A stretch of 64,000 nucleotides of DNA from Kineococcus aurantiacus (GTDB lineage: Bacteria > Actinomycetota > Actinomycetes > Actinomycetales > Kineococcaceae), in contig NZ_JACCBB010000001.1 of the NCBI RefSeq assembly GCF_013409345.1, positions 4,526,001 to 4,590,000 of the forward strand. The letters run 5' to 3'. This document shows, piece by piece, positions 1 to 64,000 of the stretch. The position numbers and the translations under genes were made by a program. Position 1 is the stretch's first letter; the number at the start of each line of letters is the position of its first letter. The notes under the pieces were generated by a model. That model was not told the origin of the DNA, did no database searches, and was given only the letters and a program-made list of their open reading frames with translations.

Positions 1-900
1 GACTACCACATGGAGGACGTGCACCGGGCTGGCGGCATCCCGGCCATCCTGGGGGAGTTGTGGCGCGCCGGGCTGCTCGACGAGTCGGTCCGCACCATCC
101 ACAGCCCCGACCTGGCGTCCTGGTTGCAGGAGTGGGACGTGCGCGCCGAGAACCCCGGCGCGGCGGCCGTGGAGCTGTTCCACGCCGCGCCCGGCGGGGT
201 CCGCACCACGCAGGCGTTCTCCACGACCAACCGCTGGAACTCCCTCGACGTGGACGCCGAGGGCGGCTGCGTGCGCGACCTCGCGCACGCCTACACCGCC
301 GACGGCGGCCTGGCCGTCCTGGAGGGCAACCTCGCCCCCGAGGGCGCCATCATCAAGACGGCGGGCATCGACCCGTCGCTGTTCCACTTCGAGGGCACCG
401 CGATCGTCTTCGAGTCCCAGGAGGACGCCGTCACGGGGATCCTGTCCGGGGCGGTCCAGCCCGGGCACGTGGTGGTCATCCGCTACGAGGGGCCCGCCGG
501 TGGTCCCGGGATGCAGGAGATGCTGCACCCGACGTCGTTCATCAAGGGCCGCGGCCTGGGCAAGGTCTGCGCCCTGGTGACCGACGGCCGGTTCTCCGGC
601 GGTTCCAGCGGCATCTCCATCGGTCACGTCTCCCCCGAGGCGTGGGCCGGTGGCCTCATCGGCCTCGTGGAGGACGGCGACCACGTGGAGATCGACGTGG
701 AGACCCGGGGCCTGCACCTGCGCGTCGACGAGGCGGTGCTGGCCGAGCGCCGCGCCAAGATGGAGTCCTCCGAGCGCCCGTGGGAGCCGCGGGACCGCGA
801 CCGCCCGCTGACGGGGGCGCTGCGCGCCTACGCGGCCATGGCGACGTCGGCGTCGACGGGTGCGGTCCGCAGGGTTCCCCCGCGGTCCCACACCCGCTGA
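1..900 (+). CDS. ilvD: Dihydroxy-acid dehydratase, C-terminal part (5' end outside window)
   Basis: Dehydrates 2,3-dihydroxy-3-methyl(iso)valerate to the 2-keto acid in cytoplasmic valine, isoleucine and leucine synthesis. The reading frame is open from base 1, so the N-terminal half, including the iron-sulfur cysteines, lies outside; 299 residues of a roughly 610-residue family are visible. The late family signature around bases 511-640 is clear: a MQEML-P-TSF-KGRGLGK block, then [10 protein letters not shown] and GHVSPEAW. The C-terminus ends with the family's alanine-rich ALRAYA..ATSA..GAVR segment plus a short basic tail. This resembles the long E. coli-type IlvD more than the sugar-acid dehydratases of the same family, so the biosynthetic role is likely. 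The next gene is convergent. Confidence 0.93.
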
Positions 901-943
901 CGCCTCGCTGACGTCCCGGTGACGGCGGGCTGAGCGCCGGTGC

Positions 944-1447
944 TCAGGTGGCGGCGACGACGGAGTCGCCGTCCACCCGCACCGGGACCGGGTTCAGCGG
1001 GTCGGTCGCCGGGCCCTGCAGGACCTCGCCGGTCAGCAGCGCGAAGCGCGAGCCGTGGCAGGGGCAGTCGAGTTCGTCGTCCTGCACGGCGACCGCGCAG
1101 CCCTGGTGCGTGCACAGGCCGCTGAAGGCGGCGACCTGACCGGCCTCGGGCTGGACGACCACGACGGCGGCCCCGGCGGCGTCCTGGACGACGACGCCGG
1201 AGCCGACGGGGACGTCGGACAGCTTCGCCAGCGCGCCCGCACCGGCGCCGGTGCTGCTGCCGCTGCTGGTACCGCCGCCGCTGCTGGACGCGGTCGGGGC
1301 GGTGCCGGGGGTGGTCGCGGTGTCGTCGCCGCCGCAGGCGGCCAGCACGGCGCCCGCCCCGAGCGTGCCGCCGCCGGCGGCCAGGGCGCGCCGGCGGCTC
1401 AGGACCGCGCGGGCGAGGGGGTGGGCGGTCTCGGGCCTGTGCTCCAC
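944..1447 (-). CDS. Rieske [2Fe-2S] lipoprotein with Tat-type signal
   Basis: A 167-residue exported iron-sulfur protein. The N-terminus carries [11 protein letters not shown], a twin-arginine-like signal, followed by a hydrophobic stretch ending in a VLAAC lipobox (Cys38), so the mature protein should be lipid-anchored outside the membrane. A Thr/Ser/Gly-rich linker (about 45-75) leads into a Rieske fold with CTHQGC at 112 and CPCHGS at 128, which supply the two Cys and two His cluster ligands. The GTG start has an AGGAG ribosome site five bases upstream. Small stand-alone Rieske lipoproteins of this kind are common in actinobacteria and their electron partners are usually unknown; none is encoded next door. 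It is convergent with ilvD. Confidence 0.88.
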
Positions 1448-1526
1448 GGGTGCTCCTGGGGTCGGCGGGACGGTCCTCTCACCGCTCCACGGTGCCCGGG
1501 CCCGTCCGGTTCACCCCGCCCGCGGC

Positions 1527-1532
1527 TACCGT
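1527..1532 (+). promoter_or_regulatory. -10 element of a leaderless promoter
   Basis: TACCGT with six bases between it and the GTG at 1539. This is the first of many examples here of a TAnnnT hexamer placed so that transcription would begin at or next to the start codon. It supports choosing 1539 as the start of the P-loop gene. Confidence 0.5.
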
Positions 1533-1538
1533 CGAGGA

Positions 1539-2162
1539 GTGGAGGACCTGGTGCGCCGGCTGGCCCACGTCCGCTGGCTCGGCGGCGGGTCCGGGGCGGG
1601 CAAGTCGGCAGTCGCGCGGGAACTGGCGCGACGGTTCGGGGTGGCCGTCTACGCCACGGACGACGTCCTGGCGGACCACGCGGCGCGCTCGGGTGCGCGG
1701 GAGGCGCCGTTGCTGCACGCGTTCCTGGCCCAGTCGCCCGACGAGCGCTGGGTCCTGCGGTCGCCGCAGGAGATGCTGGCGACCTTCCCCTGGTTCGCGG
1801 GGGAGGCGTTCGGGCTGGTCGTGGAGGACCTGCTGGCGTCGCCGGGTGACCGGGTGGTGGTCGTGGAGGGGTTCCGGTTGCTGCCGGGTCTGGTCCGGCC
1901 GCTGCTGGCGGACCCGGACCACGCCGTCTGGTTGCTGCCCGTCCCGGCCTTCCGCCGCCGGGTGTTCCGCGAGCGCGGTCCGGGGTTCACGGCCCGGACG
2001 AGCGACCCCGACCGGGCGACGGCGAACCTGCTCGTGCGGGACGCGGCGTTCACGGACCGGTTGCGGACCGAGGTGGGCGACCGGGGGATCGCGGTGGACG
2101 GCCGGGAGGACCTCGCGGCCCTCACCGACCGGGTGGCGCGGCGCTTCGCTCCGGTGCGCTGA
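1539..2162 (+). CDS. P-loop NTPase, small kinase-like protein
   Basis: A 207-residue cytoplasmic protein with a textbook Walker A loop (GGSGAGKSA, residues 16-24) directly after the first strand, followed by an aspartate pair (ATDDVLADH) placed like the acceptor-binding Asp of small-molecule and nucleoside kinases. A VVVVEGFRLLP stretch near the middle resembles a Walker B strand. Length and organisation suit an AAA/shikimate- or uridine-kinase-like phosphotransferase, but the substrate cannot be read from sequence. Start chosen at GTG 1539 because a -10 hexamer sits just before it and no ribosome site is visible. The 3' end overlaps the convergent hydrolase gene by 41 bases. Confidence 0.75.
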   Translation: MEDLVRRLAHVRWLGGGSGAGKSAVARELARRFGVAVYATDDVLADHAARSGAREAPLLHAFLAQSPDERWVLRSPQEMLATFPWFAGEAFGLVVEDLLASPGDRVVVVEGFRLLPGLVRPLLADPDHAVWLLPVPAFRRRVFRERGPGFTARTSDPDRATANLLVRDAAFTDRLRTEVGDRGIAVDGREDLAALTDRVARRFAPVR

Positions 2163-2910
2163 GGTACTGGTCGGCCCAGGCGCTGATGATGCGCGCCGCG
2201 CGCCGCGCCTGACCGCGGGCGGTCAGGAGGTGGTCCGAGCCCTCGAGGGAGATGAAGCTGCGGGGGTGGGGGGCGGCCTTGAAGATGGCGCTGGCGTTGT
2301 CGATGCTCACCGTGGAGTCGGTGGGGGAGTGCATGACGAGCAGCGGCACGCTGAGGCGGTGCACGAGGCTCTTGACGTCGGCGGTGCGGACGTCCTCGAT
2401 GAAGGCGCGCTTGAGGGTGAGCGCCCGGCCGCCGACGAGCCACTGGGCGTGGCCGTCGGCCAGGACGCGGTCGACGAGGGCGTCGTAGTGGTGCTCGACG
2501 TGGCGGGGTTCGGAGGGGGCGCCGACGCTGACGACGGCCTGCAGGCCCGGCACGCGCCCGGCGGCGGCCAGGACGGCGGCGCCGCCGAAGGAGTGCCCCA
2601 CCAGGAGGGCGACGGGTGTGCCGCGCTCGGCCATGAAGGCGGCGGCCAGGACGGTGTCGTCGACCTTGTGCGTGAAGGACCCGTCGCCCCAGTCCCCCTC
2701 GGACTGCCCGAGGCCGAGGTTGTCGAAGCGCAGCATCCCGATGCCCTCGTCGGCCAGACCCTTGCAGATGCGGGCCGCGGCGGGGGAGTCCTTGCCGAGG
2801 GTGAACCCGTGGGCGAAGATCCCCCAGCCGCGGACCGGTCCGGCGGGGACGTCGAGGAGCCCGGCCAGGCGGTGGCCGGTCGAACTGGGGAAGGACACCT
2901 GCTCGGCCAT
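2122..2910 (-). CDS. Alpha/beta hydrolase (stand-alone half of the hydrolase-OsmC type)
   Basis: A 262-residue serine hydrolase. The nucleophile elbow is GHSFGG (Ser108); the likely acid is Asp198 in MHSPTDSTV and the base His227 in GSDHLL. The order FAHGFTLGKDS, LRFDNLGLGQSEG, SVGAPSEP-HV and SPTDSTVSIDNA matches the N-terminal half of the bifunctional hydrolase/OsmC proteins found in many bacteria. Those proteins carry a C-terminal peroxide-reducing OsmC domain, which is absent here: the gene stops right after the hydrolase fold. The natural substrate of this family is not established. Its stop lies inside the 3' end of the upstream-facing P-loop gene. Confidence 0.85.
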   Translation of the reverse strand: MAEQVSFPSSTGHRLAGLLDVPAGPVRGWGIFAHGFTLGKDSPAAARICKGLADEGIGMLRFDNLGLGQSEGDWGDGSFTHKVDDTVLAAAFMAERGTPVALLVGHSFGGAAVLAAAGRVPGLQAVVSVGAPSEPRHVEHHYDALVDRVLADGHAQWLVGGRALTLKRAFIEDVRTADVKSLVHRLSVPLLVMHSPTDSTVSIDNASAIFKAAPHPRSFISLEGSDHLLTARGQARRAARIISAWADQYLSAPERSAAPPGR

Positions 2911-2936
2911 GCCTGGAGGCTAGTGGGTGTCGGTCC

Positions 2937-4133
2937 TCAGGTGCCGCTGGTGCCGGTGGGGCGCGGTCGGGGGCTGTTGGCGCGCGCGACGGCCACGGCG
3001 TGCCGGTACTGGTTGACGGCCGCCAGCTGGGAGAAGGCGAGGAAGCGCAGGCCCGAGGTCCGGCTGCCGGTGGCGTAGGCGAAGTCGTCGACGACGTGCA
3101 TCGTCTCGCTCCAGCGCATCTTGGCGACGTTGGGGCCGGGGGAGAAGTTGACGAAGCGGTCGCCGCGGGCGATGGCCGACTGGACGAGCTCGGCCTGCAG
3201 CAGGGTGACGGCGGAGAACTCCCAGTAGTCCGGGTTCAGGCCCGAGGAGTGGACGTAGCTGGTGCCGGCGGAGTGCAGGGCGAGCTGGACGGCGACGACG
3301 TCGCCGTCGACGACGAGCTCGACGAGGCTGGCCTCCTTGGCCTGGGCCAGCTTGGGGACCAGGCGCACGAGCATGTCGCGGCGGGTCGTGTCGGCGTAGA
3401 CGTCGGGGTGGCTGGAGGTGGTGCCGTCGAAGCCGGCGCGGGCGGCGTGCAGGGTGAAGAAGCGCTGCACGGCGGTCTCGTCGACCTCGGTGCCCTCCAG
3501 GGTGCGCACGTGCCAGTCGCGGCCGCTCTTGGTGAGGCGGTTCCGGCTGCGGCGCAGGCTCTCCTTGAGGTTGCGCTTGAGGCCGCCCTTCATCTCCTCC
3601 CAGGTGCCGGACAGGGGCAGCACGACGCAGGCGCGGGAGGCGCGGTGGCTGTAGTGGGGCGCCTCGGCGGTGGTGTCCTCGACCCAGCCGGGCTCGAACC
3701 AGGCCTGCTCGCGGGCGATGGGGAGCTCGGACCAGTCGGCGCCGGCGTCGCGGGTCCAGCGGACGACCGCGTGGTGGACGCCGCGCGCGTGCTGGGCGGT
3801 GGTGAGGACCTGCGGCAGTTCCAGCGCGGTCGCGGTCCCGTAGCCGACGGGCACGATGCGGCGGCCGACGGGCAGGCGGCGGGGCCCGACGGTCTGCTCG
3901 TAGAGGGCGGCGACGCCGGCGAGGGCGCCGTCGGCGTCACGGACCTGCAGCAGGTGGCGGTGGGCGGGGTCCGGGACGTACGACCGGTACCACTCGAGGA
4001 CCCAGTCGGAGCTGCAGAAGGGGTTGCTGACCCCGTTCTGGCGGCCGTGGAGCCCGTCCCACTCGCTGCGCTGCGCTGCGCTGAGGCCTGTGGCCTCGAC
4101 GCGCTCGACCACGTACCCGGCTGTCGCCGACAT
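2937..4133 (-). CDS. GNAT-fold acyltransferase, CelD/BcsL (FemAB-like) family
   Basis: A 398-residue cytoplasmic protein with the two-lobe acyltransferase layout of CelD/BcsL-type enzymes. The second lobe is recognisable from KGGLKRNLKESLRRSRNRL (about 185-203), through a HPDVYAD segment, to LLQAELVQSAIARGDRFVNFSPG near 335-355, the block these proteins share with FemAB-type transferases. Members are linked to exopolysaccharide or cell-envelope modification, but the acceptor here is unknown. The ATG at 4133 has a G-rich stretch (GGGGGG) about seven bases upstream on this strand. It is transcribed away from the VOC gene. Confidence 0.78.
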   Translation of the reverse strand: MSATAGYVVERVEATGLSAAQRSEWDGLHGRQNGVSNPFCSSDWVLEWYRSYVPDPAHRHLLQVRDADGALAGVAALYEQTVGPRRLPVGRRIVPVGYGTATALELPQVLTTAQHARGVHHAVVRWTRDAGADWSELPIAREQAWFEPGWVEDTTAEAPHYSHRASRACVVLPLSGTWEEMKGGLKRNLKESLRRSRNRLTKSGRDWHVRTLEGTEVDETAVQRFFTLHAARAGFDGTTSSHPDVYADTTRRDMLVRLVPKLAQAKEASLVELVVDGDVVAVQLALHSAGTSYVHSSGLNPDYWEFSAVTLLQAELVQSAIARGDRFVNFSPGPNVAKMRWSETMHVVDDFAYATGSRTSGLRFLAFSQLAAVNQYRHAVAVARANSPRPRPTGTSGT

Positions 4134-4322
4134 GCTCTATCCCCCCGGATGGATCAGTGACCACTCGAGGCTACGCCCTCGGGAGCCGTGGGCGTCGACC
4201 TGGGGCCCGATCGGAGCAGGGCACCGGCGTGTCGCAGCTCCGTCACCGCCCTTTCACGGCCCGTCACCGCCGTCGGTGCCGGCTCACGGGTCCCTGTCGG
4301 AGGTGGCGGGCACGCTGGGGGC

Positions 4323-4760
4323 ATGAGCCGACAGGTCCAGGTGACGTTCGACTGCGCCGACCCGGCGCGGGTGGCCGCGTTCTGGGCGGAGGTGCTGGGC
4401 TGCGTCGTGCAGCCCCCGCCGCCGCCGTTCACGTCCTGGGAGGAGGCGCTGGCGGCCTGGGGCGTCCCGCCGGAGCAGCGGGACGCCGCCTCGGCGGTCG
4501 TGGACCCCGACGGGGTCGGCCCGCGGGTCTTCTTCCAGCGCGTGCCGGAGGGGAAGGCGGGGAAGAACCGCGTGCACCTGGACGTGCGGGCGGCGCCGGG
4601 CCTGGAGGGGGAGGCCCGGATGGCGGCGCTGGCGGCGGAGGCCGACCGGCTGGTGACCCTCGGGGCGGCGGTGCTGGCCCGGTACGAGCCGGCACCGCCG
4701 CTGGAGGCCGGGCACCTGGTGCTGGCCGACCCCGAGGGCAACGAGTTCTGCCTGGACTAG
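4323..4760 (+). CDS. VOC/glyoxalase-like domain protein
   Basis: A 145-residue single-module VOC (vicinal oxygen chelate) protein of the Glyoxalase_6 sort. It opens with the strand QVQVTFDCADPARVAAFWAEVLG and ends with HLVLADPEGNEFCLD, the paired beta-alpha-beta-beta-beta hallmarks of this fold; KNRVHLDVR in the middle supplies the usual metal-side His. Actinobacteria hold many such proteins, acting as lyases, dioxygenases or drug-binding proteins, and the role here is not predictable. Start set at ATG 4323, where the fold begins; the frame stays open upstream but that part is low-complexity. It is convergent with the dehydrogenase that begins the C4 operon, five bases away. Confidence 0.8.
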   Translation: MSRQVQVTFDCADPARVAAFWAEVLGCVVQPPPPPFTSWEEALAAWGVPPEQRDAASAVVDPDGVGPRVFFQRVPEGKAGKNRVHLDVRAAPGLEGEARMAALAAEADRLVTLGAAVLARYEPAPPLEAGHLVLADPEGNEFCLD

Positions 4761-4764
4761 CGCC

Positions 4765-5742
4765 TCACTCGGCCAGCGGCGAGGGCCCGAGCTCGTCGAG
4801 CAGCTCGGCCATCTTCTTGTAGGCCTTGTTGCGGTAGTCGATGAGGGCCGCGAGCTTCTCGGGCTCCAGCTCGAGGAAGCCCGAGCCGGTCTTGGTCCCG
4901 AACTTGCCCGCCTCCACGAGGGAGGTGAGGTTGGCGGGCGCGGAGAGCCGGTCGCCGAAGTGGTTCTCCAGCACCTTGAAGCCCTTGGCGTAGACGTCGA
5001 GGCCCGCCATGTCGGCGATGGCGAACGGCCCGAAGAACGGCAGCCGGAAGCCGAAGGTCGTGGAGACGATGGTGTCGACGTCGGCGGGGGTGGCGACACC
5101 CTCCTCGACGACCGTCATGGCCTCCTTGAGCAGGACGTACTGCAGGCGGTTGAGGACGAAACCGGGCACGTCCTTGACCTGGGCGCCGCGGCGGCCGGCG
5201 CGGGTGAGCAGGTCGTCGATGAGCGGCAGGACGGCCGGGTCGGTGGCCTCGCCGGTGACGAGCTCGACACCGGGGATGAAGGGGGCCGGGTTGGAGAAGT
5301 GCACGGTGAGGAACAGGGAGGCGTCCTCGAAGGCCTCGGCGAGCACCTTCACCGGGATGGTGGAGGTGTTCGTGCCGATGATCGTGCCGGGGGTGACGGC
5401 CTTCTCGACGCGCGACAGCACGTCCTTCTTGACGGCCGGGTCCTCGAAGACGGCCTCCTCGACGAAGTGGACGTCGGCGACGGCCTCCTCGATCGAGGCG
5501 GCGGGGTGGAACTTCTCCTTGAGGACCTCGGTGCTGCCGGGCGCGAACAGGCCCTGGCCCTCGAACAGCTCGGACTCCTTCAGCAGCCGCTCGTAGTTGC
5601 GCTGCGTGGACTCCTGGTCGGCGTCGGCCAGCCAGACGTCGTTGCCGGCCAGGGCCAGCGACTGGGCGATGCCGCCGCCCATGTAGCCGGTGCCGATCTG
5701 GGCGACCTTGGTGATCTTGTCGGTGCGGGGTGCGGTGGGCAC
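4765..5742 (-). CDS. 3-hydroxyacyl-CoA dehydrogenase-like NAD(P) oxidoreductase
   Basis: A 325-residue two-domain dehydrogenase. The N-terminal Rossmann fold has VAQIGTGYMGGGIAQ (dinucleotide motif at 17-22) and NTSTIPVKVLAEA; the C-terminal all-helical domain has VKDVPGFVLNRLQ and FGFRLPFFGPFAIADMAGLD. This is the 3HCDH family, which besides fatty-acid oxidation includes L-gulonate 3-dehydrogenase and other hydroxyacid or polyol-acid enzymes. Start at GTG 5742 with TAGGAG upstream. It is the last gene of the tetrulose operon, nine bases after the TpiA-like gene, with no thiolase, acyl-CoA ligase or enoyl hydratase nearby. I therefore infer a sugar-derived substrate rather than an acyl-CoA. 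Confidence 0.85.
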   Translation of the reverse strand: MPTAPRTDKITKVAQIGTGYMGGGIAQSLALAGNDVWLADADQESTQRNYERLLKESELFEGQGLFAPGSTEVLKEKFHPAASIEEAVADVHFVEEAVFEDPAVKKDVLSRVEKAVTPGTIIGTNTSTIPVKVLAEAFEDASLFLTVHFSNPAPFIPGVELVTGEATDPAVLPLIDDLLTRAGRRGAQVKDVPGFVLNRLQYVLLKEAMTVVEEGVATPADVDTIVSTTFGFRLPFFGPFAIADMAGLDVYAKGFKVLENHFGDRLSAPANLTSLVEAGKFGTKTGSGFLELEPEKLAALIDYRNKAYKKMAELLDELGPSPLAE

Positions 5743-5750
5743 GGGATCTC

Positions 5751-6524
5751 CTACGAGGGGTTGTCCACCCGGTTGAGCGGGTGGGCCGCGATCTCCTGGA
5801 TCACGGCCTGGAAGTTGGCGACGTCGTGGGCGAAGCGACCCAGGAACAGGCCGTCGACGCCTTCGGCGACGTCGGTGAACATGCCGGGGCCGGCGCTCCC
5901 CCCGTAGAGGATGCGGGTGACCCCGGAGCGGTGCGAGAGGGCGTCGCGCAGTCGTGTGGTGACCCCCACGACGTGCTCCGGCGGGGCCGGTTCGGTCTGC
6001 CCGATCGCCCAGTTGGGCTCGTAGCCGATGGCGACCTCGGCGTCGGCGGGGACGTCCTCGAGCGCGGCCAGCACCTGGCTGATGGTGGTGCGGGCCGCGT
6101 CGTCGACGTCGATGCGGACGTTCTCCCCGATGCACACGAGGGGGACGAGCCCGTTGCGGGCCGCCGCGGCGGCCTTGCGGGCGGTGACGATGTCGTCCTC
6201 GGCGAACATGCGGCGACGCTCGGCGTGCCCGATCTCGACGAAGCGGGCGCCGGCCTCGCGCAGGGCGGCGGGGGAGACCTCGCCGGTGAGGGCGCCGAAG
6301 TCCTCCCAGGAGGCGTCCTGGGCCCCGATGTGGATCCCCGTCCCGCGCAGCAGGTCGATGCCCGTGGTGACGGTGAGGAAGTCGGGGATGACGAAGGCGT
6401 CCACACCGGCCTCGGAGACCACTGGAGCCAGAGCCGCGACGTCGGCGAGGTAGCTGCGCGTGCGGGCCAGCGAGAAGTACATCTTGAGGCTGACCCCGAC
6501 GAGCGGGCGGTGACGGGTCGTCAT
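5751..6524 (-). CDS. Triosephosphate isomerase-like ketotetrose-phosphate isomerase
   Basis: A 257-residue TIM barrel of the triosephosphate isomerase family. The catalytic triad is kept: Lys14 (SLKMYF), His100 (GHAERRRMF) and Glu169 (GYEPNWAIGQ), with the phosphate grip LYGGSAGP. The usual N-W-K-M opening of housekeeping TPI is replaced by S-L-K-M, so the conserved active-site Asn is Ser. That change, and the setting beside RpiB and a DhaK-type kinase, fit the tetrulose-phosphate isomerases EryH/TpiA2 (Brucella) and LerI (mycobacteria) rather than glycolytic TpiA. The preceding gene, rpiB, ends 66 bases upstream. Confidence 0.85.
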   Translation of the reverse strand: MTTRHRPLVGVSLKMYFSLARTRSYLADVAALAPVVSEAGVDAFVIPDFLTVTTGIDLLRGTGIHIGAQDASWEDFGALTGEVSPAALREAGARFVEIGHAERRRMFAEDDIVTARKAAAAARNGLVPLVCIGENVRIDVDDAARTTISQVLAALEDVPADAEVAIGYEPNWAIGQTEPAPPEHVVGVTTRLRDALSHRSGVTRILYGGSAGPGMFTDVAEGVDGLFLGRFAHDVANFQAVIQEIAAHPLNRVDNPS

Positions 6525-6590
6525 GGTGGCGGTGGCTCCAGCGGTCTGTAGAGGTGGCTCAGCAGGACCCGACGGTACCTGCCTGGCCCG

Positions 6591-7091
6591 TCAGCAGGAG
6601 GAGGCGGAGGTCTCCCCGTCGGTGGCGGCGGTCTCGTACCCGGTGATCGCGTCGACCTTGGCGGCCGAGGCGCTCGAGGTGTCGAAGACGTAGCCCAGGA
6701 ACTCCTTCGCCAGCCGGCGGGCCAGCTCCTTGCCGATGACGCGCTCGCCCAGGGTCAGGACCTGGCCGTCGTTGGACAGCACCAGGCGCTCGACCGAGAA
6801 GGAGTCGTGGGCCACCGAGGCGCGGATCCCGGGGACCTTGTTGGCGGCGATGGCCACCCCCATGCCGGTGCCGCAGACGAGGATGCCGCGGTCGGCCTCA
6901 CCGGCGGCGATCTTGCGGGCCGCGGCGACCGCCACGTGCGGGTAGGCGGTCTTGTCGGTGTCGCTGTTCACGCCGACGTCGAGGACCTCCTTGACGCGCG
7001 GGTCCTTGAGCAGGTCGGCCTTGATGGCCTCCTTGTAGGAGACCCCGGCCTCGTCGGCGGCCAGGACGACGCGCCACTGCAGATCGGTCAC
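6591..7091 (-). CDS. rpiB: RpiB/LacAB-type sugar-phosphate isomerase
   Basis: A 166-residue isomerase of the ribose-5-phosphate isomerase B family. The active-site loop is [22 protein letters not shown] (Cys73 in the catalytic position), followed by [27 protein letters not shown], the family block containing the anion-hole and ring-opening residues. It ends in a short Ser/Thr-rich tail. In erythritol and threitol pathways the RpiB homologue (EryI, DerI) turns D-erythrulose 4-phosphate into D-erythrose 4-phosphate, which feeds the pentose-phosphate pathway. The neighbouring TpiA-like and kinase genes make that role more likely than ribose-phosphate isomerisation. Confidence 0.88.
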
Positions 7092-7108
7092 GGTTTCTTC
7101 CTCTTCTC

Positions 7109-8818
7109 TCAGAGCTTCTCGGCGACGGTGCGCGTCACTAGCGCGAGGGAGACCGCCCCGGCGTCGGGGTGTCCCAGGGACCGCTCGGCCAGCGGCCGGG
7201 CGCGCCCGATCTGCGGGCGCAGGTCCTTGGTCGCCTCGGCGGCCTCGGTGGCGGCCTGCGCAGCCGCGGTGAACGCCGTCTTCAGGTCGTCCCCGGCCCC
7301 GACGCGCTCGGCCAGGGTCTCGGCGAAGGGGACCTGGGCGTCCAGCATCGTCTTGTTGCCCACCCGTGCCCCGGCCAGGCGCTGGACGGCCTCGACGCTG
7401 GCGGTGGCCCCGGCGGCGACCTGGGCGGCGGTGGGCTTGCCCTCGTCGCCGAGCTGGTCGGCGAAGGCGTGCAGCAGCACGCCCCAGATGACCCCGCTGG
7501 TGCCACCGGCGCGGTCGGCCCAGGCCCCACCGGCCGCGGCCAGGGTGGCGCCCGCGCCGGCCCCGGCGTCGGCGGCGGCGCGGGCGGCGGCCGCGGCGGC
7601 GACCGAGCCGTTGACCATGCCGGTGCCGTGGTCGCCGTCACCGGCGATGGCGTCGATGCGGCCCAGTTCGGCCTCGGCGTCCTTGAGGACGTCGCGCACG
7701 GCCTCGATGAGCCCGGCGACCTGCTGGCCGGCCTCGTTGGCTTCGGCCGGGGTGCCGCTGTAGTCGGCGACCTCGTCCTCGGGCACCTCGTAGACGGGGG
7801 CGGGGGTGGTCTCGATGGTCGTCCCGACGGACAGGGCCGGGCACTGGGCCGGCGCGGTCCACAGGGTTTCCAGCTCCTCGTCCAGCCAGGTGACCGTCAG
7901 GGACGCGCCGGCCATGTCCAGGCTGGTGACCAGCTCCCCGACCTGGGGGGCGACGATCTCGTACCCGGCCTCGCGCAGGCGCTTGGCGATCGGCACGTAG
8001 AGCAGGAACAGCTCCTCGTACTTGGTCGAGCCCAGGCCGTTGACCAGGACCGCGACCTTCCCGCCGTCCGGCGTCCCCTCGGGCTTGCCGGCCAGGACCT
8101 TCTCGACCAGCAGGTCCGCGATCTCGGTGGGGGTCCCGATGGGTTCCTCGGAGATGCCCGGCTCGCCGTGGATGCCGAGCCCGACACCCATGTGGCCGGG
8201 GGTGACGGTGAACAGCGGTTCGGTCTCGCCCGGCAGGGTGCAGCCGGCGAAGGCGATGCCCATGGACCGGGTGACGTCGTTGGCGTGGCGCGAGACGCGC
8301 ACGACGCCGTCGAAGTCGTAGCCCGCCTCGGCGGCGGCACCGGCGATCTTGAAGGCGACGACGTCGCCGGCGATGCCGCGGCGCTGCCCGTTGGCGCCCT
8401 GGCCCTCGGAGGCGACGTCGTCGGTCACGACGAGCAGCTCGGCCGGGATGCCCTCGGCGCGCAGGCGCTCGGCGGCCAGGCCGAAGTTGAGGATGTCCCC
8501 GGCGTAGTTCCCGAAGCCCAGCACGACGCCGCCGCCGCGGTTGGCGGCCTTGGCCACGTCGTACACCCAGCGCGTGGAGGGGGAGGCGAACACGTTGCCG
8601 CACACGGCCCCGTCGGCCAGGCCCGGCCCGACGTAACCCGCGAAAGCGGGGTAGTGCCCCGACCCGCCGCCGGCGATGACCGCGACCTTGCCCTCGGGCG
8701 TGGCGGTCGAGCGGATCACCCCGTGCGGCACCGGCTGCACGAAGTGCGAGTACAGGTCGACGAACCCCGCCACGGAGTCGTCGACGAACTCGGACGGGTC
8801 ACCGAAGATCTTCGTCAT
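7109..8818 (-). CDS. Dihydroxyacetone/erythrulose kinase, one-piece DhaK-DhaL (ATP type)
   Basis: A 569-residue kinase joining both Dak domains. DhaK (about 1-330) has the substrate pocket [12 protein letters not shown] (50-61) and the His217 in GIHGEPG that binds the ketose covalently. DhaL (about 365-569) has GDGDHGTGM near 395, whose aspartates hold the magnesium-ATP, and the GGTSGVIWG loop. Fused DhaK-DhaL enzymes use ATP rather than a PTS phosphoryl donor. Paralogues in mycobacteria are the D- and L-erythrulose kinases, and the three isomerases in this operon make erythrulose the best-supported substrate. ATG start. It lies between the isomerase gene (22 bases upstream) and rpiB. Confidence 0.9.
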
Positions 8819-8840
8819 GCGAACGGTCTCCTTCGATCGC

Positions 8841-9851
8841 TCAGTGGTTGCCGGCGCCGCTGCTGAACGGCTGGTGGTGGGTCGCCTTGGGCAGGACGCG
8901 ACGGATGTACTCGCGGTTGGTCGCGCCGACGCTGATGCTGTCGCCGCCGTAGTGTTCCACGCAGAAGGCGCCGCGGAAACCGGCCTCGAGGGCCATGCCG
9001 ATGGCCTTGCGGTAGTTGATGGTCCCGAACTCCAGGGGAGCCGGGTGGGTGCGCACGGAGCCGGTCGACGGCTCCTCGTCGCGGTAGTAGTTCTTCAGGT
9101 GCCAGTAGTTCGTGTAGGGGAACGTCTTGGCGGCGATCTCCTCCCACGGCTCCACCTCGCGGTGCAGGCGCAGGATGTTGCCGAAGTCGGGGTTGAGGCC
9201 GACGTTGTCGTACCCGACGTCCTGGACGAACTGCACCATGCCGTCGGCGGTGCCGAGGTAGGTGTCCTCGTACATCTCCAGGGCGATCTGGACACCGACC
9301 TCCTGGGCGTGGCGGGCCAGCTCCTTGATCTTGCCGACGGCGACCGCGCGGACGTCGTCGCTGAAGTCGTCGGAGTAGCCCGGCTCCAGCCAGAACCACA
9401 GCGCCTTGGCCTGGGCGGGGGTGAAGCCGCGCATGAAGCCGAAGTTGACGACGGGGATGCCGATCGCGGCGCACGCGTCGATCGCGCGGTGGGAGTAGGC
9501 CAGGTTCTCGTCGGCCTTCTCGTGGTCCATGACCGAGCGGCGCGAGGTGGAGAACGCGGGGATCTGCAGCCCCGCCCCGCGCACGGTCCGCGCGAACTCC
9601 TGCTGGCGGGCCGGGGACAGGTCGGCGATCCGGATCCAGGTGTCGGTCGGGTCGATGCAGGTGTAGCCCGCGTCGGTCATGACCTCGAGGGTCTTCGCCC
9701 AGCCCTCGGCGGGCTGGTCCTGCACGGTCGTGCCGTCCGGCAGCACGTGGGGGTGCGGCATCATCGGGACGGTGATCGGCCAGTTCTGGCGGGTCAGGAC
9801 GTCCGGGAAGCCGTCGAACACCCGGGTCGTGCCGTTCGCGTCGTCGCTCAC
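8841..9851 (-). CDS. Sugar phosphate isomerase/epimerase, AP-endonuclease family 2 TIM barrel
   Basis: A 336-residue xylose-isomerase-like TIM barrel. Visible metal-site segments are ALEMYEDTYLG, GLNPDFGNILR, YWHLKNYY and GAFCVEHYGGD, giving the Glu, Asp/Asn, His and Glu ligands expected of this family. Start at GTG 9851 (frame open to 9899) because an AGGAG lies upstream and the residues before it are not fold-like. It is the first gene of the tetrulose operon and sits directly downstream of an AT-rich promoter/operator. The Brucella EryC isomerase has this fold, so an EryC-like step is likely; hydroxypyruvate isomerase- or tagatose epimerase-like activity is the alternative. Confidence 0.83.
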   Translation of the reverse strand: MSDDANGTTRVFDGFPDVLTRQNWPITVPMMPHPHVLPDGTTVQDQPAEGWAKTLEVMTDAGYTCIDPTDTWIRIADLSPARQQEFARTVRGAGLQIPAFSTSRRSVMDHEKADENLAYSHRAIDACAAIGIPVVNFGFMRGFTPAQAKALWFWLEPGYSDDFSDDVRAVAVGKIKELARHAQEVGVQIALEMYEDTYLGTADGMVQFVQDVGYDNVGLNPDFGNILRLHREVEPWEEIAAKTFPYTNYWHLKNYYRDEEPSTGSVRTHPAPLEFGTINYRKAIGMALEAGFRGAFCVEHYGGDSISVGATNREYIRRVLPKATHHQPFSSGAGNH

Positions 9852-9882
9852 GTTCTCCACTCCTGTGGTCGTCGTCCTGCGG

Positions 9883-9897
9883 ATTCTATAGAAAATC
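9883..9897 (-). promoter_or_regulatory. Probable promoter and operator of the tetrulose operon
   Basis: An AT-rich island in very GC-rich DNA. It contains the perfect 10-bp palindrome TTCTATAGAA (9884-9893), and the minus strand reads TATAGAAT, a good -10. It lies 32-46 bases before the first structural gene and just after the gene for the FCD-type GntR regulator, whose family commonly binds short AT-centred palindromes like this. Confidence 0.55.
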
Positions 9898-9917
9898 ACG
9901 TCCGTTGGCGAGCGCCG

Positions 9918-10574
9918 TCACCCGACCGCGCGGTCGAGCACCCCCCGCAGGTGCCGGCGCATGGCCTCGGCGGCTGCGCCGGGATCGTGCTCCTCGAAGG
10001 CGAGCACGATGGCCTCGTGCTCGGTGACGCTCTCGTGGGCGTCCTGCACCCTCTCCTCCACCTGGTGCAGACGCTGCACGAAACCGCGGAAGGAGTCCAG
10101 GGTCCGGACGATGAACGGGTTGCCGGTGCCCTCGGCGAGCAGCTCGTGGAAGGACCAGTCCGCCTCGAGGTAGTGCTTGAAGCCGGTGTAGCCGGGGCCC
10201 GTGGGGGCGGTGCGCTGGGCCTCGACGGCGGCGTGCAGGCGGGCCACGAAGGCGTCGTCGGCGCGCGCGCAGGCCCGTTCGGCGTTGCCGGGCTCGACGA
10301 GCAGGCGCACGTCGACGAGCTGGGCGAGCTCCTCGGGCGAGAGCAGGGCCGCGGCGCGGTAGCCGCGGCGGGCGCTGCGCACCACCAGGCCGGAGCCCTC
10401 CAGGCGGGCCAGGGCCTCGCGGACGGGGGTCGCCGAGACGCCGAGGCGGGCGGCCAGGCTCTGGGTGCGCAGGGGGGAGCCGGGTTCGAGGCCCTGGTTC
10501 ATGAGCAGCTCGAGGATGGCGTCGTGGACGGTGTCCGTCAGTCCGCGCGGTGCCGCCATCGACCAGTCGTCCAT
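9918..10574 (-). CDS. GntR-family transcription regulator, FCD subfamily
   Basis: A 218-residue repressor-type protein. The N-terminal winged helix (about 12-75) shows AILELLMNQGLEPGSPL..LAARLGVSATPVREALARLEGSGLVV, the standard GntR fold. The C-terminal all-helical FCD domain has D-x3-H-like ligand positions in EADWSFHELLAEGTGNPF and TEHEAIVLAFEEHD. It precedes the tetrulose operon on the same strand and most likely controls it through the TTCTATAGAA site, responding to a sugar acid or sugar phosphate. Its own ATG lies nine bases after TAGCGT (10584-10589), suggesting a leaderless transcript. Confidence 0.88.
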   Translation of the reverse strand: MDDWSMAAPRGLTDTVHDAILELLMNQGLEPGSPLRTQSLAARLGVSATPVREALARLEGSGLVVRSARRGYRAAALLSPEELAQLVDVRLLVEPGNAERACARADDAFVARLHAAVEAQRTAPTGPGYTGFKHYLEADWSFHELLAEGTGNPFIVRTLDSFRGFVQRLHQVEERVQDAHESVTEHEAIVLAFEEHDPGAAAEAMRRHLRGVLDRAVG

Positions 10575-10583
10575 GGGACGGGG

Positions 10584-10589
10584 ACGCTA
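10584..10589 (-). promoter_or_regulatory. -10 element for the GntR gene
   Basis: On the minus strand TAGCGT, nine bases before the ATG of the GntR regulator; leaderless arrangement. It shares a 50-base divergent region with the M20 hydrolase promoter. Confidence 0.42.
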
Positions 10590-10612
10590 CCGGAGCGGCG
10601 GACCGGCCCGAG

Positions 10613-10618
10613 TACGGT
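10613..10618 (+). promoter_or_regulatory. -10 element for the M20 hydrolase gene
   Basis: TACGGT followed after seven bases by the GTG start at 10626; leaderless arrangement. It decides the start of a frame that is otherwise open for nearly 2 kb further upstream. Confidence 0.45.
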
Positions 10619-10625
10619 TGCCCGG

Positions 10626-11963
10626 GTGAGCGCCGACACCAGCACCGGACAGGGATCCCACGCGGCCGAGGCCGAGGTCGTCGACCTGTGTCGCGACCTG
10701 CTGCGCATCGACACGTCGAACTACGGCGACGGCTCGGGCCCGGGGGAGCGCGTCGCGGCCGAGCACGTCGCCGAGCTGCTGCACGAGGTGGGCCTGCAGC
10801 CGGAGTACGTGGAGGGCTTCCCCCGGCGCGGCAACGTGGTCGTGCGGGTGCCCGGGGACGAGCGGGGCACGGCCGAGCGCGGTGCGCTGCTGCTGCACGG
10901 CCACCTCGACGTCGTCCCGGCGCGGGCCTCGGACTGGAAGGTCGACCCGTTCTCCGGCGAGGTCGCCGACGGCTGCCTGTGGGGCCGCGGCGCGGTCGAC
11001 ATGAAGGACATGGACGCCATGCTGCTGGCCGTCCTGCGCGACCTGGCCCGCACGGGCACCAGGCCGCCGCGGGACCTCGTGTTCGCGTTCCTGGCCGACG
11101 AGGAGGCCGCGGGCGTCCAGGGCGCGCAGTGGCTGGTGGACAACCGGGCCGACCTGTTCGAGGGCGTCACCGAGGCCGTCAGCGAGGTGGGGGGTTTCTC
11201 GGTCGACCTCGACGGGCAGCGGACGTACCTGCTGCAGACGGCGGAGAAGGGCCTGGCGTGGCTGCGCCTGGTGGCCCACGGCCGCGCCGGGCACGGTTCG
11301 CAGGTCGGGACCGACAACGCGGTGACGCGCCTGTGCGCGGCGGTGACGCGGATCGGCGAGCACACCTGGCCGCTGGAGTACACCGCGACGGTGCGGCAGT
11401 TCCTGGAGGGCGTCTCGGAGATCACCGGCGTCCGCTTCGACGAGGACGACCCGTCGGCGCTGCTGGCCAAGCTCGGGACGACGGCGCGGTGGGTGGGGGC
11501 GACGCTGCAGAACACCTCGAACCCGACGGCCCTGGACGCCGGGTACAAGCACAACGTGATCCCCGGGACGGCGAGCGCCCTCATCGACACGCGGTTCCTG
11601 CCGGGCCGGCAGGAGGAGCTCATGGCGACGATCCGGGAACTGGCCGGTGAGCGCGTCGACGTCGAGGTCGTCAACGAGTCGGTGGCGCTGGAGACGGAGT
11701 TCGCGGTGCCGCTGGTGGACCGGATGCGGGCGGCGCTGGAGGCCGAGGACCCGGGGGCGAAGGTGCTGCCGTACTGCCTGTCGGGGGGTACCGACAACAA
11801 GTCGTTCTCCCACCTGGGGATCCGCGGTTACGGGTTCGCGCCGCTGCGGTTGCCGGCGGGGATGGACTTCGCCGGGATGTTCCACGGGATCGACGAGCGG
11901 GTCCCGGTGGACGCCCTGGAGTTCGGGGTGCGGGTGCTGCAGCGGTTCATCGCGACCTGCTGA
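10626..11963 (+). CDS. M20-family metallohydrolase (ArgE/DapE/carboxypeptidase G2 type)
   Basis: A 445-residue di-zinc hydrolase. The family motifs are HGHLDVVP (first zinc His and catalytic Asp), GRGAVDMKD (bridging Asp), FLADEEAAG (catalytic Glu pair) and a late FHGIDERV, which supplies the last zinc His. The central dimerisation lid begins near HGRAGHGS. Actinobacteria carry close relatives annotated only as M20/M25/M40 peptidases, so deacylase or dipeptidase action is likely and the substrate unknown. The start is decided by the -10 at 10613. It is divergent from the GntR gene, and its last 17 bases overlap the convergent acetyltransferase. Confidence 0.88.
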   Translation: MSADTSTGQGSHAAEAEVVDLCRDLLRIDTSNYGDGSGPGERVAAEHVAELLHEVGLQPEYVEGFPRRGNVVVRVPGDERGTAERGALLLHGHLDVVPARASDWKVDPFSGEVADGCLWGRGAVDMKDMDAMLLAVLRDLARTGTRPPRDLVFAFLADEEAAGVQGAQWLVDNRADLFEGVTEAVSEVGGFSVDLDGQRTYLLQTAEKGLAWLRLVAHGRAGHGSQVGTDNAVTRLCAAVTRIGEHTWPLEYTATVRQFLEGVSEITGVRFDEDDPSALLAKLGTTARWVGATLQNTSNPTALDAGYKHNVIPGTASALIDTRFLPGRQEELMATIRELAGERVDVEVVNESVALETEFAVPLVDRMRAALEAEDPGAKVLPYCLSGGTDNKSFSHLGIRGYGFAPLRLPAGMDFAGMFHGIDERVPVDALEFGVRVLQRFIATC

Positions 11964-12507
11964 GGTCGCCGGGTTCGTCGGCGTCCCAGACCGGTCCGCC
12001 GGGGTGCTCGGCGAGGAACAGCCGGGACACGCCGTCGTGCCACAGACCGTCGACGATCCCGAGGTCGCGCATGCCGGCCCGGGTGGCGGTGGCGCGGCTG
12101 CGGGTGTTCTCGGGGTGCGTCAGGGCCCACACCTGCCGGTGGCCGGCGGCGAAGGCCAGGCGCACCGCCCGGCGGGCCGCGGCCGTGGCGTAGCCGTGGC
12201 CCTCGGCGTCGGGGTGCAGGTACCAGCCGACCTCCACCTCCCCGTGCAGCGCGTTCGGGGCGGGGAACAGCAGCACGCTGCCCACGGGCTCGCTGCGGTC
12301 GGGGGCCACGACGGCCCAGGTGCCGAGGGGGTCGGCGTGGGCCAGGGCCCACTGCTCGATCCGCTGGCGGGCCTGCTCGACGTCGGTCAGGGGGGTGCGC
12401 GCGGCCTCGCCGAACCAGCGGGTGACCTCCGGGCGGCGCAACAGGTCGAACAACCGCGGCGCGTCCTGCGGGCGCCACAACCGCAGGCTCACCTCGGGGG
12501 GTTCCAC
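11947..12507 (-). CDS. GNAT acetyltransferase, RimJ/RimL type
   Basis: A 186-residue N-acetyltransferase. It opens with SLRLWRPQDAPRLFDLL, the strand-helix start of RimJ-type enzymes. It has GEVEVGWYLHPDAEGHGYATAAA, the acetyl-CoA pyrophosphate loop (Q/R-x-x-G-x-G/A equivalent is E-G-H-G-Y-A), then ALTHPENTRSRATATRAGM, the family's typical late helix. The acceptor could be a protein N-terminus, an antibiotic or a small amine. Its 3' end overlaps the M20 gene tail to tail. Confidence 0.85.
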   Translation of the reverse strand: MEPPEVSLRLWRPQDAPRLFDLLRRPEVTRWFGEAARTPLTDVEQARQRIEQWALAHADPLGTWAVVAPDRSEPVGSVLLFPAPNALHGEVEVGWYLHPDAEGHGYATAAARRAVRLAFAAGHRQVWALTHPENTRSRATATRAGMRDLGIVDGLWHDGVSRLFLAEHPGGPVWDADEPGDLSRSR

Positions 12508-12545
12508 GCGGGCGACCCTACTGGTCGGGCCGGTGGCGGCGGCCG

Positions 12546-12551
12546 TACCGT
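12546..12551 (+). promoter_or_regulatory. -10 element for the small HTH gene
   Basis: TACCGT with six bases before GTG 12558; leaderless arrangement, the same geometry as at 1527. Confidence 0.45.
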
Positions 12552-12557
12552 GCTGCG

Positions 12558-12881
12558 GTGCCCCGCTACGACCGAGACGAGGTCGCCCGCCGTTCCGGCC
12601 ACGCGACGTGGGAGGACGCCGTGCGCGCCACGGCGGACCTGACGCAGCAGGAGGCCGGGGCGGTCCTGGGCGTCAGCCACCCGACGGTGCGGTCGTGGCG
12701 GGCGGAGCTGGGCGTGGGGGTGGCCGCGCCGCGGACGTCGGCGCCCGAGCGCGCCGCGGCCTTCCGCGCCGACGAGCGCGACGCGCGGCACGGCAGCGCC
12801 AACGGGTACCGCAACCTGGGGTGCCGCTGCGCGCGGTGCACGGCGGCGTGGACGGACTACCAGCGCCAGCGGCGCGGCTGA
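12558..12881 (+). CDS. Small helix-turn-helix protein with C-terminal CxCxxC motif
   Basis: A 107-residue basic protein. Residues about 28-50 (LTQQEAGAVLGVSHPTVRSW) form a clear helix-turn-helix. The last 30 residues read HGSANGYRNLGCRCARC followed by AAWTDYQ, an HG-x-x-x-GY-x5-CRC-x-x-C pattern seen in small actinobacterial and actinophage proteins and probably a zinc knuckle. I infer a DNA-binding protein, perhaps of mobile-element origin, now chromosomal. The start is decided by the -10 hexamer six bases upstream. The neighbouring unknown gene is convergent, eight bases away. Confidence 0.7.
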   Translation: MPRYDRDEVARRSGHATWEDAVRATADLTQQEAGAVLGVSHPTVRSWRAELGVGVAAPRTSAPERAAAFRADERDARHGSANGYRNLGCRCARCTAAWTDYQRQRRG

Positions 12882-12889
12882 GCGCGGGG

Positions 12890-13363
12890 TCAGTCCTCCG
12901 GCGTGGCGCCCGTGAGGGCGTTCACCGCGTCGCGGGGGCTGGTGCCGTCCGCGCGGGCGGCGACGGCGGCGTCGACGAACGTCAGCAGGACCTCCTCGAC
13001 CGGTTCGCCGTCGCGGGTGTCCCAGTGCTCCGGCGTCAGGGCCTGGGCGAACTCGGCGAAGGCGTCCGCGGAGGCCGCCCGGTCGGCGAACTGCCCGTCG
13101 GTGGCCTCCTGCCAGCGCGCCCACGCCGCCGGGAAGGCCCGGCCCTGCTCGGGCGACTCGGCGTAGCGCAGCACGGTGCCGACCGTCGCGGCGTCCAGGC
13201 CGTGCGGGGGCAGCGCCAGGGCCGTCGCGGCGGCGGGGTGGTCGGCGACGATGTCGAGGGTCCCGGCCCGTTCGGCGTCGTCGAGGAAGCGTTCGAGGCT
13301 GCGGTGGTTGCCTGCGGGCCACGGCATCGTCTTGGCGCAGTGGGTGCGTCGTGTGGTGGCCAT
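12890..13363 (-). CDS. Hypothetical protein
   Basis: A 157-residue acidic, alanine-rich soluble protein that I do not recognise. No signal peptide, membrane segment or catalytic motif is visible. It has a KTMPWPAGNHRSLERFLDDAERAGTLD opening and a helical body (for example FADRAASADAFAEFAQALTPEHWD). Codon use matches its neighbours and the frame is clean, which supports a real gene. Start taken at ATG 13363; a GTG three codons earlier is possible. It faces the small HTH gene. Confidence 0.6.
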   Translation of the reverse strand: MATTRRTHCAKTMPWPAGNHRSLERFLDDAERAGTLDIVADHPAAATALALPPHGLDAATVGTVLRYAESPEQGRAFPAAWARWQEATDGQFADRAASADAFAEFAQALTPEHWDTRDGEPVEEVLLTFVDAAVAARADGTSPRDAVNALTGATPED

Positions 13364-13443
13364 GACCGTCACGTTCCGTTCCGTCGCGGTGGTGTTCCTG
13401 CCCCCGAGTCTGGCACGTGGCCCGCGCCCGCCCGTGGCCGGGT

Positions 13444-14169
13444 TCAGTAGACCGTGGCCTCCACGCCCACGACGTCCAGGCCGCCGTCGGCGCTGATCCT
13501 GCTCAGGTAGGCCCGGTCGGCGACCTCCCCGGCCAGCCAGCCCAGCGGGTCGTCACCCTCACCCCGCGAGCGCGAGAGGGCCTTGGACACCGCGTACCCG
13601 CCCTTGGCCCCGACCTCGACGGTGGTGCCGTCCACCAGCGTCAGGCGGAACCGCACGTTCCTGCGACCGCCGCGCTGGCTGCGCGCGGCGCTGCGCAGGA
13701 TCTCCAGCAGCCGCTGGCGGGCCCGCTCGCGCCCGGGGCCGTCGCTGCGCGGGGCGGTCACCAGGTGCTGGCGCGCGCCACCGGGCAGGTACGTCGTCTC
13801 GCTGCGGTACGCCCCGGGGCCGGCCGGCCGCCGGCGCGCGGACGGGCCGGCGGGCGGTGCGGGGACCTCCGGGGCGCCGGTGGGCTCGCTGGGGCGTCGG
13901 GTCGGCTGCCCCGCAGCGCGGGGGGCCCGGACGCGCACGAGTTCCCCGTCGCGGCCCCGGCGGCGCGGCGGCGGGGTGCGCGAGCGTCCCGTGCGCTCCA
14001 GCTCCTCCAGCGCGGCGACGTACAGCTGCCCGCTGCTCTCCCCGCGCACCACCTTGCGGATCATCCGCGGGGAACGTCCCAGCTCGCGGGCGATCTCGGT
14101 GGTGCTCAGCCCGTAGGCGCGCAGGTCGGCGATCAGGTCCGCGGCGCTGCGCCCGGACGCCTCAGGCAT
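13444..14169 (-). CDS. Uncharacterised HTH-containing protein, third gene of a coupled trio
   Basis: A 241-residue basic protein. A helix-turn-helix is visible at about residues 8-35 (LIADLRAYGLSTTEIARELGRSPRMIRKV). A Pro/Arg-rich linker follows, then a folded C-terminal part (about 135-241: YLPGGARQHLV, ARQRLLEILRSAARS, RFRLTLVDGTTVEVGAKGGYAVS, DPLGWLAGEVADRAYL). Its ATG overlaps the upstream gene's stop in ATGCCTGA, implying translational coupling. I do not recognise the family. A DNA-binding partner of the larger protein is inferred; a plasmid or phage origin is possible. Confidence 0.65.
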   Translation of the reverse strand: MPEASGRSAADLIADLRAYGLSTTEIARELGRSPRMIRKVVRGESSGQLYVAALEELERTGRSRTPPPRRRGRDGELVRVRAPRAAGQPTRRPSEPTGAPEVPAPPAGPSARRRPAGPGAYRSETTYLPGGARQHLVTAPRSDGPGRERARQRLLEILRSAARSQRGGRRNVRFRLTLVDGTTVEVGAKGGYAVSKALSRSRGEGDDPLGWLAGEVADRAYLSRISADGGLDVVGVEATVY

Positions 14170-15838
14170 CGACCTGGTCCGTGGCCGCGACGTCGGCGGT
14201 GGGCTCACCCGCACCGGCGGCGACCAGCGCCTCCTCGACGCCGGCGGCCTCGGCCCGCTGGCGCAGCCGGTTGCGCTCGGCCGTGGTCGAGGGGAGCTTC
14301 GTCGAGGCCAGCCACCCCTGCAGCCGCATGCGCCCCACCTCGCCGTCGTCCCCGCCGCCGGGGACGGTCACCGGCAGGGACCACGCGGGGACCGACGTCG
14401 TGTAGATCGCGTCGCCGTTGACGCCCAGCAGGGTCGCCGGGTCGACCGACAGCGCCCCGCCCGCGTACGTCATGCCCGCGCCCGGCAGCCGCTTCGACAG
14501 CGCGGTGGGGCACTCCAGCACCCTGGCCCGCCCCCGGGACCACACCTGCGCGGCCAGTTCGGGGCGGTACAGCGCCGCCGCCTGCCCCGCGGGCCGGGCC
14601 GCACGGGTGCGGTAGGCGAACGCGTCGCCGTGGCGCACCACGGTGGCCGCCGCGTGCGCGGGGACCTCGCGCGCCGACCACACCACGTGGGTGGTCTCGC
14701 GGCCGCGGGAGGCGAACGCCCCGATGCCCTGGATGAGGACGGCGCGCACCGCGCTGACCGCCGCGGCCCGCACCGGCGCCGGCAGGTCGCGGTCCTGCGT
14801 CAGGCGCTCGCGGGCCCGGCGCAACCGGTCGGCCCAGGTGTCCAGCACGCGGGCCTTGGTGAACTCGATCCCCTCGAGGACCTCGACGTCCCAGCCGCCG
14901 TCCAGGGCGAGCTTCAGTTCCACCCCGTCCACCCACGTGCGGCCGCGGGCGCCGGGCACGTTCGGGTAGTGCCACCCGTCCTGGACGTCGTCGTGGGCCA
15001 CCGGCAGCACGCCCAGGGTGTCCCACCACTCGGGGACGGTGAACTCGACGTGGAAGCGCGCCCGGGCGTACGGGCTGGTGGTGAGCAGTTCCTCGGCCTG
15101 GGCGGCGGTCAGCCGTCGCGCCGGCCCGGTGCCGAGTTCCCGGCACAGGGACGCGTACATGAAACGCCCGTCCACGTAGGAGAAACCGCCGTGGGAGGTC
15201 GCGCCCAGGTCGACCAGGGGCCGGCACCCGCCGCAGCCGCAGGCGCTGGGGCCGGTGGTGAGGTGCTCGATGCGGTGCTGACCGGCGGTGCGGTGCAGCA
15301 GCTCGGCCACGTCCTCGTCGAGGGGTTCGGGGTCCACGGTCCGCGGCAGCGACTGCGCCCACAACTGGGTGCCGGTGGCGGCGGGGGACTTCAGCAGCTC
15401 GGCGTCGCGGGCCACGGACCGGATCGCCTCCGACGTCGCGACCCAGGCCTGGCGCGCCTCGTCGGGGGTGAGGTCCCCGTCGGCGGAGGTGAACCACTCC
15501 GCGGCGGTGCGGACCTCCAGCTTGTCGCCGGTGGTGTCGTGGGTGAACCGCCCGGTGGGCGGGCTGGACAGCCAGTGCCCGCCCTCGGTCCACCCGGGGG
15601 TGGGGGTGATGAGCCAGTGGGTCTCGCCCGCGCCCGTCGTCGGGACCTTGCCGGTGAGCATGATGCGCTCGGCGCGCAGGTTGTGGGCGGTGTTCAGCAG
15701 CTCGGCCAGCGTCGGGCGCTTGCGCCGGCCCTCGATCACGGGGGTGACGCGGGCGCCGGAGTCGGTGACGCCGATGCCGGTGGTGTGGTCCAGCCAGACG
15801 GTGGGGATCGGGCGGACCTTCCACGGGACGGGTCTCAT
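14162..15838 (-). CDS. Large uncharacterised protein of the coupled trio
   Basis: A 558-residue soluble protein with no family I can name. Features visible: a conserved-looking core GGFSYVDGRFMYASLCRELG, a CGCGGCRP cysteine cluster (about residues 200-207) that could bind metal, ARFHVEFTVPEWWDTLGVLPV, a TWVDGVELKL strand, VLDTWADRLRRARERL, and a late GVNGDAIYTTSVPAW. No signal peptide or membrane helix. It overlaps the small upstream gene by four bases (ATGA) and the downstream HTH gene by eight, so the three are almost certainly made together. A nucleic-acid or replication role would fit the HTH partner but is only inference. Confidence 0.68.
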   Translation of the reverse strand: MRPVPWKVRPIPTVWLDHTTGIGVTDSGARVTPVIEGRRKRPTLAELLNTAHNLRAERIMLTGKVPTTGAGETHWLITPTPGWTEGGHWLSSPPTGRFTHDTTGDKLEVRTAAEWFTSADGDLTPDEARQAWVATSEAIRSVARDAELLKSPAATGTQLWAQSLPRTVDPEPLDEDVAELLHRTAGQHRIEHLTTGPSACGCGGCRPLVDLGATSHGGFSYVDGRFMYASLCRELGTGPARRLTAAQAEELLTTSPYARARFHVEFTVPEWWDTLGVLPVAHDDVQDGWHYPNVPGARGRTWVDGVELKLALDGGWDVEVLEGIEFTKARVLDTWADRLRRARERLTQDRDLPAPVRAAAVSAVRAVLIQGIGAFASRGRETTHVVWSAREVPAHAAATVVRHGDAFAYRTRAARPAGQAAALYRPELAAQVWSRGRARVLECPTALSKRLPGAGMTYAGGALSVDPATLLGVNGDAIYTTSVPAWSLPVTVPGGGDDGEVGRMRLQGWLASTKLPSTTAERNRLRQRAEAAGVEEALVAAGAGEPTADVAATDQVDA

Positions 15839-15969
15839 CGTGCGGCTCCGGCGGGTTGCGGTGAGGGGGTCGACGGTCCGGGGCGCGTGCGGCCCCGGCG
15901 GCGGCGCAGGAGGGGCGACCCGGTGTCCCGCGGGCGGTCGCCCCCGGCGGGCGTGGAGCGAGGCGGCAT
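15835..15969 (-). CDS. Small Arg/Pro-rich leader gene of the coupled trio
   Basis: A 44-residue, very basic peptide (MPPRSTPAGG..LLRRRRGRTRPG) too short for most gene finders. Supporting evidence is positional. A GGAG lies eight bases before its ATG, a TAGCCT -10-like hexamer lies about 35 bases further up, and its TGA overlaps the ATG of the 558-residue gene in ATGA. It may be a true small protein or a translational leader whose only job is to deliver ribosomes to the next gene. No homology is claimed. Confidence 0.38.
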   Translation of the reverse strand: MPPRSTPAGGDRPRDTGSPLLRRRRGRTRPGPSTPSPQPAGAAR

Positions 15970-16167
15970 CGGGGCGTCTCCGGGGTCGGGGAGTGCGCCG
16001 AGGCTAACACCGGGCCCGCTCGACCGACGGGATCCGGCCGGTGGTGCGCCGCTGCGTGGCGCCCGCCCCCGGGAGCCGGTCCCCGCGCAGCGCGCGAGGG
16101 GGTGGGACCGGTGCGGTTCCACCCCCTCCTCAGCCGGCGCCGTCCAGGCGACGCCTCAGGTGACGTC

Positions 16168-16791
16168 TCAGGGGACGATCAGCCCGACGGTCTGGGTACG
16201 GGCCCGGTCGAAGCGGGACTGGGCGTCGGCCCAGTTCACCACGTTCCACCACGCCTTGACGTAGTCGGGCTTGACGTTCTTGTAGTCCAGGTAGAACGCG
16301 TGCTCCCACATGTCCAGCAGCACGATCGGGACCAGGCCCAGGGCCAGGTTGGACTGCTGGTCGTACAGCTGGACGTTGATCAGCTTCTGGCCGATGGAGT
16401 CCCAGGCCAGGATCGACCAGCCCGAGCCCTGGATGCCCAGCGCGGTGGCGGTGAAGTGGGCGCGGAAGCCGTCGAAGGAGCCGAAGTGCTCGTCGATGGC
16501 CGCGGCCAGCTCCCCGGTGGGCTTGTCGCCGCCGTCGGGGGACAGGTTGGGCCAGAACACCGAGTGGTTGACGTGCCCACCGAGGTTGAAGGCCAGGTTC
16601 TTCTCGTGCAGGTTGACCGTGGCCAGGTCGTTCTTGTCGCGGGCCTCGGCCAGCTTCTCCAGGGCCGTGTTGACGCCGGCGACGTAGGTGGCGTGGTGCT
16701 TGTCGTGGTGCAGCTCCATGATCGCCCCGGAGATGTGGGGCTCGAGCGCGGAGTAGTCGTAGGGCAGATCCGGAAGGGTGTACTCAGCCAT
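16168..16791 (-). CDS. sodA: Superoxide dismutase, Mn/Fe family
   Basis: A 207-residue cytoplasmic superoxide dismutase. Metal ligands are visible: His28 ([13 protein letters not shown]), the His of [11 protein letters not shown], and the Asp and His of [13 protein letters not shown]. The GSGW block and the DKHH helix are typical. The GGHVNH form with a later QGSGW (Gln on the C-terminal side being absent) is hard to assign, so manganese is likely but iron or cambialistic use cannot be excluded. ATG start. Single-gene unit. Confidence 0.96.
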
Positions 16792-16860
16792 GGACCCGAC
16801 CCTGGCACCTGCAGCGCACTGCAGATCAAGGGCGCGTGACCGGGATCACCAGCCGGTGCC

Positions 16861-16894
16861 CGGCGTGGTGCGCCGGCCCTCGCGCACCACGCCG
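16861..16894 (-). terminator. Intrinsic terminator of the LGFP-repeat gene
   Basis: Perfect 12-bp stem CGGCGTGGTGCG / CGCACCACGCCG with a 10-base loop, beginning 7 bases past the stop of the gene transcribed leftward. There is no T-tract, as is usual in high-GC actinobacteria. Confidence 0.6.
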
Positions 16895-16901
16895 CACCCG
16901 G

Positions 16902-17834
16902 TCAGCGCGCCGCGCCGGAGACGACCGCTCCCGCGGCGGGGGTCCAGGTGATCGAACCGCCCTGGAAGTCGCTGCGCCGCCCGCCGGGCACGTCGTACTC
17001 GTCGCTGGTGGGGTACCCCAGCCGGCCGGTCTCCCAGCCCTGCCGCGCCCAGGCGTCGCGGATGGCGCCGCGGACCAGGTGCGCGCCGGTGGCCGGGGAC
17101 CAGTAGACCGACCCGCCCTGGAAGTGGTTGAAGGCCCCGCCGGGCAGGGGCGCCTCGGTGGTCGTGGGATAACCCAGGACCCCGTTCTCCCAGCCGGTGG
17201 TGCCCCACGCGGCGAGGATGAGCCCGCGCACGGCCTGGGCGCCGGTGGCGGGGGACCAGTAGACGGAACCGCCCTGGAAGCGGTTGAAGGCGCCGCCGCG
17301 CAACGGGTTCTCGCCGGTGGTGGGCAGGTGCAGCCAGGAGTTCTCCCAGCCCAGGTCGGCCCAGCGGCCCTCGATGGCCCCGCGGACGTCCTGCGCACCG
17401 GTCGCCGGCGACCAGTAGACGGAGCCGTGGGTGAAACGCGTGTACCGGGCGGAACCGTCCGGAGTGGTCAACTCGCAGGTGGTCGCCGCGCCCAGCACGC
17501 CACCGGCTCCACCCAGGGCGACCCACCGGTCGCGGATGGCGCCCTGGACACCGCACGGGGCGGGCGGCGCCGGGTTGTCCGGCACCGGAGCGGTGGGGCG
17601 GTGCGGGAGGGACTCGCAGGCGAGGCCGTCCTTCGGGTTGCCGTCGAGGCCGTCGGGATCGCCGGGGTGGGCGTTCATCCACGCCTGGGCGTCCTCCTGG
17701 TAGGTGAAGTCCGAGCAGTCCACGTCCCCGATGTGGTCGGCCCAGGCCGGTGCCCCGCTCAGCGTCCCGACGCACACCGCCGCCAGCACGGCAGCAGCCC
17801 CACGCCGTGCCCACGTCCCCCTGGCCATGTCCAT
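16902..17834 (-). CDS. Secreted protein with excalibur-like motif and four LGFP repeats
   Basis: A 310-residue exported protein. A Sec signal peptide (ARRGAAAVLAAVCVG..APAWA) is followed by an excalibur-type calcium-binding stretch (DGLDGNPKDGLACE, about 65-80). Four roughly 53-residue LGFP repeats come next, each with a W-x5-W-E-x-G-x-LGYPTT-like core and a FQGGSVYWSPATGA tail. LGFP repeats are associated with the cell wall in actinobacteria (for example mycolyltransferases and amidases), so envelope or peptidoglycan attachment is likely, without an enzymatic domain of its own. Start at ATG 17834 behind a G-rich run; the ATG two codons on is possible. Confidence 0.8.
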   Translation of the reverse strand: MDMARGTWARRGAAAVLAAVCVGTLSGAPAWADHIGDVDCSDFTYQEDAQAWMNAHPGDPDGLDGNPKDGLACESLPHRPTAPVPDNPAPPAPCGVQGAIRDRWVALGGAGGVLGAATTCELTTPDGSARYTRFTHGSVYWSPATGAQDVRGAIEGRWADLGWENSWLHLPTTGENPLRGGAFNRFQGGSVYWSPATGAQAVRGLILAAWGTTGWENGVLGYPTTTEAPLPGGAFNHFQGGSVYWSPATGAHLVRGAIRDAWARQGWETGRLGYPTSDEYDVPGGRRSDFQGGSITWTPAAGAVVSGAAR

Positions 17835-17937
17835 CCCCCCGTCCCGTGGCGGAGCTCCGGTGCTCCGCCGCCTCAAGCTAGCGGGTCGACCAGGAGTTGC
17901 GGGGCCGGTTCACGGAACCCGCGCGGAGGTGACGGAC

Positions 17938-18521
17938 TCACGGTGCGGGCCCTCCCCGCGCGTCGCCGTCCGCCGGTGCCGCGCTGTGCTCGGCGGCGGT
18001 GGCGGTGACGTGCTGCAGCAGCAGGTCCACCCCCAGGCGGCGCGGGCGGCGTCCACCCCGCCGGCCGGCAGCAGTTCCAGGACGCGGTCGTGGAGCCGCA
18101 CGGCGCGCGGGCCGTGCGGGCGCAGGACCAGCGCCGAGCGGGCCAGGCCCGGGTGGGCCAGCAGGACGTCGCGGTAGGCGGTCAGCACCTCCTCCGGGTT
18201 CGTCCGCCACCGGGCGGCGCGTGCGGCGGCGGGTGGTTCGACCACCGGGGCCAGGAGTTCGTCGAGGACGGCGGCGCGCAGTTCGGCGGTGTCGGCGACG
18301 TAGGCGTGGAGGGGGGACCGGCCGGTGTCCAGGGCCTGGGCCACCCGTCGGACCGTGGCCTTCTCCAGCCCTTCCTCCAGCCCCTCGGCGCGGACGATCG
18401 CGACCGCCTCGTTGACGATCCACTCCCGGGACAACGCCGGTGTGGCCGGCCGTTCGCGACGGCTGCGCCCGGCGGGGGGATCGGGGGACCGGGTTCGGTG
18501 GGAGGCGCGACGCAGCTCCAA
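17938..18521 (-). pseudogene. TetR-family regulator broken by a one-base frameshift
   Basis: Residues from the TTG at 18521 give a TetR-type N-terminal domain (IVNEAVAIVRAEGLE..LEKATVRRVAQALDTGRSPLHAYV) and a typical C-domain up to DAARAAWG. There the reading frame turns into Cys/Pro/Ser nonsense, while the adjacent frame continues as GVDLLLQHVTATAAEHSA, the expected TetR ending, with a stop at 17938. Restoring one base in the G5 run at about 18030-18034 (giving G6) joins the two. It could be a recent mutation or a sequencing error in a homopolymer. Two operator-like palindromes lie immediately upstream. Confidence 0.62.
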
Positions 18522-18566
18522 CGAACGTGTTCGTCGCGAACGAGGTCGTCACGAACGTGTTCGTGA
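18521..18566. promoter_or_regulatory. Two tandem TetR-type operators
   Basis: Site 1, ACGAACGTGTTCGT (18521-18534), has 6-bp arms; site 2, TCACGAACGTGTTCGTGA (18549-18566), has 8-bp arms; both have a GT centre. Their centres are 30 bp apart, close to three helical turns. They cover the start of the broken TetR gene and the DNA just upstream, as expected for autoregulation. Confidence 0.55.
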
Positions 18567-18613
18567 CGACCTCCGGTCGGGCTGGTCGGCGCCCCGGGTG
18601 CTGTGCGGGACGC

Positions 18614-18996
18614 CTACCGTGCGCGGTAGCGGGTGAGGGTGGTCAGCACGGCTTCCTCCACCGCACGCGCGGCCGCCTCGAAGCAGCCGCGCACCTCCTC
18701 GGAGAACGGTAGTTCGCCGAGGCTGAACTGCCGGCGCCCTCCGGGTCGGCGGGGTCGAGCGGTGCGGCCGGTCGCCCGGGCGGCGTCCACACCTGCTCGA
18801 CGATCGCGTCGAACAGCGCGTCCTCGGTCGGGAACTGCTTGAACAGCGTCGCCTGGGAAACCCCGGCGGTAGTGGCGATCTGCGCCAGGGAGGTCCGGGC
18901 GAAACTCCAGGTGTCGGAGAGCGTCGCGGCGGCGGTGAGGATCGTGGCCCGCTCGTCGGCGGCGACCTGCTGGTGGGACGAGGACGTACCCGGCAC
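18614..18996 (-). pseudogene. Second TetR-family regulator, frameshifted and shortened
   Basis: From GTG 18996 the frame encodes a good TetR DNA-binding domain (ERATILTAAATLSDTWSFARTSLAQIATTAGVSQATLFKQFPTEDALFDAIVEQV). Near 18745 the sense continues in another frame (QFSLGELPFSEEVRGCFEAAARAVEEAVL), ending at 18614. The joined product would be only about 126 residues against the usual 190-220, so part of the ligand domain is also missing. It sits divergently from a broken short-chain dehydrogenase with a palindrome between them, a classic TetR-SDR pair in decay. Confidence 0.58.
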
Positions 18997-19054
18997 GGCC
19001 CGAGGGTGGTCGACGGCGGTCCCCTCGACGCGCCTCGCGGAACTCGTCGTCCAC

Positions 19055-19082
19055 GTGAGGTGAGTCGACCGGCTCACCTCAC
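19055..19082. promoter_or_regulatory. Palindromic operator between broken tetR and broken SDR gene
   Basis: GTGAGGTGAG (19055-19064) and its perfect complement CTCACCTCAC (19073-19082) around an 8-base spacer: 10-bp arms without mismatch in the divergent region. The size and symmetry fit a TetR operator. It is intact although both flanking genes are not. Confidence 0.5.
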
Positions 19083-19096
19083 CGGAGGGGAACAGC

Positions 19097-19442
19097 GTGG
19101 AGCAGCGGTTCAGCGCGGACGTCGTCCTCGTCACCGGAGCCACCGGCGGCACGGGCGCGTCCCACGTCCGCGGCTACCACGTCGAGGGGCCCGCGTCCTG
19201 GTCGCCGGCCGTCGGGACGACACCGCGTGGGCCGTCCGCCGGCTGACCCGGACCGCTGCGCTGGAGCTGGGCCGCGACGGCGTCAGGGGGAACTCTGTGC
19301 ACCGGGCGTCGTGTCCACCCCCTTCGTCCACGACCCGGTCCCCGGGTCCGACGTCGTGATCGCGCAGGCCCACTCACCGCAGGTCTGCGCCATCCTGCTG
19401 CTGGGCCCGGCGCTGGCCGCCGCGGGGACGGCCGGCGCCTGA
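19097..19442 (+). pseudogene. Short-chain dehydrogenase remnant
   Basis: From GTG 19097 (GGAGGGG upstream) the first frame gives DVVLVTGATGGTGASH, an SDR cofactor loop, and stops after 49 codons. A second frame continues ARVLVAGRRDDTA and then jumps straight to LTRTAALELGRDGVRGNSVH. A third gives PGVVSTPFVHD and runs to 19442. The middle of the enzyme, including the Tyr-x3-Lys catalytic pair, is deleted. At least two frameshifts plus an internal deletion make this a clear remnant rather than a sequencing error. Confidence 0.65.
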
Positions 19443-19485
19443 CCGCCCCACCCGACGGCCCGGGTGCGGCGGCGCGCGGACGTCG

Positions 19486-21462
19486 TCACGACCGCGCGCC
19501 CACCACGGGCCGTCGTTCCGCCCGGTCGCGGCCGGCGGTCTTGGCCGCGTAGACGGCCTCGTCGGCCGCCTGCACCAGGTCCTGCGGCACCAGCGCTCCG
19601 CCCGGGCGCGTGGTCGCGACGCCGATGCTGACCGTGAGCCAGGGCACCACGGGGGAGGCCCGGTGCTCGATGGCGCAGCGGCGCACCCCCTGCCGGATCC
19701 GCTCGGCCACGACCACCGCCCCGGCTGACCCCGTCCCGGGGAGCACCACGGCGAACTCCTCCCCACCGAAACGGGCCGCGAGGTCGCCGGGCGCCAGCGT
19801 CGCGGCCTCCATCGCCTGGGCCACCGCGCGCAGGGCGGTGTCACCGCGCAGGTGACCGTAGGTGTCGTTGTAGAGCTTGAAGCAGTCGACGTCGACGAAC
19901 AGCAGGGACAGTTCCCCCCCGTCGCCGCGGTGGCGCGCCCACGCCCAGGCCAGGTGCTCGTCGAACGCGCTGCGGTTGGCGATGCCGGTCAGCCCGTCCC
20001 GGTGCAGGGAACGGCGCAGTTCGGCGTTGGCCGCCCGCAGGTCCGCCTCGGCGCGCTCGCGGACGCTGATCTCGCGGCGCAGCTGCTCGGTGCGCCGGGC
20101 GACGGTGGCCTCCAGCTCGCGGTGGCGGGCGATGGTGTCGAGGGCGAGGCTGACGTCCATCCGCAGCACCTCGGCGGTGTGCTGCAGCAGGGACTGCTGC
20201 TCGTACAGGACGTGGCCGAGCTCGTGGCCGCGGACCCCCAGCGGTTGCAGCAGCAGCGTGCCGTGCGCCAGCTCGTGGCGGACCCCGGGGGGCAGGAGGT
20301 CCGCGACGGGGAACCGGGGTGCCTCCGGCGCGCCCTGGGCGCCGACCACGCCCGGGTGCACGAGCGCCAGGCGGCCCCGGCGCTCCGCGGGGTGTTCCTC
20401 CGGCGCGGGGTCGTACAGGACCACGAAGCACCTCGACACCTGCAACCGCGCCAGCCGCGCCCCCAGTTCGCGCATGACGTCCTGCTCGCCGGCGCACGAC
20501 ATGAACGCGCGGTTGAGGTCCAGCGCCGCGTTCGTGGCGGCGGCCTGGCCGGCGGGGACCGCGTCCCGGCCGGTCTCGGCCCGCGCCGCGGGGGTGCCCG
20601 ACGGCGCTGCGGGCAGGGCCCGTGCGGTGGAGGAGCGGCGCACCAGGGTGGTCTCCACGAGGACGTCGTGCGCGGGCGCCCCGTCCATCAGGTCCAGCAC
20701 CAGTTCCGCGGCCCGCCGGCCCTGCTGGTGCAGCTGCTGCGAGACGGTCGTGAGGCTGCACCGGGGGTGGGGCGTCTCGTCGTCGTCGAAACCGGTGACC
20801 AGGACGTCGCCGGGCACGTCCAGGCCGTGGTCGCACAGCGCGTCCACCGCGGCCAGCGCCATCTCGTCGTTCAGGGCGACGACGGCGTCGAAGCGGTGCC
20901 CCGCCCGGACCAGCGCGGAGATCGCGTCGTAGGTCACGTCGCGGGCGAAGCCGCCCTCGACGACGAGGGACTCGTCGAGGAGCACCCCCGCCTGCGCCAG
21001 CGTCTCGCGCGCCGCCGCCTCGCGTTCCACGGAGTCCACGTGGTGGGGCACCCCGCGGACCAGCACGACGCGCTGCACACCGCCCTGGTCCACCACGTGG
21101 CGCACCAGCTCCGCCATGCCGGTGCGGTTGTCCGCGCGCACCGACGGACGCTGCCCCGAGGCGGTGCCCAGGGCCACCGCGGGCACGTCGGGGTGGGCGG
21201 CGAGCAGCCGGTCGAGGTCGTCGCGCGACTGGGCCTTCGACATCGGCAGCACGATCGCCGCGCGGGGACCGGCACCGGCGAAGACGTGGCGCAGCAGGGG
21301 CGACACGCCGGGGGTGAAGTAGTCGTGGACGTGCACCAGCAGGGGGACTCCCCGCGCCTGGAGCACCTCCCGGATGCCGGGGATCAGGCGCAGCGAGTAC
21401 GCCCCGAGGAAGTCGGCGACGACGATGACGGGTCCGCGGCCTCGATCCGCCTGGCTGATCAC
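19486..21462 (-). CDS. Diguanylate cyclase with LacI-type periplasmic-binding-like sensor
   Basis: About 658 residues. The N-terminal 290 are a LacI/periplasmic-binding-like ligand domain without a HTH (VIVVADFLGAYSLRLIPGIREVL at the start, VVALNDEMALAAVDALCDHGLDVPGDVLVTGFDDDE near 230). A poorly defined middle region follows, then a coiled coil (HRELEATVARRTEQLRREISVRERAEADLRAANAELRRS), then a GGDEF domain with GGEEF and RDGLTGIANRSAFDEHL. The active site is intact, so it should make cyclic di-GMP; the RxxD inhibitory site lacks its Arg. There is no membrane helix, so sensing is cytoplasmic, perhaps of a sugar. Start taken at GTG 21462; the frame is open to 21534. Confidence 0.84.
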   Translation of the reverse strand: MISQADRGRGPVIVVADFLGAYSLRLIPGIREVLQARGVPLLVHVHDYFTPGVSPLLRHVFAGAGPRAAIVLPMSKAQSRDDLDRLLAAHPDVPAVALGTASGQRPSVRADNRTGMAELVRHVVDQGGVQRVVLVRGVPHHVDSVEREAAARETLAQAGVLLDESLVVEGGFARDVTYDAISALVRAGHRFDAVVALNDEMALAAVDALCDHGLDVPGDVLVTGFDDDETPHPRCSLTTVSQQLHQQGRRAAELVLDLMDGAPAHDVLVETTLVRRSSTARALPAAPSGTPAARAETGRDAVPAGQAAATNAALDLNRAFMSCAGEQDVMRELGARLARLQVSRCFVVLYDPAPEEHPAERRGRLALVHPGVVGAQGAPEAPRFPVADLLPPGVRHELAHGTLLLQPLGVRGHELGHVLYEQQSLLQHTAEVLRMDVSLALDTIARHRELEATVARRTEQLRREISVRERAEADLRAANAELRRSLHRDGLTGIANRSAFDEHLAWAWARHRGDGGELSLLFVDVDCFKLYNDTYGHLRGDTALRAVAQAMEAATLAPGDLAARFGGEEFAVVLPGTGSAGAVVVAERIRQGVRRCAIEHRASPVVPWLTVSIGVATTRPGGALVPQDLVQAADEAVYAAKTAGRDRAERRPVVGARS

Positions 21463-21559
21463 GGGCTCACCATCGGCACCGTGTGCCGTGGAGCTGAGAC
21501 GGGGGCCCCTCCCGGCCCCGTCCCCGCCCCGCACCGCGTCGACCCCGTCCTCCGCCGGG

Positions 21560-21865
21560 TCAGGCGGCCCGGGTCTCCTGGGCGTGGATGAGGGCGGCGG
21601 CCTCGTAGAGGGGGGCGGGGTCGAGGTCGCAGGTGTCGCACAGGTGGTGGATGTCGGTGAGCAGTTCGATGAGGGCCTGCTGCATGCCCTCGGCGTGGCT
21701 GTGGCTGACCCGGCCGTGCAGCTGCAGGGCCTGGGCGGCGTGCGCGGCGCGGTGGGCGTTGCGCTGGCGGGTGTGGGCCGGGCTGGTGGGCTGCTCGTCG
21801 GCTGCGGGAGCGGGGCCGGTGTCGGGGGTCGAGCCGGTGGGGGTCGAAGGGGCGGGCCGCAGCAT
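21560..21865 (-). CDS. Small conserved-type hypothetical protein upstream of the GGDEF gene
   Basis: A 101-residue protein. The first 35 residues are Pro/Thr/Ala-rich and probably disordered. The rest forms two helices (AHAAQALQLHGRVSHSHAEGMQQALIELLTDIHHLCDTCDLDPAPLYEAAALIHAQE). The ALIELLTDIHHLCD..LD...LYEAA..HAQE pattern is like helical tails of small plasmid- and phage-linked actinobacterial proteins. No function can be assigned. It lies close upstream of the diguanylate cyclase on the same strand, so co-transcription is possible. Confidence 0.5.
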   Translation of the reverse strand: MLRPAPSTPTGSTPDTGPAPAADEQPTSPAHTRQRNAHRAAHAAQALQLHGRVSHSHAEGMQQALIELLTDIHHLCDTCDLDPAPLYEAAALIHAQETRAA

Positions 21866-22052
21866 GGTGGGTCCTCTCAGGCGGGCTGTCGGGCGGGGCT
21901 GGTGATCGCGCTGGTGGTGGGCAGCTGGGGGGCGGTGGGGAGGGTCCGGGCCGCACGGTCCGTTCCACGCGCGGCGTCAGCGTGGTGGGGGGCTCGCGGT
22001 CGGCGCGCGGGGGCGGTGCGGGCGGCGGGGCCGGCGGCGCGGGGTCGGGGTG

Positions 22053-22550
22053 TCACGACGTTGCTCGCGGCGGCGGCGGCGGCGGTGCGGGCCGGGGCGG
22101 TGGAACGGGACGGGCGGTGAGGTCCGGGCGCTGGGCGGCGGGACGGTCTGCGGGTGCCCCGGCTGGTCCTGCCGGGCAGAGGGGGCCGGGTGGGGTGGTC
22201 CCGGGGTCGGGACGCGGTCCCGGGTGCGGGCCGGCGCGGGTGGGAGCGGTGAGCACCACGTCCGCCGCCCCGGCCGGTGCGCCGACCCGCGCGGTGGCAC
22301 CCGTCGTGGTGCCGACGACGACGCTCGCGGACGCCTCGGGCGCGGGGGACGCGGGTCGGTGGGCGGTGCAGCCGGCGAGCGCCCCGAAGAGGAGGGCGAA
22401 GGGGATGGCGGCCAGCAGCAGGCCGGTGCGGGGGGCCGGGGCGCCGTCGAGGGCCCAGCCGGTGGCCCAGGGCAGGAGGGTGAGGGTGGCGAACGAGGCG
22501 GCGGCGGTGCGCACGCCCACGGTGAGGGCACGGCGGGTCTCAGCGTGCAT
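22053..22550 (-). CDS. Hypothetical membrane protein with Pro-rich tail
   Basis: A 165-residue protein from ATG 22550. Residues about 12-30 and 42-60 (ALTVGVRTAAASFATLTLLPW; GLLLAAIPFALLFGALAGC) look like two membrane helices, the second ending in a GALAGC that could also be read as a lipobox. The remaining 100 residues are Pro/Ala/Thr-rich, low in complexity and likely outside the membrane. No homologue recognised. The 186 bases before the neighbouring small gene hold only GC-rich, repeat-like sequence. Confidence 0.4.
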   Translation of the reverse strand: MHAETRRALTVGVRTAAASFATLTLLPWATGWALDGAPAPRTGLLLAAIPFALLFGALAGCTAHRPASPAPEASASVVVGTTTGATARVGAPAGAADVVLTAPTRAGPHPGPRPDPGTTPPGPLCPAGPAGAPADRPAAQRPDLTARPVPPPRPAPPPPPPRATS

Positions 22551-22781
22551 GGCCGGTGCCCTCCCTCCCCGTGCCGCACCTGGTCGGTGCCTGGTCTGGA
22601 CCGCGTGGTCCTGGTCCCCGGGGTCCATCTTGCCTTGGCGGGGCCGGTGAAGCACGGCCTTCTCCCCGGCAGCTGCGGTGCCGCGGCGGTGACGGGGGTG
22701 CGGCCGGCGGGCTGCCGCGCAGCAGGGGCGGCGGAGGGGGAGGTGCACCGGCCGGGGGAGGCCCGGCGCGGGCGGCGGCGT

Positions 22782-22800
22782 CCGGGGGGCCGGTCCCCGG
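22782..22800 (-). terminator. Probable terminator after the TSUP gene
   Basis: CCGGGG / CCCCGG stem around a 7-base loop, 4 bases past the stop of the leftward TSUP gene. The stem is short (6 bp), so support is moderate. Confidence 0.35.
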
Positions 22801-22803
22801 GGG

Positions 22804-23670
22804 TCAGCCCAGGAGGGGCGAGAGGTTCTCCACCCACACGTCGTGCCCCACCTTCACGACGAGGGCGGCGACGACGACGAGGAACACGGTGCGGATGAAG
22901 CCGGTCCCGCTGGAGATGGCCATCCGCGAGCCCAGGTAGCTGCCGCTGGTGTTCGCCAGCCCCAGCAGCAGGCCCAGGCCCCAGAGCACCGCGCCGTGGG
23001 GGGCGAAGAACAGCAGGGCGCCGAGGTTGGTGGCGAGGTTCACGATCTTGGCCTTCGCGCTGGCCTGCAGGAAGTCGTAGCCGACGACGCTGACCATCGC
23101 GATGACCAGGAACGTGCCGGTGCCCGGGCCCAGGACCCCGTCGTAGACCCCGATGACCAGGCCGACGGCGAGCGCGGCGCGGTAGTGGGCGTGCCCGGAG
23201 AAGCGCAGGGCGGTCACCGAGCCGAGGGTCGGGCGGGTCAGGGTGATCGCTGCGACGGTCACCAGGGCCACGACGATGACGGGTTTGAACACCGCCACCG
23301 GCAAGGACGCGGCGATCGAGGCTCCGCCGAAGCTGCCGGCCAGGGCGAGCGCGGCCATGGGCAGGGCCGTGCGCAGGTCGGGGCGGGCGCGGCGGTAGTA
23401 GGTCACCGCGCTGGTGGTGGTGCCGAAGATCGAGCCGAGCTTGTTGGTGGCCAGGGCCTGCAGCGGGCTGAGCCCGGGGACGAGCAGCAGGGCGGGCAGT
23501 TGCAGCAGGCCCCCACCGCCGACGACGGCGTCGACCCAGCCGGCGGCGAAGGCGGCCAGCACGAGCAGCACGAGGGTGGTCCCGGTCAGGTGCTCGGGGA
23601 ACAGCGCCACCGCGTGGGCCGCGGTGGGCAGGGTGGTGGGCAGGGCGGCGGCCAGGGTCGAGGCGGTCAC
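22804..23670 (-). CDS. TSUP-family permease (TauE/SafE type)
   Basis: A 288-residue integral membrane protein with about eight helices in two repeats. The first repeat has LAAFAAGWVDAVVGGGGLLQLPALLLVPGLSPLQALATNKLGSIFGTTTSA, the second VGLVIGVYDGVLGPGTGTFLVIAMV..GYDFLQASAKAKIVNLATNLGALL; these are the duplicated family signatures. TSUP proteins move sulfite, sulfonates, thiosulfate or other organic anions. No sulfur genes are adjacent, so the substrate is open. Start set at GTG 23670, just ahead of the first helix; the frame upstream encodes only a Pro-rich stretch. Confidence 0.84.
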   Translation of the reverse strand: MTASTLAAALPTTLPTAAHAVALFPEHLTGTTLVLLVLAAFAAGWVDAVVGGGGLLQLPALLLVPGLSPLQALATNKLGSIFGTTTSAVTYYRRARPDLRTALPMAALALAGSFGGASIAASLPVAVFKPVIVVALVTVAAITLTRPTLGSVTALRFSGHAHYRAALAVGLVIGVYDGVLGPGTGTFLVIAMVSVVGYDFLQASAKAKIVNLATNLGALLFFAPHGAVLWGLGLLLGLANTSGSYLGSRMAISSGTGFIRTVFLVVVAALVVKVGHDVWVENLSPLLG

Positions 23671-23885
23671 CGGCGCCGGTCCGGTCCCGCCCCGGGGGCG
23701 GGGCGTCGGGCGGGGGACCCACCCGGGGTGGTCGAGCGGCGGTGGCGGTGGTGGTGGAGGGGCACGCTCCGCATCGTGGCGCTCGCGGGCCCCGATCCGG
23801 AAATCGCCCGGCGCGCGCACCCGCCGCCCCGGTGGCCGCCCGGGGACGTCCTGCCGCGGGGGAGGGACCGCGACCCGGTACCCGG

Positions 23886-23917
23886 CCCGGCGGCGCCGGC
23901 GTGCCGGCGCCGCCGGG
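23886..23917 (-). terminator. Terminator of phoD
   Basis: Arms CCCGGCGGCGCCGGC and GCCGGCGCCGCCGGG are fully complementary (15 bp) with GT at the turn, starting 12 bases past the phoD stop and separating it from the TSUP gene on the same strand. Confidence 0.6.
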
Positions 23918-23928
23918 GGTCGGGGTGC

Positions 23929-25599
23929 TCAGGCCTCCTGCAACCCCGGCCGTCCCGCCTCGACGACGAAGCTCGCCCGCGTGCTGGCCGCCGAACCCGG
24001 CTGGGAGACGCGTTCGAGCACCCGGAAGTCGGCCCGCAGTTCGTGGCGGTCCAGCCGGGTCACGACGTAACCGCGCTGGTTGTTGGCCAGCTTGAGGTCC
24101 GGGTTGTCGGCCAGTTCGCTGTCGCGGGTGGCGTAGGTGTCCCCGCCGTCCCCGCCGGAGGTGATGGACGTGCACACCAGTTCGACCCCCACGGGGGCAG
24201 AACCCTGGTCGTCGGCGAAGCGGGCCAGGTCCGCGGCGTAGTGCTTGTGCACGTCACCGGACAGCACCACGGGGTTCTCGACCCCGCGCCGGGCGAAACC
24301 GTCGAGCAACCGCTGGCGGTTGGCGGTGTACCCGTCCCACGAGTCGGGGTTGAAACCCCGGTCGAGGCCCGGGACGTAGTCGTGCTCGTGGAACATGACC
24401 TGCTGGGCGATGACGTTCCAGGTCGCCGCCGAGGACTGCATCCCGTCGAGCAGCCACTTCTCCTGGGTGGCGCCCGTGATGGACCGCTGCGGTTGGTCGC
24501 GTTCGGGGCCGGTGGTGGGGAAGGTGTCCCCGCCGGGCTGGTCGTCGCGGTACTGGCGGGTGTCGAGCACGTGGAAGTCGGCCAGCGCACCCCAGGACAG
24601 ACGGCGGTACAGCTGCACGTCGGCCCCGCGGGGTCGGGCCGCGGCGCGCAGCGGCATGTTCTCGTAGTAGGCCTGGTAGGCGGCCGCCCGGCGGGCGGTG
24701 AACTCCTCCGGCGTCGGGTAGGGCTCCTGGTCCTCGGCGATCAGGTCGGCGTAGTTGTTCTCCACCTCGTGGTCGTCCCAGGTCACGATCCACGGGGCCA
24801 CCGCGTGCGCGGCCTGCAGGTCCGGGTCGGCCTTGTACTGCGCGTGGCGCAGGCGGTAGTCGGCCAGGGTGCGGGTCTCCGGGCCCATGTGGTCGCGCAC
24901 GTTGTTGCCCGAGGGGGAGACGTAGTCGTTGGCCTCGTACTCGTAGACGTAGTCGCCCAGGAAGAGCACCACGTCCGGTTCCTCCTCGGCCAGCCGGCGG
25001 TAGGCGGTGAACCACCCGTGCTCGTACTGGGCGCAGGAGGCGAAGGCCATCGTCAGCGGCCGGCCGTAGGAGGTCGCGGCCGGGGCGGTGCGGGTCACCC
25101 CGACGGGGGAGATCTCCCCACCGGCTCCGGCGAGGCGGAAGCGGTAGAAGAACTCCCGGCCCGCGGGCAGGCCGGTCAGTTCCACGTGCACGCTGTGCCC
25201 CAGCTGCGAGACCGCGTAGGTCCGGCCGCTGCGCACGACGCGGCGGAAACCCTCGTCCTGGGCCAGTTCCCACTCCACCGGGACGTCGCGGTCCGGCATC
25301 CCCCCGCGACCGTCGACCGCGTAGGGCGAGGGGGCCAGCCGGGTCCACAGCACGACGCCGTCGGCGGTGGGCTCCCCGGAGGCGACCCCGAGGGTGAAGG
25401 GGTTCCCCAGCCGTGAGGTGGCCGACGTGAGCCGGGCCTCGGCTGCGGGTCGCTGGGCTGCGCCCGCCACGGCCGGCCAGCCGGCGGCGGTGAGCAGCCC
25501 GGCGCCGGCGGCGCCGCCGAGCAGGAGGCGGCGGCGCAGGTCGGGCGTGGTCGGGGTGCGGGGGTCGGCGGGGTGCTGCGGGGAGGTGGGCGAGGTCAC
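23929..25599 (-). CDS. phoD: PhoD-type alkaline phosphatase/phosphodiesterase, Tat-exported
   Basis: A 556-residue extracellular phosphatase. The Tat signal DLRRRLLLGGAAGAGLLTAAG leads the protein. An N-terminal PhoD-type beta domain (FTLGVASGEPTADGVVLWTRLAP) follows, then the metallophosphatase core with FASCAQYEHGWF, FLGDYVYEYEAND, TWDDHEVENNYAD, QQVMFHEHDYVPG and LSGDVHKHYAADL, which supply the calcium and iron ligands of this class. GTG 25599 is chosen because AGGAG stands five bases upstream. Such enzymes release phosphate from mono- and diesters; no PHO box could be confirmed. Single-gene unit closed by a strong hairpin. Confidence 0.93.
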   Translation of the reverse strand: MTSPTSPQHPADPRTPTTPDLRRRLLLGGAAGAGLLTAAGWPAVAGAAQRPAAEARLTSATSRLGNPFTLGVASGEPTADGVVLWTRLAPSPYAVDGRGGMPDRDVPVEWELAQDEGFRRVVRSGRTYAVSQLGHSVHVELTGLPAGREFFYRFRLAGAGGEISPVGVTRTAPAATSYGRPLTMAFASCAQYEHGWFTAYRRLAEEEPDVVLFLGDYVYEYEANDYVSPSGNNVRDHMGPETRTLADYRLRHAQYKADPDLQAAHAVAPWIVTWDDHEVENNYADLIAEDQEPYPTPEEFTARRAAAYQAYYENMPLRAAARPRGADVQLYRRLSWGALADFHVLDTRQYRDDQPGGDTFPTTGPERDQPQRSITGATQEKWLLDGMQSSAATWNVIAQQVMFHEHDYVPGLDRGFNPDSWDGYTANRQRLLDGFARRGVENPVVLSGDVHKHYAADLARFADDQGSAPVGVELVCTSITSGGDGGDTYATRDSELADNPDLKLANNQRGYVVTRLDRHELRADFRVLERVSQPGSAASTRASFVVEAGRPGLQEA

Positions 25600-25852
25600 G
25601 GGGACTCCTGGTGAGGGGGGGCCGGTCGCCGGGCTGCGGTGCGCGACGGGACAAGCAGGACGTTGCCCCGGGACTGCGACGGCCCGGGCCCCGCTGTGCG
25701 AAGTCCGTGTGAACGCTGGGTGCACGAACGGGCGCGTGAGGTTCGTTCAGCAGCGCCGACGGCGATCCCCGCTGCGGGGAGGAACGACGCTCGGTGACTG
25801 ACCTAGCACTCTCAGGCACGAACACGGCTCCGCTCCCGGGTCCGATCCACGC

Positions 25853-25918
25853 AACACGCGTAAACGTTGTGTTTCACGGCCCGAGTCCGGCGGCGCAGCC
25901 ACGGATCCGGTCTAGCGT
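25853..25918 (+). promoter_or_regulatory. Promoter and inverted repeat before the GCS2/ATP-grasp gene
   Basis: The -10 TAGCGT (25913-25918) is six bases before ATG 25925. About 40 bases upstream lies an inverted repeat AACAC (25853-25857) / GTGTT (25869-25873) centred on AAACGTT, in a locally AT-rich patch. The 325-base gap between phoD and this gene otherwise shows nothing I can name. Confidence 0.4.
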
Positions 25919-25924
25919 GTCGGG

Positions 25925-28489
25925 ATGGGTGCGGAGATGACGCTGGGAGCCGAAGAGGAACTGCACCTGATCGACCTGGAGAGCAGGCAACTGTCAGCCC
26001 GCGCTCCCCAGGTGCTGTCCAGGTTGGACAAGACCTCCTACTCCGCCGAGCTGCAGCGCACGACGGTCGAGACGAACACCGACGTCGTCTCGTCCCTGGC
26101 CGGGTTGCGCGAGGAACTGCTGCGCCTGCGCAAGGGACTCGTGGAGGCCGCCGCCCGCGACGGTCTGGGCGTCGCGGCCGTCGGCACCGCACCGCGCTCG
26201 ACGTTCACCGACTTCGAGCTCACCGCGACCGGCCGCTACGGGCGCATGCACGAGCAGTACCGGCTGCTGGTCGACGAGCAGCTCATCTGCGGCACCCAGA
26301 TCCACGTCGGCGTCGCCGACCGCGACCTCGCCGTGGAGATCATGCAGCGCATCGCCCCGACGCTGCCGGTGCTGCTGGCCCTGTCGGCCAGCTCGCCGTT
26401 CTGGAACGGCCAGGACACCGGCTACGCCAGCATCCGCACCACCATCTGGCAGCGCTGGCCCAGCGCCGGCAGCACCGGCCCCCTGGAGTCGGCGGCTCAG
26501 TACGACCGGCTGCTCGACGACCTCATCGCCTCCGGGGTCATCGCCGACAGGAAGATGGCCTACTTCGACGTCCGGCCCAGCTCCCACGCCCCGACCCTGG
26601 AGCTGCGGGTGTGCGACGCCTGCCCGCTCGTCGACGACGCCGTGCTCATCGCGGGGCTGTTCCGGGCGGCGGCGCGCGCCGCCGAGCTCGACGTGCTGGC
26701 CGGGCGCCCGCGCCCGCAGGTGCCCACGCCGCTGTACCGCGCCGGGATCTGGCAGGCGGCGCGCGGTGGCCTGTCGGGCGACCTCCTCGACGCGGCCGGT
26801 GGTGCCCCGCGCCCCGTGCCCGCGCCCCAGGCCGTCCGCGCGCTGCTGGACAGCGTCCGCCCGCAGCTGGAGGAGTTCGGCGACTGGGAGGACGTCTCCG
26901 AGCTGGCCGAGGCGGCCCTGGCCCGCGGGAACTCCGCCGACCGCCAGCGCGCGGCCTTCGTCGCCCGCGGCGAGCTCGACGACGTCGTGCGCCTGGTGGT
27001 GGAGGAGACCCACGGTTCCGCGGCCGGGGAGGCGCCCGGCACCGCCGCCCTGCGCCGGTACCGGACCCGCGCCGGCGACGAGGCGGTGGGGCTGAACGCC
27101 CAGCCGCGCGCGGCCTACCGCGACGTCATCGAGCACGTCCGGCAGCTGGGCCCCGAGGGGGTGGCGGCCGCCGAGGCCGACCGGGACGCCTGGGCCCGCG
27201 AGCGGCACCTGGCCTACGTCGTCAACGAGCCCGGCGGGTCGTCCGAGAAGCCCTTCCACGTCGACCTCGTCCCGCGGGTCGTGCTGCCCCACGAGTGGGA
27301 GCAGCTGCGCGCCGGGCTCGTCCAGCGCGCCCGGGCCATCGAGTTCTTCCTGCGCGACGTCTACGGTGCCCAGCGGATCCTGCAGGACGGGGTCCTGCCC
27401 CGGGAGGCGGTCGTCGGTGCCCCCGGGTGGCAGGAGCGGGCGACGCGGCTGCCCGCCGGTGCCGTCCGGGCCCCCGTCATGGGTTTCGACCTGGTGCGCA
27501 ACGAGTACGGCCGCTGGCGGGTCCTGGAGGACAACGTCCGCAACCCCAGCGGCGTCGCCTTCGGCATCGCGGCCCGCGCGCTGATGGACGCCGTCGTGCC
27601 CGACATGCCCCGGCCCGCGGAGCTGCTCGACCCGGCCACCGCGTTCGAGCGCCTGCGCTCCACGCTGCTGTCCCGTTCCCGCCCCGGGATGCGCCCGGTG
27701 CTGCTGTCCAGCGGTCCGGCCAGCGCCGCCTGGTTCGAGCACCGCCGGCTGGCCGACGGGGCGGGTCTGCTGCTGGCCGGGGCCGACGACCTCGACGTCG
27801 TGCGGGGCCGGGTCCTGCACCGGGCGACGGGGGACCCCGTCGGTGTCCTGTACCTGCGCCTGGACGTCGAGCTCCTCGACCTGCGCGACGGCTCCGGCCG
27901 GCCGATCGGGCAGGAGGTCTTCGACGTCGCCGCCGCCGGAGGGGTCGTGCTGGCCAACGCGCCGGGCAACGGCATCGCCGACGACAAGGCGATGTACCGC
28001 TCGGTGCCGGAGTTCATCACCTACTACCTGCGCGAGCGGCCGCTGCTGGAGTCGGTCCCGACCTACCGGCTCAGCGACGAGGGCGAACGGCGCGCGGTGC
28101 TCGAACGGGTCGGGGAGCTGGTGACCAAGCCGGTGGACGGCTACGGCGGGGCGGGGGTGCTCATCGGCCCCTACGCCACCGCCGCCGAGGTCGCGGCCCG
28201 GCGGCAGGAGATCGCGTCCGCCCCCGCGAACTGGGTGGCCCAGGAGGTGGTGCGCCTGTCCTCGGTCCCCAGCTGGGACGCGCAGGCCGGGACGTTGCAG
28301 CCCCGGCGCGTCGACCTGCGCGCGTTCGTCTACGTCACCGGCACGGGGGAGGGCGAGTGCCACCTGGCCGACGTCGCCCTCACGCGGGTGGCCCCCGAGG
28401 GCAGCCTGGTCGTCAACTCCTCCCGCGGTGGCGGCGCCAAGGACACCTGGGTCCTGGCCCCGAAGGGGGAGGACCGTCCCCGGACGTGA
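25925..28489 (+). CDS. Fusion of GCS2 carboxylate-amine ligase with circularly permuted ATP-grasp enzyme
   Basis: An 854-residue two-enzyme protein. Residues 1-360 are a glutamate-cysteine ligase family 2 (YbdK/EgtA-like) domain: LGAEEELHLID, QLICGTQIHVGV, LALSASSPFWNGQDTGYASIRT, TLELRVCDACPLVDDA. Residues about 395-850 are a circularly permuted ATP-grasp domain: NEPGGSSEKPFHVDLVPRV, MGFDLVRNEYGRWRVLEDNVRNPSG, ANAPGNGIADDKAMY, VTKPVDGYGGAGVLIGP. Both halves form amide or peptide bonds with ATP, so a two-step ligation of an amino acid or peptide is inferred. Free-standing relatives usually sit with alpha-E and transglutaminase-like genes; none is here. Leaderless start. Confidence 0.9.
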   Translation: MGAEMTLGAEEELHLIDLESRQLSARAPQVLSRLDKTSYSAELQRTTVETNTDVVSSLAGLREELLRLRKGLVEAAARDGLGVAAVGTAPRSTFTDFELTATGRYGRMHEQYRLLVDEQLICGTQIHVGVADRDLAVEIMQRIAPTLPVLLALSASSPFWNGQDTGYASIRTTIWQRWPSAGSTGPLESAAQYDRLLDDLIASGVIADRKMAYFDVRPSSHAPTLELRVCDACPLVDDAVLIAGLFRAAARAAELDVLAGRPRPQVPTPLYRAGIWQAARGGLSGDLLDAAGGAPRPVPAPQAVRALLDSVRPQLEEFGDWEDVSELAEAALARGNSADRQRAAFVARGELDDVVRLVVEETHGSAAGEAPGTAALRRYRTRAGDEAVGLNAQPRAAYRDVIEHVRQLGPEGVAAAEADRDAWARERHLAYVVNEPGGSSEKPFHVDLVPRVVLPHEWEQLRAGLVQRARAIEFFLRDVYGAQRILQDGVLPREAVVGAPGWQERATRLPAGAVRAPVMGFDLVRNEYGRWRVLEDNVRNPSGVAFGIAARALMDAVVPDMPRPAELLDPATAFERLRSTLLSRSRPGMRPVLLSSGPASAAWFEHRRLADGAGLLLAGADDLDVVRGRVLHRATGDPVGVLYLRLDVELLDLRDGSGRPIGQEVFDVAAAGGVVLANAPGNGIADDKAMYRSVPEFITYYLRERPLLESVPTYRLSDEGERRAVLERVGELVTKPVDGYGGAGVLIGPYATAAEVAARRQEIASAPANWVAQEVVRLSSVPSWDAQAGTLQPRRVDLRAFVYVTGTGEGECHLADVALTRVAPEGSLVVNSSRGGGAKDTWVLAPKGEDRPRT

Positions 28490-28569
28490 GGGGCCGCGAC
28501 CCGCTGCGCCCACCGGCCCCGGAGGCCGCCCCCGCGGGGTGACGGGCGCGGGTGCGGCAGCATGAGGGC

Positions 28570-30456
28570 ATGAGCGGCGAGACCCCCGACCTTCCCCTGG
28601 ACGCGGCCCTGGCCCTGGCCGACGACCTCGTGGAGGCGTGGGGGAGCTGGCGACCGACCATGACCCCCGACGCGCGCCGGGTCGCCTTCGTCTCCGACCG
28701 CTCCGGCGTGCCGCAGCTGTGGGTCCAGGACGTGGTCCTGGACGGCCCGGCCCCCCAGGCCCGGCGGCTGCACCTGTCCGACGACCCCGTCGTGTCGGTG
28801 TCCTGGGCCGCGGACAGCCGCTGGCTGGCGTGCTCGGTCGCCGCCGGCGGCGGGGTGCGCACGGAGGTCTGGGTCGTGCGCCCGGACGGCTCGGACGCGC
28901 GCCGCATCGCCGGTGACGCCCACGAGCACGCCGAGCTCGGGCCCTGGACCCGCAGCGGGCACCGCGTCGTCGTGACGTTCCCCGCCTCCGGCGGCCGGCC
29001 GGCCCGCTCCTTCCTCGGGGACCCGGCGACGGGACGGCTCGACCCGCTGGCCGAGGGCGAGCTCATCCACGTCCTCGACGTCTCGCAGGAGGAGCGCTTC
29101 CTCGTCATCGTCGACGGTGAGCGCGGGCAGCAGTTCGCCGTCGTCGTCGACCGCCTCATCGACGAGCACCAGCTGCTGCTGCCCCACGGGGCCACCGGTT
29201 CCACCGACGTGGCCCTGCTGCGCCCGGCGCCGGCCGGTGACACCGGCCCCGTGTACGTCTACCTCGCCTCCGACGTCGGCCTGCCCCGGCGCCAGCTCAT
29301 CGGCCTGCCGTTCGGCCCCAACGGGTACCGCGGGGAGGCGCAGACGCTGGCCGCGCGCGACGACGCCGAGCTGGAGTTCGTCGACGGCGACGACGCCGGC
29401 AGCCTGCTCCTGCTGGTCTGGAACGTCGCCGGCGCCAGCGAGCTGGAGCTGTTCGACACCACGACCCGCCGGCGCACCCGGCTGCACGGCCTGCCGGGCC
29501 TGGTGGCGACCGACCCCGTGCTGTCCCGCGACGGGCGCAGCGTGGTCTTGGGCGTCGAGGGACCGACGCGCCCGCGGGAGCTGTGGCACCTGGACACCGC
29601 GACGGGGACGTGGACGCAGATCACCCACGCCCCCGAACTGCCCGACCGCGACCTCGTCGTGCCGACGCTGCAGACCTACCGCGCCCACGACGGGCTGCCC
29701 CTCACGGGCTGGCTGTACCCGGCGGCGGAGGTGCCCGGAGGTGGCGGCGCCGCGGCGCTGTGGCTGCACGGCGGTCCCGAGGCGCAGGAACGCCCCACGT
29801 TCAACCCCATGGTGCAGGCCCTCGTCGCGGCCGGGACCACGGTGTTCGCCCCGAACGTCCGCGGGTCGTCGGGCTTCGGGCGGGAGTTCGTGCACGCCGA
29901 CGACCGGGAGAAGCGCTACGACGCGTTCGCCGACGTGCTCTCCAGCGCGCAGCACCTGGTGGCGCAGGGTCTGGCCGACCCCGCGCGGATCGCGGTGACG
30001 GGCCGCTCCTACGGCGGGTACCTCACCCTGGCCGCCCTGGCGTTCTCCCCGGGCGTCTTCGCCGCCGGCGTCGACATCTGCGGGATGAGCGACCTCACGA
30101 CGTTCTACCGCGACACCGAGCCGTGGATCGGCGCCGCCGCGGTCAGCAAGTACGGCCACCCCGAGCACGACCGGACGCTGCTGGAGGAGATCTCCCCGCT
30201 GCGCCGGGCCGACGCCATCGACGTCCCGCTGCTCGTCGTGCACGGTGAGCTGGACACCAACGTCCCGCTCGGGGAGGCCCGTCAGATCGTCGCGGCGCTG
30301 CGCGGCCTGGACCGCGACGTCGACTACCTGGAACTGCCCCAGGAGGGTCACGACTACCGGCGGGTCGGCTCGCGCCGTGAGCTGTCCCGCCGCGTCGTCG
30401 CTTTCCTGGACGCGCACCTGGCCGCCCCGGCGCTCGCCGTCAGCGGCCCGCGATGA
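28570..30456 (+). CDS. S9C-family prolyl oligopeptidase-like serine peptidase
   Basis: A 628-residue two-domain peptidase. The N-terminal 370 residues form a beta-propeller (repeated strands such as MTPDARRVAFVSDRSGVPQLWV and WAADSRWLACSVA). The C-terminal hydrolase has the nucleophile in TGRSYGGYLTL, the Asp in VVHGELDTNVPLGEA and the His in PQEGHDYRR. No signal peptide, so it is cytoplasmic, cleaving short peptides or acyl-peptides. ATG 28570 begins the propeller; an earlier ATG six codons up is unlikely. It overlaps the convergent ridA by 17 bases at the 3' end. Confidence 0.9.
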   Translation: MSGETPDLPLDAALALADDLVEAWGSWRPTMTPDARRVAFVSDRSGVPQLWVQDVVLDGPAPQARRLHLSDDPVVSVSWAADSRWLACSVAAGGGVRTEVWVVRPDGSDARRIAGDAHEHAELGPWTRSGHRVVVTFPASGGRPARSFLGDPATGRLDPLAEGELIHVLDVSQEERFLVIVDGERGQQFAVVVDRLIDEHQLLLPHGATGSTDVALLRPAPAGDTGPVYVYLASDVGLPRRQLIGLPFGPNGYRGEAQTLAARDDAELEFVDGDDAGSLLLLVWNVAGASELELFDTTTRRRTRLHGLPGLVATDPVLSRDGRSVVLGVEGPTRPRELWHLDTATGTWTQITHAPELPDRDLVVPTLQTYRAHDGLPLTGWLYPAAEVPGGGGAAALWLHGGPEAQERPTFNPMVQALVAAGTTVFAPNVRGSSGFGREFVHADDREKRYDAFADVLSSAQHLVAQGLADPARIAVTGRSYGGYLTLAALAFSPGVFAAGVDICGMSDLTTFYRDTEPWIGAAAVSKYGHPEHDRTLLEEISPLRRADAIDVPLLVVHGELDTNVPLGEARQIVAALRGLDRDVDYLELPQEGHDYRRVGSRRELSRRVVAFLDAHLAAPALAVSGPR

Positions 30457-30847
30457 CGTCGACCTCGACGAGCGCCCCCACGGCCAGGCCGGTGACGCCG
30501 ACGGTGGTGCGGGCCGGCAGCGGCCCGGTGAACCACGTCCGGTAGGCGTCGTTGAAGGCGTCGAAGTCCTCGTCGAAGCGCCGCAGGTACACGCGGACGT
30601 GCAGCGCGTCGTCGAAGGTCAGCCCGAACTGCGCGAGGACGGCGGCGAGGTTGGCGCGGACCTGCTCGGCCTGCTCGGGCAGGCCCCCGGCCACGAGCCC
30701 GCCCGTGGCCGGGTCGGTGGGCATCTGCCCGGTCACGAACACCAGGTCGCCCAGGCGGGTGGCGTGCGCGAAGGGGCCGACCTGCGGGGGGACGCCCTCG
30801 GCGGCGGTGAAGGTGAAGGTCTCCTTGCGGCTCACGGGAGTCGTCAT
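30440..30847 (-). CDS. ridA: RidA-family reactive enamine/imine deaminase
   Basis: A 135-residue YjgF/YER057c/UK114 protein that hydrolyses reactive enamines and imines from PLP enzymes or oxidised amino compounds. The essential Arg is in PARTTVGVTGLA and the conserved Glu follows in VEVDVIA; LVFVTGQMPTDPATG is the family opening. Start chosen at ATG 30847 (MTTPVSRKETF); the frame upstream is Pro/Arg-rich. It is divergent from the large catabolic operon that begins with the BtpA-SIS gene. That operon includes amine and deamination chemistry, so a helper role is possible but unproven. Confidence 0.88.
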   Translation of the reverse strand: MTTPVSRKETFTFTAAEGVPPQVGPFAHATRLGDLVFVTGQMPTDPATGGLVAGGLPEQAEQVRANLAAVLAQFGLTFDDALHVRVYLRRFDEDFDAFNDAYRTWFTGPLPARTTVGVTGLAVGALVEVDVIAGR

Positions 30848-30962
30848 GGTGGGCATCGTGCCCGGTGCCCGCGCCGGGCGCCGCACCGCCAGGGCCGTCG
30901 CCGGCGGCCGCGGGACCGGAACCCCAGGAGTTACACCGGGGAAACACGCCTGAAACCCGGCT

Positions 30963-30973
30963 CGGTATACCGT
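30963..30973 (+). promoter_or_regulatory. Operator over the -10 of the BtpA-SIS operon
   Basis: CGGTATACCG (30963-30972) is a perfect 10-bp palindrome that includes the -10 (TATACC, or TACCGT at 30968-30973), seven bases before GTG 30981. GGTATACC matches the G-T-x-x-A-C core common to FCD GntR operators, and an FCD GntR gene ends the cluster. Repression by covering the -10 is inferred. Confidence 0.58.
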
Positions 30974-30980
30974 CCTGCTC

Positions 30981-32996
30981 GTGCCCACACAGTTCCGCCT
31001 CGTCGGCGTCCTCCACCTGCCGCCCCTGCCGGGCGCGGTGAACTACGGCGGTACGCCCGTGCGGGAGATCGCCCGCCGGGCCGCCGAGGATGCCGTTGCC
31101 CTGCAACGAGCTGGGTTCACCCACGTGATGGTGCAGGACGCCAGCGACATGCCGCAGGCGGTCCGGGTGTCCGCCCCGACCGTCGCGGCGCTGTCGGTGA
31201 TCGGCGCCGCGGTCACGAACTCGGTATACCTGCCGGTGGGTGTGGTGGTGGGCCACAACGACGGACCCAGCGCGGTCGCCATCGCCCACGCGATCGGGGC
31301 GCAGTTCGTGCGCGTCAAGGTCCTCACCGGTGTCTCGGTCGGCCCCACCGGGTGGATCGAGGGGTGCGCGCACGACGTCGCGGCCGTCAAGCGCCTCCTC
31401 GGCGCCGACGTCGAGGTGTGGGCGGACGTCCACGAGGCCACCAGCCTGGCCCTGGCCTCCACACCGGAGTGGGCCGCCCGCGAGGCCCGCGACTTCGGCC
31501 GGGCCGACGTGCTCGTCGTCACCCGCGACAGCGGGGTGCCCGACGCGCTCACCACCATCGCCACCCTGCGGCGGACCGTGCCGGGCGTGCCGTTCGTCGT
31601 CGGCGGCCGCGTCTCCCTCGACACCGTCGACGCCGCGGTCGCCGGGTCCGACGGCGCGATCCTCGGCAGCGCGATCAAGCGTTCCAGCGCCCCCGACGCC
31701 CGCGTCGACCCCGACGTCGCCGCCCGGTTCGGCGCCGCGCTGAGGGCCGGCGCCGCGCTGAGCACCCCCGACGTCCACCGAACCCGCACCCCGGAGCCCC
31801 CCGTGACCCGCACCAGCACCCCGGCCAGCCCGTTCCTCGGCCCCGGCAGCCCCCTCGACGCCCGCCAGCAGGAGGTCGTGCAGCGGGTCTCCGACGCGGA
31901 GCACGCCTCGATCGTGGCGCTGCCCAGCGACCACCCCCTCGATCCCAAGCGCCGCGCCCGGGACGAGGCCACCCACCCCGAGCTGCTCGCCCAGCCCGAC
32001 CGCATCCGCGAGACCCTCGCCGTCAACGACGCGGCCCTGGACGAGCTGGCCGACCTCGTCGCCGCCACCGACCTGGACCGGGTGTTCGTGACCGGGGCGG
32101 GGGACTCCCTCGCCGTCGCGATCGCCGCCCGCCAGGTGCTGGAGGCCATGCTCGGGGTCCCGTGCGAACCCGCGCAGAGCCTGGACCTCGCCTACTACCT
32201 CGCCCCCCTGGTCACCGAGCGCACCCTCGTCATCGCCCTGTCCAGTTCCGGGGAGACGACCCGGACGGTCGAGGCGGCCCTGGTGGCCCAGCACGCCGGT
32301 GCGCTCACGGTCGCCGTCACCAACACCCCCGGCTCCACCCTGGCCGCCGAGTGCCGGCGGACCCTCCTCCTGCGCGCCACCCGGGTGGGCTGGCCCACCC
32401 AGTCCTCGACGACGGCGCTGGCCCTGCTCGTGGACCTCGCCGTCCGCGTCGGGCGGCGCACCGGACGTCCCGGGGCCGCGGAGCTGGCCGCCGAACTCGC
32501 CCGCCTGCCCGACCTCATGGAACGCGTCCTCCGCGAGGTCGAGGCACCGCTCGCAGCGATCGCCGAACGGGAGCAGGGCAGCGGCCCGTTCCTGTTCTCC
32601 GCCGCCGGCCCGACCTGGGGTTCGGCCGTCATCGGCGCGGCCAAGGTCAAGGAGTGCACCCCCGACCACGCCGAGGCGATCCAGGTCGAGGAGTTCCACC
32701 ACTACAACTCCCTCAAGGCCGGCGAACCGATCTGGGTCCTCGCCCCGGCCGGGCCCTCCGTCCCCCGCGCCGTGCACACCGCGAGCGAGGCCAAGCGCTT
32801 CGGCGGCCGGGTCTACGCGGTGACCACCGAGGGCGTCGACGCCTTCGACGGGATCGCCGACGAGGTCGTCACCCTGCCGCGCGTCTCGGAACCGCTGAGC
32901 CCGCTGCTGACCGTGCTGCCCGCCCAGCTCACCGGCTACCTGCTGGCCATGGCCCAGTTCCGCACCGCCGAGGCGCAGGAGAACGCCGGTGGCTGA
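30981..32996 (+). CDS. BtpA/SgcQ-like TIM barrel fused to a SIS (GlmS/FrlB-type) isomerase or deglycase
   Basis: A 671-residue fusion in one open frame. Residues 1-260 match BtpA/SgcQ: FRLVGVLHLPPLPGAVNYGG, THVMVQDASD, VVVGHNDGPSA and a phosphate-grip VVGGRVSLDTVDAAVAGSDGAILGSAIKR. After a Thr/Pro linker, residues about 275-671 form a double-SIS unit: FVTGAGDSLAVAIAAR, ALSSSGETTRTVEAALVA, KVKECTPDHAEAIQVEEFHHYN. Glu558 and His574 are 16 residues apart, the spacing of the catalytic Glu and His in GlmS and in the Amadori deglycases FraB/FrlB. A sugar-phosphate isomerase or deglycase is inferred, with BtpA acting on a linked phosphosugar. It leads the operon and overlaps the kinase gene by eight bases. 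Confidence 0.86.
   Translation: MPTQFRLVGVLHLPPLPGAVNYGGTPVREIARRAAEDAVALQRAGFTHVMVQDASDMPQAVRVSAPTVAALSVIGAAVTNSVYLPVGVVVGHNDGPSAVAIAHAIGAQFVRVKVLTGVSVGPTGWIEGCAHDVAAVKRLLGADVEVWADVHEATSLALASTPEWAAREARDFGRADVLVVTRDSGVPDALTTIATLRRTVPGVPFVVGGRVSLDTVDAAVAGSDGAILGSAIKRSSAPDARVDPDVAARFGAALRAGAALSTPDVHRTRTPEPPVTRTSTPASPFLGPGSPLDARQQEVVQRVSDAEHASIVALPSDHPLDPKRRARDEATHPELLAQPDRIRETLAVNDAALDELADLVAATDLDRVFVTGAGDSLAVAIAARQVLEAMLGVPCEPAQSLDLAYYLAPLVTERTLVIALSSSGETTRTVEAALVAQHAGALTVAVTNTPGSTLAAECRRTLLLRATRVGWPTQSSTTALALLVDLAVRVGRRTGRPGAAELAAELARLPDLMERVLREVEAPLAAIAEREQGSGPFLFSAAGPTWGSAVIGAAKVKECTPDHAEAIQVEEFHHYNSLKAGEPIWVLAPAGPSVPRAVHTASEAKRFGGRVYAVTTEGVDAFDGIADEVVTLPRVSEPLSPLLTVLPAQLTGYLLAMAQFRTAEAQENAGG
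31222..31230. promoter_or_regulatory. Second GGTATACC site inside the BtpA-SIS gene
   Basis: CGGTATACC repeats nine of ten bases of the promoter operator, 259 bp downstream centre to centre. A second site for the same regulator, acting by looping or as a roadblock, is possible; a codon-driven coincidence is the alternative. Confidence 0.35.
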
Positions 32997-33864
32997 GACG
33001 TCGCTGCTCTGCGTCGGGAACCTCACGATCGACGACGTCGTCGTGGACGGGCGCACGACGACCGCGCTCGGCGGTGACGCCCTCTACGCCGCGCTGGCGG
33101 CCCGGCGCACCCTGACCGGCGTGCGGATGCTCGCCCCCGTCGGGAACGACCTGCCCGCGACCCTGCTGGACACCGTCCGCGACCTCGGCATCGCCGTGGA
33201 GACCGGCCGCCCGCGCGACGTCCCCACCGTCCGCAACCGCGTCGAGTACGCCCCCGACGGCTCGCGGACCTGGCACCTGCTGCACGGCGAGGAGGAGTTC
33301 GACGCCCTGTCGGCCTACCCCGAGGACGTCCCGGCGGACGTCAGCGCCCTGGACGGCGTCCTCGTCTCGGCGATGAGCCTGCGCGCCCAGCTCACCCTGG
33401 GACCGTGGCTGCGCACCGCCACCGACGCGACGGTCTACCTCGACCTGCAGGAGGACTACCTCGCCGGTCACGAGGCGGAACTGCTCGCCCTGCTCAGCAC
33501 GTGCGACGTGTTCCTGCCCAGCGAGGTCGAGGCCGTCGCGCTCGCCGGCACCACCGACCTGGGACGCGCCGCCTCGCTGTTCCTGGACGCCGGCCCGGAC
33601 GTCGTGGTCGTCAAGACCGCCGAGCGCGGGTGCGTCGTCGCCACCGCCGGACGCACCGAGCACGTCAGCACCGAGGCCGTCGTGCCCGTCGACTCCACCG
33701 GTGCCGGTGACGCGTTCTGCGGGGCCTTCGCCGCCGCCCACGTCGCGGGCGCGGACCCCGTGGAGGCCGCGCGCGCCGGGGCCGGCGCGGCCCGGGTCGC
33801 CATCGGCGGCTACGGCGTGGCCGGGCTGCTGGCCGACCTCGGCGTGGTGGGGAGCCTGCTGTGA
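32989..33864 (+). CDS. PfkB-family sugar kinase
   Basis: A 291-residue ribokinase-fold kinase. LLCVGNLTIDDVVVDG and the GGDALYAALAARRTL helix open the substrate lid region, and DSTGAGDAFCGAFAA (Asp241 as catalytic base) is the second PfkB signature. In Amadori-compound systems a PfkB kinase (FrlD, FraD) phosphorylates the sugar before a SIS deglycase splits it; here the kinase lies directly after a SIS enzyme, overlapping it by eight bases. Nucleoside or ribose phosphorylation is the alternative. GTG start, coupled at both ends (GTGA with the next gene). Confidence 0.9.
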   Translation: MAETSLLCVGNLTIDDVVVDGRTTTALGGDALYAALAARRTLTGVRMLAPVGNDLPATLLDTVRDLGIAVETGRPRDVPTVRNRVEYAPDGSRTWHLLHGEEEFDALSAYPEDVPADVSALDGVLVSAMSLRAQLTLGPWLRTATDATVYLDLQEDYLAGHEAELLALLSTCDVFLPSEVEAVALAGTTDLGRAASLFLDAGPDVVVVKTAERGCVVATAGRTEHVSTEAVVPVDSTGAGDAFCGAFAAAHVAGADPVEAARAGAGAARVAIGGYGVAGLLADLGVVGSLL

Positions 33865-34583
33865 CGCACGTGCGGGTCCTGAACCCCAACACCAGCGCCG
33901 CGATGACGGACGCCGTGCTCGCCGCGGCCCGGGCCGTGGCCCGCCCGGGCACCACGGTGACCGCCTCGCGCTCCCGCCGCGCCCCCGCGAGCGTGGAGAC
34001 CCACGTCGACGAGGTCTTCGGCGCCGCCGGGGTCCTCGAGCAGGTCGAGCGGGGTGAGCGCGACGGCGTCGACGGCTACGTCGTCGCGTGCTTCGGCGAC
34101 ACCGGTCTGCCCGCGGCGCGGGAACTGGCCCGCGGGCCCGTCGTGGGCATGACCGAGGCCGCCCTGCAGGCCGCCTCCCTGCTGGCGCACCGGTTCAGCG
34201 TCATCACCATGCCCCCGCGCACGATCGCGATGACCGACCGCGTCGTGCGGGAGCTGGGCCTGACCCACCGGTGCACCGTCCGGGCCGTCGACGTCTCGGT
34301 CGCCGAGATCGAGACCGGCGCCGGGCCCGCCTTCGACGCCTTCGCCCGCGAGGCCCGGCGGACCCTGGACGCCGACGGGGCCGAGGCCGTCGTCCTCGGG
34401 TGCGCCGGGCTGACCGACCTGGTGGCCGGGCTCCGCGACGCCCTCGGGGTCCCCGTGGTCGACGGGGTCGCCGCCGCCACGACGGCCCTCGAAGGCCTCC
34501 TGGCGCAGGGCCTGGCGACGTCGCGCTCGAACACCTGGGCCGAACCCGCGGGTTCCCCGACGACCGGTGAGGTGTGGGGATGA
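33861..34583 (+). CDS. Asp/Glu/hydantoin racemase family (hydantoin/allantoin racemase type)
   Basis: A 240-residue cofactor-free racemase. The two catalytic cysteines are Cys77 (VVACFGDTGL) and Cys181 (VLGCAGLTDL), and VRVLNPNTSAAMTD is the family start. The NPNTS...ACFGD...GCAG combination belongs to the hydantoin racemase/allantoin racemase (HpxA) branch rather than glutamate racemase. It suggests that the pathway passes through a chiral hydantoin-like or ureido compound, in line with the amidohydrolase and PuuE-like enzymes that follow. GTGA overlap with the kinase gene and ATGA overlap with the amidohydrolase gene. Confidence 0.86.
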   Translation: MTHVRVLNPNTSAAMTDAVLAAARAVARPGTTVTASRSRRAPASVETHVDEVFGAAGVLEQVERGERDGVDGYVVACFGDTGLPAARELARGPVVGMTEAALQAASLLAHRFSVITMPPRTIAMTDRVVRELGLTHRCTVRAVDVSVAEIETGAGPAFDAFAREARRTLDADGAEAVVLGCAGLTDLVAGLRDALGVPVVDGVAAATTALEGLLAQGLATSRSNTWAEPAGSPTTGEVWG

Positions 34584-36100
34584 GCGTCCTGTTCACCGAC
34601 GTCCTGGTCTGGGCGTCCACGCAGCCGTCCGGGATGGTCGGTCCCACCGATCTCCTCGTCACCGGTGACGTCGTCACCGCCATCGGCCCGCGGGCGCGCG
34701 AACTCGCTCCCGCCGACGCCCGCACGGTCCACGGCGCCGGGCACCACGTCCTGGTCCCCGGGCTGATCAACGCGCACTTCCACTCACCCGCGAACCACCT
34801 CAAGGGCGCGTTCCGCAGCCGTCCGCTCGAGACGTTCATGCTCTACGAGTCGCCCGCCGACCCGGCCCTGGCGCCGACCCCCCGCGAGGCGTACCTGCGG
34901 ACGATGCTCGGGGCGCTGGAGATGCTGCGCACCGGGACGACGAGCGTGCAGGACGACGCGTTCCTCATGCCCACCCCGGACCCCGAGGTCGTCGACGCGG
35001 TCGTGCAGGCCTACGCCGACAGCGGGATCCGCGCCTCCGTCGCCCTGGACCAGCCGGAACTGCCCGACGCCGAGAAGCTCCCGTTCCTGGCCGGCGCCGG
35101 CGCCGGTTTCGCCGACGCCCTGAACGCCCCTGCCCCGGCGGCGGCCCCCGAACTCCTCGACGCCTACGACCACCTGATCCGGACCTGGCACGGCAGCCAC
35201 GACGGCCGCATCACGGCGGCGGTGTCGATCTCCGCGCCGCAGCGCGTCAGCCCCGAGTACTTCGCCGCCCTCGACGACCTCAGCCGCCGCCACGACATCC
35301 CCCTGTTCGCGCACTTCCTGGAGACCCGCGTGCAGCGGGCGCTGTCCGTGCCCGGCACCGGGCAGGACCGGTTCGCCGGCCGCAGCCTGGTCCGCTACAC
35401 CGCCGACCTGGGCCTGCTGAGCGAGCGCGTCAACGTCATCCACGCCGTCTGGGTCGACGACGACGACCTCGACCTCATCGCCGCCGCGGGCGCCGTCGTG
35501 GCCCACAACCCGGTCAGCAACCTGCGCCTGGGCAGCGGCGTCATGCCCTTCCGCGCGGTGCGCGAGCGCGGGATCCCCGTCGCGCTCGGCGTGGACGAGG
35601 CGATCTGCGACGACAGCGTCAACACCTGGGGCGTGGTCAAGGCCGCCGGCCTGGTGCACAACGTGTCCGGCCTGGACGCCGAGCAGTGGCCCACCCCCGC
35701 CGAGGTCCTCGACGCCCTCTGGGAGGGCGGCGCGGCCGCGATGCGCCAGACCGGGCGGATCGGGCGCGTGGAGGTCGGCGCGCAGGCCGACCTCGTCCTG
35801 CTCGACCTGCACGCCCCGGCCTTCACCCCCTTCAACGACCTGCGCGGTCAGCTCGTCTACTGCGAGAACGGCGGCAGCGTCGCCATGACCCTCGTCGCCG
35901 GCCGCGTGGTGGCCCAGGACGGGCGCGTGGTGTCCGTCGACGAGGCCGCGCTCCTGGCGGAGGCGCGCGAACTGCACGCCGCCCGCCGCCCAGCCCTCCA
36001 ACGCACGTGGGCCGCGGCCGACGCCCTGCTCCCGGTGTACGACGCCGTGGTCCGCCGGGCCGCCCGCACCGACGTCGGCATGAACAGGTGGATCGGATGA
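34580..36100 (+). CDS. Amidohydrolase, TRZ/ATZ (MTA/SAH/guanine deaminase-like) family
   Basis: A 506-residue metal-dependent deaminase or cyclic-amide hydrolase. Metal ligands appear in LINAHFHSP (His66, His68), FAHFLETRV, VIHAVWVDDDD and the Asp of GVDEAIC; the C-terminal beta sandwich closes with GRVEVGAQADLVLLDL. The LRTGTTSVQDDAF stretch is the usual strand before the metal site. Members deaminate purines, S-adenosylhomocysteine, triazines or related heterocycles. Start at ATG 34580, overlapping the racemase stop in ATGA; a GTG two codons earlier is possible. Its stop overlaps the next ATG, so coupling continues. Confidence 0.87.
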   Translation: MSVLFTDVLVWASTQPSGMVGPTDLLVTGDVVTAIGPRARELAPADARTVHGAGHHVLVPGLINAHFHSPANHLKGAFRSRPLETFMLYESPADPALAPTPREAYLRTMLGALEMLRTGTTSVQDDAFLMPTPDPEVVDAVVQAYADSGIRASVALDQPELPDAEKLPFLAGAGAGFADALNAPAPAAAPELLDAYDHLIRTWHGSHDGRITAAVSISAPQRVSPEYFAALDDLSRRHDIPLFAHFLETRVQRALSVPGTGQDRFAGRSLVRYTADLGLLSERVNVIHAVWVDDDDLDLIAAAGAVVAHNPVSNLRLGSGVMPFRAVRERGIPVALGVDEAICDDSVNTWGVVKAAGLVHNVSGLDAEQWPTPAEVLDALWEGGAAAMRQTGRIGRVEVGAQADLVLLDLHAPAFTPFNDLRGQLVYCENGGSVAMTLVAGRVVAQDGRVVSVDEAALLAEARELHAARRPALQRTWAAADALLPVYDAVVRRAARTDVGMNRWIG

Positions 36101-37047
36101 CGCACGACGCAGTTCCCGCCCCGGGGCACGCCCTGTGGGACTACCAGCCCATCACCGCGGCCCCGGGCCCGGTGTGGCCCGGCGGCCGCCGGCTCGCGGT
36201 CTACGTGGCGATCGGCCTGGAGGAGTACCGGTTCGGGGCCGGGCAGACCGAGGACATCGTCCCCGGCGTCGCCGCCCCCGACCTGGTCAACACCTCCTGG
36301 CGCGACTACGGCAACCGCGTCGGCGCCTTCCGGCTGCTGGAACGGCTGGAGCGCAACGGCATCCCGCCGACGGTGCTGCTGAACACCGCCCTGTACGACA
36401 CCGCGCCCGAGCTCATCGCGACCGCCCGGCGCGCGGGCGCCGAGTTCGTCGGCCACGGCGTCTCGAACTCCGACTCCCTGGCCGCGATGTCCGCCGCCGA
36501 CGAGGCCGGGTACCTGCGCGCCGTCGCGGCGCGCATCGAGGCCGAGGAGGGCAGCGCCCCGGGCGGCTGGTCCAGCCCCTGGCTCACGCACACGCCCTCG
36601 ACGCTGGACAACCTCGCCGCCGCCGGGTACCGCTACCTGCTCGACCTGCGCCTGGACGACCGGCCGGTGCCGCTCGCGACCGGTTCCGGGCCGCTGCTCG
36701 CGCTGCCCTACGCCCTGGAGGTCAACGACAGCACCACCGTGGTGGGCCGCGCGGCGTCGGCGACGGAGTTCGCGGACATGGTCGTCGACGAGTTCGACGA
36801 GCTCCTCGAACGTTCCGAGGAGCAGCCGCTGGTCATGAGCGTCGTCGTGCACTCCTTCATCTCCGGGGCCCCCTTCCGCCTGCGCGCCCTCGACCGGGCG
36901 CTGCGGCACCTGAGCGCCCACCGCGACCGGGTGTGGTTCACCCAGCCGCGGGCCATCGCCGCCCACCTGGCCGCCCAGCGGACGGACCAGCGGACGGACC
37001 AGCAGGCGGGCGCGGTGGCGGTCCCGGCCCGGGGCGGGGTCGCGTGA
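36097..37047 (+). CDS. Polysaccharide-deacetylase-fold hydrolase, PuuE/allantoinase-like
   Basis: A 316-residue NodB-fold protein. The segments WRDYGNRVGAFRLLERLERNGIPPTVLLNTALYD, AEFVGHGVSNSDSL, GGWSSPWLTHTPSTLDNLAAAGYRYLLDLRLDD and LLALPYALEVNDS follow the order of the PuuE group, which includes metal-independent allantoinases, rather than chitin deacetylases. The classical T-F-D-D motif is replaced by GLEEY and the H-x-x-x-H by HGVSN, so zinc binding is doubtful. There is no signal peptide, so it is cytoplasmic. Hydrolysis of a cyclic ureide or amide made by the preceding enzymes is inferred. Overlaps both neighbours by four bases. Confidence 0.82.
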   Translation: MTHDAVPAPGHALWDYQPITAAPGPVWPGGRRLAVYVAIGLEEYRFGAGQTEDIVPGVAAPDLVNTSWRDYGNRVGAFRLLERLERNGIPPTVLLNTALYDTAPELIATARRAGAEFVGHGVSNSDSLAAMSAADEAGYLRAVAARIEAEEGSAPGGWSSPWLTHTPSTLDNLAAAGYRYLLDLRLDDRPVPLATGSGPLLALPYALEVNDSTTVVGRAASATEFADMVVDEFDELLERSEEQPLVMSVVVHSFISGAPFRLRALDRALRHLSAHRDRVWFTQPRAIAAHLAAQRTDQRTDQQAGAVAVPARGGVA

Positions 37048-38858
37048 GCGCCGCGGCGGCCCCTGCCGCCGTCCCGGCCCCCACGGCCAGCGTCCGCGAC
37101 CTGCACGTGTCCCTCGAACGCGACGGGGTCCGCTCGGAGGTGCTGCGCGGCGTCGACCTCGACGTGGCCCGCGGCGAGATCGTCGGGCTCGTCGGGGAGT
37201 CGGGGTCGGGCAAGAGCATGCTCGCCCTCAGCGTCCTGGGCCTGCTGCCCGAGGCCGCCCGCCCGCACGTCACCGGCCAGGTGCGGGTGCTGGAGACCGA
37301 CATGGCGCACGGCCCGGAGGCCGCCCGCCGGGCCGCCCGCCGCACGGCGCTCGGCGCGGTGTTCCAGGACCCGATGACCTCGCTGAACCCGACCATGCGC
37401 ATCGGCCGCCAGATCGTCGAGGCCGGGCAGGACCGGGACGGAGCGGTCCAGCTCCTGGGGGCCATGGGCGTCCCCGACCCGCAGCTGCGGTTCCGGGTCT
37501 ACCCGCACGAGCTGTCCGGGGGCCTGCGCCAGCGGGTCATGGCGGCCATCGCCATCGCCGGCCGCCCCGCCCTGGTCGTGGCCGACGAGCCCACGACCGC
37601 GCTCGACGTCACCGTGCAGGCGCAGCTGCTCGCGCTGCTGCGCGAACTGCGCGACGACCTCGGGTGCAGCGTCCTGCTCATCACCCACGACCTGGGCGTC
37701 GCGGCGCAGATCGCCGACCGCATCGCCGTCATGTACGCCGGCCGGCTCGCCGAGGTGGGCCCGACCGCGCAGGTCCTCGGCGCCCCCGCGCACCCCTACA
37801 CCGCGGGCCTGCTGCGCTCACGGCTGTCCCTGACCGTCGACCGGTCCCGGCGCCTGCCCACGCTGGCCGTCGACACCCTGACGCCCGCGGACCGCGCGCA
37901 CGGCTGCGCCTACCGGGCCCGCTGCCCGCTGGCCGTCGACCGCTGCGCCACCGCGACGCCGGGGCTGGAGGACTCCCGGCCGGCGCCCGGCCACGGTGCC
38001 GCCTGCTGGTTCGGCGACGAGACCGTCCGCACGGCGACCACCGCGACCACCGCGACCACCGCGACCACCGCGACCGCCGCGCCGGCCCCCGACCGCCCCG
38101 CCACCGCCGCGCCCGCCGCGGGACCGGCGGTCGTCCTCGACGACGTCGTGGTCACCTACAGCACCGGCCACGGCCGCCGGCGCCGCACCGTGGAGGCCGT
38201 CCGGGGCGTCAGCTTCGAGGTCGCCGCAGGAGAAGCCCTGGCCATCGTGGGGGAGAGCGGGTCGGGCAAGTCGACCGTGCTGCGGGCGGTCGCCGGGCTC
38301 GTCCCCGTCGCCTCCGGCCGCGTCACCGTCGCCGCCGGCGGCGCCCAGATGGTGTTCCAGGACGCCGGTTCCTCGCTGACCCCCTGGCTCACCGTGGGGG
38401 AGACCCTGCGCGAGCGGCTGGCCCCCCTGCGCCTGGGCCGCGCCGAGACCACCCGGCGGGTGGAGGAGGCCCTCGCGGGCACCGGCCTGCCCGCGTCGGT
38501 GGCCCGGCTGCGCCCGGTCGACCTGTCCGGCGGCCAGCGCCAGCGGGTCGCCCTGGCCCGTGCGACCGTCGTGCGGCCCGCGGTGCTGCTGTGCGACGAG
38601 CCGACCAGCGCCCTGGACGCCTCGCTGGCCGCCACGACCCTCAACCTCATCCGCGAGATGCGGGAGGAACTCGCCATGACCGTCCTGTTCGTCACCCACG
38701 ACCTCGCCGTCGCCCGGTTCGTGGGCGACCGGATCGCCGTCGTCGAACGCGGTCGCGTCGTCGAGATCGACGACGCCGAGTCCGTCATCGGCGCCCCGCG
38801 CGAGCCCTACACCCGCGCGCTGGTCGCCTCCGTGCCCGAGATCGAGGTGGTCCGGTGA
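37044..38858 (+). CDS. Dipeptide-type ABC importer ATPase, two ATPases fused (DppD-DppF)
   Basis: A 604-residue protein with two complete ATPase domains. The first (about 1-310) has [27 protein letters not shown] and an oligopeptide-transporter C-terminal tail with the Cys-rich [14 protein letters not shown]. The second (about 350-604) has [27 protein letters not shown]. They are joined by a Thr-Ala repeat linker encoded by a 9-bp tandem repeat. The importer needs two ATPases, normally from two genes; here one chain supplies both. It powers the two permeases and binding protein that follow. GTGA overlap with both neighbours. Confidence 0.92.
38034..38073 (+). repeat. 9-bp tandem repeat encoding the Thr-Ala linker
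   Basis: About 4.5 copies of a CGACCACCG-type unit. Being a multiple of three, copy changes only lengthen or shorten the Thr-Ala-Thr linker between the two fused ATPases and keep the frame. Confidence 0.6.
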
Positions 38859-39715
38859 GCACCGTCGTCCTGCCCCGCCGCACCGCGCGCCCGGTGATCA
38901 CCGGGCGCGGGCGCACCGGCCGGAGGGTCGCCTGGGCGCTGGTGGCCCTGCTGGTCGCGCTGACCGTCCTCGCCGTCCTCGCCCGCCTGCTGGCCCCCGA
39001 GGACCCGGTCCAGCCGGTCGGAGCCCCGCAGCTGCCCCCGGGCTCGCCCGACCACCTGCTGGGCACCGACTCCATCGGCCGCGACATCTTGTCCCGCACC
39101 CTGTTCGGCCTGCAGACCTCGTGGTTCTCGGCCCTGGCCGTGGTGGCCCTGGGCCTGCTCGTCGGGGGTGTCGTCGGCGTCGCCGCCGGGGTCGGCGGCG
39201 GCTGGGTCGACGCCGTGCTCATGCGCGTCACCGACCTGTTCCTCGCCCTGCCCTCCACCCTGGTCGCCATCGCCCTCGTCGCGGCCCTCGGCCCGGGGCT
39301 GCGCAACACCCTGCTCGGCATGTCGATCGTCTGGTGGCCCTACTACGCCCGGCTGATCCGCTCCGAGGTGCGGGCCGTCGTCGCCCGCCCGCACGTCGAG
39401 GCCGCCCGCCTCGCCGGCGTCGGCCGGGTCCGCCTCGTCCTGCGGCACGTGCTGCCCGGCGTCGTCCCGACGGCCGTGGTCACCGCCAGCCTCGACATCG
39501 GCAACGTCGTCCTGCTGCTGGCCGGGTTGTCCTTCCTCGGCCTGGGCCAGCCCGCGCCCGCCGCCGAGCTCGGCGCCGACACCGCCGCCAACACCCAGCT
39601 GCTGCTCAGCGCCTGGTGGGTGCCCGTCGTGCCCGGGGTGGCGGTGCTGCTGCTCAGCCTGGTCGCCAACCTCGCCGGTGACGGCATCCGCACCCTGCTC
39701 GGAACCCGGAGGTGA
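38855..39715 (+). CDS. Dipeptide-type ABC importer permease (DppC-like)
   Basis: A 286-residue inner-membrane protein. An N-terminal helix (VAWALVALLVALTVLAVLARLL) is followed by GTDSIGRDILSRTLFGLQTSWFSA, the DppC-type opening, and by the EAA loop EAARLAGVGRVRLVLRHVLPGVVP, which contacts the ATPase. Five further hydrophobic spans are visible. It pairs with the DppB-like permease that follows. GTG start overlapping the ATPase stop by four bases. Confidence 0.9.
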   Translation: MSTVVLPRRTARPVITGRGRTGRRVAWALVALLVALTVLAVLARLLAPEDPVQPVGAPQLPPGSPDHLLGTDSIGRDILSRTLFGLQTSWFSALAVVALGLLVGGVVGVAAGVGGGWVDAVLMRVTDLFLALPSTLVAIALVAALGPGLRNTLLGMSIVWWPYYARLIRSEVRAVVARPHVEAARLAGVGRVRLVLRHVLPGVVPTAVVTASLDIGNVVLLLAGLSFLGLGQPAPAAELGADTAANTQLLLSAWWVPVVPGVAVLLLSLVANLAGDGIRTLLGTRR

Positions 39716-39720
39716 ACCCC

Positions 39721-40647
39721 GTGCTGCGGTTCCTGCTGCGCCGCACAGGCTCCCTGGCCGTCGTGCTGCTCGTGCTGAGCGCCGTCGTCTTCCTGCTCCA
39801 GCAGATCTCCCCGGGCGACCCGGCCCGCGCCTCCCTGGGGGCCAACGCCTCCCGGAAGGCCGTGGCCGCCGAGAGGCACCGGCTGGGCCTGGACGACCCG
39901 CTGCCCGTGCAGTTCCTGCGCTTCCTCGGCCACGCCGTGCGCGGGGACTTCGGCACCTCCTACCGGACCCACCGGCCGGTGGCGACCGACCTGGCCACCG
40001 CGTTCCCGGCCACCCTCGAACTCGTCGTCGCGGCCTTCGTCCTCGCCCTGCTGCTGGCCGCGGTGTTCGCGGCCTCGTCGGCGCTGTCCTGGCCGCTGGC
40101 CGGGATCGGCCGCGGGGTGCTGCTCGTCGTCGCGACCGCCCCGCCGTTCCTGCTCGCCCTCGTCGGCATCGTCGTCTTCTACGCCCACCTCGACTGGCTG
40201 CCCGGGTCCGGTCGAGGCGACGGCGGCCTCGGGTCCGAGCTGTCGCACCTGGTCCTGCCGGCCACGGTGCTGGCCATCGCCCCGGCGCTGGCCGTCGGGC
40301 GCATCCTGCGCTCGGGGCTGGAGGCCACCCTGGCCGCCGACCACGTCCGCACCGCCCGGTCCAAGGGCCTGGGCCAGGCGAGCGTGCTGGCCCGGCACGT
40401 CGTCCGCAACTCCATCGGGCCGTCGCTGGCCATGGCCGGGCTCCAGCTGGGTTTCCTGTTCGCCGGGACGGTCGTGGTGGAACAGGTCTTCAGCTGGCCC
40501 GGGATGGGCAACTACCTCGCCAGCAGCATCCCCACCTCCGACTACCCCGCGATCGCCGCCGTGACCCTCGTCCTCGGCGCCGTCTACGTGGTCGTCAACA
40601 CCCTCGCCGACGTCCTCCAGACGGCGGCCGACCCCCGCCTCGCCTGA
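39721..40647 (+). CDS. Dipeptide-type ABC importer permease (DppB-like)
   Basis: A 308-residue membrane protein with six spans. The start LRFLLRRTGSLAVVLLVLSAVVFLLQQISPGDPARASLG and the segment LGLDDPLPVQFLRFLGHAVRGDFGTSYRTHRPV are typical of DppB. The EAA loop is DHVRTARSKGLGQASVLARHVVRNSIGPSL, and the C-terminus has VVEQVFSWPGMGNYL. GTG 39721 has GGAGG seven to eight bases upstream; a GTG at 39712 overlapping the dppC-like stop is the alternative start. The gene order ATPase-C-B-binding protein is the reverse of the common dpp order. Confidence 0.9.
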   Translation: MLRFLLRRTGSLAVVLLVLSAVVFLLQQISPGDPARASLGANASRKAVAAERHRLGLDDPLPVQFLRFLGHAVRGDFGTSYRTHRPVATDLATAFPATLELVVAAFVLALLLAAVFAASSALSWPLAGIGRGVLLVVATAPPFLLALVGIVVFYAHLDWLPGSGRGDGGLGSELSHLVLPATVLAIAPALAVGRILRSGLEATLAADHVRTARSKGLGQASVLARHVVRNSIGPSLAMAGLQLGFLFAGTVVVEQVFSWPGMGNYLASSIPTSDYPAIAAVTLVLGAVYVVVNTLADVLQTAADPRLA

Positions 40648-40680
40648 CCGCGAGCCCCACCCCACCCCCTGAGGAGAACC

Positions 40681-42276
40681 ATGAGGTCCAGCTCGATCGG
40701 CCGGCGGACGCGCACCCTGCTCGTCGCCGCCGCCACGGTGCCGTTGTTCGTCCTCGCCGCCTGCTCCGGCGGGGGAGACGACTCCCGCGCCTCCAACGCC
40801 GCCCCCACCGACGGGACGCTGACCGTCGGTCTGCTCGGCGACATCGGCCAGCCCCCGGACCCGGACGTCTACTACGCCAACAACGGCCTGGCGATCGTCC
40901 TGAACACCTACGAGGGGCTGGTGCAGTACGCGAACGACAAGGACTCCGTCGAGATCGCCCCGCGGCTGGCGACGTCGTGGGACGTCAACCCCGACAACAC
41001 CGTCTTCACGTTCCACCTGCGCGAGGGCGTGACGTTCCACGACGGCACCCCGTTCACCTCCGCGGCGGTGAAGGTCGCCTTCGACCGGCGCACGGCCGTC
41101 GAGGGCGGCGCGGCGTACATGGTCGAGGGCGTGAAGGACGTGGCGACCCCGGACGACCTCACCGCGGTCGTCACCCTGTCCAGCCCCAACTCGGCGTTCC
41201 TGGACTACCTCGCCTCGCCGTTCGGGCCGAAGATGGAGTCCCCGACCGCCCTGGCCGCCAACGCCGGGTCCGACGACGCCCAGACCTACCTGCAGACCCA
41301 CGACGTCGGCACCGGCCCGTACACCATCGCCGAGTCGCAGCCGGGGACGTCCTGGACGCTCAAGCGCTACGACGGCTACTGGGGCGAGAAGTCGCCGTTC
41401 ACCACGGTGGAACTGCCCATCTTCACCGACGCCTCCGCCCTGCAGCTGGCCTTCGACCAGGGCGACGTGTCGGCGGTCGTCGCCGCGCTGCCGTCCTCGA
41501 GCCTGAAGAAGTACGAGGGGTCGGACGACTACGCCAGCTACATGCTGCCGACCCTGCAGTCCGCCCTCGTCACCGTGAACCCCACCAAGGAGTTCTTCAA
41601 GAGCCAGCAGGCGCGGCTGGCCTTCCTGCAGAGCATCGACCAGGAGTCCCTGGTCCAGCAGGTCCTCGGCAGCCGGTCCGAACCGGCGACCACCCTGTAC
41701 GCCAAGGGGATGATCCCCGGCGGCGCGGACAAGCAGGAACTGACCTACGACCCGTCCGTCATGGAGGCGTACGCCAAGACGCTGCCGGCGGGGACGGCCA
41801 TGACCATCGGTTTCGCCAGCGGGAACACCAACGCCGAGCAGATGGCCAACATCCAGGCGGCGAAGCTGCAGGCCCTGGGCATCAAGGCGACGGCGGCGTC
41901 GTACCCCACGTCGCAGGTGTTCGGCTGGATCAACGACCCCACCCAGGGACCCGACGCGTTCTTCGACGGCAACAACGGCCCCGACGGCGGGTCGCCCTAC
42001 ATGTGGGGTCACGTGTTCTGGGACGCCTCCGGCGGCATCAACTACTTCGGTTGCGAGGTGCCCGAGGTCAACGCCAAGCTCGACCAGGCCGTGGCCACCG
42101 GCGACGACGCCCTGTACGTGGCGGCGGCGCAGGAGTACGCCGAGACGGGCTGCTACTACAACCTCTCCTACAACAAGGACTGGGTGCTGGCGCAGAAGTG
42201 GCTCACCGGCGTCGAGGAGTCGCACAACATCGGGGCCAACGAGCTGGACTTCAGCAAGCTCGGCATCCAGGGGTGA
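40681..42276 (+). CDS. Solute-binding lipoprotein of the dipeptide-type importer (SBP family 5)
   Basis: A 531-residue extracellular lipoprotein. The signal peptide ends in FVLAAC (lipid Cys28). The family-5 binding fold is seen in NTYEGLVQYANDKDSVEIAPRLATSWDVNPDNTVFTFHLREGVTFHDGTPFTSAAVKVAFDRR and VGTGPYTIAESQPG. Family-5 proteins bind peptides, but also opines, sugars and nickel chelates. The operon's sugar kinase and SIS enzyme suggest a sugar-bearing ligand. ATG start with GAGGAG upstream. It is the last gene before a strong terminator. Confidence 0.92.
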   Translation: MRSSSIGRRTRTLLVAAATVPLFVLAACSGGGDDSRASNAAPTDGTLTVGLLGDIGQPPDPDVYYANNGLAIVLNTYEGLVQYANDKDSVEIAPRLATSWDVNPDNTVFTFHLREGVTFHDGTPFTSAAVKVAFDRRTAVEGGAAYMVEGVKDVATPDDLTAVVTLSSPNSAFLDYLASPFGPKMESPTALAANAGSDDAQTYLQTHDVGTGPYTIAESQPGTSWTLKRYDGYWGEKSPFTTVELPIFTDASALQLAFDQGDVSAVVAALPSSSLKKYEGSDDYASYMLPTLQSALVTVNPTKEFFKSQQARLAFLQSIDQESLVQQVLGSRSEPATTLYAKGMIPGGADKQELTYDPSVMEAYAKTLPAGTAMTIGFASGNTNAEQMANIQAAKLQALGIKATAASYPTSQVFGWINDPTQGPDAFFDGNNGPDGGSPYMWGHVFWDASGGINYFGCEVPEVNAKLDQAVATGDDALYVAAAQEYAETGCYYNLSYNKDWVLAQKWLTGVEESHNIGANELDFSKLGIQG

Positions 42277-42315
42277 CCGCCACCCCGACGCAACGCTAGG
42301 TTCGCCCACCACGGA

Positions 42316-42352
42316 CGGTGCCGGCCGGGGCTCCCCGCCCCGGCCGGCACCG
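42316..42352 (+). terminator. Strong terminator of the BtpA-SIS/ABC operon
   Basis: Perfect 15-bp stem CGGTGCCGGCCGGGG / CCCCGGCCGGCACCG with a 7-base loop, 39 bases after the binding-protein stop. No T-tract. It marks the end of the main transcript; the GntR gene downstream presumably depends on read-through or its own promoter. Confidence 0.7.
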
Positions 42353-42403
42353 GACGGGAGCGACCCGACAGACAGCACGAGCCCCTCCGAGAGAACCAGG
42401 TCG

Positions 42404-43132
42404 ATGACCCTTCCGACGTCTCCCGCGGCCACCGGACCGGTGTCGCTGTCCCGCCAGATCCACACCCGGATGCGCGAGCTCATCATCCGCGGGACGTACC
42501 CCCAGGGGCACAAGCTGGTCGAGCTGCGCATCGCCGAGGAGCTGGGGGTCTCGCGCGTCCCGCTGCGCGAGGCGGTGCCGATGCTGGAGATGGAGGGGTT
42601 CGTCGTCACCGCCGCCCGCCGCGGGGCGGTCGTGACGACGTGGACCGAACAGCTCGTCAACGACCTGTTCGACCTGCGGGAGGTCCTGGAGGTGGGCGCG
42701 GCGGGTCTGGCCGCCCGGGCCGTCGCCCGCGGCGCGTCGGCCGCGGCGCTCGAGCAGGCGCTGCAACGCGCCCAGGCCGTCGTCGAGGGCGGCGACGCCT
42801 ACCGCATCGCCGAGGCCAGCACCCGCTTCCACGAGACCGTCGTGGCGCTCACGGGCAACGCCCTGATGCAAGCGTCCATGCGCTCGGTCTCCGGGCGCGT
42901 GCAGTGGCTGTTCCACCTCACCTCCGAGCTCGACGTGCACGACGCCTTCCACGACCACGTCGAGCTCACGGCGGCCATCACCCGAGGTGACGTCCGGATG
43001 GCCGAGGCGCTGGCGTTCGCGCACATCGAACGCGACCGGGGCCCGTCGCTGGCCGTGCTGCAGCACCAGGGGCACGGCGCCGTCCCCGGTGAGGCGGACG
43101 GGAACCCGCTCGCGGAGAGCCTGGGCCGCTGA
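42404..43132 (+). CDS. GntR-family regulator, FCD subfamily, of the sugar/heterocycle operon
   Basis: A 242-residue regulator. The N-terminal winged helix (QIHTRMRELIIRGTYPQGHKLVELRIAEELGVSRVPLREAVPMLEMEGFVV) is followed by an FCD ligand domain with RFHETVVALTGN and HDHVELTAAITRGD, whose Asp and His residues could bind metal and a carboxylate ligand. It lies just past the operon's terminator. It is the natural candidate to bind GGTATACC at 30963 and 31222. ATG start; only AGG is visible as a ribosome site. No clear -10 was seen for it. Confidence 0.88.
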   Translation: MTLPTSPAATGPVSLSRQIHTRMRELIIRGTYPQGHKLVELRIAEELGVSRVPLREAVPMLEMEGFVVTAARRGAVVTTWTEQLVNDLFDLREVLEVGAAGLAARAVARGASAAALEQALQRAQAVVEGGDAYRIAEASTRFHETVVALTGNALMQASMRSVSGRVQWLFHLTSELDVHDAFHDHVELTAAITRGDVRMAEALAFAHIERDRGPSLAVLQHQGHGAVPGEADGNPLAESLGR

Positions 43133-43309
43133 ACCCCGCGGGGCAGCGGTTGCGTGCTGCGCCGGTGGACTGAACGACCCTGCGCCCGGGCGGTTCCCGC
43201 ACCAACACCCTCGGCTGGCCCCGGACGGTCCGCGACGAGGGGACCGCCCGGACCGGACCGACGGGGACCGTCAGGTGCCGGGGGAACCGCGCCCACGGCC
43301 CCGAGGTCC

Positions 43310-43340
43310 TGAACCCTTCGCCCCGCAGCGGGCGGGTTCA
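43310..43340. terminator. Bidirectional terminator between gntR and lysR
   Basis: Outer arms TGAACCC (43310-43316) and GGGTTCA (43334-43340) enclose an inner GC-rich stem. It lies between convergent genes, 5 bases beyond the lysR stop. The rest of the 213-base gap holds no gene I can support. Confidence 0.5.
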
Positions 43341-43345
43341 CCTCG

Positions 43346-44284
43346 CTACGCCGTCGATCGGGGTGGTCGGCCGATCCAGCCGTTGCGCTGCGCGCACCGC
43401 GACGCGGTGGTGACCACGGCCTCCGTCGCCGGTGACGGACGGTTCGGGGCCCACACCAGCGACAACCGCGACGGGATGGACGGTTCCACCACGTCGCGCC
43501 GTACCACGTCGGTGCTGGACCGGGCGGCGTGCTGCGCGAAGGCGGACGGAGCCAGGCCGACCTCGCGGCCACTGGACAGGCGGGCCAGCATGGCGCTGAC
43601 CGGCGGTTCGTCGAAAGCGCAGACGTGGGGGGTGAAACCCGCTTCGCGACAGGCCGCGGTGATGCTGTCGTAGTAGTCGGGCGCCAGTCGGCGGGGGAAC
43701 AGCAGCAGCGTCTCGTCCCGCAGCCGGTCCAGCCGGAGGGCCGGCTCGTCCGCCAACCGGTGGTGGGCGCTGAGCAGCGCCGACACCGGGTCCTCACGCA
43801 GGAGTTCGACGGCGATGCCGTCACGGGGCTGCGGTGACAGCGCCAACCCCACGTCGAGCTCCCCACCGTCGACCCGTTCGGGGACGTCGGCGCTGAACAC
43901 CTCACGCGGCAGGACCGTCAGCGCGGGCTGCTCCTCCCGCAGAGCGCTCAGGAGCGTGGACAGCGTGTCGACGCCGACGACCGGGGTGTACCCCAGGCGG
44001 ACGGTCGTCGCTGCGCCCGCCGCGGCCAGACGCGTCATCTCCACAGCCCGGGCCAGCGCGCTCAGCGCACCTGGTGCCTGCAGCGCCAGTGTCCGCCCTG
44101 CGGCGGTCAGTTGCACTCGACGGCTGGTGCGGACGAACAGATCCGTCCCCAGGTGCTGCTCGAGCTTGCGGATCTGCTGACTCAGCGAGGGTTGGGAGAC
44201 GTGCAGGCGCGCGGCGGCACGCCCGAAGTGCAGGTCCTCGGCCACGGCGACGAAGTAGCGCAACAGGCGTGGACTGATGTCCAT
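43346..44284 (-). CDS. LysR-family transcription regulator
   Basis: A 312-residue LysR protein. The HTH is at residues about 3-60 (LRYFVAVAEDLHFGRAAARLHVSQPSLSQQIRKLEQHLGTDLF), followed by the two-lobe effector domain beginning TVRLGYTPVVGVDTLSTLL. ATG 44284 is preceded after six bases by TACGCT on this strand, a leaderless arrangement. It is divergent from a small NAD(P)-binding protein, and a T-N11-A LysR box lies between them, so that gene is the probable target. The effector is unknown. Confidence 0.9.
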   Translation of the reverse strand: MDISPRLLRYFVAVAEDLHFGRAAARLHVSQPSLSQQIRKLEQHLGTDLFVRTSRRVQLTAAGRTLALQAPGALSALARAVEMTRLAAAGAATTVRLGYTPVVGVDTLSTLLSALREEQPALTVLPREVFSADVPERVDGGELDVGLALSPQPRDGIAVELLREDPVSALLSAHHRLADEPALRLDRLRDETLLLFPRRLAPDYYDSITAACREAGFTPHVCAFDEPPVSAMLARLSSGREVGLAPSAFAQHAARSSTDVVRRDVVEPSIPSRLSLVWAPNRPSPATEAVVTTASRCAQRNGWIGRPPRSTA

Positions 44285-44370
44285 GGAGGCAGCGTATCGA
44301 CGTCGGGCGCACCCGCCGGGCGGTTCCGCTGGACGCCCCGGCGTCACCGTCGCGCCGGGGTGTCGGCGAC

Positions 44371-44387
44371 GATAGGGGATCGCTATC
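44371..44387. promoter_or_regulatory. LysR-type operator (T-N11-A) in the divergent region
   Basis: GATAG (44371-44375) and CTATC (44383-44387) flank seven bases; T44373 to A44385 fits T-N11-A exactly. It lies 87 bases from the lysR start. A TAGTGT -10 candidate for the reductase gene stands at about 44435. Confidence 0.5.
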
Positions 44388-44548
44388 GATCGACGCCCGT
44401 ACTGGTCTTGGACGACCGGCACCGGCGCGTCCTAGTGTCGGCGCGCCCCCGCAGTTCCCAGGTCTGCTGCCGGGGGTGACGCCCCACGCCGAGCCGGGTG
44501 GGAGCGCACCGGACCAGCCCTGGCCGTCGTCCTGCGCAGGAGATGAAC

Positions 44549-45103
44549 GTGGACATCACCGTGATCGGCCGTGGCAACATCGGCGGCGGTCTGGCGGAAC
44601 TGTGGGAACGTGCTGGTCACCAGGTGACCCGCCTGGGACGCGGGGGCGGCGACGTCAGCGCCGCCGACGTGGTGCTGCTCGCCGTCCCCGGGGACGCTGT
44701 GCAGGCAGCGCTGGGCTCGGTCACCGGGCTGGGCGGCAAGACGGTCCTGGACGCGACGAACCTCTACGGCGGTGCCCGGCCCCCGGCCGCCTTCGCCTCC
44801 AACGCCGAGTACGTCCGATCCTTGACGGGTGGTCCCACGGCCAAGGTCTTCAACACCAACTTCGCGGCACTCTTCCCGCGCGTGGCCGGCGCCCGCGCAC
44901 GACCCAGCAACTTGTGGGCCGGGGACGACGAGGCCGGTGCCGTCGTGGGTCGACTCAGCCACGACGCCGGCTTCGAGGCGGTCCGTCTGGGTGGTCTGGA
45001 CATGGCCGCCGTGCAGGAGGGACTGGCCGGTGCTCTGATCGCGATCACGCAGGCGGGGCTCGGGTTGTTCACCTACCGGATGGCACCCCCCGAACAGCTG
45101 TGA
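44549..45103 (+). CDS. NAD(P)-binding reductase, F420-dependent NADP reductase-like
   Basis: A 184-residue single-domain Rossmann protein: VDITVIGRGNIGGGLAELWERAGHQVTRLGR, DVVLLAVPGDAVQAAL, GKTVLDATNLYGG and KVFNTNFAALFP, which follow the order of the NADP oxidoreductase coenzyme-F420-dependent family. It is shorter than the archaeal F420 enzymes, and many actinobacterial members have no known partner. GTG 44549 has AGGAG at the ideal six-base spacing; the ATG at 44543 overlaps that site and is less likely. Probable target of the divergent LysR regulator. The 280 bases downstream hold no supported gene. Confidence 0.82.
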   Translation: MDITVIGRGNIGGGLAELWERAGHQVTRLGRGGGDVSAADVVLLAVPGDAVQAALGSVTGLGGKTVLDATNLYGGARPPAAFASNAEYVRSLTGGPTAKVFNTNFAALFPRVAGARARPSNLWAGDDEAGAVVGRLSHDAGFEAVRLGGLDMAAVQEGLAGALIAITQAGLGLFTYRMAPPEQL

Positions 45104-45383
45104 CCCCGGCGGCACCCGCTCCCGCGCGGCACCTGCGTGGCGGCCCGGAGCCGCCCTGGGAACTCCGGGGCGGAGGAGCCACCGCGTCGGGCGTCGGCAC
45201 GGGGGCGACCTCTCGACGTGTTCCCCGGCGTCTTCTCCGCGTCACCGCGCCGGCGGGGAACCCGCACGGCGCCCAGCGTCGGACGTCTGCCGGGCCGCCA
45301 CCGGTCCCCGGTGCCGGGGTCGTGCCCGTCGACGCGCTGGTGCCGAGCAGCAGGCCTGAGCGCAGGGCGTTGGCGTCCCGGCG

Positions 45384-45986
45384 TCAGCGGTGGGGGTCCT
45401 CCGGCCCGGCTCCGGTCACGAGCAGCGCGACGGCGTCGTCGACGAGCAGGTCGCCCTGTGCGGGGGCGATGCGCCGCGAGCTGATCAGGGAGGCGATCCC
45501 CTGCAGCACGGCGACGAACAGCAGCCGGGTCCGTTCCGGGTCCGACCCCGCGATGCGCCCGGCCCGCAGGTCCTCCTCGAACAACGAGGCGAAGGTGGAG
45601 AACAGCCGTCCGGCCGCGGCCTGGACGTGCTGCGGCGCACCGGTCCCCTTGGTGGAGAACATCAGGTCCATCAGCCCCGGGTCGGTGACGGCGAAGCCGA
45701 CGTAGGCCCGCGCCACCGCGCGCAGGCGCCCCGTGAGGTCGTCCGGGTGGGCCGCGCCGGCGTCGGCCAGCTGCCGGGTCAGGTGCTCGAAACCCTGCTC
45801 GGCCAGCGCGTCCAGCAGGGCCTGCCGGTCGGCGAAGTGGCTGCGCGGGGCGCCGTGGCTCACGCCCGCCCGCCGCGCGAGCTCGCGCAGGGACAGGTCC
45901 TCGACGCTCCCGTCGCGCAGCGTCCGCCGCGCCTCCTCCAGGAGCGCGGCGCGGAGGTTCCCGTGGTGGAACGGCGGCGGCGTCAC
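45384..45986 (-). CDS. TetR-family regulator with WHG-type C-terminal domain
   Basis: A 200-residue repressor. The DNA-binding domain is LRAALLEEARRTLRDGSVEDLSLRELARRAGVSHGAPRSHFADRQALLDAL; the C-terminal part (LMDLMFSTKG, LRAGRIAGSDPERTRLLFVAVLQGIASL) is of the TetR_C WHG sort. GTG 45986 follows TAGGGT by six bases, so the message is leaderless. It is divergent from a short-chain dehydrogenase, with a palindrome covering the shared promoter region, a standard TetR-SDR pair. Confidence 0.9.
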   Translation of the reverse strand: MTPPPFHHGNLRAALLEEARRTLRDGSVEDLSLRELARRAGVSHGAPRSHFADRQALLDALAEQGFEHLTRQLADAGAAHPDDLTGRLRAVARAYVGFAVTDPGLMDLMFSTKGTGAPQHVQAAAGRLFSTFASLFEEDLRAGRIAGSDPERTRLLFVAVLQGIASLISSRRIAPAQGDLLVDDAVALLVTGAGPEDPHR

Positions 45987-46013
45987 GGCACGACCCTACC
46001 GCCCAACTAGGCA

Positions 46014-46042
46014 TTGACTACAATCTAGTCACTGTCTACCGT
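46014..46042 (+). promoter_or_regulatory. SDR promoter with overlapping TetR operator
   Basis: -35 TTGACT (46014-46019), 17-base spacer, -10 TACCGT (46037-46042), then seven bases to GTG 46050: a near-consensus promoter. The palindrome TGACTA / TAGTCA (46015-46031, 5-base centre) overlaps the -35 and spacer. The minus-strand -10 of tetR is TAGGGT at 45993-45998. Confidence 0.62.
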
Positions 46043-46049
46043 GGCGGAC

Positions 46050-46916
46050 GTGCCCACCTACACCGCAGCCCTCGTTCCCGACCTGACCTCCCGCACCGCG
46101 ATCGTGACCGGCGGTGGCGGCGGCATCGGGGCCGCCACCGCCGAGGTCCTGGCCGCCCGCGGGGCCCGCGTGGTCCTCGCGGTGCGCGACACCGACAAGG
46201 GCGCCCGCGCGGCGCGCGCCATGGGCGGTCGCGTCGAGGTCCGTCCCCTGGACCTGGCCAGCCTCGACTCCGTCAGGGCCTTCGCGGCCCGGTGGGACGA
46301 GCCGGTCGACCTCCTGGTGAACAACGCCGGGACCTCGGTCCGCGAGCGGCGGCTGACCGCCGACGGTTTCGAGCTGCAGTTCGGCACCAACCACCTCGGG
46401 CCCTTCGCCCTGACCAACCTGCTGCTGCGCCACGTCACCGGGCGCGTCGTCTCCGTCTCCTCCCAGGCGGAGCGGATGGGGCGCCTGGACTTCGACGACC
46501 TGAACTCCGAGCGCAGGCCCTACCGGGAGTCCCGCGCCTACGCGGCCTCCAAGCTGGCCAACCTCCTCTTCACCGCCGAGCTCCAGCGCCGGCTGACCGC
46601 CGCCGGCTCCACCGTCACCGCCGTCGCGGCGCACCCGGGTTACGTGGCCACGGGCATGACCGCGGGCGACGGCGGGGCGGTGAGCAGGCTGGCCGTCCGG
46701 TTCCTGGCCCAGAGCCCGGCCCAGGGGGCGCTGCCCGTGCTGTACGCCGCGACCGGTGACGTCCCCGGGGGAGCGTTCACCGGTCCTGAGCGGGCGATGC
46801 ACATGCGCGCCGGCGCGCAACGGATCGGCCGCTCCCGGCAGGCCGCCGACCCCGAGCTCGCGCGGCGCTTGTGGGCGGTGTCCGAGGAGCTCACCGGGGT
46901 CGGTTTCGGCCTCTGA
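46050..46916 (+). CDS. Short-chain dehydrogenase/reductase
   Basis: A 288-residue NAD(P)-dependent oxidoreductase. The cofactor loop is TGGGGGIG (TAIVTGGGGGIGAATAEVL), with LLVNNAGTS, VSVSSQAERMG and the catalytic pair in AYAASKLAN (Tyr-x3-Lys). The layout is close to retinol dehydrogenase/WW-domain oxidoreductase-like bacterial SDRs. GTG 46050 is preferred because the -10 ends seven bases before it; GTG 46041 in the same frame overlaps that hexamer. Controlled by the divergent TetR. Substrate unknown; a lipophilic aldehyde or ketone is the usual guess for this group. Confidence 0.88.
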   Translation: MPTYTAALVPDLTSRTAIVTGGGGGIGAATAEVLAARGARVVLAVRDTDKGARAARAMGGRVEVRPLDLASLDSVRAFAARWDEPVDLLVNNAGTSVRERRLTADGFELQFGTNHLGPFALTNLLLRHVTGRVVSVSSQAERMGRLDFDDLNSERRPYRESRAYAASKLANLLFTAELQRRLTAAGSTVTAVAAHPGYVATGMTAGDGGAVSRLAVRFLAQSPAQGALPVLYAATGDVPGGAFTGPERAMHMRAGAQRIGRSRQAADPELARRLWAVSEELTGVGFGL

Positions 46917-46975
46917 CCAGCCCACGGCGAGTTCCTGACCGGCCTGCGCCGCCCCGTCCCCGAAAACTATTCACT

Positions 46976-46999
46976 GAGTACCTACTCCTGGTGTACGTT
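46976..46999 (+). promoter_or_regulatory. PadR-gene promoter and inverted repeat
   Basis: GAGTA / TACTC (46976-46987, 2-base centre) precedes the -10 TACGTT (46994-46999), which is six bases before ATG 47006. The repeat lies in the -35 to -10 spacer, suitable for autoregulation. Confidence 0.45.
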
Positions 47000-47005
47000 C
47001 ACGTC

Positions 47006-47566
47006 ATGTCCCTGGTCGAGCTGCACCTGGCGTTGCTGTCTCGAGGTCCCGCCCACGGCTACGACCTGAAGCGGGAGTACGACGCCTGGTTCCCCGACGC
47101 CAAGCCGTTGGCGTTCGGGCAGGTGTACGCGACCTTGGCGCGCCTGGTCCGCGACGAGCTGGCCGAAGTGGTCGAGACCCGTTCCGAGGGGGGGCCGGAA
47201 CGGACCGTCTACACGGTCACCGTCGCGGGCCGGCAGCGGTTGCGGCAGTGGCTGGCCGAGCCGGCCCCACCCGCCGTCGCCGGCACCGAGGACCTGGTGC
47301 GCAAGACCATCGCGGCCTTGCGCACCACCGACCCCGAACGCGCGGCCACGTCGGTGGTGGCCGATCAGCGCACCGCGCACCTGCGCCGGATGCGTGCCCT
47401 CGCCGACCCACCCGGACGGGAGGCCAACCCCGGCCCGGGGGACGCGGTCCCCGACGAGGTGGGGGCGCGGCTGTCGCGCCGGTACGCGTTGCTGCACCTG
47501 GACGCGGACCTGCGCTGGCTTGACGAGGCCGCCACGGCGCTGGAAACCCCTCGCCGCCCGTCCTGA
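47006..47566 (+). CDS. PadR-family transcription regulator
   Basis: A 186-residue regulator. The PadR winged helix is unmistakable: LHLALLSRGPAHGYDLKREYDAWF...AFGQVYATLARLVRDELAEVV with PERTVYTVTVAGRQRLRQWL as the wing. The C-terminal helical part (LVRKTIAALRTTDPERAATSVV...RYALLHLDADLRWLDEAATAL) is for dimerisation. ATG 47006 is leaderless. The following two genes form an ABC exporter, a very common target of PadR repressors, although a hairpin and 190 bases separate them. Confidence 0.9.
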   Translation: MSLVELHLALLSRGPAHGYDLKREYDAWFPDAKPLAFGQVYATLARLVRDELAEVVETRSEGGPERTVYTVTVAGRQRLRQWLAEPAPPAVAGTEDLVRKTIAALRTTDPERAATSVVADQRTAHLRRMRALADPPGREANPGPGDAVPDEVGARLSRRYALLHLDADLRWLDEAATALETPRRPS

Positions 47567-47568
47567 CC

Positions 47569-47588
47569 GGGTCCGGCTCCCCGGACCC
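47569..47588 (+). terminator. Terminator after the PadR gene
   Basis: GGGTCCG / CGGACCC, 7-bp stem with 6-base loop, starting 2 bases past the stop. A second GC hairpin follows around 47610-47625. Confidence 0.45.
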
Positions 47589-47756
47589 CGAACGACTCGG
47601 ATCCCGAACCGCCCGCCGCGGGCGGGAACCCCCTGCGGCCGTGAGGAACTGACCCCGGACCGCCCGGGACCCACGGGCCGTCCCCGCCCTGAAACCCCGT
47701 CCACCCCGCACGGACGCGCCCGACGTCGTGGGCGTCCCGATCCTGGAGGCCCGTCG

Positions 47757-48491
47757 ATGACCCCGACTGCTGAGAACCCGCCGCCCGCCGCCGACGCACC
47801 GGCCGGGGAGGCCGCGGACCCGGTCCTCACCCTGCGCGCCGTCAGCCACGCCTACGCCCGCACCCCGGCGCTGCGGGAGGTCTCGCTGACCGTGCACCCC
47901 GGGGAGGTCGTGGCCGTCACCGGGCCCAGCGGGTGCGGGAAGTCGACGCTGCTGCACGTCGCCGCGGGACTGCTGCTGCCGCAGGCCGGGTCGGTGCGGC
48001 TGCTGGGCCAGGACCTCGCCGACCTGGACGAACCGGCCCGGGCGGTCCTGCGCCGCAGGCAGGTGGGCATCGTGCTGCAGTACGGGCAGCTGGTACCGGA
48101 CCTCAGCGTGGAGGACAACGTCGCCCTGCCGCTGCTGCTGGACGGCGGGGAACTGGACGCGGCGCGCACCGCCGCCCGCGACGCGCTGGCCCGGGTCGGG
48201 CTGGAACAGGCCGGGGCCGCGACCGCGCAGGAACTGTCCGGGGGGCAGGCTCAGCGCGCCGCCATCGCCCGCGCCCTGATCACCTCCCCGCGCGTCCTGT
48301 TCGCCGACGAGCCCACCGCCAGCCTGGACGCCGTGGCGGGCGCCGACGCCCTGGACCTCCTGCTGTCGGTGGCCCGCCGCGACGGGGGAGCGGTGGTGCT
48401 GGTCACCCACGACAACACCACCGCCGCCCTGGCCGACCGGGAGGTCCGCCTGCGCGACGGTTCCGTCGAGCGGGAGTCGGTGCTGCGGTGA
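47757..48491 (+). CDS. ABC transporter ATPase, MacB/LolD type
   Basis: A 244-residue ATPase. Walker A GPSGCGKST, LSGGQAQRAAIARAL signature, FADEPTASLD Walker B and the VTHDNTTAALAD switch are all present. The MacB/LolD-like QYGQLVPDLSVEDNVALPLL Q-loop region fits exporters with FtsX-type permeases. ATG 47757 has GGAGG seven bases upstream. The stop overlaps the permease GTG in GTGA. It likely expels a lipophilic compound or works on envelope lipoproteins, under the PadR regulator. Confidence 0.9.
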   Translation: MTPTAENPPPAADAPAGEAADPVLTLRAVSHAYARTPALREVSLTVHPGEVVAVTGPSGCGKSTLLHVAAGLLLPQAGSVRLLGQDLADLDEPARAVLRRRQVGIVLQYGQLVPDLSVEDNVALPLLLDGGELDAARTAARDALARVGLEQAGAATAQELSGGQAQRAAIARALITSPRVLFADEPTASLDAVAGADALDLLLSVARRDGGAVVLVTHDNTTAALADREVRLRDGSVERESVLR

Positions 48492-50098
48492 GCGCCCCCA
48501 CCCTGCCCGGCGCGCGTCGGGCCAGGCCCTCCAGGGCCGGGCGCGTCAGCGCGCTGCGACCGGAGGCGGTGCGGGTCCTGACCGCGGTGACCTCCCGCCC
48601 AGCCCGGGTGCGGGCGCGGGCCACGGCCGCGGCGGCGACCGGGATGGGCGTGGCGCTGCTCATCGCGGCGTCCACGGCCACCATCCGCGACACCGTCCCG
48701 GTGGGCACCTCCACCTGGGTCGACGAGCAGGGCCGCGAGGTCAGCCGGGAGATGTTCGAAGCCGCCGGTGGGCTCTCACCCTTCCTGGCCCAGCCCGGGT
48801 TGCGTCCGGGCGTGGTGACCGCCGCGGTCCTGCTCCTGCTGCCCTTCCTGGCCCTGGCCGTGCAGGCCCTGCGGGTGGGGCAGGTCGTGCAGGAGCGCCG
48901 GTCCCAGCAGTTGCTGGTGGCCGGGGCGACGTGGGCGGACCTGCGGCGGCTGCGCGTCGCCGCCACCAGCGCCGCCTTCGTCCGCGGAGGGCTGCTGGCC
49001 GGGCCGGTCTACCTGCTGCTGTGGCTCGTCCTGGGGCCGGCCCTGCCGGCCGGGTCGCGGCTGCTGCCCCCGCTGCACCCGGCGATGGTGCCCGCGTGGG
49101 CGCTCGTGGTGGTGGTCCTGTGGGTCCTGGCCCGGGTCCTGGCCGTCTGGGGTTCCCGGCGCGAGGACGCCCTGCTGTGGCGCAGTTCGGGACTGCCGGC
49201 CCAGGTGCCCTCGCGGGCCTTCGTCGTGGGCACCGCCCTGGCCGCCGTGGCGCTGGTGTTCGCCGTCCCCGCGGTGGGAGCCGGCACCGCGGTCTTCGCC
49301 GCGCTGCTCGTCACCGCGCTCGTGCTGGCCCTGCTCGCCGCCGGGGCCGGAGCGGCCCGCTCGGCGGCCGGTTCCGTGCGGCGGCCGGTACCGGCCGCGG
49401 ACGCGGACACCACCGCGGCCGACGGTGCCTCCGGAACCTCCCGCCGGGTTCCCGCCGCGGGTCGTCGCCGGGGTCGCCGCGCCGCACGGTGGCGTCCCGG
49501 TTCCGGGGACGGCGCGGTGAGCCTGCTGGCCGACGCCCAGCGCCGCGGCAGCACCACCGCGGTCACGGGCACCGCCGGGGTCCTGTTCGTGTGCGGGCTC
49601 TCCTTCGGGGTCGAGGCGGCGCTGAGCGCGCAGATCCTCAACGACCGGGCCAGCGAGGGTTCCGGTTACGGCTCCACCGACGTCGCCTTCTACGTCGGTG
49701 GCGCGGCCCTGGCCGGCGCCGTCGGCCTGGTCGCGGCGCTGGTGGCCGTCGCCGCGCTGGTGCTCAGCCTCACCGACCACCTCCTGGGCAACCGCCGCGC
49801 GGTGGCCTCCACCGCCGCGCTGGGCACCGAGACCCGGCGGCTGGTCCGGGTGCAGGCCCTGTCGCTGATCCGCACCGCGGTCCCGGCGACCACGCTGGGG
49901 GTCCTCGTCTCCGCCCTGCCGTACAGCCTGGCCTTCTCCGGCGACCTGCAGGACGGGTGGTCCTGGCCGACGGTCCTGCCGCTGGCCGTGGCCGTCGTCG
50001 TGGCCGTCGTCATGACCGTCGTCTGCTCCCTGCTCGCGGCGGCGCTGACCGGCAGGGTCCGTGCGGCGGCCGCGCTGGAGAACCTGCGCGTCCCCTGA
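48488..50098 (+). CDS. FtsX-like ABC transporter permease
   Basis: A 536-residue membrane protein with about eight to ten hydrophobic spans, in two FtsX-type bundles: LRPGVVTAAVLLLLPFLALAVQALRVG...RRSQQLLVAGATWADLRRL and AGAVGLVAALVAVAALVLSLTDHLLGNRRAVASTAALGTETRRLVRVQAL. The LLVAGAT..DLRRL and ALGTETRRL elements are the FtsX coupling helices. A long Arg-rich cytoplasmic segment (about 300-345) lies between the halves. It overlaps its ATPase gene by four bases and forms the exporter with it. Confidence 0.84.
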   Translation: MSAPTLPGARRARPSRAGRVSALRPEAVRVLTAVTSRPARVRARATAAAATGMGVALLIAASTATIRDTVPVGTSTWVDEQGREVSREMFEAAGGLSPFLAQPGLRPGVVTAAVLLLLPFLALAVQALRVGQVVQERRSQQLLVAGATWADLRRLRVAATSAAFVRGGLLAGPVYLLLWLVLGPALPAGSRLLPPLHPAMVPAWALVVVVLWVLARVLAVWGSRREDALLWRSSGLPAQVPSRAFVVGTALAAVALVFAVPAVGAGTAVFAALLVTALVLALLAAGAGAARSAAGSVRRPVPAADADTTAADGASGTSRRVPAAGRRRGRRAARWRPGSGDGAVSLLADAQRRGSTTAVTGTAGVLFVCGLSFGVEAALSAQILNDRASEGSGYGSTDVAFYVGGAALAGAVGLVAALVAVAALVLSLTDHLLGNRRAVASTAALGTETRRLVRVQALSLIRTAVPATTLGVLVSALPYSLAFSGDLQDGWSWPTVLPLAVAVVVAVVMTVVCSLLAAALTGRVRAAAALENLRVP

Positions 50099-50155
50099 TC
50101 CCACCGCCCGGCAGGGCACCGTCGACCGAGCAGCCCCACGGAACGGGAGGAACTC

Positions 50156-50497
50156 GTGCCCACGCACCCGGAGGCCGCACCCGGCGACCCGCGCCTGCGC
50201 GGCGGGCAGGCGCAGCACCGGTTCGAGGAGGACCGGTTCGAGGCGCCGCGGCCCACGGTCCGCCTGCCCCCTGACCCCACGGGACCGGCTCTGGCCTCCG
50301 TCGTGCGCCAGTTGCGCGCCGCGGCCCGTCCCGGGCAGCTCGTCGTGGACCTGACGGCGACCCGGCACACCTCGCCGGGGTTGCGCCGGGCGCTGGCGGT
50401 GCTGCGCGGGGAAGCGGCCCGGCGGGGTTGCTCCTGGACCGTGCGCGGGAACCTGCCCCACCCCGCACGCCCCCGCCCACCCGGTGCACGACCGTGA
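50156..50497 (+). CDS. Small STAS-like hypothetical protein
   Basis: A 113-residue protein. The central part, LVVDLTATRHTSPGLRRALAVLRGEAARRGCSWTV (about 62-96), has the strand-Ser-helix-strand layout of STAS (anti-anti-sigma) domains, with a Ser after the first strand where the phosphorylatable Ser lies. The N-terminal 45 residues and the tail are Pro/Arg-rich. The GTG start has GGGAGG five bases upstream. It follows the ABC exporter on the same strand, and a second small protein gene follows. The role is unproven. Confidence 0.5.
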   Translation: MPTHPEAAPGDPRLRGGQAQHRFEEDRFEAPRPTVRLPPDPTGPALASVVRQLRAAARPGQLVVDLTATRHTSPGLRRALAVLRGEAARRGCSWTVRGNLPHPARPRPPGARP

Positions 50498-50585
50498 AAC
50501 CCCCGCTCCCGCGGGCCCGACGGTTCCCCTCTCAACCGGCTCGAAGCGACCCCCGCGGGGAGCTCGGCCTGGAAAGGTGCTCGAC

Positions 50586-50924
50586 ATGACGATCGACCTG
50601 CCCGACACGGTGGTGAACCCCTTCGCCGGTGGGCTGCTCACGGTGCTGGTGGTCCCGGTCAGCGCCTCCCTCGAGGTGGGCCTGCTGGCCCTGCGGGAAC
50701 GGGGCGTGCGCGCCTGGACCGAGCACCTGCCCGCCGTGGGGCAGGAGGTGGTCCTGGTCGCCGGGGTGGAGTGCGAGGAGGCCCCGTCGATGGACGGGAT
50801 CACCGACGCCGAGCGCAGCGTCCTCGGCGTGCTCGACGCCGCGGGCATCGAGGTGGACGTGCGCGGCAGCGGGTACGTCAGCGCCGAGGCGGTCCGGCGG
50901 TGGGGAGCCCACACCCCGTCCTGA
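50586..50924 (+). CDS. Hypothetical protein
   Basis: A 112-residue acidic protein I do not recognise. It has a compact alpha-beta pattern: GGLLTVLVVPVSASLEVGLLALRERGV, EVVLVAGVECEEAPSMDGITDAERSVLGVLDAAGIEVDVRGSGYVSAEAV. There is no signal peptide or clear membrane span, though GLLTVLVVPVSA is hydrophobic. ATG 50586 is chosen at the start of the folded part (AAAGGT eight bases upstream); the open frame begins earlier at 50484. It lies between the STAS-like gene and a DUF429 gene with its own promoter. Confidence 0.52.
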   Translation: MTIDLPDTVVNPFAGGLLTVLVVPVSASLEVGLLALRERGVRAWTEHLPAVGQEVVLVAGVECEEAPSMDGITDAERSVLGVLDAAGIEVDVRGSGYVSAEAVRRWGAHTPS

Positions 50925-50949
50925 CCCGGCCCGGACCCGCGCGCGGTCC

Positions 50950-50955
50950 TACGCT
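50950..50955 (+). promoter_or_regulatory. -10 element for the DUF429 gene
   Basis: TACGCT six bases before GTG 50962; leaderless arrangement that decides the start of a frame open for 330 bases further upstream. Confidence 0.45.
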
Positions 50956-50961
50956 GACCCG

Positions 50962-51708
50962 GTGATCACCGCGGGGGTCGACCTGGCGACCCAGCCCGCC
51001 AAGACGGGTCTGGCCGTCGTCGAGTGGAGTCCCGGCGCCGCCCGCCTCACGCGGCTGCAGCTGGGGGTCACCGACCACGACGTCGTGGAGGTGGCCGGGA
51101 CGGCGCAGAAGGTGGGGATCGACTGCCCGCTGGGGTGGCCCGACGACTTCACGGCCTTCATCACCGCGCACGCCGCCGGTCGCGTCGAACTCCTCGCCGC
51201 CGAGAGCGGTGACGAGCTGCGCCGGCGTCTGGCCTACCGCCAGACCGACCGGGTGGTGCGCCGCGCCGGGTACCCGCCCCTGAGCGTGGCCACCGACCGC
51301 ATCGGGCTCACGGCGATGCGGGTGGCGCTCGTCCTGGAGCACCTCGCCGCCGCCGGGGCGCCGGTCGACCGTTCCGGCGCGGGGGTCGTCGCCGAGGTGT
51401 ACCCGGCGGCCTCCCTGGGGCGGTGGGGGTTGCCGCACCGGCAGTACAAGCGGGAGGGGAACCGCGCGGCGCGCGCGGCGCTGGTCGCCGCCCTGCGGGA
51501 GCGGGTTCCGTGGCTCGACTTCGGCGGGTTCGTGGCGCTGTGCGAGGAGTCCGACGACGCGCTGGACGCCGTCGTCGCGGCGTTGACCGCACGGGCCGCG
51601 GCGCTGGGCCGTTGCGCGCCACCGCCGGAGCAGGACCTGGAGCGCGCCCGCAGGGAGGGGTGGATCCTGCTGCCGGAGGGACCCTTGTCGACCCTGGTGG
51701 AGGGGTGA
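50962..51708 (+). CDS. DUF429-family protein (RNase H-like fold)
   Basis: A 248-residue protein. TAGVDLATQPAKTGLAVVEW is the opening strand pair with an acidic residue, VGIDCPLGWPDDF the second acidic strand, AEVYPAASLGRWGL the third, and EESDDALDAVVAALTA the last helix with two Asp. This spacing matches DUF429, a widespread uncharacterised family thought to have an RNase H-like nuclease fold. The LAYRQTDRVVRRAG segment is the family's Arg-rich loop. Nuclease activity is not demonstrated. Convergent with the redox operon, with a shared terminator between. Confidence 0.82.
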   Translation: MITAGVDLATQPAKTGLAVVEWSPGAARLTRLQLGVTDHDVVEVAGTAQKVGIDCPLGWPDDFTAFITAHAAGRVELLAAESGDELRRRLAYRQTDRVVRRAGYPPLSVATDRIGLTAMRVALVLEHLAAAGAPVDRSGAGVVAEVYPAASLGRWGLPHRQYKREGNRAARAALVAALRERVPWLDFGGFVALCEESDDALDAVVAALTARAAALGRCAPPPEQDLERARREGWILLPEGPLSTLVEG

Positions 51709-51750
51709 GCGGTGCGGCCGTCCGCTGCCGGCCGGTGCGGCGGTGGAACC

Positions 51751-51790
51751 GCGCGGGCGGGTGCCTGCTCCCGTCAGCACCCGCCCGCGC
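51751..51790. terminator. Bidirectional terminator between convergent units
   Basis: 14-bp perfect stem GCGCGGGCGGGTGC / GCACCCGCCCGCGC with a 12-base loop, centred between the DUF429 gene and the EthD-type gene, which face each other. Confidence 0.65.
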
Positions 51791-51796
51791 CGCCCG

Positions 51797-52099
51797 TCAC
51801 TCCTCGACGTCGGAGAACAGGGCGGTGAACGGGGTTCCCGTGGAGACCAGGAGCTGGAACAGTTCCCCGGCCGGGGCGGTCGTGACGGCGGCGGAGGCGT
51901 CCTGGTAACCGCCGAAGTACAGGTCCAGCGTGCGGTGGGCCGGGGTGGGGGTCCCGTCCTCCTTCGGCCAGACCCTCGCCGACTCCAGCCGCTGCAGGCC
52001 GGGGAGGGTCCGCGCGGTGTTCAGCACGTTCTCGTAGGTGTTCTCGAAGGCCTGCACGTCGACGGGGTTGTCGACGACGAAGGTGATCCTGGTGGGCAC
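51797..52099 (-). CDS. EthD-family protein
   Basis: A 100-residue ferredoxin-like (dimeric alpha-beta barrel) protein: MPTRITFVVDNPVDVQAFENTYENVLNTARTLPGLQRLESARVWPKEDGTPTPAHRTLDLYFGGYQDASAAVTTAPAGELFQLL fits EthD throughout, with the Asp-Leu-Tyr-Phe strand in the usual place. EthD proteins accompany oxidative degradation operons; some are dehydratases or small-molecule-binding helpers. The GTG start has AAGGA six bases upstream. Last gene of a three-gene unit with the flavin oxidoreductase and a membrane protein. Confidence 0.8.
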   Translation of the reverse strand: MPTRITFVVDNPVDVQAFENTYENVLNTARTLPGLQRLESARVWPKEDGTPTPAHRTLDLYFGGYQDASAAVTTAPAGELFQLLVSTGTPFTALFSDVEE

Positions 52100-52181
52100 G
52101 GCGTGTCCTTCTCGGTCGGAGTGGTGCGGGTCGGTGAGCGGGGAGTGGGTGGAGTTCCGCGCCCGCCGGCGGCGTGGGCGC

Positions 52182-53681
52182 TCAGGCGGTGCGGGTGTAC
52201 GTCTCCAGCAGGCGCAGCCACACCTCGCTGATCGTGGGGAAGGCCGGAACCGCGTGCCGGAGCCGGTCGATCGGCACTTCCCCCACGACGGCGATGGTGG
52301 CCGCGTGCAGCAGTTCGGCCACGTCGGGGCCGACGACGGTGAACCCGACGAGGACCCCGCGGTCCTCGTCGACGACCATGCGGGCCTGGCCCCGGTAGCC
52401 GTCGGCGTGGACCGCGGCCCCGGCCACGGCGCCCAGGTCGTGGTCGACCACCCGGACCCGCAGCCCGGCGGCGCGGGCGGCGGCCGCGGTCAGCCCGACC
52501 GAGGCGACCTCGGGGTCGGTGAACACGACCTGGGGCACCGCGCGTTCGTCGGCGGTCACCGCGTGCCGGCCCCAGGGGGCGTCGTCGACGTGCTCACCCC
52601 GCGCGCGGGCGACGAGGGCGTCTCCCAGGGCGCGGGCCTGGTACTTGCCCTGGTGGGTGAGCAGGACCCGGTGGTTGACGTCGCCGGCGGCGTACAACCA
52701 GTCCCCGGCCAGGGGCCGGCCCCCTTCGTCGAGCACGCGCAGGTCGTCGTCGACGGCGAGCCAGGCGCCGGGTTTGAGCCCGACGCTCTCCAGCCCCAGG
52801 TCGGCGGTGTTCGGGGTGCGCCCGACGGCGACGAGGAGTTCGTCCGCCTCCACGTGGTCCACCTGCTCGCCGTCCTCGACGGTGAGGTGCAGTTGTCCGG
52901 TCCCGTCGCGGTCGGCGGCGGTGAGGGCGGCGCCCAGGCGCACCTCGACCCCGGCGGCGCGCAGGGCGTCGGTGACGTGCTGCGCGGCGAAGGGTTCGCT
53001 GCGCGGCAGGACCCCGTCACGGGCGAGGAGGGTGACGGCCGAGCCCAGGGCGGAGTACGCGGTGGCCACCTCGACGGCCACCACCCCGCCGCCGAGGACG
53101 GCCAGCCGGTCCGGCACGGTGTCGGCGGCGACGGCTTCGCGGCTGGTCCAGGGCGCGGCCCGGCGCAGACCGGTGACGTCGGGGACCAGGGCGCTCGTGC
53201 CGGTGGCGACCACGACGGCGTGCCGGGCGGTCAGGACGACGGTGCGGCCGTGCCCGTCGTCGACCTGGACCGTGCGCGGGGCGGTGAGGCGTCCCCGCCC
53301 CCGGTGCAGGGCGATGCCGGCGCTGCGCAACCAGGCGACCTGCCCCTCGTCGTCCCAGTGCGAGGCGAAGGCGTCGCGGCGGTCCAGGACGGCCCGGGTG
53401 TCGACCCCGCCGACGACGGCCTGGGCGGCGCCGGGGACCCGGCGGGCGGCGTTCAGGACCGCGGCGCTGCGCAGCAGGGCCTTGGTGGGCATGCAGGCCC
53501 AGTAGGAGCACTCGCCGCCGACGAGTTCGCGTTCGACGACGGCCGCGGTCAGGCCGGCCTGGACGACGCGGTCGGCGACGTTCTCACCGACCGGGCCGGC
53601 GCCGATGACGACGACGTCGTACGTCGCCCCCGCGGGTTCGCCGGTGGGGTGCTCCCCGGTCTGGACTGCCTCGGTGGTCAC
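52182..53681 (-). CDS. Class I pyridine nucleotide-disulfide oxidoreductase
   Basis: A 499-residue FAD enzyme of the mercuric reductase/dihydrolipoamide dehydrogenase family. The FAD loop is VVVIGAGPVGENVAD; the redox pair is GGECSYWACMPTK (Cys58, Cys63), keeping the C-x4-C spacing but not the usual T-C-V-N-V-G-C letters. The NAD loop is LAVLGGGVVAVEVATAYSALG, the FAD tail LYAAGDVNH, and the C-terminal base is in HAVPAFPTISEVW. The natural disulfide substrate is unclear, and no mer or lipoyl genes are near. GTG start with AAGGGAT upstream. Middle gene of the TetR-controlled operon. Confidence 0.88.
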   Translation of the reverse strand: MTTEAVQTGEHPTGEPAGATYDVVVIGAGPVGENVADRVVQAGLTAAVVERELVGGECSYWACMPTKALLRSAAVLNAARRVPGAAQAVVGGVDTRAVLDRRDAFASHWDDEGQVAWLRSAGIALHRGRGRLTAPRTVQVDDGHGRTVVLTARHAVVVATGTSALVPDVTGLRRAAPWTSREAVAADTVPDRLAVLGGGVVAVEVATAYSALGSAVTLLARDGVLPRSEPFAAQHVTDALRAAGVEVRLGAALTAADRDGTGQLHLTVEDGEQVDHVEADELLVAVGRTPNTADLGLESVGLKPGAWLAVDDDLRVLDEGGRPLAGDWLYAAGDVNHRVLLTHQGKYQARALGDALVARARGEHVDDAPWGRHAVTADERAVPQVVFTDPEVASVGLTAAAARAAGLRVRVVDHDLGAVAGAAVHADGYRGQARMVVDEDRGVLVGFTVVGPDVAELLHAATIAVVGEVPIDRLRHAVPAFPTISEVWLRLLETYTRTA

Positions 53682-53745
53682 GGGTGGATCCCTTCAGGTC
53701 GTGGAGGTGGTGCGGGGTGGGCGGTTCCGACGGGTCCGGAGCCGG

Positions 53746-54372
53746 TCAGGCCGACAGCTGCTCGGCTCGCGCGGCGCGGCCCAGGCGCAGGGCGGAGATG
53801 AGGAAGAAGACCGCTCCGGGGACGGCGTACCCGGCGGCGCCGGTCAGGACCGGGTCGGCGGCCCCTGCCCCGGCGATGAAGGAGGCTCCGGCCAGCGCGG
53901 AGACGGCGCCGCTGACGATCAGCGGCCACTGCCCGCCCATGCGGCGGCGGCGCACGGCCACGACCAGCTGGATGAGGCCCGCCACGATCGCCCAGGTGCC
54001 CCACACGCGCAGGACCGCCGGGATGCCGGAGGTCGCGGCGAAGCCGACGGCGACGGCGGTGAGGAGGCTGACGGCCATGTTGGCGTACAGCCCGGCCAGG
54101 GCGCCGGTGGTGGCGCCGCGCGAGCGGGAGGCGCGGGCGTCGACCACGGCGGCGGCGACGTCGAACAGCGGGTAGAGCACCAGCAGGGTGCCGGTGAGGG
54201 GTCCCAGGTGGGAGGCCATCGACAGGACGACGGCGGCCCAGACGACGGCGAAGGCGAAGCGGACGAAGTACAGGCGGCGCAACGTGGTGGCCGCGCCGCC
54301 GACGGTGCCCGGCGTGGTGCTCGGTGTCGTGCCCGGCGTCGGGGAGGTGGTGCGGGAGGCGGTGTCGTCCAT
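53746..54372 (-). CDS. DUF308/HdeD-like integral membrane protein
   Basis: A 208-residue protein with about six hydrophobic helices after a Thr/Pro-rich 30-residue N-terminus: LYFVRFAFAVVWAAVVLSMA, LTGTLLVLYPLFDVAAAVVDA, ALAGLYANMAVSLLTAVAVGFAA, VLRVWGTWAIVAGLIQLVVAVRRR, QWPLIVSGAVSALAGASFIAG, AGYAVPGAVFFLISALRLG. The paired-helix pattern resembles the HdeD/DUF308 group, some of which are linked to acid or stress tolerance. ATG 54372 has GGAGAG six bases upstream. First gene of the operon divergent from TetR. Confidence 0.75.
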   Translation of the reverse strand: MDDTASRTTSPTPGTTPSTTPGTVGGAATTLRRLYFVRFAFAVVWAAVVLSMASHLGPLTGTLLVLYPLFDVAAAVVDARASRSRGATTGALAGLYANMAVSLLTAVAVGFAATSGIPAVLRVWGTWAIVAGLIQLVVAVRRRRMGGQWPLIVSGAVSALAGASFIAGAGAADPVLTGAAGYAVPGAVFFLISALRLGRAARAEQLSA

Positions 54373-54528
54373 GGTGGTCTCTCCGGGGTTCAGGGAGCGG
54401 TGGTCGCGGTGGGCGGGCGCTCGACGTGCCCGACGTGCCCGGCGGGTGGGGTGGCGCGGCTCCCCAGGAGCCGACGCCGGGGAGTCCCGCCGGGTCGCGG
54501 TGCCGACGCGGGTGGGTCCGCGTCTCGT

Positions 54529-54554
54529 AAGTAGAATGACCGGTAACTCTACTT
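54529..54554. promoter_or_regulatory. TetR operator of the redox operon
   Basis: AAGTAGA (54529-54535) and TCTACTT (54548-54554) are perfect 7-bp arms around 12 bases whose centre is ACCGGT, so 20 of 26 bases are symmetric. It is AT-richer than the surroundings and lies between the divergent membrane-protein and tetR genes. Confidence 0.55.
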
Positions 54555-54609
54555 GTGTCAACGGGGCCCGCCGCCGATTCCGGCGCGGGGGCCCGCCCGC
54601 GTCGGCCCG

Positions 54610-54615
54610 TAAGAT
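54610..54615 (+). promoter_or_regulatory. -10 element for the TetR gene
   Basis: TAAGAT six bases before GTG 54622; leaderless arrangement. Confidence 0.5.
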
Positions 54616-54621
54616 CGGGAC

Positions 54622-55194
54622 GTGAAGGAGTCCATGCGCGATCGCCTGATCGCGGCCGCCAGCGCGTTGTTCTACTCCGCCGGCATCAAGGCGGTCAGCG
54701 TCGAGCGGGTCATCGAACAGGCCGGGACCACCAAGGTGACCTTCTACCGGCACTTCAAGTCCAAGGACGACCTCGTCGTGGCCTACCTGCAGGCCAGCTC
54801 GGAACGGGAACGCCAGGCGGTGGCCGCCGCCCTGGCGCACTCGCAGGAGAGCCTGACCGCGGCGCTGGAAGCGCTGGCCGAGCTGGTCGGCTCCTTCGCC
54901 TGCCGCCCCGGGTTCCGCGGCTGCGCCTTCATCAACGCCGCCGCCGAGTACCCCGACCCCGACAGCGGACCCCGCCGCGTCGTCGACGAGCACCGCGCCT
55001 GGTACCGCACCGCCTTCACGCGACTGGTGGAGCCCCTGCAGCTGCCGGACCCGGCGGGCACGGCGGAGGACCTGCTGCTGCTGCGTGACGGGGCCATGGT
55101 CGCCGGCTACCTGGACGACCCGGCGAAACTGGCGGCCTCGTTCCTGCGCAGCAGCAAGGCGCTCATCGACGCCGAGGCCGCCGCCCCGGCGTGA
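54622..55194 (+). CDS. TetR-family regulator
   Basis: A 190-residue repressor. DNA-binding domain: MRDRLIAAASALFYSAGIKAVSVERVIEQAGTTKVTFYRHFKSKDDLVVAYL. Ligand domain: CRPGFRGCAFINAAAEYPDPDSGPRRVVDEHRAWYRTAFTRL, where the FRGCAFINAAAEYPD stretch with its Cys is typical of the TetR group that includes sensors of electrophiles and oxidants. It is divergent from the membrane protein/oxidoreductase/EthD operon, with a 26-bp palindrome between; control of that operon and of itself is inferred. Leaderless GTG start. Confidence 0.9.
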   Translation: MKESMRDRLIAAASALFYSAGIKAVSVERVIEQAGTTKVTFYRHFKSKDDLVVAYLQASSERERQAVAAALAHSQESLTAALEALAELVGSFACRPGFRGCAFINAAAEYPDPDSGPRRVVDEHRAWYRTAFTRLVEPLQLPDPAGTAEDLLLLRDGAMVAGYLDDPAKLAASFLRSSKALIDAEAAAPA

Positions 55195-55219
55195 CGTCCC
55201 GCCCGTGGCCGCGGACGGG

Positions 55220-55270
55220 GTTCCGCCGGTCGCGGGGTCCCGCCGGTCGTGGAGTTCCGCCGGTCGGGGG
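55220..55270. repeat. Three tandem 17-bp repeats
   Basis: Three units of the form GTTCCGCCGGTCGnGGn (copy 2 starts GTCCC) in register, 17 bp each, in the 230-base gap between the convergent TetR and DHFR-like genes. No gene or hairpin explains them. Confidence 0.55.
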
Positions 55271-55424
55271 AACGGGCGTGCGGCCGTGGGTCCGCGTCGG
55301 CCCGGACGCACGACGACGGCGAGCGCGCGACGAGGGAGCCGGTGGGGTGTTCCCCGCCGTCCTCGCGCGGCTCGCCGTCGCGGTCACCGGTGACCGTCAC
55401 CGCCGTCCCGCGGCGGGCACGTCG

Positions 55425-55973
55425 TCAGGTCGTCACGGGGTCCGTGAGTTCCAGGACCACCACACCGCTGTCGAAGCGGCGGGTGGTGACGGTGCCGAAG
55501 CGGCCGGCGACGCCCGGGGCGAAGACCGAGGAACCCGCGGTTCCCAGCAGGACCGGGTGGATCCACAGCGACAGGTGGTCCAGGAGGCCGTGCGCCACCA
55601 GCTGCTGGGCGACCGGTCCGTAGCCGTACATGAGGATGTCGCCCCCGTCCCCGTCCTTGAGCCCCCGCACGGCGTCCACGAGTTCCCCGTCGAGCACCTC
55701 GGTGTTGTTCCACGTCGGGTTCACGAGGGTTCTCGAGGCGACGTGCTTGGGGATCCGGTTCATCGTGTCGCTGAACTCGTCCCCGCTCCGGGCCGACCAC
55801 GCCTCGGCGAAACCCGTGTAGGTCACCCTGCCCATCAGGAGGGCGTCGGCGGCGCGGAGCTTGTCCAGGGCGTAGGCGCCCGCGCCCTGGTCGAAGTAGT
55901 CGAGCGACCACTGCTCCGGCTGCGAGACGATGCCGTCCAGCGTGACGTACGTGGAGTTGACGATGTTGCGCAT
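55425..55973 (-). CDS. Dihydrofolate reductase-fold protein (RibD C-terminal-like)
   Basis: A 182-residue NADPH-binding protein of the RibD-C/DHFR family: IVNSTYVTLDGIVSQPEQWSLDYFDQGAGAYALDKLRAADALLMGRVTYTGFAEAW, then NRIPKHVASRTLVNPTWNNTEVL, GGDILMYGYGPVAQQLVAHGLLDHLSLWIHPVLLGTAGSSVF. The LMGRVTY and G-x-G-x2-A elements are the family's nucleotide-binding parts. Such stand-alone members are plentiful in actinobacteria and have no assigned reaction. ATG 55973 has GGAAGG six bases upstream. Confidence 0.85.
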   Translation of the reverse strand: MRNIVNSTYVTLDGIVSQPEQWSLDYFDQGAGAYALDKLRAADALLMGRVTYTGFAEAWSARSGDEFSDTMNRIPKHVASRTLVNPTWNNTEVLDGELVDAVRGLKDGDGGDILMYGYGPVAQQLVAHGLLDHLSLWIHPVLLGTAGSSVFAPGVAGRFGTVTTRRFDSGVVVLELTDPVTT

Positions 55974-56069
55974 CACTGACCTTCCGTCGTGGGTGTTCGG
56001 GCGCGGAGCGAGGGACCGCGCCGGGTCTGATGGGGGAGTTCGCCGGTCCCGCGCCCGGGCCGGCTCGCG

Positions 56070-56534
56070 CTACCTCGACCTCGGCAGCGAGGAGGCGATG
56101 AGCGGGACGACGACGGCGGCGGCGACCAGGTGCAGCGCGGACAGGACCGCGGCGGTGACCGCGTCGGCGTCGACGGACCACGGTGCCGGCAGCGACAGGG
56201 CCGTCAGGACCGCGGAGGTCCCCACGAACGTCCGGGCCGGCCGGGCGGCCCACCGGCGCAGGACCAGGGCGACCACCACCCCCGCGCCCGCGGCGACGAG
56301 CGTCACCACGGCGAACCCGACGAGCGGGATGCCCGCGCCACCGTCGGGGACCTCGAACCGCACGCCGCCGGCCCTGGCCACGGCGGCGACGGCCGTGACG
56401 ACGACCGCGGCGGCCGGTCCGGCGACGGCCCCCCGGGCGATCGTCCCGCGCGGGCCGCGCGCCACCGCGGGACCGGTGGACGGGGCGCGGCCCGTCCGGT
56501 GGGGTGGGACTGACGGATCGCGCTGACCGGTCAC
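56070..56534 (-). CDS. Four-helix membrane protein, DUF6069-like
   Basis: A 154-residue membrane protein with four hydrophobic spans: AVAGPAAAVVVTAVAAVARAGGV, GIPLVGFAVVTLVAAGAGVVVALVLRRWA, TFVGTSAVLTALSLPAPW and AVLSALHLVAAAVVVPLIASSL. The order, with FEVPDGGAGIPLVGFAVVTLVA after the first helix, matches DUF6069-type proteins of unknown function. GTG 56534 is chosen because GAGGAG stands five bases upstream; the same frame stays open through an 8-bp tandem repeat to 56681. It is divergent from the MocR regulator. The message probably begins near 56681 and so carries the repeat in its 5' leader. Confidence 0.68.
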   Translation of the reverse strand: MTGQRDPSVPPHRTGRAPSTGPAVARGPRGTIARGAVAGPAAAVVVTAVAAVARAGGVRFEVPDGGAGIPLVGFAVVTLVAAGAGVVVALVLRRWAARPARTFVGTSAVLTALSLPAPWSVDADAVTAAVLSALHLVAAAVVVPLIASSLPRSR

Positions 56535-56551
56535 GGGACTCCTCGGGCTGG

Positions 56552-56684
56552 ACGGCTGCACGGCTGCACGGCTGCACGGCTGCACGGCTGCACGGCTGCA
56601 CGGCTGCACGGCTGCACGGCTGCACGGCTGCACGGCTGCACGGCTGCACGGCTGCACGGCTGCACGGCTGCACGGCTGCACGGC
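56552..56684. repeat. 8-bp tandem repeat array (about 16.6 copies)
   Basis: Perfect head-to-tail copies of ACGGCTGC over 133 bases, with no mismatch seen. Because eight is not a multiple of three, all frames are open and encode repeated octapeptides, and a change of one copy shifts the frame. The array lies between the minus-strand -10 (56688-56693) and the start of the DUF6069-like gene, so it would be transcribed as its leader. Confidence 0.9.
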
Positions 56685-56687
56685 GCG

Positions 56688-56693
56688 ACGCTA
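56688..56693 (-). promoter_or_regulatory. -10 element for the DUF6069-like gene
   Basis: TAGCGT on the minus strand; transcription would begin near 56681, at the edge of the 8-bp repeat array, about 147 bases before GTG 56534. Confidence 0.42.
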
Positions 56694-56699
56694 GCTGCG

Positions 56700-56728
56700 G
56701 GAAGTGGACCTCGATAAGGTCCACTTCC
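56700..56728. promoter_or_regulatory. Perfect 29-bp palindromic operator before mocR
   Basis: Arms GGAAGTGGACCT (56700-56711) and AGGTCCACTTCC (56717-56728) are fully complementary with a 5-base centre. It ends at the base before GTG 56729 and contains the mocR -10 TAAGGT (56715-56720). It also covers the -35 region of the divergent gene, so one bound protein could shut both. Confidence 0.65.
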
Positions 56729-58171
56729 GTGGCGATCCCGTGGTCAGGTCGAGGGGGTCGTCTCCTGGTCTCCGTCGACCGCCGCAGCCCCCGACCGGTC
56801 CGTGAACAGGTCGAGAGCGGTCTGCGCGAAGCGGTCCGGTCGGGCCGACTCAGCGCGGGGGAGCACCTCCCGTCCTCGCGCGCGCTGGCGGAGGAACTCG
56901 GTGTCTCACGGGGTCTGGTGCAGGGCTGCTACGAGCAGCTCGTGGCCGAGGGCTACCTGACCGCCAGGGCCGGTTCTGCGACGCGGGTGGCCGAGCGCGT
57001 CGTGCCTCCCAACCCCGCGCCCGCCCCCAGGGACGAGCCGGCGCCGGCCCCGTTCGTCGACCTGCGGCCCGCCGTGCCCGACCTGGGGTCCTTCCCGCGC
57101 AGCAGCTGGTCCCGCTCGGCCCAGGAGGCCCTGGCCGCCGCGGCGAACTCGGCCCTGGGTTACCCGCCCTCGAACGGTTCGCCCACCGTCCGGGCCGCCG
57201 TGGCCGAGCACCTGCGCCGAGCGAGGGCGGCCGACGCCGACCCGTCCCGCGTCGTCATGTGCACGGGTTACGCCCAGGGCCTCGTGCTCACCGTCAGGAG
57301 CCTGGTGGCGCGGGGCCTGCGCGACATCGCGGTCGAGGACCCCGGTCACGGACCGGACGAGAGCCCCGACGTGCGGACCCTGCGGCTCGCCGGGGCCCGG
57401 GTGCACCGGGTCCCGGTGGACCACCTCGGCCTCGACGTCGAGGCGCTCGCCGAGTCCCCCGCCCGGGCCGTCGTGGTGACCCCCGCGCACCAGGCGCCCA
57501 CGGGGGTCGCCCTCGACCCGGGCCGACGCCGGGCGCTGATCGCCTGGGCCCGGACCCGCGACGCGTACGTGGTCGAGGACGACTACGACTCCGAGTTCCG
57601 CTACGACCGGCAGGCGATCGGCACGGTGCAGGGGCTGGCCCCCGACCGCGTGTTCCTCCTGGGCACCACCAGCAAGACCCTGGCCCCGGCGCTGCGCATC
57701 GGCTGGCTGCTCGCGCCACCGACGTGGGCGGAGGTGCTCGCCCGGCACAAGCACCTCGAGGACCGCGGCTCACCGACCCTCCACCACGACACGTTCGCCG
57801 TGATGCTCACCTCCGGTCGCTACGACCGCCACCTGCGGGCGATGCGGAAGACGTACCGCCGCCGGCGGGACGCCGTGTGCGACGCCCTGGCCGCGCACGC
57901 CCCGCAGGTCCGGGTCAGCGGACTGGCCGCAGGGCTGAGCATCACCCTCCACCTGCCCCCCGGGGTCGACGAGGCCGCGGTCGTCGCCGGTGCCGCCGAG
58001 CGCGGTGTGGTGCTGCGCGGCATGGACGCCTACCGCGCCCACCCCGCGCCGGACCAGCCGCAACTGGTCCTCGGTTTCGGGAACACCGACGAGCGTCGGC
58101 TGCGGGAGGCGATCGCCTCCCTGGCCGACCTGCTGCAGGGGCGGTCCCCGCACAGGCCGCCGAGCCGCTGA
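56729..58171 (+). CDS. MocR-type regulator: GntR HTH fused to aminotransferase-like PLP domain
   Basis: A 480-residue regulator. Residues about 10-80 are a GntR winged helix (RSPRPVREQVESGLREAVRSGRLSAGEHLPSSRALAEELGVSRGLVQGCYEQLVAEGYL). Residues 110-480 are a fold-type I aminotransferase domain with GYAQGLVLTVRSL, VVTPAHQAPTG, DYDSEFRYDR and the PLP lysine in TTSKTLAPALRIGWL. MocR proteins sense vitamin B6 or amino compounds and commonly control a divergent gene; here that is a DUF6069-like membrane protein. GTG 56729 is set by the -10; the frame continues upstream through the 8-bp repeat but lacks support. Confidence 0.9.
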   Translation: MAIPWSGRGGRLLVSVDRRSPRPVREQVESGLREAVRSGRLSAGEHLPSSRALAEELGVSRGLVQGCYEQLVAEGYLTARAGSATRVAERVVPPNPAPAPRDEPAPAPFVDLRPAVPDLGSFPRSSWSRSAQEALAAAANSALGYPPSNGSPTVRAAVAEHLRRARAADADPSRVVMCTGYAQGLVLTVRSLVARGLRDIAVEDPGHGPDESPDVRTLRLAGARVHRVPVDHLGLDVEALAESPARAVVVTPAHQAPTGVALDPGRRRALIAWARTRDAYVVEDDYDSEFRYDRQAIGTVQGLAPDRVFLLGTTSKTLAPALRIGWLLAPPTWAEVLARHKHLEDRGSPTLHHDTFAVMLTSGRYDRHLRAMRKTYRRRRDAVCDALAAHAPQVRVSGLAAGLSITLHLPPGVDEAAVVAGAAERGVVLRGMDAYRAHPAPDQPQLVLGFGNTDERRLREAIASLADLLQGRSPHRPPSR

Positions 58172-58173
58172 GC

Positions 58174-58193
58174 GCCGCTCGCGGACGAGCGGC
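58174..58193 (+). terminator. Terminator of mocR
   Basis: GCCGCTC / GAGCGGC, 7-bp perfect stem with 6-base loop, beginning two bases after the stop codon. Confidence 0.5.
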
Positions 58194-58270
58194 CGTCGAC
58201 CCGCCCGGGGCGCTCGTCCCGGCGCGGGGGCCGCGTCCGGCTCACCGCGGGCCCGGGGGAACAACCTCCC

Positions 58271-58289
58271 GGTGAGGACGGTTCTCACC
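58271..58289 (+). promoter_or_regulatory. Zur-box-like palindrome upstream of bL31B
   Basis: GGTGAGGAC-G-GTTCTCACC: nine-base half sites around a central G with one mismatch, 31 bases before the rpmE2 start. It has the symmetry of actinobacterial Zur boxes (A/T-rich versions read TGAAAAC-G-TTTTCA), with G replacing A at some positions. Zinc-repressed expression is inferred. Confidence 0.45.
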
Positions 58290-58320
58290 AGTGCGACACC
58301 GCACCCGTCCGGAGGTTCCC

Positions 58321-58575
58321 GTGAAGACGAACACCCACCCCACCTACGACCTCGTCGCGTTCCGCGACAAGTCCGCCGGCACCACGTTCTGGTCGCGTTC
58401 CACCCTCAGCACCCGCGCCGGCCTCCCGACGCTGACCGCGGAGGACGGGACCGAGCACCCGGTCTTCGACGTCGACGTCTCGTCGGCCAGCCACCCGTTC
58501 TGGACCGGCACCGCCCGCGTCCTGGACAGCGAGGGGCGCGTGGAGAAGTTCCGCCGCCGCTACGGCAGCCGCTGA
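58321..58575 (+). CDS. rpmE2: Ribosomal protein bL31 type B (zinc-independent paralogue)
   Basis: An 84-residue large-subunit protein: MKTNTHPTYDLVAFRDKSAGTTFWSRSTLSTR, then DVSSASHPFWTGTARVLDSEGRVEKFRRRYG, the type-B hallmark ending. It has no cysteine at all, so it lacks the CxxC zinc site of type-A L31. In actinobacteria the Cys-less paralogue replaces the zinc form when zinc is scarce and is repressed by Zur; a palindrome upstream supports this. The GTG start has GGAGG five bases upstream. A very strong terminator follows. Confidence 0.95.
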   Translation: MKTNTHPTYDLVAFRDKSAGTTFWSRSTLSTRAGLPTLTAEDGTEHPVFDVDVSSASHPFWTGTARVLDSEGRVEKFRRRYGSR

Positions 58576-58684
58576 CCACCGCGGGCCGCGCACCCCGCGC
58601 GGCCCGGAGGTCCGGTTCGTCGGTACCGGGCCACTGGCCCGGTCCCGGCGAAACGGCGAGCAGGACGACGACCGCGGCAGCGGT

Positions 58685-58724
58685 GACGACGGCCCCCGCA
58701 CCACCAGGTGCGGGGGCCGTCGTC
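58685..58724 (+). terminator. Very strong hairpin after rpmE2
   Basis: 18-bp perfect stem (58685-58702 with 58707-58724; core GGCCCCCGCACC / GGTGCGGGGGCC) and the 4-base loop ACCA. It is about 110 bases after the rpmE2 stop, with no T-tract. The 313-base gap to the ROK gene holds this hairpin, a C10 run and the ROK promoter. Confidence 0.65.
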
Positions 58725-58828
58725 GTCCCGCGACGCGGGCGTCCCGGCCGAGGGCGGGTTCGTGCTCCGGCCCGGCAGGAGGAACCCGTTCACGGTTCCG
58801 GGCGCCGACGCGCTGCCCGTCACCGACG

Positions 58829-58882
58829 CCCCCCCCCCGGATACGCAAACCATTTGTGTTTGAGGGGTGCGCGCCGTACTGT
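58829..58882 (+). promoter_or_regulatory. ROK-gene promoter with operator and C10 run
   Basis: A run of ten C (58829-58838) is followed by the inverted repeat CAAAC (58846-58850) / GTTTG (58858-58862), AT-rich in between. The -10 TACTGT (58877-58882) is six bases before GTG 58889. The repeat sits near the -35, suitable for autorepression; the C run could vary in length. Confidence 0.5.
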
Positions 58883-58888
58883 CTCGCC

Positions 58889-60130
58889 GTGGGTCTGTCG
58901 ACATCCAGTACCGCTCAGCCGATCGCCGGCTCGGCGGCGTCCCTGCGCCAGCGCAACTCCCAGGCGGTGCTGGAGACGCTCTACCGCCACGGGCAGTCCG
59001 CCTCGGCGGCGACGCCGTCCCTGCGGGTCGTGGAGCTCATGCGGAGCACGGGACTGTCGCGCCCCACCGTGGAGACGGTCGCCGAGGGGCTGACGGCCCA
59101 GGGGTGGCTGACCCTGGGGGAGCCCGCCGAGGGAGGGGGGCGCCTGGGCCGGCCGGCCAAGACCTACTCCTTCCACGCCCGCGCCGGGCACGTCGTCGGG
59201 GTCGACGTCGGGGCCCACGCGGTCGCGGTGTGCGTGGCCGACCTGCTGGGCACGCGGGTCGCCCTCGCCCGCGAGGTGGTGTCCCCGTCCACCTCGGCTC
59301 CGCGACGTCTCGCCGCGCTCCGGCGCACGCTGCGAGGAGCCCTGGAGACGGCGGGTCTGCGCCCGAGCGATCCGCTGGCCCTCACCGCGGGGACTCCCGG
59401 CATCCTCGACCCCTCGCGCCGCCGGATCCTCACCTCACCGGGTCTGGCCGGCTGGGCGGAGTTCGACCTCCTGAGCGCGCTCGAGGACCTCGTGGGGTGT
59501 GACGTCGAACTGGAGAACGACGCCAACCTGGCCGCCGTGGCCGAGCGCAGCGTCCAGCACGGTGACCAGCACGGTGAGGCGCGTCCGGACCCCGACGACC
59601 TGATCTTCCTGCTCCTGGGTGAGCGGCTGGGGGCGGGGGTCATCGTCAACGGCCAGCTGGTGCGCGGGCACCACGGTGCCAGCGGGGAGCTGTGGAACGT
59701 CCGCAGCGGGGTCCGGGAGACCGCGGGCGACCAGCGGCGCCCGCTGGGTTCGATCGTCAACGCCCCCAGCCTGGCGCACGCGGCGGAACAGTCGCCGCGG
59801 CCTCCCGCCGGTCGCGCCGGACGGGGCGGGGAGCGGGGCGGAGCCGAGGGCGCCGCGCCGCGGACCGTCGACCAGATCGCGCGGGAACTGGCGCACGGCA
59901 TCTCCCCGGTCCTGCTGACCCTGGACCTGGAGACCGTCGTCCTGGGCGGCGACCTGGGGGAGGCCGGGCCGGCCCTGCGGCAGGCCCTGGCCGGGGAACT
60001 CGAGGACCTCGTCCTGTACCCGCCGCGCGTGGAACTCTCGCGGCTGGGAGTCGACGCCATCCTGGCTGGGGCCGTCCTGCAGAGCAGGGCGAAGGTCGAA
60101 CGCGAGGTGCTCGCCCAGGTGGTGGCCTGA
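58889..60130 (+). CDS. ROK-family transcription repressor (NagC/XylR-like)
   Basis: A 413-residue regulator. The N-terminal winged helix (LRQRNSQAVLETLYRHG...LRVVELMRSTGLSRPTVETVAEGLTAQGWL, to about residue 75) precedes a ROK sugar-binding domain (GHVVGVDVGAHAVAVCVADLLG, LTAGTPGILD, VELENDANLAAVAE, GERLGAGVIVNGQLVRGHHGASGELW). The CxCGxxGC zinc motif of ROK kinases is absent, as in some repressors. It is convergent with nagB (25 bases apart, with a CCGCCCGGGCGG palindrome between). Control of that amino-sugar operon is inferred. Leaderless GTG start decided by TACTGT. Confidence 0.87.
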   Translation: MGLSTSSTAQPIAGSAASLRQRNSQAVLETLYRHGQSASAATPSLRVVELMRSTGLSRPTVETVAEGLTAQGWLTLGEPAEGGGRLGRPAKTYSFHARAGHVVGVDVGAHAVAVCVADLLGTRVALAREVVSPSTSAPRRLAALRRTLRGALETAGLRPSDPLALTAGTPGILDPSRRRILTSPGLAGWAEFDLLSALEDLVGCDVELENDANLAAVAERSVQHGDQHGEARPDPDDLIFLLLGERLGAGVIVNGQLVRGHHGASGELWNVRSGVRETAGDQRRPLGSIVNAPSLAHAAEQSPRPPAGRAGRGGERGGAEGAAPRTVDQIARELAHGISPVLLTLDLETVVLGGDLGEAGPALRQALAGELEDLVLYPPRVELSRLGVDAILAGAVLQSRAKVEREVLAQVVA

Positions 60131-60155
60131 CGGGTGGTCCGCCCGGGCGGCTCGC

Positions 60156-60929
60156 TCAGGGGTTCCGGGGCGGGCCGGTGGCCGCACCGGCCTGCTCGTG
60201 GTCGTCGCGCCGGGTGAGCTGAGCGGCGGCCCGGTCGTCGAGCAGGACGGTGGCGCGCGGGTGCAGCTGCAGGACCGAGGCCGGGCAGGCGCTGGACAGG
60301 GGGCCTTCGACCATCTGCGCCACGGCGTGGGCCTTGGCCGCGCCGGTGGCGATGAGGACCACTTCGTCGGCGTCCAGGATGGTGCCCAGTCCCTGGGTGA
60401 GGCATGAGGTGGGCACCTGCTGCAGGTCGCCGCCGAAGAAGCGGGCGTTGTCGCGACGCGTCCTGGCCGTGAGGGTCTCGACGCGGGTGCGCGAGCGCAG
60501 GGAGGAGAACGGCTCGTTGAACCCCACGTGCCCGTTCGCGCCGATGCCCAGGACCTGCAGGTCGATGCCGCCGGACGCGGCGATGAGGTGCTCGTACTCG
60601 GCCGCCGCGGCGTCCAGGTCGTCCGCCGCACCGTCGGGGACGTGGACCCTGGCCGGGTCCAGCCCCAGGGGGCGGGTCACCTCCCGGTCGACGACGCAGT
60701 GGTAGCTCTGCGGGTGGTGGTGCGGCAGCCCGACGTACTCGTCGAGGGCGAAGACGCGCAGCGAGGCCAGGGCCGGCTCGCCGCTGGCCGCCAGCGCCCG
60801 GTAGACCGGCAGCGGTGAGGAACCGGTGGCGACCCCGAGCACGGACAGGCTCCGGGTGCGCAGCCGGTGCAGCACCCGGTCGGCGGCCCAGCGGGCCAGT
60901 TGCGGGGGCGTGCCGGTGAGGACCTTCAC
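60156..60929 (-). CDS. nagB: Glucosamine-6-phosphate deaminase-like enzyme
   Basis: A 257-residue NagB-fold enzyme that would convert glucosamine 6-phosphate to fructose 6-phosphate and ammonia. Key segments: VATGSSPLPVYRAL (phosphate loop), FALDEYVGLPHHHPQSYH (Asp63 base), GIGANGHVGFNEP (His134, Glu139; Asn132 in place of the E. coli Asp, as in Gram-positive NagB), SSLRSRTRVETLT. The GTG start overlaps the stop of the oxidoreductase gene upstream in GTGA. Last gene of a four-gene unit with two Gfo/Idh enzymes and a ROK kinase. 6-phosphogluconolactonase-like action is less likely given DEYVGL and NGHVGFNEP. Confidence 0.88.
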   Translation of the reverse strand: MKVLTGTPPQLARWAADRVLHRLRTRSLSVLGVATGSSPLPVYRALAASGEPALASLRVFALDEYVGLPHHHPQSYHCVVDREVTRPLGLDPARVHVPDGAADDLDAAAAEYEHLIAASGGIDLQVLGIGANGHVGFNEPFSSLRSRTRVETLTARTRRDNARFFGGDLQQVPTSCLTQGLGTILDADEVVLIATGAAKAHAVAQMVEGPLSSACPASVLQLHPRATVLLDDRAAAQLTRRDDHEQAGAATGPPRNP

Positions 60930-61987
60930 GCCGGCACGCGATCGGGGGTGGCCGACACCGCGACGGTCCGGCCGGTGCGGGCCGACTCCTGCGCCGCCTC
61001 GACGACCTGGACCAGCCGCGCCGCGGACGTGAGGTCCTGGTCGGTGGTGTGCTCCTCCTGCCCGCGCAGGCGCCGCAGGAAGGCGTCCAGCATCCTCTCG
61101 TCCAGGTCGGTGCCGTAGGGCAGTTCCAGGGGCAGGCCGGAGCGCCGGCTCGTACCGCGCAAGCGGGGACGGAAGAAGTCGACCTCGACCGCTCCGCGGG
61201 TGCCGGCGATCCGCAGCTCCAGCCCTCCCCACGTCGGTGCGGTCTCCGGGACGCTCCAGGAGCAGTCGATGCTGACGATCGTGCCCGAGCGGTACCCGAT
61301 CGTCGCCAGCCCCGCGGTCTCGACCGCCCCCGCGCCCGGGTGCAGGACCCGGTTCCCGACGGCGCTGACGTGCACGGGGGTGTCACCGGTGAGCCGGTCG
61401 ACCAGGTCCAGGACGTGCACGAGGTGGTCCACGAAGGCGCCGCCGCCGGAGAGCGCGGGGTCGGTGAACCAGCGGCGCCGGTCGGGCAGGCGGGCGGTGT
61501 TGACCGCCTGGACCGAGACGACGTCGCCCAGGACGCCGGCGCGGTGGTCCTGCTGGAGCCGGGTGAAGTCGGAGGAGTACCGGACGGGCAGCGCCAGCAT
61601 GAGCGGCAGGTCGTGCCGGTGGACCAGGCGGGTGACGGCGTCGGCGTCGGCCGAGGTGGTGGCCAGGGGTTTCTCGGTCAGGACCGGGACGCCGCGGGCG
61701 GCCAGCCGCGCCAGCAGCGCCGGCCGGCGGGTGTTCTCGGCGGTGAGGACCGCCCCGTCCGGGCGCCAGTCCAGCAGTTCCTCGTAGGACTCGACGTAGT
61801 CCACTCCCAGCGACTGCGCCAGCGAGCGGCCGCGGGTGTGGGGGGCGTCGGCGTGGGGATCGGGATCGGTGGCCAGGAGCTGGACGTCGGGGCGGCTGCG
61901 CAGGATCCGCGCGTAGGTCTCGGCGTGCACGTGGGCCAGGGAGAACAGCCCGATCCGCAGCGGGCGGCCGGTGTGGGCGGTGGGCAT
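60926..61987 (-). CDS. Gfo/Idh/MocA-family oxidoreductase 1
   Basis: A 353-residue NAD(P)-dependent sugar oxidoreductase. The Rossmann start IGLFSLAHVHAETYARILRSRPDVQLLATDPD is of the S-x-A-H-V-H-A subgroup, in which the usual G-x-G-x-x-G is replaced. VLTEKPLATT supplies the catalytic Lys and GGGAFVDHLVHVLDLVDRLTG the Asp and His of the second domain. The reaction is probably oxidation of a ring hydroxyl on a sugar or inositol. ATG directly abuts the stop of the second oxidoreductase gene (61988); its own stop overlaps nagB. Confidence 0.87.
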   Translation of the reverse strand: MPTAHTGRPLRIGLFSLAHVHAETYARILRSRPDVQLLATDPDPHADAPHTRGRSLAQSLGVDYVESYEELLDWRPDGAVLTAENTRRPALLARLAARGVPVLTEKPLATTSADADAVTRLVHRHDLPLMLALPVRYSSDFTRLQQDHRAGVLGDVVSVQAVNTARLPDRRRWFTDPALSGGGAFVDHLVHVLDLVDRLTGDTPVHVSAVGNRVLHPGAGAVETAGLATIGYRSGTIVSIDCSWSVPETAPTWGGLELRIAGTRGAVEVDFFRPRLRGTSRRSGLPLELPYGTDLDERMLDAFLRRLRGQEEHTTDQDLTSAARLVQVVEAAQESARTGRTVAVSATPDRVPA

Positions 61988-62989
61988 TCAGGCTCCTGCG
62001 AGGTGGACGGGCCGGCCGGTGGTGGCCGCTTCGAGTGCGCTGACGGCGAGGCGGACCGCTTCGGCGCCGTCGCGGGCGTCGACGCGGCTGGGCCGGCCGG
62101 TGGTCAGCTGCCGGGTGAGTTCGCGCAGCTGCAGGAAGTAGGGGCTGGCCGTGGGGTCGACGACGGGCACGAGCGTTCCGCCGGCGCCGGAGCGGTCGAG
62201 GTCCTCGGTGACGGTGGACTCCGACCGGCTGCTGTGCTCCAGCTGCCCGTCGGTGCCGGTCACCGAGAAGGACGTGCTGAAGGTCAGGTGGGGGGCGCCC
62301 CACTCCCCGTAGACGTGGGTGATGGCCCCGCTGTGGTGGACGAGGGTGATGTGCGCCGAGCGGACACCGCCCTTGCCGGCCGTGGCGGCCGACACGGTGG
62401 CGACCGGGCCGGCGACCCAGCGGGCGATGTCCAGGTCGTGGATGAGCTGGTCGACGATGATGCCGCCGGACAGTTCCTCGTCGGCGAACCACGGGGCCGC
62501 GGTGGTGGGCGCGGCTCCCGAACGCGTGAAGCGCAGCACGGCCAGGTCCCCGAGCAGACCGGCGTCCACCGCGGACTTCAGCTGCGCGTACTCGGGGAAG
62601 AAGCGGACCACGTGCGCCGGCAGGAGGAACCGGCCGGCGGCCTCGGCCGCCTCCACGACGGCCAGGGAATCGCGGTGGTGACGCGTCAGCGGCTTCTCGG
62701 AGATCACGTGCTTGCCGTGCGCGAGAGCGGTCCGGATGAGTTCGCCGTGCGTGTGGGTGGGGGTGACGACGTCGACGACGTCGACGCGTTCGAGCAGTTC
62801 GGGCAGGCTCGCGGCCGTCGTCCCGCCGTAGGCCGCGACGAGTTCGTCGGCGCCGTGGCTGGAGTGGACCGTGACGTCGGCCCCCAGGCGCAGCAGGTGC
62901 GGCAGGTGGTGGTGGGCGATGCCGCCGGCGCCGATGAGCCCGACGCGCAGCGGCGCGGTGAGGAGAGCGGGAGCAGGAGAAGGGTTCAC
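61988..62989 (-). CDS. Gfo/Idh/MocA-family oxidoreductase 2
   Basis: A 333-residue oxidoreductase with a standard motif: LRVGLIGAGGIAHHHLPHL, then VVTPTHTHGELIRTALAHGKHVISEKPLTRH (catalytic Lys in EKP) and GGIIVDQLIHDLDIARWVAG (Asp and His). It differs clearly from the neighbouring Gfo/Idh protein in its cofactor loop, so the two are not a recent duplication and likely act in sequence or as partners. GTG 62989 overlaps the ROK kinase stop in GTGA; the frame is open further up but that part lacks the fold. Confidence 0.87.
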   Translation of the reverse strand: MNPSPAPALLTAPLRVGLIGAGGIAHHHLPHLLRLGADVTVHSSHGADELVAAYGGTTAASLPELLERVDVVDVVTPTHTHGELIRTALAHGKHVISEKPLTRHHRDSLAVVEAAEAAGRFLLPAHVVRFFPEYAQLKSAVDAGLLGDLAVLRFTRSGAAPTTAAPWFADEELSGGIIVDQLIHDLDIARWVAGPVATVSAATAGKGGVRSAHITLVHHSGAITHVYGEWGAPHLTFSTSFSVTGTDGQLEHSSRSESTVTEDLDRSGAGGTLVPVVDPTASPYFLQLRELTRQLTTGRPSRVDARDGAEAVRLAVSALEAATTGRPVHLAGA

Positions 62990-64000
62990 GGTGACGTGCT
63001 CACTCGTTCGGTCGGTGGACGGGTGGGTCGGGCCAGGTGCGCGCTCAGGCGACGCAGGTGCTCCGCGGCGTCGGAGGGGTTCACGACCCCGCGCAGGGCC
63101 AGGGCGGCGGCACCGGTGAGCGGGGCGCGGTCGAGGTGCGGGCTGATCCGCAGCGCCGGCGCCGGGCGCCAGGGCATGCGCACCCGCAGGCTGCGGGACA
63201 GGGGGCGCAGCAGCTCGTCTCCGGCGCGGGAGACCCCTCCGCCGAGCAGGACGGCGTCGGGGTCGAGCAGGGCGGTGACGGCGATCAGGCCGCTGGCCAG
63301 CGCGTCGACGCCCTCGGCCCAGACGCGGTCGGCGACGGGGTCGACGCCGGTGCGGGCGACGACGTCGGCCGCCGTCAGGTCGGGTGGGCTCGTCGGGACC
63401 GACGCGCGGTAGCGGCGGAGGAGGCTGTGCGCCGAGGCGTAGGCCTCCACGCACCCCCGGGCGCCGCAGGTGCACGGTTCCCCGCCGGGAACGGCCGGGA
63501 CGTGCCCGAACTCCCCGGCGGCCCCGTCCACGACCTGCCCGGCGACGACCACGCCGGCCGAGACGCCCGTCCCGATCGGCACGAAGACGAACGACGCGGT
63601 CGGGCCGAACGACCCGTCGGCGACGTGGGCCAGCGCACCGGCGCGCGCGTCGTGCTCGACCCGCACGAGCGCCTGCAGGTCGCGGCGCAGCACGTCCCCG
63701 AGCCGCACGTCGCGCCAGTCGAGGTTCGCGGCGTACCGCACCGTCCCCGACGTGCCGTCGACGAGCCCGGGGACGGCGACGCCGACGCTGCGCACGCGGT
63801 GGTCACCGACCGCGTCGGCCAGGCGTCGGGCCAGCGCGCGGACGGTCGCGACCGCCGCCGCGCCGCGGCCGGTGGGCACGGGGGTCTCGACCACGACGCG
63901 ACCGTCGTCGGCCAGGGCGGCCGCCTTGACGGTGGTCCCCCCGACGTCGATCGCCAGGTAGGCCGAGCCGGCGGCCCGGGACCGCGTGCGGGCCGGGGTG
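62986..64000 (-). CDS. ROK-family sugar kinase (5' end outside window)
   Basis: 338 residues are visible and the frame runs through the right edge without a start, so the first codons are missing. The ATP loop LAIDVGGTTVKAA is near the visible beginning, then GVAVPGLVD, NLDWRDV (sugar-binding), VEHDARAGALAH (catalytic Asp), GTGVSAGVV and the zinc motif CTCGARGCVEAYAS. Unlike the convergent ROK repressor, this one keeps the Cys-x-Cys-Gly-x-x-Gly-Cys cluster and has no HTH in view, so it is a glucokinase or N-acetylglucosamine/mannosamine-type kinase. First visible gene of the nagB operon. Confidence 0.88.
   Translation of the reverse strand, partial: TPARTRSRAAGSAYLAIDVGGTTVKAAALADDGRVVVETPVPTGRGAAAVATVRALARRLADAVGDHRVRSVGVAVPGLVDGTSGTVRYAANLDWRDVRLGDVLRRDLQALVRVEHDARAGALAHVADGSFGPTASFVFVPIGTGVSAGVVVAGQVVDGAAGEFGHVPAVPGGEPCTCGARGCVEAYASAHSLLRRYRASVPTSPPDLTAADVVARTGVDPVADRVWAEGVDALASGLIAVTALLDPDAVLLGGGVSRAGDELLRPLSRSLRVRMPWRPAPALRISPHLDRAPLTGAAALALRGVVNPSDAAEHLRRLSAHLARPTRPPTERVSTSP

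Follow-up and report, generated by a model that had tools for sequence, protein, structure and literature searches.

A perfect octanucleotide array at a predicted leaderless start codon in Kineococcus aurantiacus: a possible copy-number-dependent frame switch

Background

Switches based on repeat length are best known from host-adapted bacteria. In translational simple-sequence contingency loci the tracts lie within the 5' part of the open reading frame. The nearest precedent for the locus considered here is formed by the 7-8-bp tracts that precede the Haemophilus influenzae genes hmw1A and hmw2A, reported as TGAAAGA in 13-38 copies and GCATCATC in 12-15 copies (PMC2651432). In Actinobacteria, the nearest described cases are both from Mycobacterium tuberculosis: the VNTR upstream of lpdA, whose copy number is variable between strains and linked to expression (PMC9213004, citing Akhtar 2009), and phase variation by homopolymer indels, as in glpK (PMC11868660). 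Long-unit repeats have also been described in Xanthomonas and Nostoc, where heptamers of the GGGAATC and GGGGA(C/T)T types form tracts of 2 to 26 units (PMC4692102). Finally, a 5' ATG or GTG was reported to be both necessary and sufficient for initiation on leaderless mRNAs of mycobacteria; upstream ORFs with RTGA coupling are over-represented in these bacteria (PMC4633059).

We analysed a stretch of 64,000 nucleotides of the K. aurantiacus chromosome (the window) containing a perfect octanucleotide array in the 5' region of a DUF6069 gene. It shares with the hmw tracts the unit size (7-8 bp), a comparable length in copies and a position in the 5' region of a single gene. However, the hmw tracts lie about 70-210 bp upstream and the heptanucleotide is thought to act on transcription, whereas the window tract begins at the predicted start codon (PMC2651432 for hmw). 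The host is different as well, being a high-GC actinobacterium without a MutS match. The resemblance to translational contingency loci is that the unit is not a multiple of three and lies downstream of a predicted start codon, so that copy changes would shift the frame. On the other hand, the predicted start codon here is within the first repeat unit, at the predicted 5' end of the mRNA, the tract is open in all frames, and a second start preceded by a Shine-Dalgarno box follows it.

As in the leaderless and RTGA-coupled upstream ORFs of mycobacteria, a GTG would stand at the 5' end, with RTGA coupling or out-of-frame overlap as the possible fates. The mycobacterial relation is fixed, whereas here it would be set by the number of repeats (PMC4633059 for mycobacteria). 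The M. tuberculosis homopolymers share with what is proposed for the window array frame switching of the slippage type in an actinobacterium, but are described inside genes and not at a start codon (PMC11868660). The lpdA VNTR is likewise an actinobacterial intergenic tandem repeat; unlike what is predicted for the window array, it is not presented as a frame device in the source consulted (PMC9213004). The Xanthomonas and Nostoc heptamers are similar in being long-unit tandem repeats, but two Xanthomonas genomes are reported to carry 186 and 183 G-rich patterns, and the window array is a single locus (PMC4692102).

No description of such an octamer tract in a GC-rich actinobacterium was found in titles and abstracts of the open-access literature, nor was a start codon inside a repeat unit combined with a predicted leaderless 5' end found in the titles, abstract beginnings and passages retrieved. 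If GTG 56681 is used, repeat length would be read at the very 5' end of the mRNA, joining slippage to leaderless translation in what would be a clean test system.

Octanucleotide array

The following features of the region are referred to below (window coordinates).

56552..56684, minus strand: perfect octanucleotide array, minus-strand unit GCAGCCGT, 16.62 copies
56688..56693, minus strand: predicted -10 box TAGCGT, its distance to the first array GTG being exactly 6 nt
56679..56681, minus strand: first array GTG, predicted transcription start and leaderless start codon, opening a 203-aa ORF (56070-56681)
56539..56544, minus strand: Shine-Dalgarno-like GAGGAG, 4 nt before GTG 56534
56070..56534, minus strand: DUF6069 gene (PF19545), Shine-Dalgarno-type start GTG 56534, 154 aa
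55425..55976, minus strand: RibD_C-type reductase gene (PF01872), downstream of the DUF6069 gene
56702..56726, no strand assigned: perfect inverted repeat AAGTGGACCT-CGATA-AGGTCCACTT, about -45 to -21 relative to the predicted DUF6069 start
56729..58171, plus strand: MocR-type regulator gene (PF00392 and PF00155), GTG start 8 nt after TAAGGT

The array occupies 133 bp (56552-56684) and consists of 16.62 copies of ACGGCTGC without a single mismatch; Tandem Repeats Finder widens it to 56546-56684 at 99% matches. A search of both strands of the 5.03-Mb, two-contig genome with the three-unit 24-mer in the register of the array yielded a single locus, with 14 overlapping matches all within the array. 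None of ten other genomes of the genus contains this 24-mer. As background, 800 kb of the same chromosome (roughly one sixth of it) was sampled in 40 segments of 20 kb. This sample contains one other perfect period-8 repeat of at least three copies, with 3.62 copies, so the tract stands far above the background (16.62 versus a maximum of 3.62 for this period). The longest perfect repeat with a period of 4-40 and at least three copies in the same sample is 74 bp, with a 16-bp unit. In two other genomes of the genus, 400 kb in total contained no perfect period-8 repeat of at least three copies. None of the 21 DUF6069 and MocR homologue loci considered has an octamer array.

A first-pass annotation of the window had reported about 16.6 flawless 8-bp copies between 56552 and 56684, in the 5' region of the DUF6069 gene and adjoining a divergent MocR-type gene; its coordinates and copy number proved exact, and the siting is correct. 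It had also placed a -10 box by the array. A candidate is indeed present, TAGCGT on the minus strand at 56693-56688, but a strict sigma-70 consensus scan found no promoter in 56450-56800.

Same unit in other genomes

In a collection of 84,980 species, 24 other stretches from 22 genomes contain at least four copies of the ACGGCTGC unit in one register. Their copy numbers range from 4.0 to 12.9, those of 4.0, 6.9 and 12.4 belonging to stretches that are cut by a contig end; the window array is the longest seen with this unit. No flank shared among the 24 stretches was seen by eye. None lies inside a called gene, the caller being a crude one, based on positional GC, that assigned 69% of the bases in the 24 loci as coding and was weak at four of them (coding fraction 0 in L042, 0.25 in L059, less than half in both L045 and L063). 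The leaderless mark described below is on the array itself in none of the 24; one has it 34 nt before the array. The idea that the unit sequence is special was rejected, as the 24-mer occurs in two of 394 genomes of the class, its own included, and the reversed control also in two.

Leaderless promoter and start signature

The promoter-side edge of the array reads TAGCGT-CGCGCC-GTG (56693-56679), that is, a TANNNT-type -10 box ending 6 nt before a GTG. This TAGCGT is the sole minus-strand TANNNT in 56501-56760. In the 800-kb sample together with the window, TANNNT stands exactly 6 nt before 35 of the 429 gene-start-like ATG or GTG codons, whereas the remaining spacings in the range 0-39 give between 0 and 7 such cases each; before the 21,320 other ATG and GTG codons its frequency at 6 nt is 0.94 per 1000. 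With the window left out, TAGCGT has this spacing at 6/390 gene-start-like codons versus 1/19,565 others, and it is the commonest leaderless hexamer (6 of 31). Its share in relatives is 4/9 in one genome (G004) and 2/13 in another (G009), tied there with two others.

Genome-wide, TAGCGT-N6-RTG occurs at 38 sites, compared to five for the reversed pattern. Gene-like ORFs are opened at 26 of the 30 sites examined, the site of the array not among them, by a lax test that 12,560 of 35,683 ATG and GTG codons (35%) without these elements also pass, many of them presumably internal codons. Moreover, the start classifier requires an in-frame stop within 90 nt upstream, and TAG or TAA at spacing 6 itself supplies such a stop. 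Thus a comparison of codons matched for TAG or TAA is fairer. Among codons with TAG or TAA at the same place, 35/164 are gene-like without T at the sixth base and 33/42 with it; all seven codons with TAGCGT are gene-like, as are 22 of the 26 with TAYNNT, which has no stop. TARNNT-N6-RTG was observed 42 times, versus 2 to 7 times at spacings 0, 3, 9, 12, 15 and 18.

In this genome TANNNT-N6-ATG/GTG marks gene starts, as would be expected for leaderless mRNAs. With the array edge matching this mark, the G of GTG 56681 is the probable first transcribed base. A GTG recurs every 8 bases in the array, so that a genuine -10 box would be found at the leaderless spacing from some array GTG by chance in about one of eight placements. 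The 54 leaderless-type promoters collected from three genomes yielded no -35 motif; the best candidate in the window is TTATCG, with three of six positions. The TAGCGT-N6-RTG signature could help in correcting gene starts within the genus.

Start of the DUF6069 gene

The DUF6069 gene matches PF19545 with 100.7 bits (cut-off 27.2; query region 56070-56537), and the longer 203-aa reading still matches it, with 99.7 bits. The product is a probable membrane protein, as predicted from its hydrophobic stretches; we found no paper on DUF6069. The RibD_C-type gene downstream is a possible operon partner.

The start of the gene is ambiguous, being either GTG 56534 with its GAGGAG or the leaderless GTG 56681 in the first unit of the array. 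Both are in the DUF6069 frame at the assembled copy number. Leaderless genes usually, though not by strict definition, have no competing Shine-Dalgarno start downstream, and here GAGGAG precedes GTG 56534. A Shine-Dalgarno box is nearby in only 3/31 leaderless-type starts, and thus the DUF6069 locus is atypical. As the GAGGAG is a good box of a kind rare at leaderless-type starts, the gene may start at GTG 56534. However, the frequency of such a context at gene starts is only about 2.7 times that elsewhere (107/390 versus 2018/19,565). The shorter reading agrees with the ORF of a homologue in another genome (G137), which has 150 aa, close to the 154 aa counted from GTG 56534; the crude gene caller, too, treated the array as intergenic, with coding starting 86 nt below it. 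A stop codon in another frame, TGA 56533-56531, overlaps GTG 56534, forming GTGA.

Reading frame and leader structure

The array contains no stop codon in any frame, and all three frames give a QPCSRAAV octapeptide period. From GTG 56681, 16 units lead into the DUF6069 frame and a 203-aa ORF; 17 units lead to TGA 56533-56531, which overlaps the Shine-Dalgarno-preceded GTG; 15 units lead out of frame through the gene to 55384. Thus the frame changes as expected of a contingency locus if GTG 56681 is used, its use being predicted from the signature only.

The first-pass annotation had suggested that copy changes would switch which upstream GTG or ATG frames read into the gene, and would also alter leader structure. 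The first suggestion is right in that the frame meeting the gene changes, but the upstream GTG or ATG is the wrong handle, since for each copy number from 12 to 21 the array itself provides GTGs in frame; the useful handle is GTG 56681, at the predicted transcription start. Outside the array the only minus-strand start codon up to 56760 is GTG 56724, in the DUF6069 frame at 14, 17 and 20 copies, and there is no ATG. The structural effect was not borne out by folding predictions, in which pairing around the Shine-Dalgarno box and GTG 56534 barely changes between 8 and 24 copies. Over this range, the predicted unpaired fraction of the box is 0.52-0.57 for a transcript from 56680 and 0.24-0.25 for one from 56724, and GTG 56534 is mostly paired throughout (unpaired 0.04-0.06). 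An RNA-structure switch is accordingly not supported (fold z -0.82, accessibility near constant with copy number), and no known RNA family was found in 56000-57000 at E up to 1. Expansion driven by DNA hairpins is not supported either, as 95 of 140 permutations of the unit, itself included, form hairpins at least as stable.

Divergent regulator

The divergent gene encodes a protein with a GntR winged helix (PF00392) and a class I/II aminotransferase domain (PF00155), the composition of MocR-type regulators. Classical PdxR loci adjoin pdxS and pdxT. The protein scores 375.8 bits against the NCBIfam PdxR model (cut-off 320), but the genome's sole pdxS-type match (PF01680), at C1:416224-416841, is remote from the window; its 3.6-kb locus contains four single half-site-like words. 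As pdxS is distant and the exact inverted repeat occurs only in the window, we consider the regulator as MocR-type and not as PdxR by function.

The inverted repeat at 56702-56726 covers the candidate MocR -10 box TAAGGT (56715-56720) and may be the MocR operator. The pattern AGTGGACC-N3-9-GGTCCACT has one match in 12 genomes of the family, which is this repeat. Among 11 upstream stretches, that of the window included, the half-site GTGGACC or its reverse complement was observed near the starts of MocR homologues in G008, G010 and G151, and farther off in G111 and G120. The half-site resembles the TauR box CTGGACYTAA as quoted in PMC5320631. However, all 14 homologue loci lack the strict inverted-repeat patterns, half-sites alone recurring, and thus the operator prediction is weak. 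The array should lie outside the MocR transcript; the predicted MocR -10 box and start are on its other side.

Conservation of the locus was considered but rejected. Identities of the best MocR matches among the ten other genomes of the genus (G008, G010, G001) amount to 44-47%. The DUF6069 protein has a match in one of the ten (E = 6.6e-4). In a sample of 198 genomes of the order, with up to 19 candidates scored per genome, at least ten others have a DUF6069 match; in none of these ten, drafts included, is there a MocR match (E up to 1e-20) nearby, and thus the pairing of the two genes is not conserved. The closest MocR homologues of the genus (L010 in G008 and L011 in G010) appear by eye to be divergent from a gene encoding a multi-helix, transporter-like protein of DMT/EamA appearance.

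Proposed frame switch and alternatives

The best explanation, to which we give slightly less than even weight, is that an octanucleotide tract has expanded within the first codons of a leaderless mRNA, with the frame set by copy number. RNA polymerase would use TAGCGT (56693-56688) and start at G56681, the first base of the GTG in the promoter-proximal unit, and the ribosome would begin on this 5' GTG and read through the array; translation of the array would follow if the mycobacterial 5' GTG rule holds in this host. Gain or loss of copies should shift the frame of the message, as the array sits at the apparent start of transcription and translation, and would leave the start itself unaffected, because the first unit always supplies the GTG. 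With 16 full units the frame would enter DUF6069, and the product would be 203 aa long and begin with a QPCSRAAV-type repeat. An additional unit would make the leader ORF stop at the GTGA (56534), with GAGGAG before it, allowing coupled re-initiation, and one unit fewer would take it out of frame across the gene to 55384.

The array, the promoter and start signature with its statistics, and the frames are seen in the sequence; we infer transcription and translation from 56681, slippage, cell-to-cell variation and DUF6069 output differing between states. MocR would probably control the DUF6069 promoter through the inverted repeat. The complete scheme, a three-state translational phase switch that diversifies a probable membrane protein under a MocR-controlled promoter in an actinobacterium without a MutS match, is unlikely to hold in all its parts. 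In it the states would alternate modulo three: fusion to DUF6069 at 13, 16 and 19 copies, termination at GTGA with coupled re-initiation at 14, 17 and 20, and out-of-frame run-through to 55384 at 15 and 18. MutS (PF00488) has no match in the genome, and 11 of 14 control genomes gave one; as action of MutS on an 8-nt loop is doubtful, the lack of a match supports slippage only weakly. The genome has one NucS, and indels are reported not to be corrected by NucS (PMC8228993).

Several other explanations have to be weighed against an expanded leaderless tract. The main rival is an inert satellite: a short GC-rich leader would have expanded recently and neutrally, its length hardly mattering, and the gene would start at GTG 56534. 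This is a substantial possibility, though the less likely of the two. It agrees with the Shine-Dalgarno box at GTG 56534, with predicted pairing around this codon that is nearly independent of copy number, with the location of all 24 other ACGGCTGC stretches outside called genes, as in an ordinary satellite, and with a three-unit 24-mer no less rare than its reversed control in the 394 genomes of the class. Against it stand the leaderless promoter and start signature exactly on the first array GTG and the length of the window array, the longest seen with this unit (16.6 copies, others 4.0 to 12.9). Tuning of transcription, where copies would alter promoter output via spacing or alternative starts as in hmw1A and hmw2A, seems improbable. 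It has a precedent in the hmw tracts, with units of 7 and 8 bp (PMC2651432), and the array adjoins a divergent promoter region with a probable operator; but both predicted -10 boxes and the inverted repeat are on the MocR side of the array, and thus copy changes leave the spacing between them unaltered.

It is still less probable that the repeat is a fixed N-terminal domain of the 203-aa protein, retained for its peptide. The open frame 56070-56681 does encode a QPCSRAAV-type repeat, and apart from DUF6069 it gives a single, sub-threshold Pfam match, to Cornifin (16.1 bits, cut-off 34.8). However, an octamer array is present in 0/21 homologue loci, and a DNA repeat without flaws would suggest recent expansion rather than long selection on the peptide. 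An assembly artefact or a wrong copy number is hardly credible, given that the assembly has two contigs and that 133 bp should be shorter than one ordinary read.

Other repeats

Several other tandem repeats were noticed. At about 1920117-1920253 of contig C1 of the same genome (L090:117-253) there is an array with a 16-bp period, made of GTGATC(G/A)AGCAC-type units, the later ones reversed; it includes 4.62 perfect copies of GATCACGGGAGTGCTT with units in opposite orientation (L090:175-248). It lies just in front of a gene-like ORF that begins near L090:318 and, judged by eye, resembles TetR in its first residues; the array is possibly a multiplied operator. In the window, a 17-bp tandem repeat of 3.3 copies (CGGGGTTCCGCCGGTCG, 84% matches) is found at 55216-55270, between the TetR-type and RibD_C genes. 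An imperfect 9-bp repeat at 38030-38120 contains 4.67 perfect copies of GCGACCACC (38034-38075); its unit is a multiple of three, and the repeat is perhaps coding.
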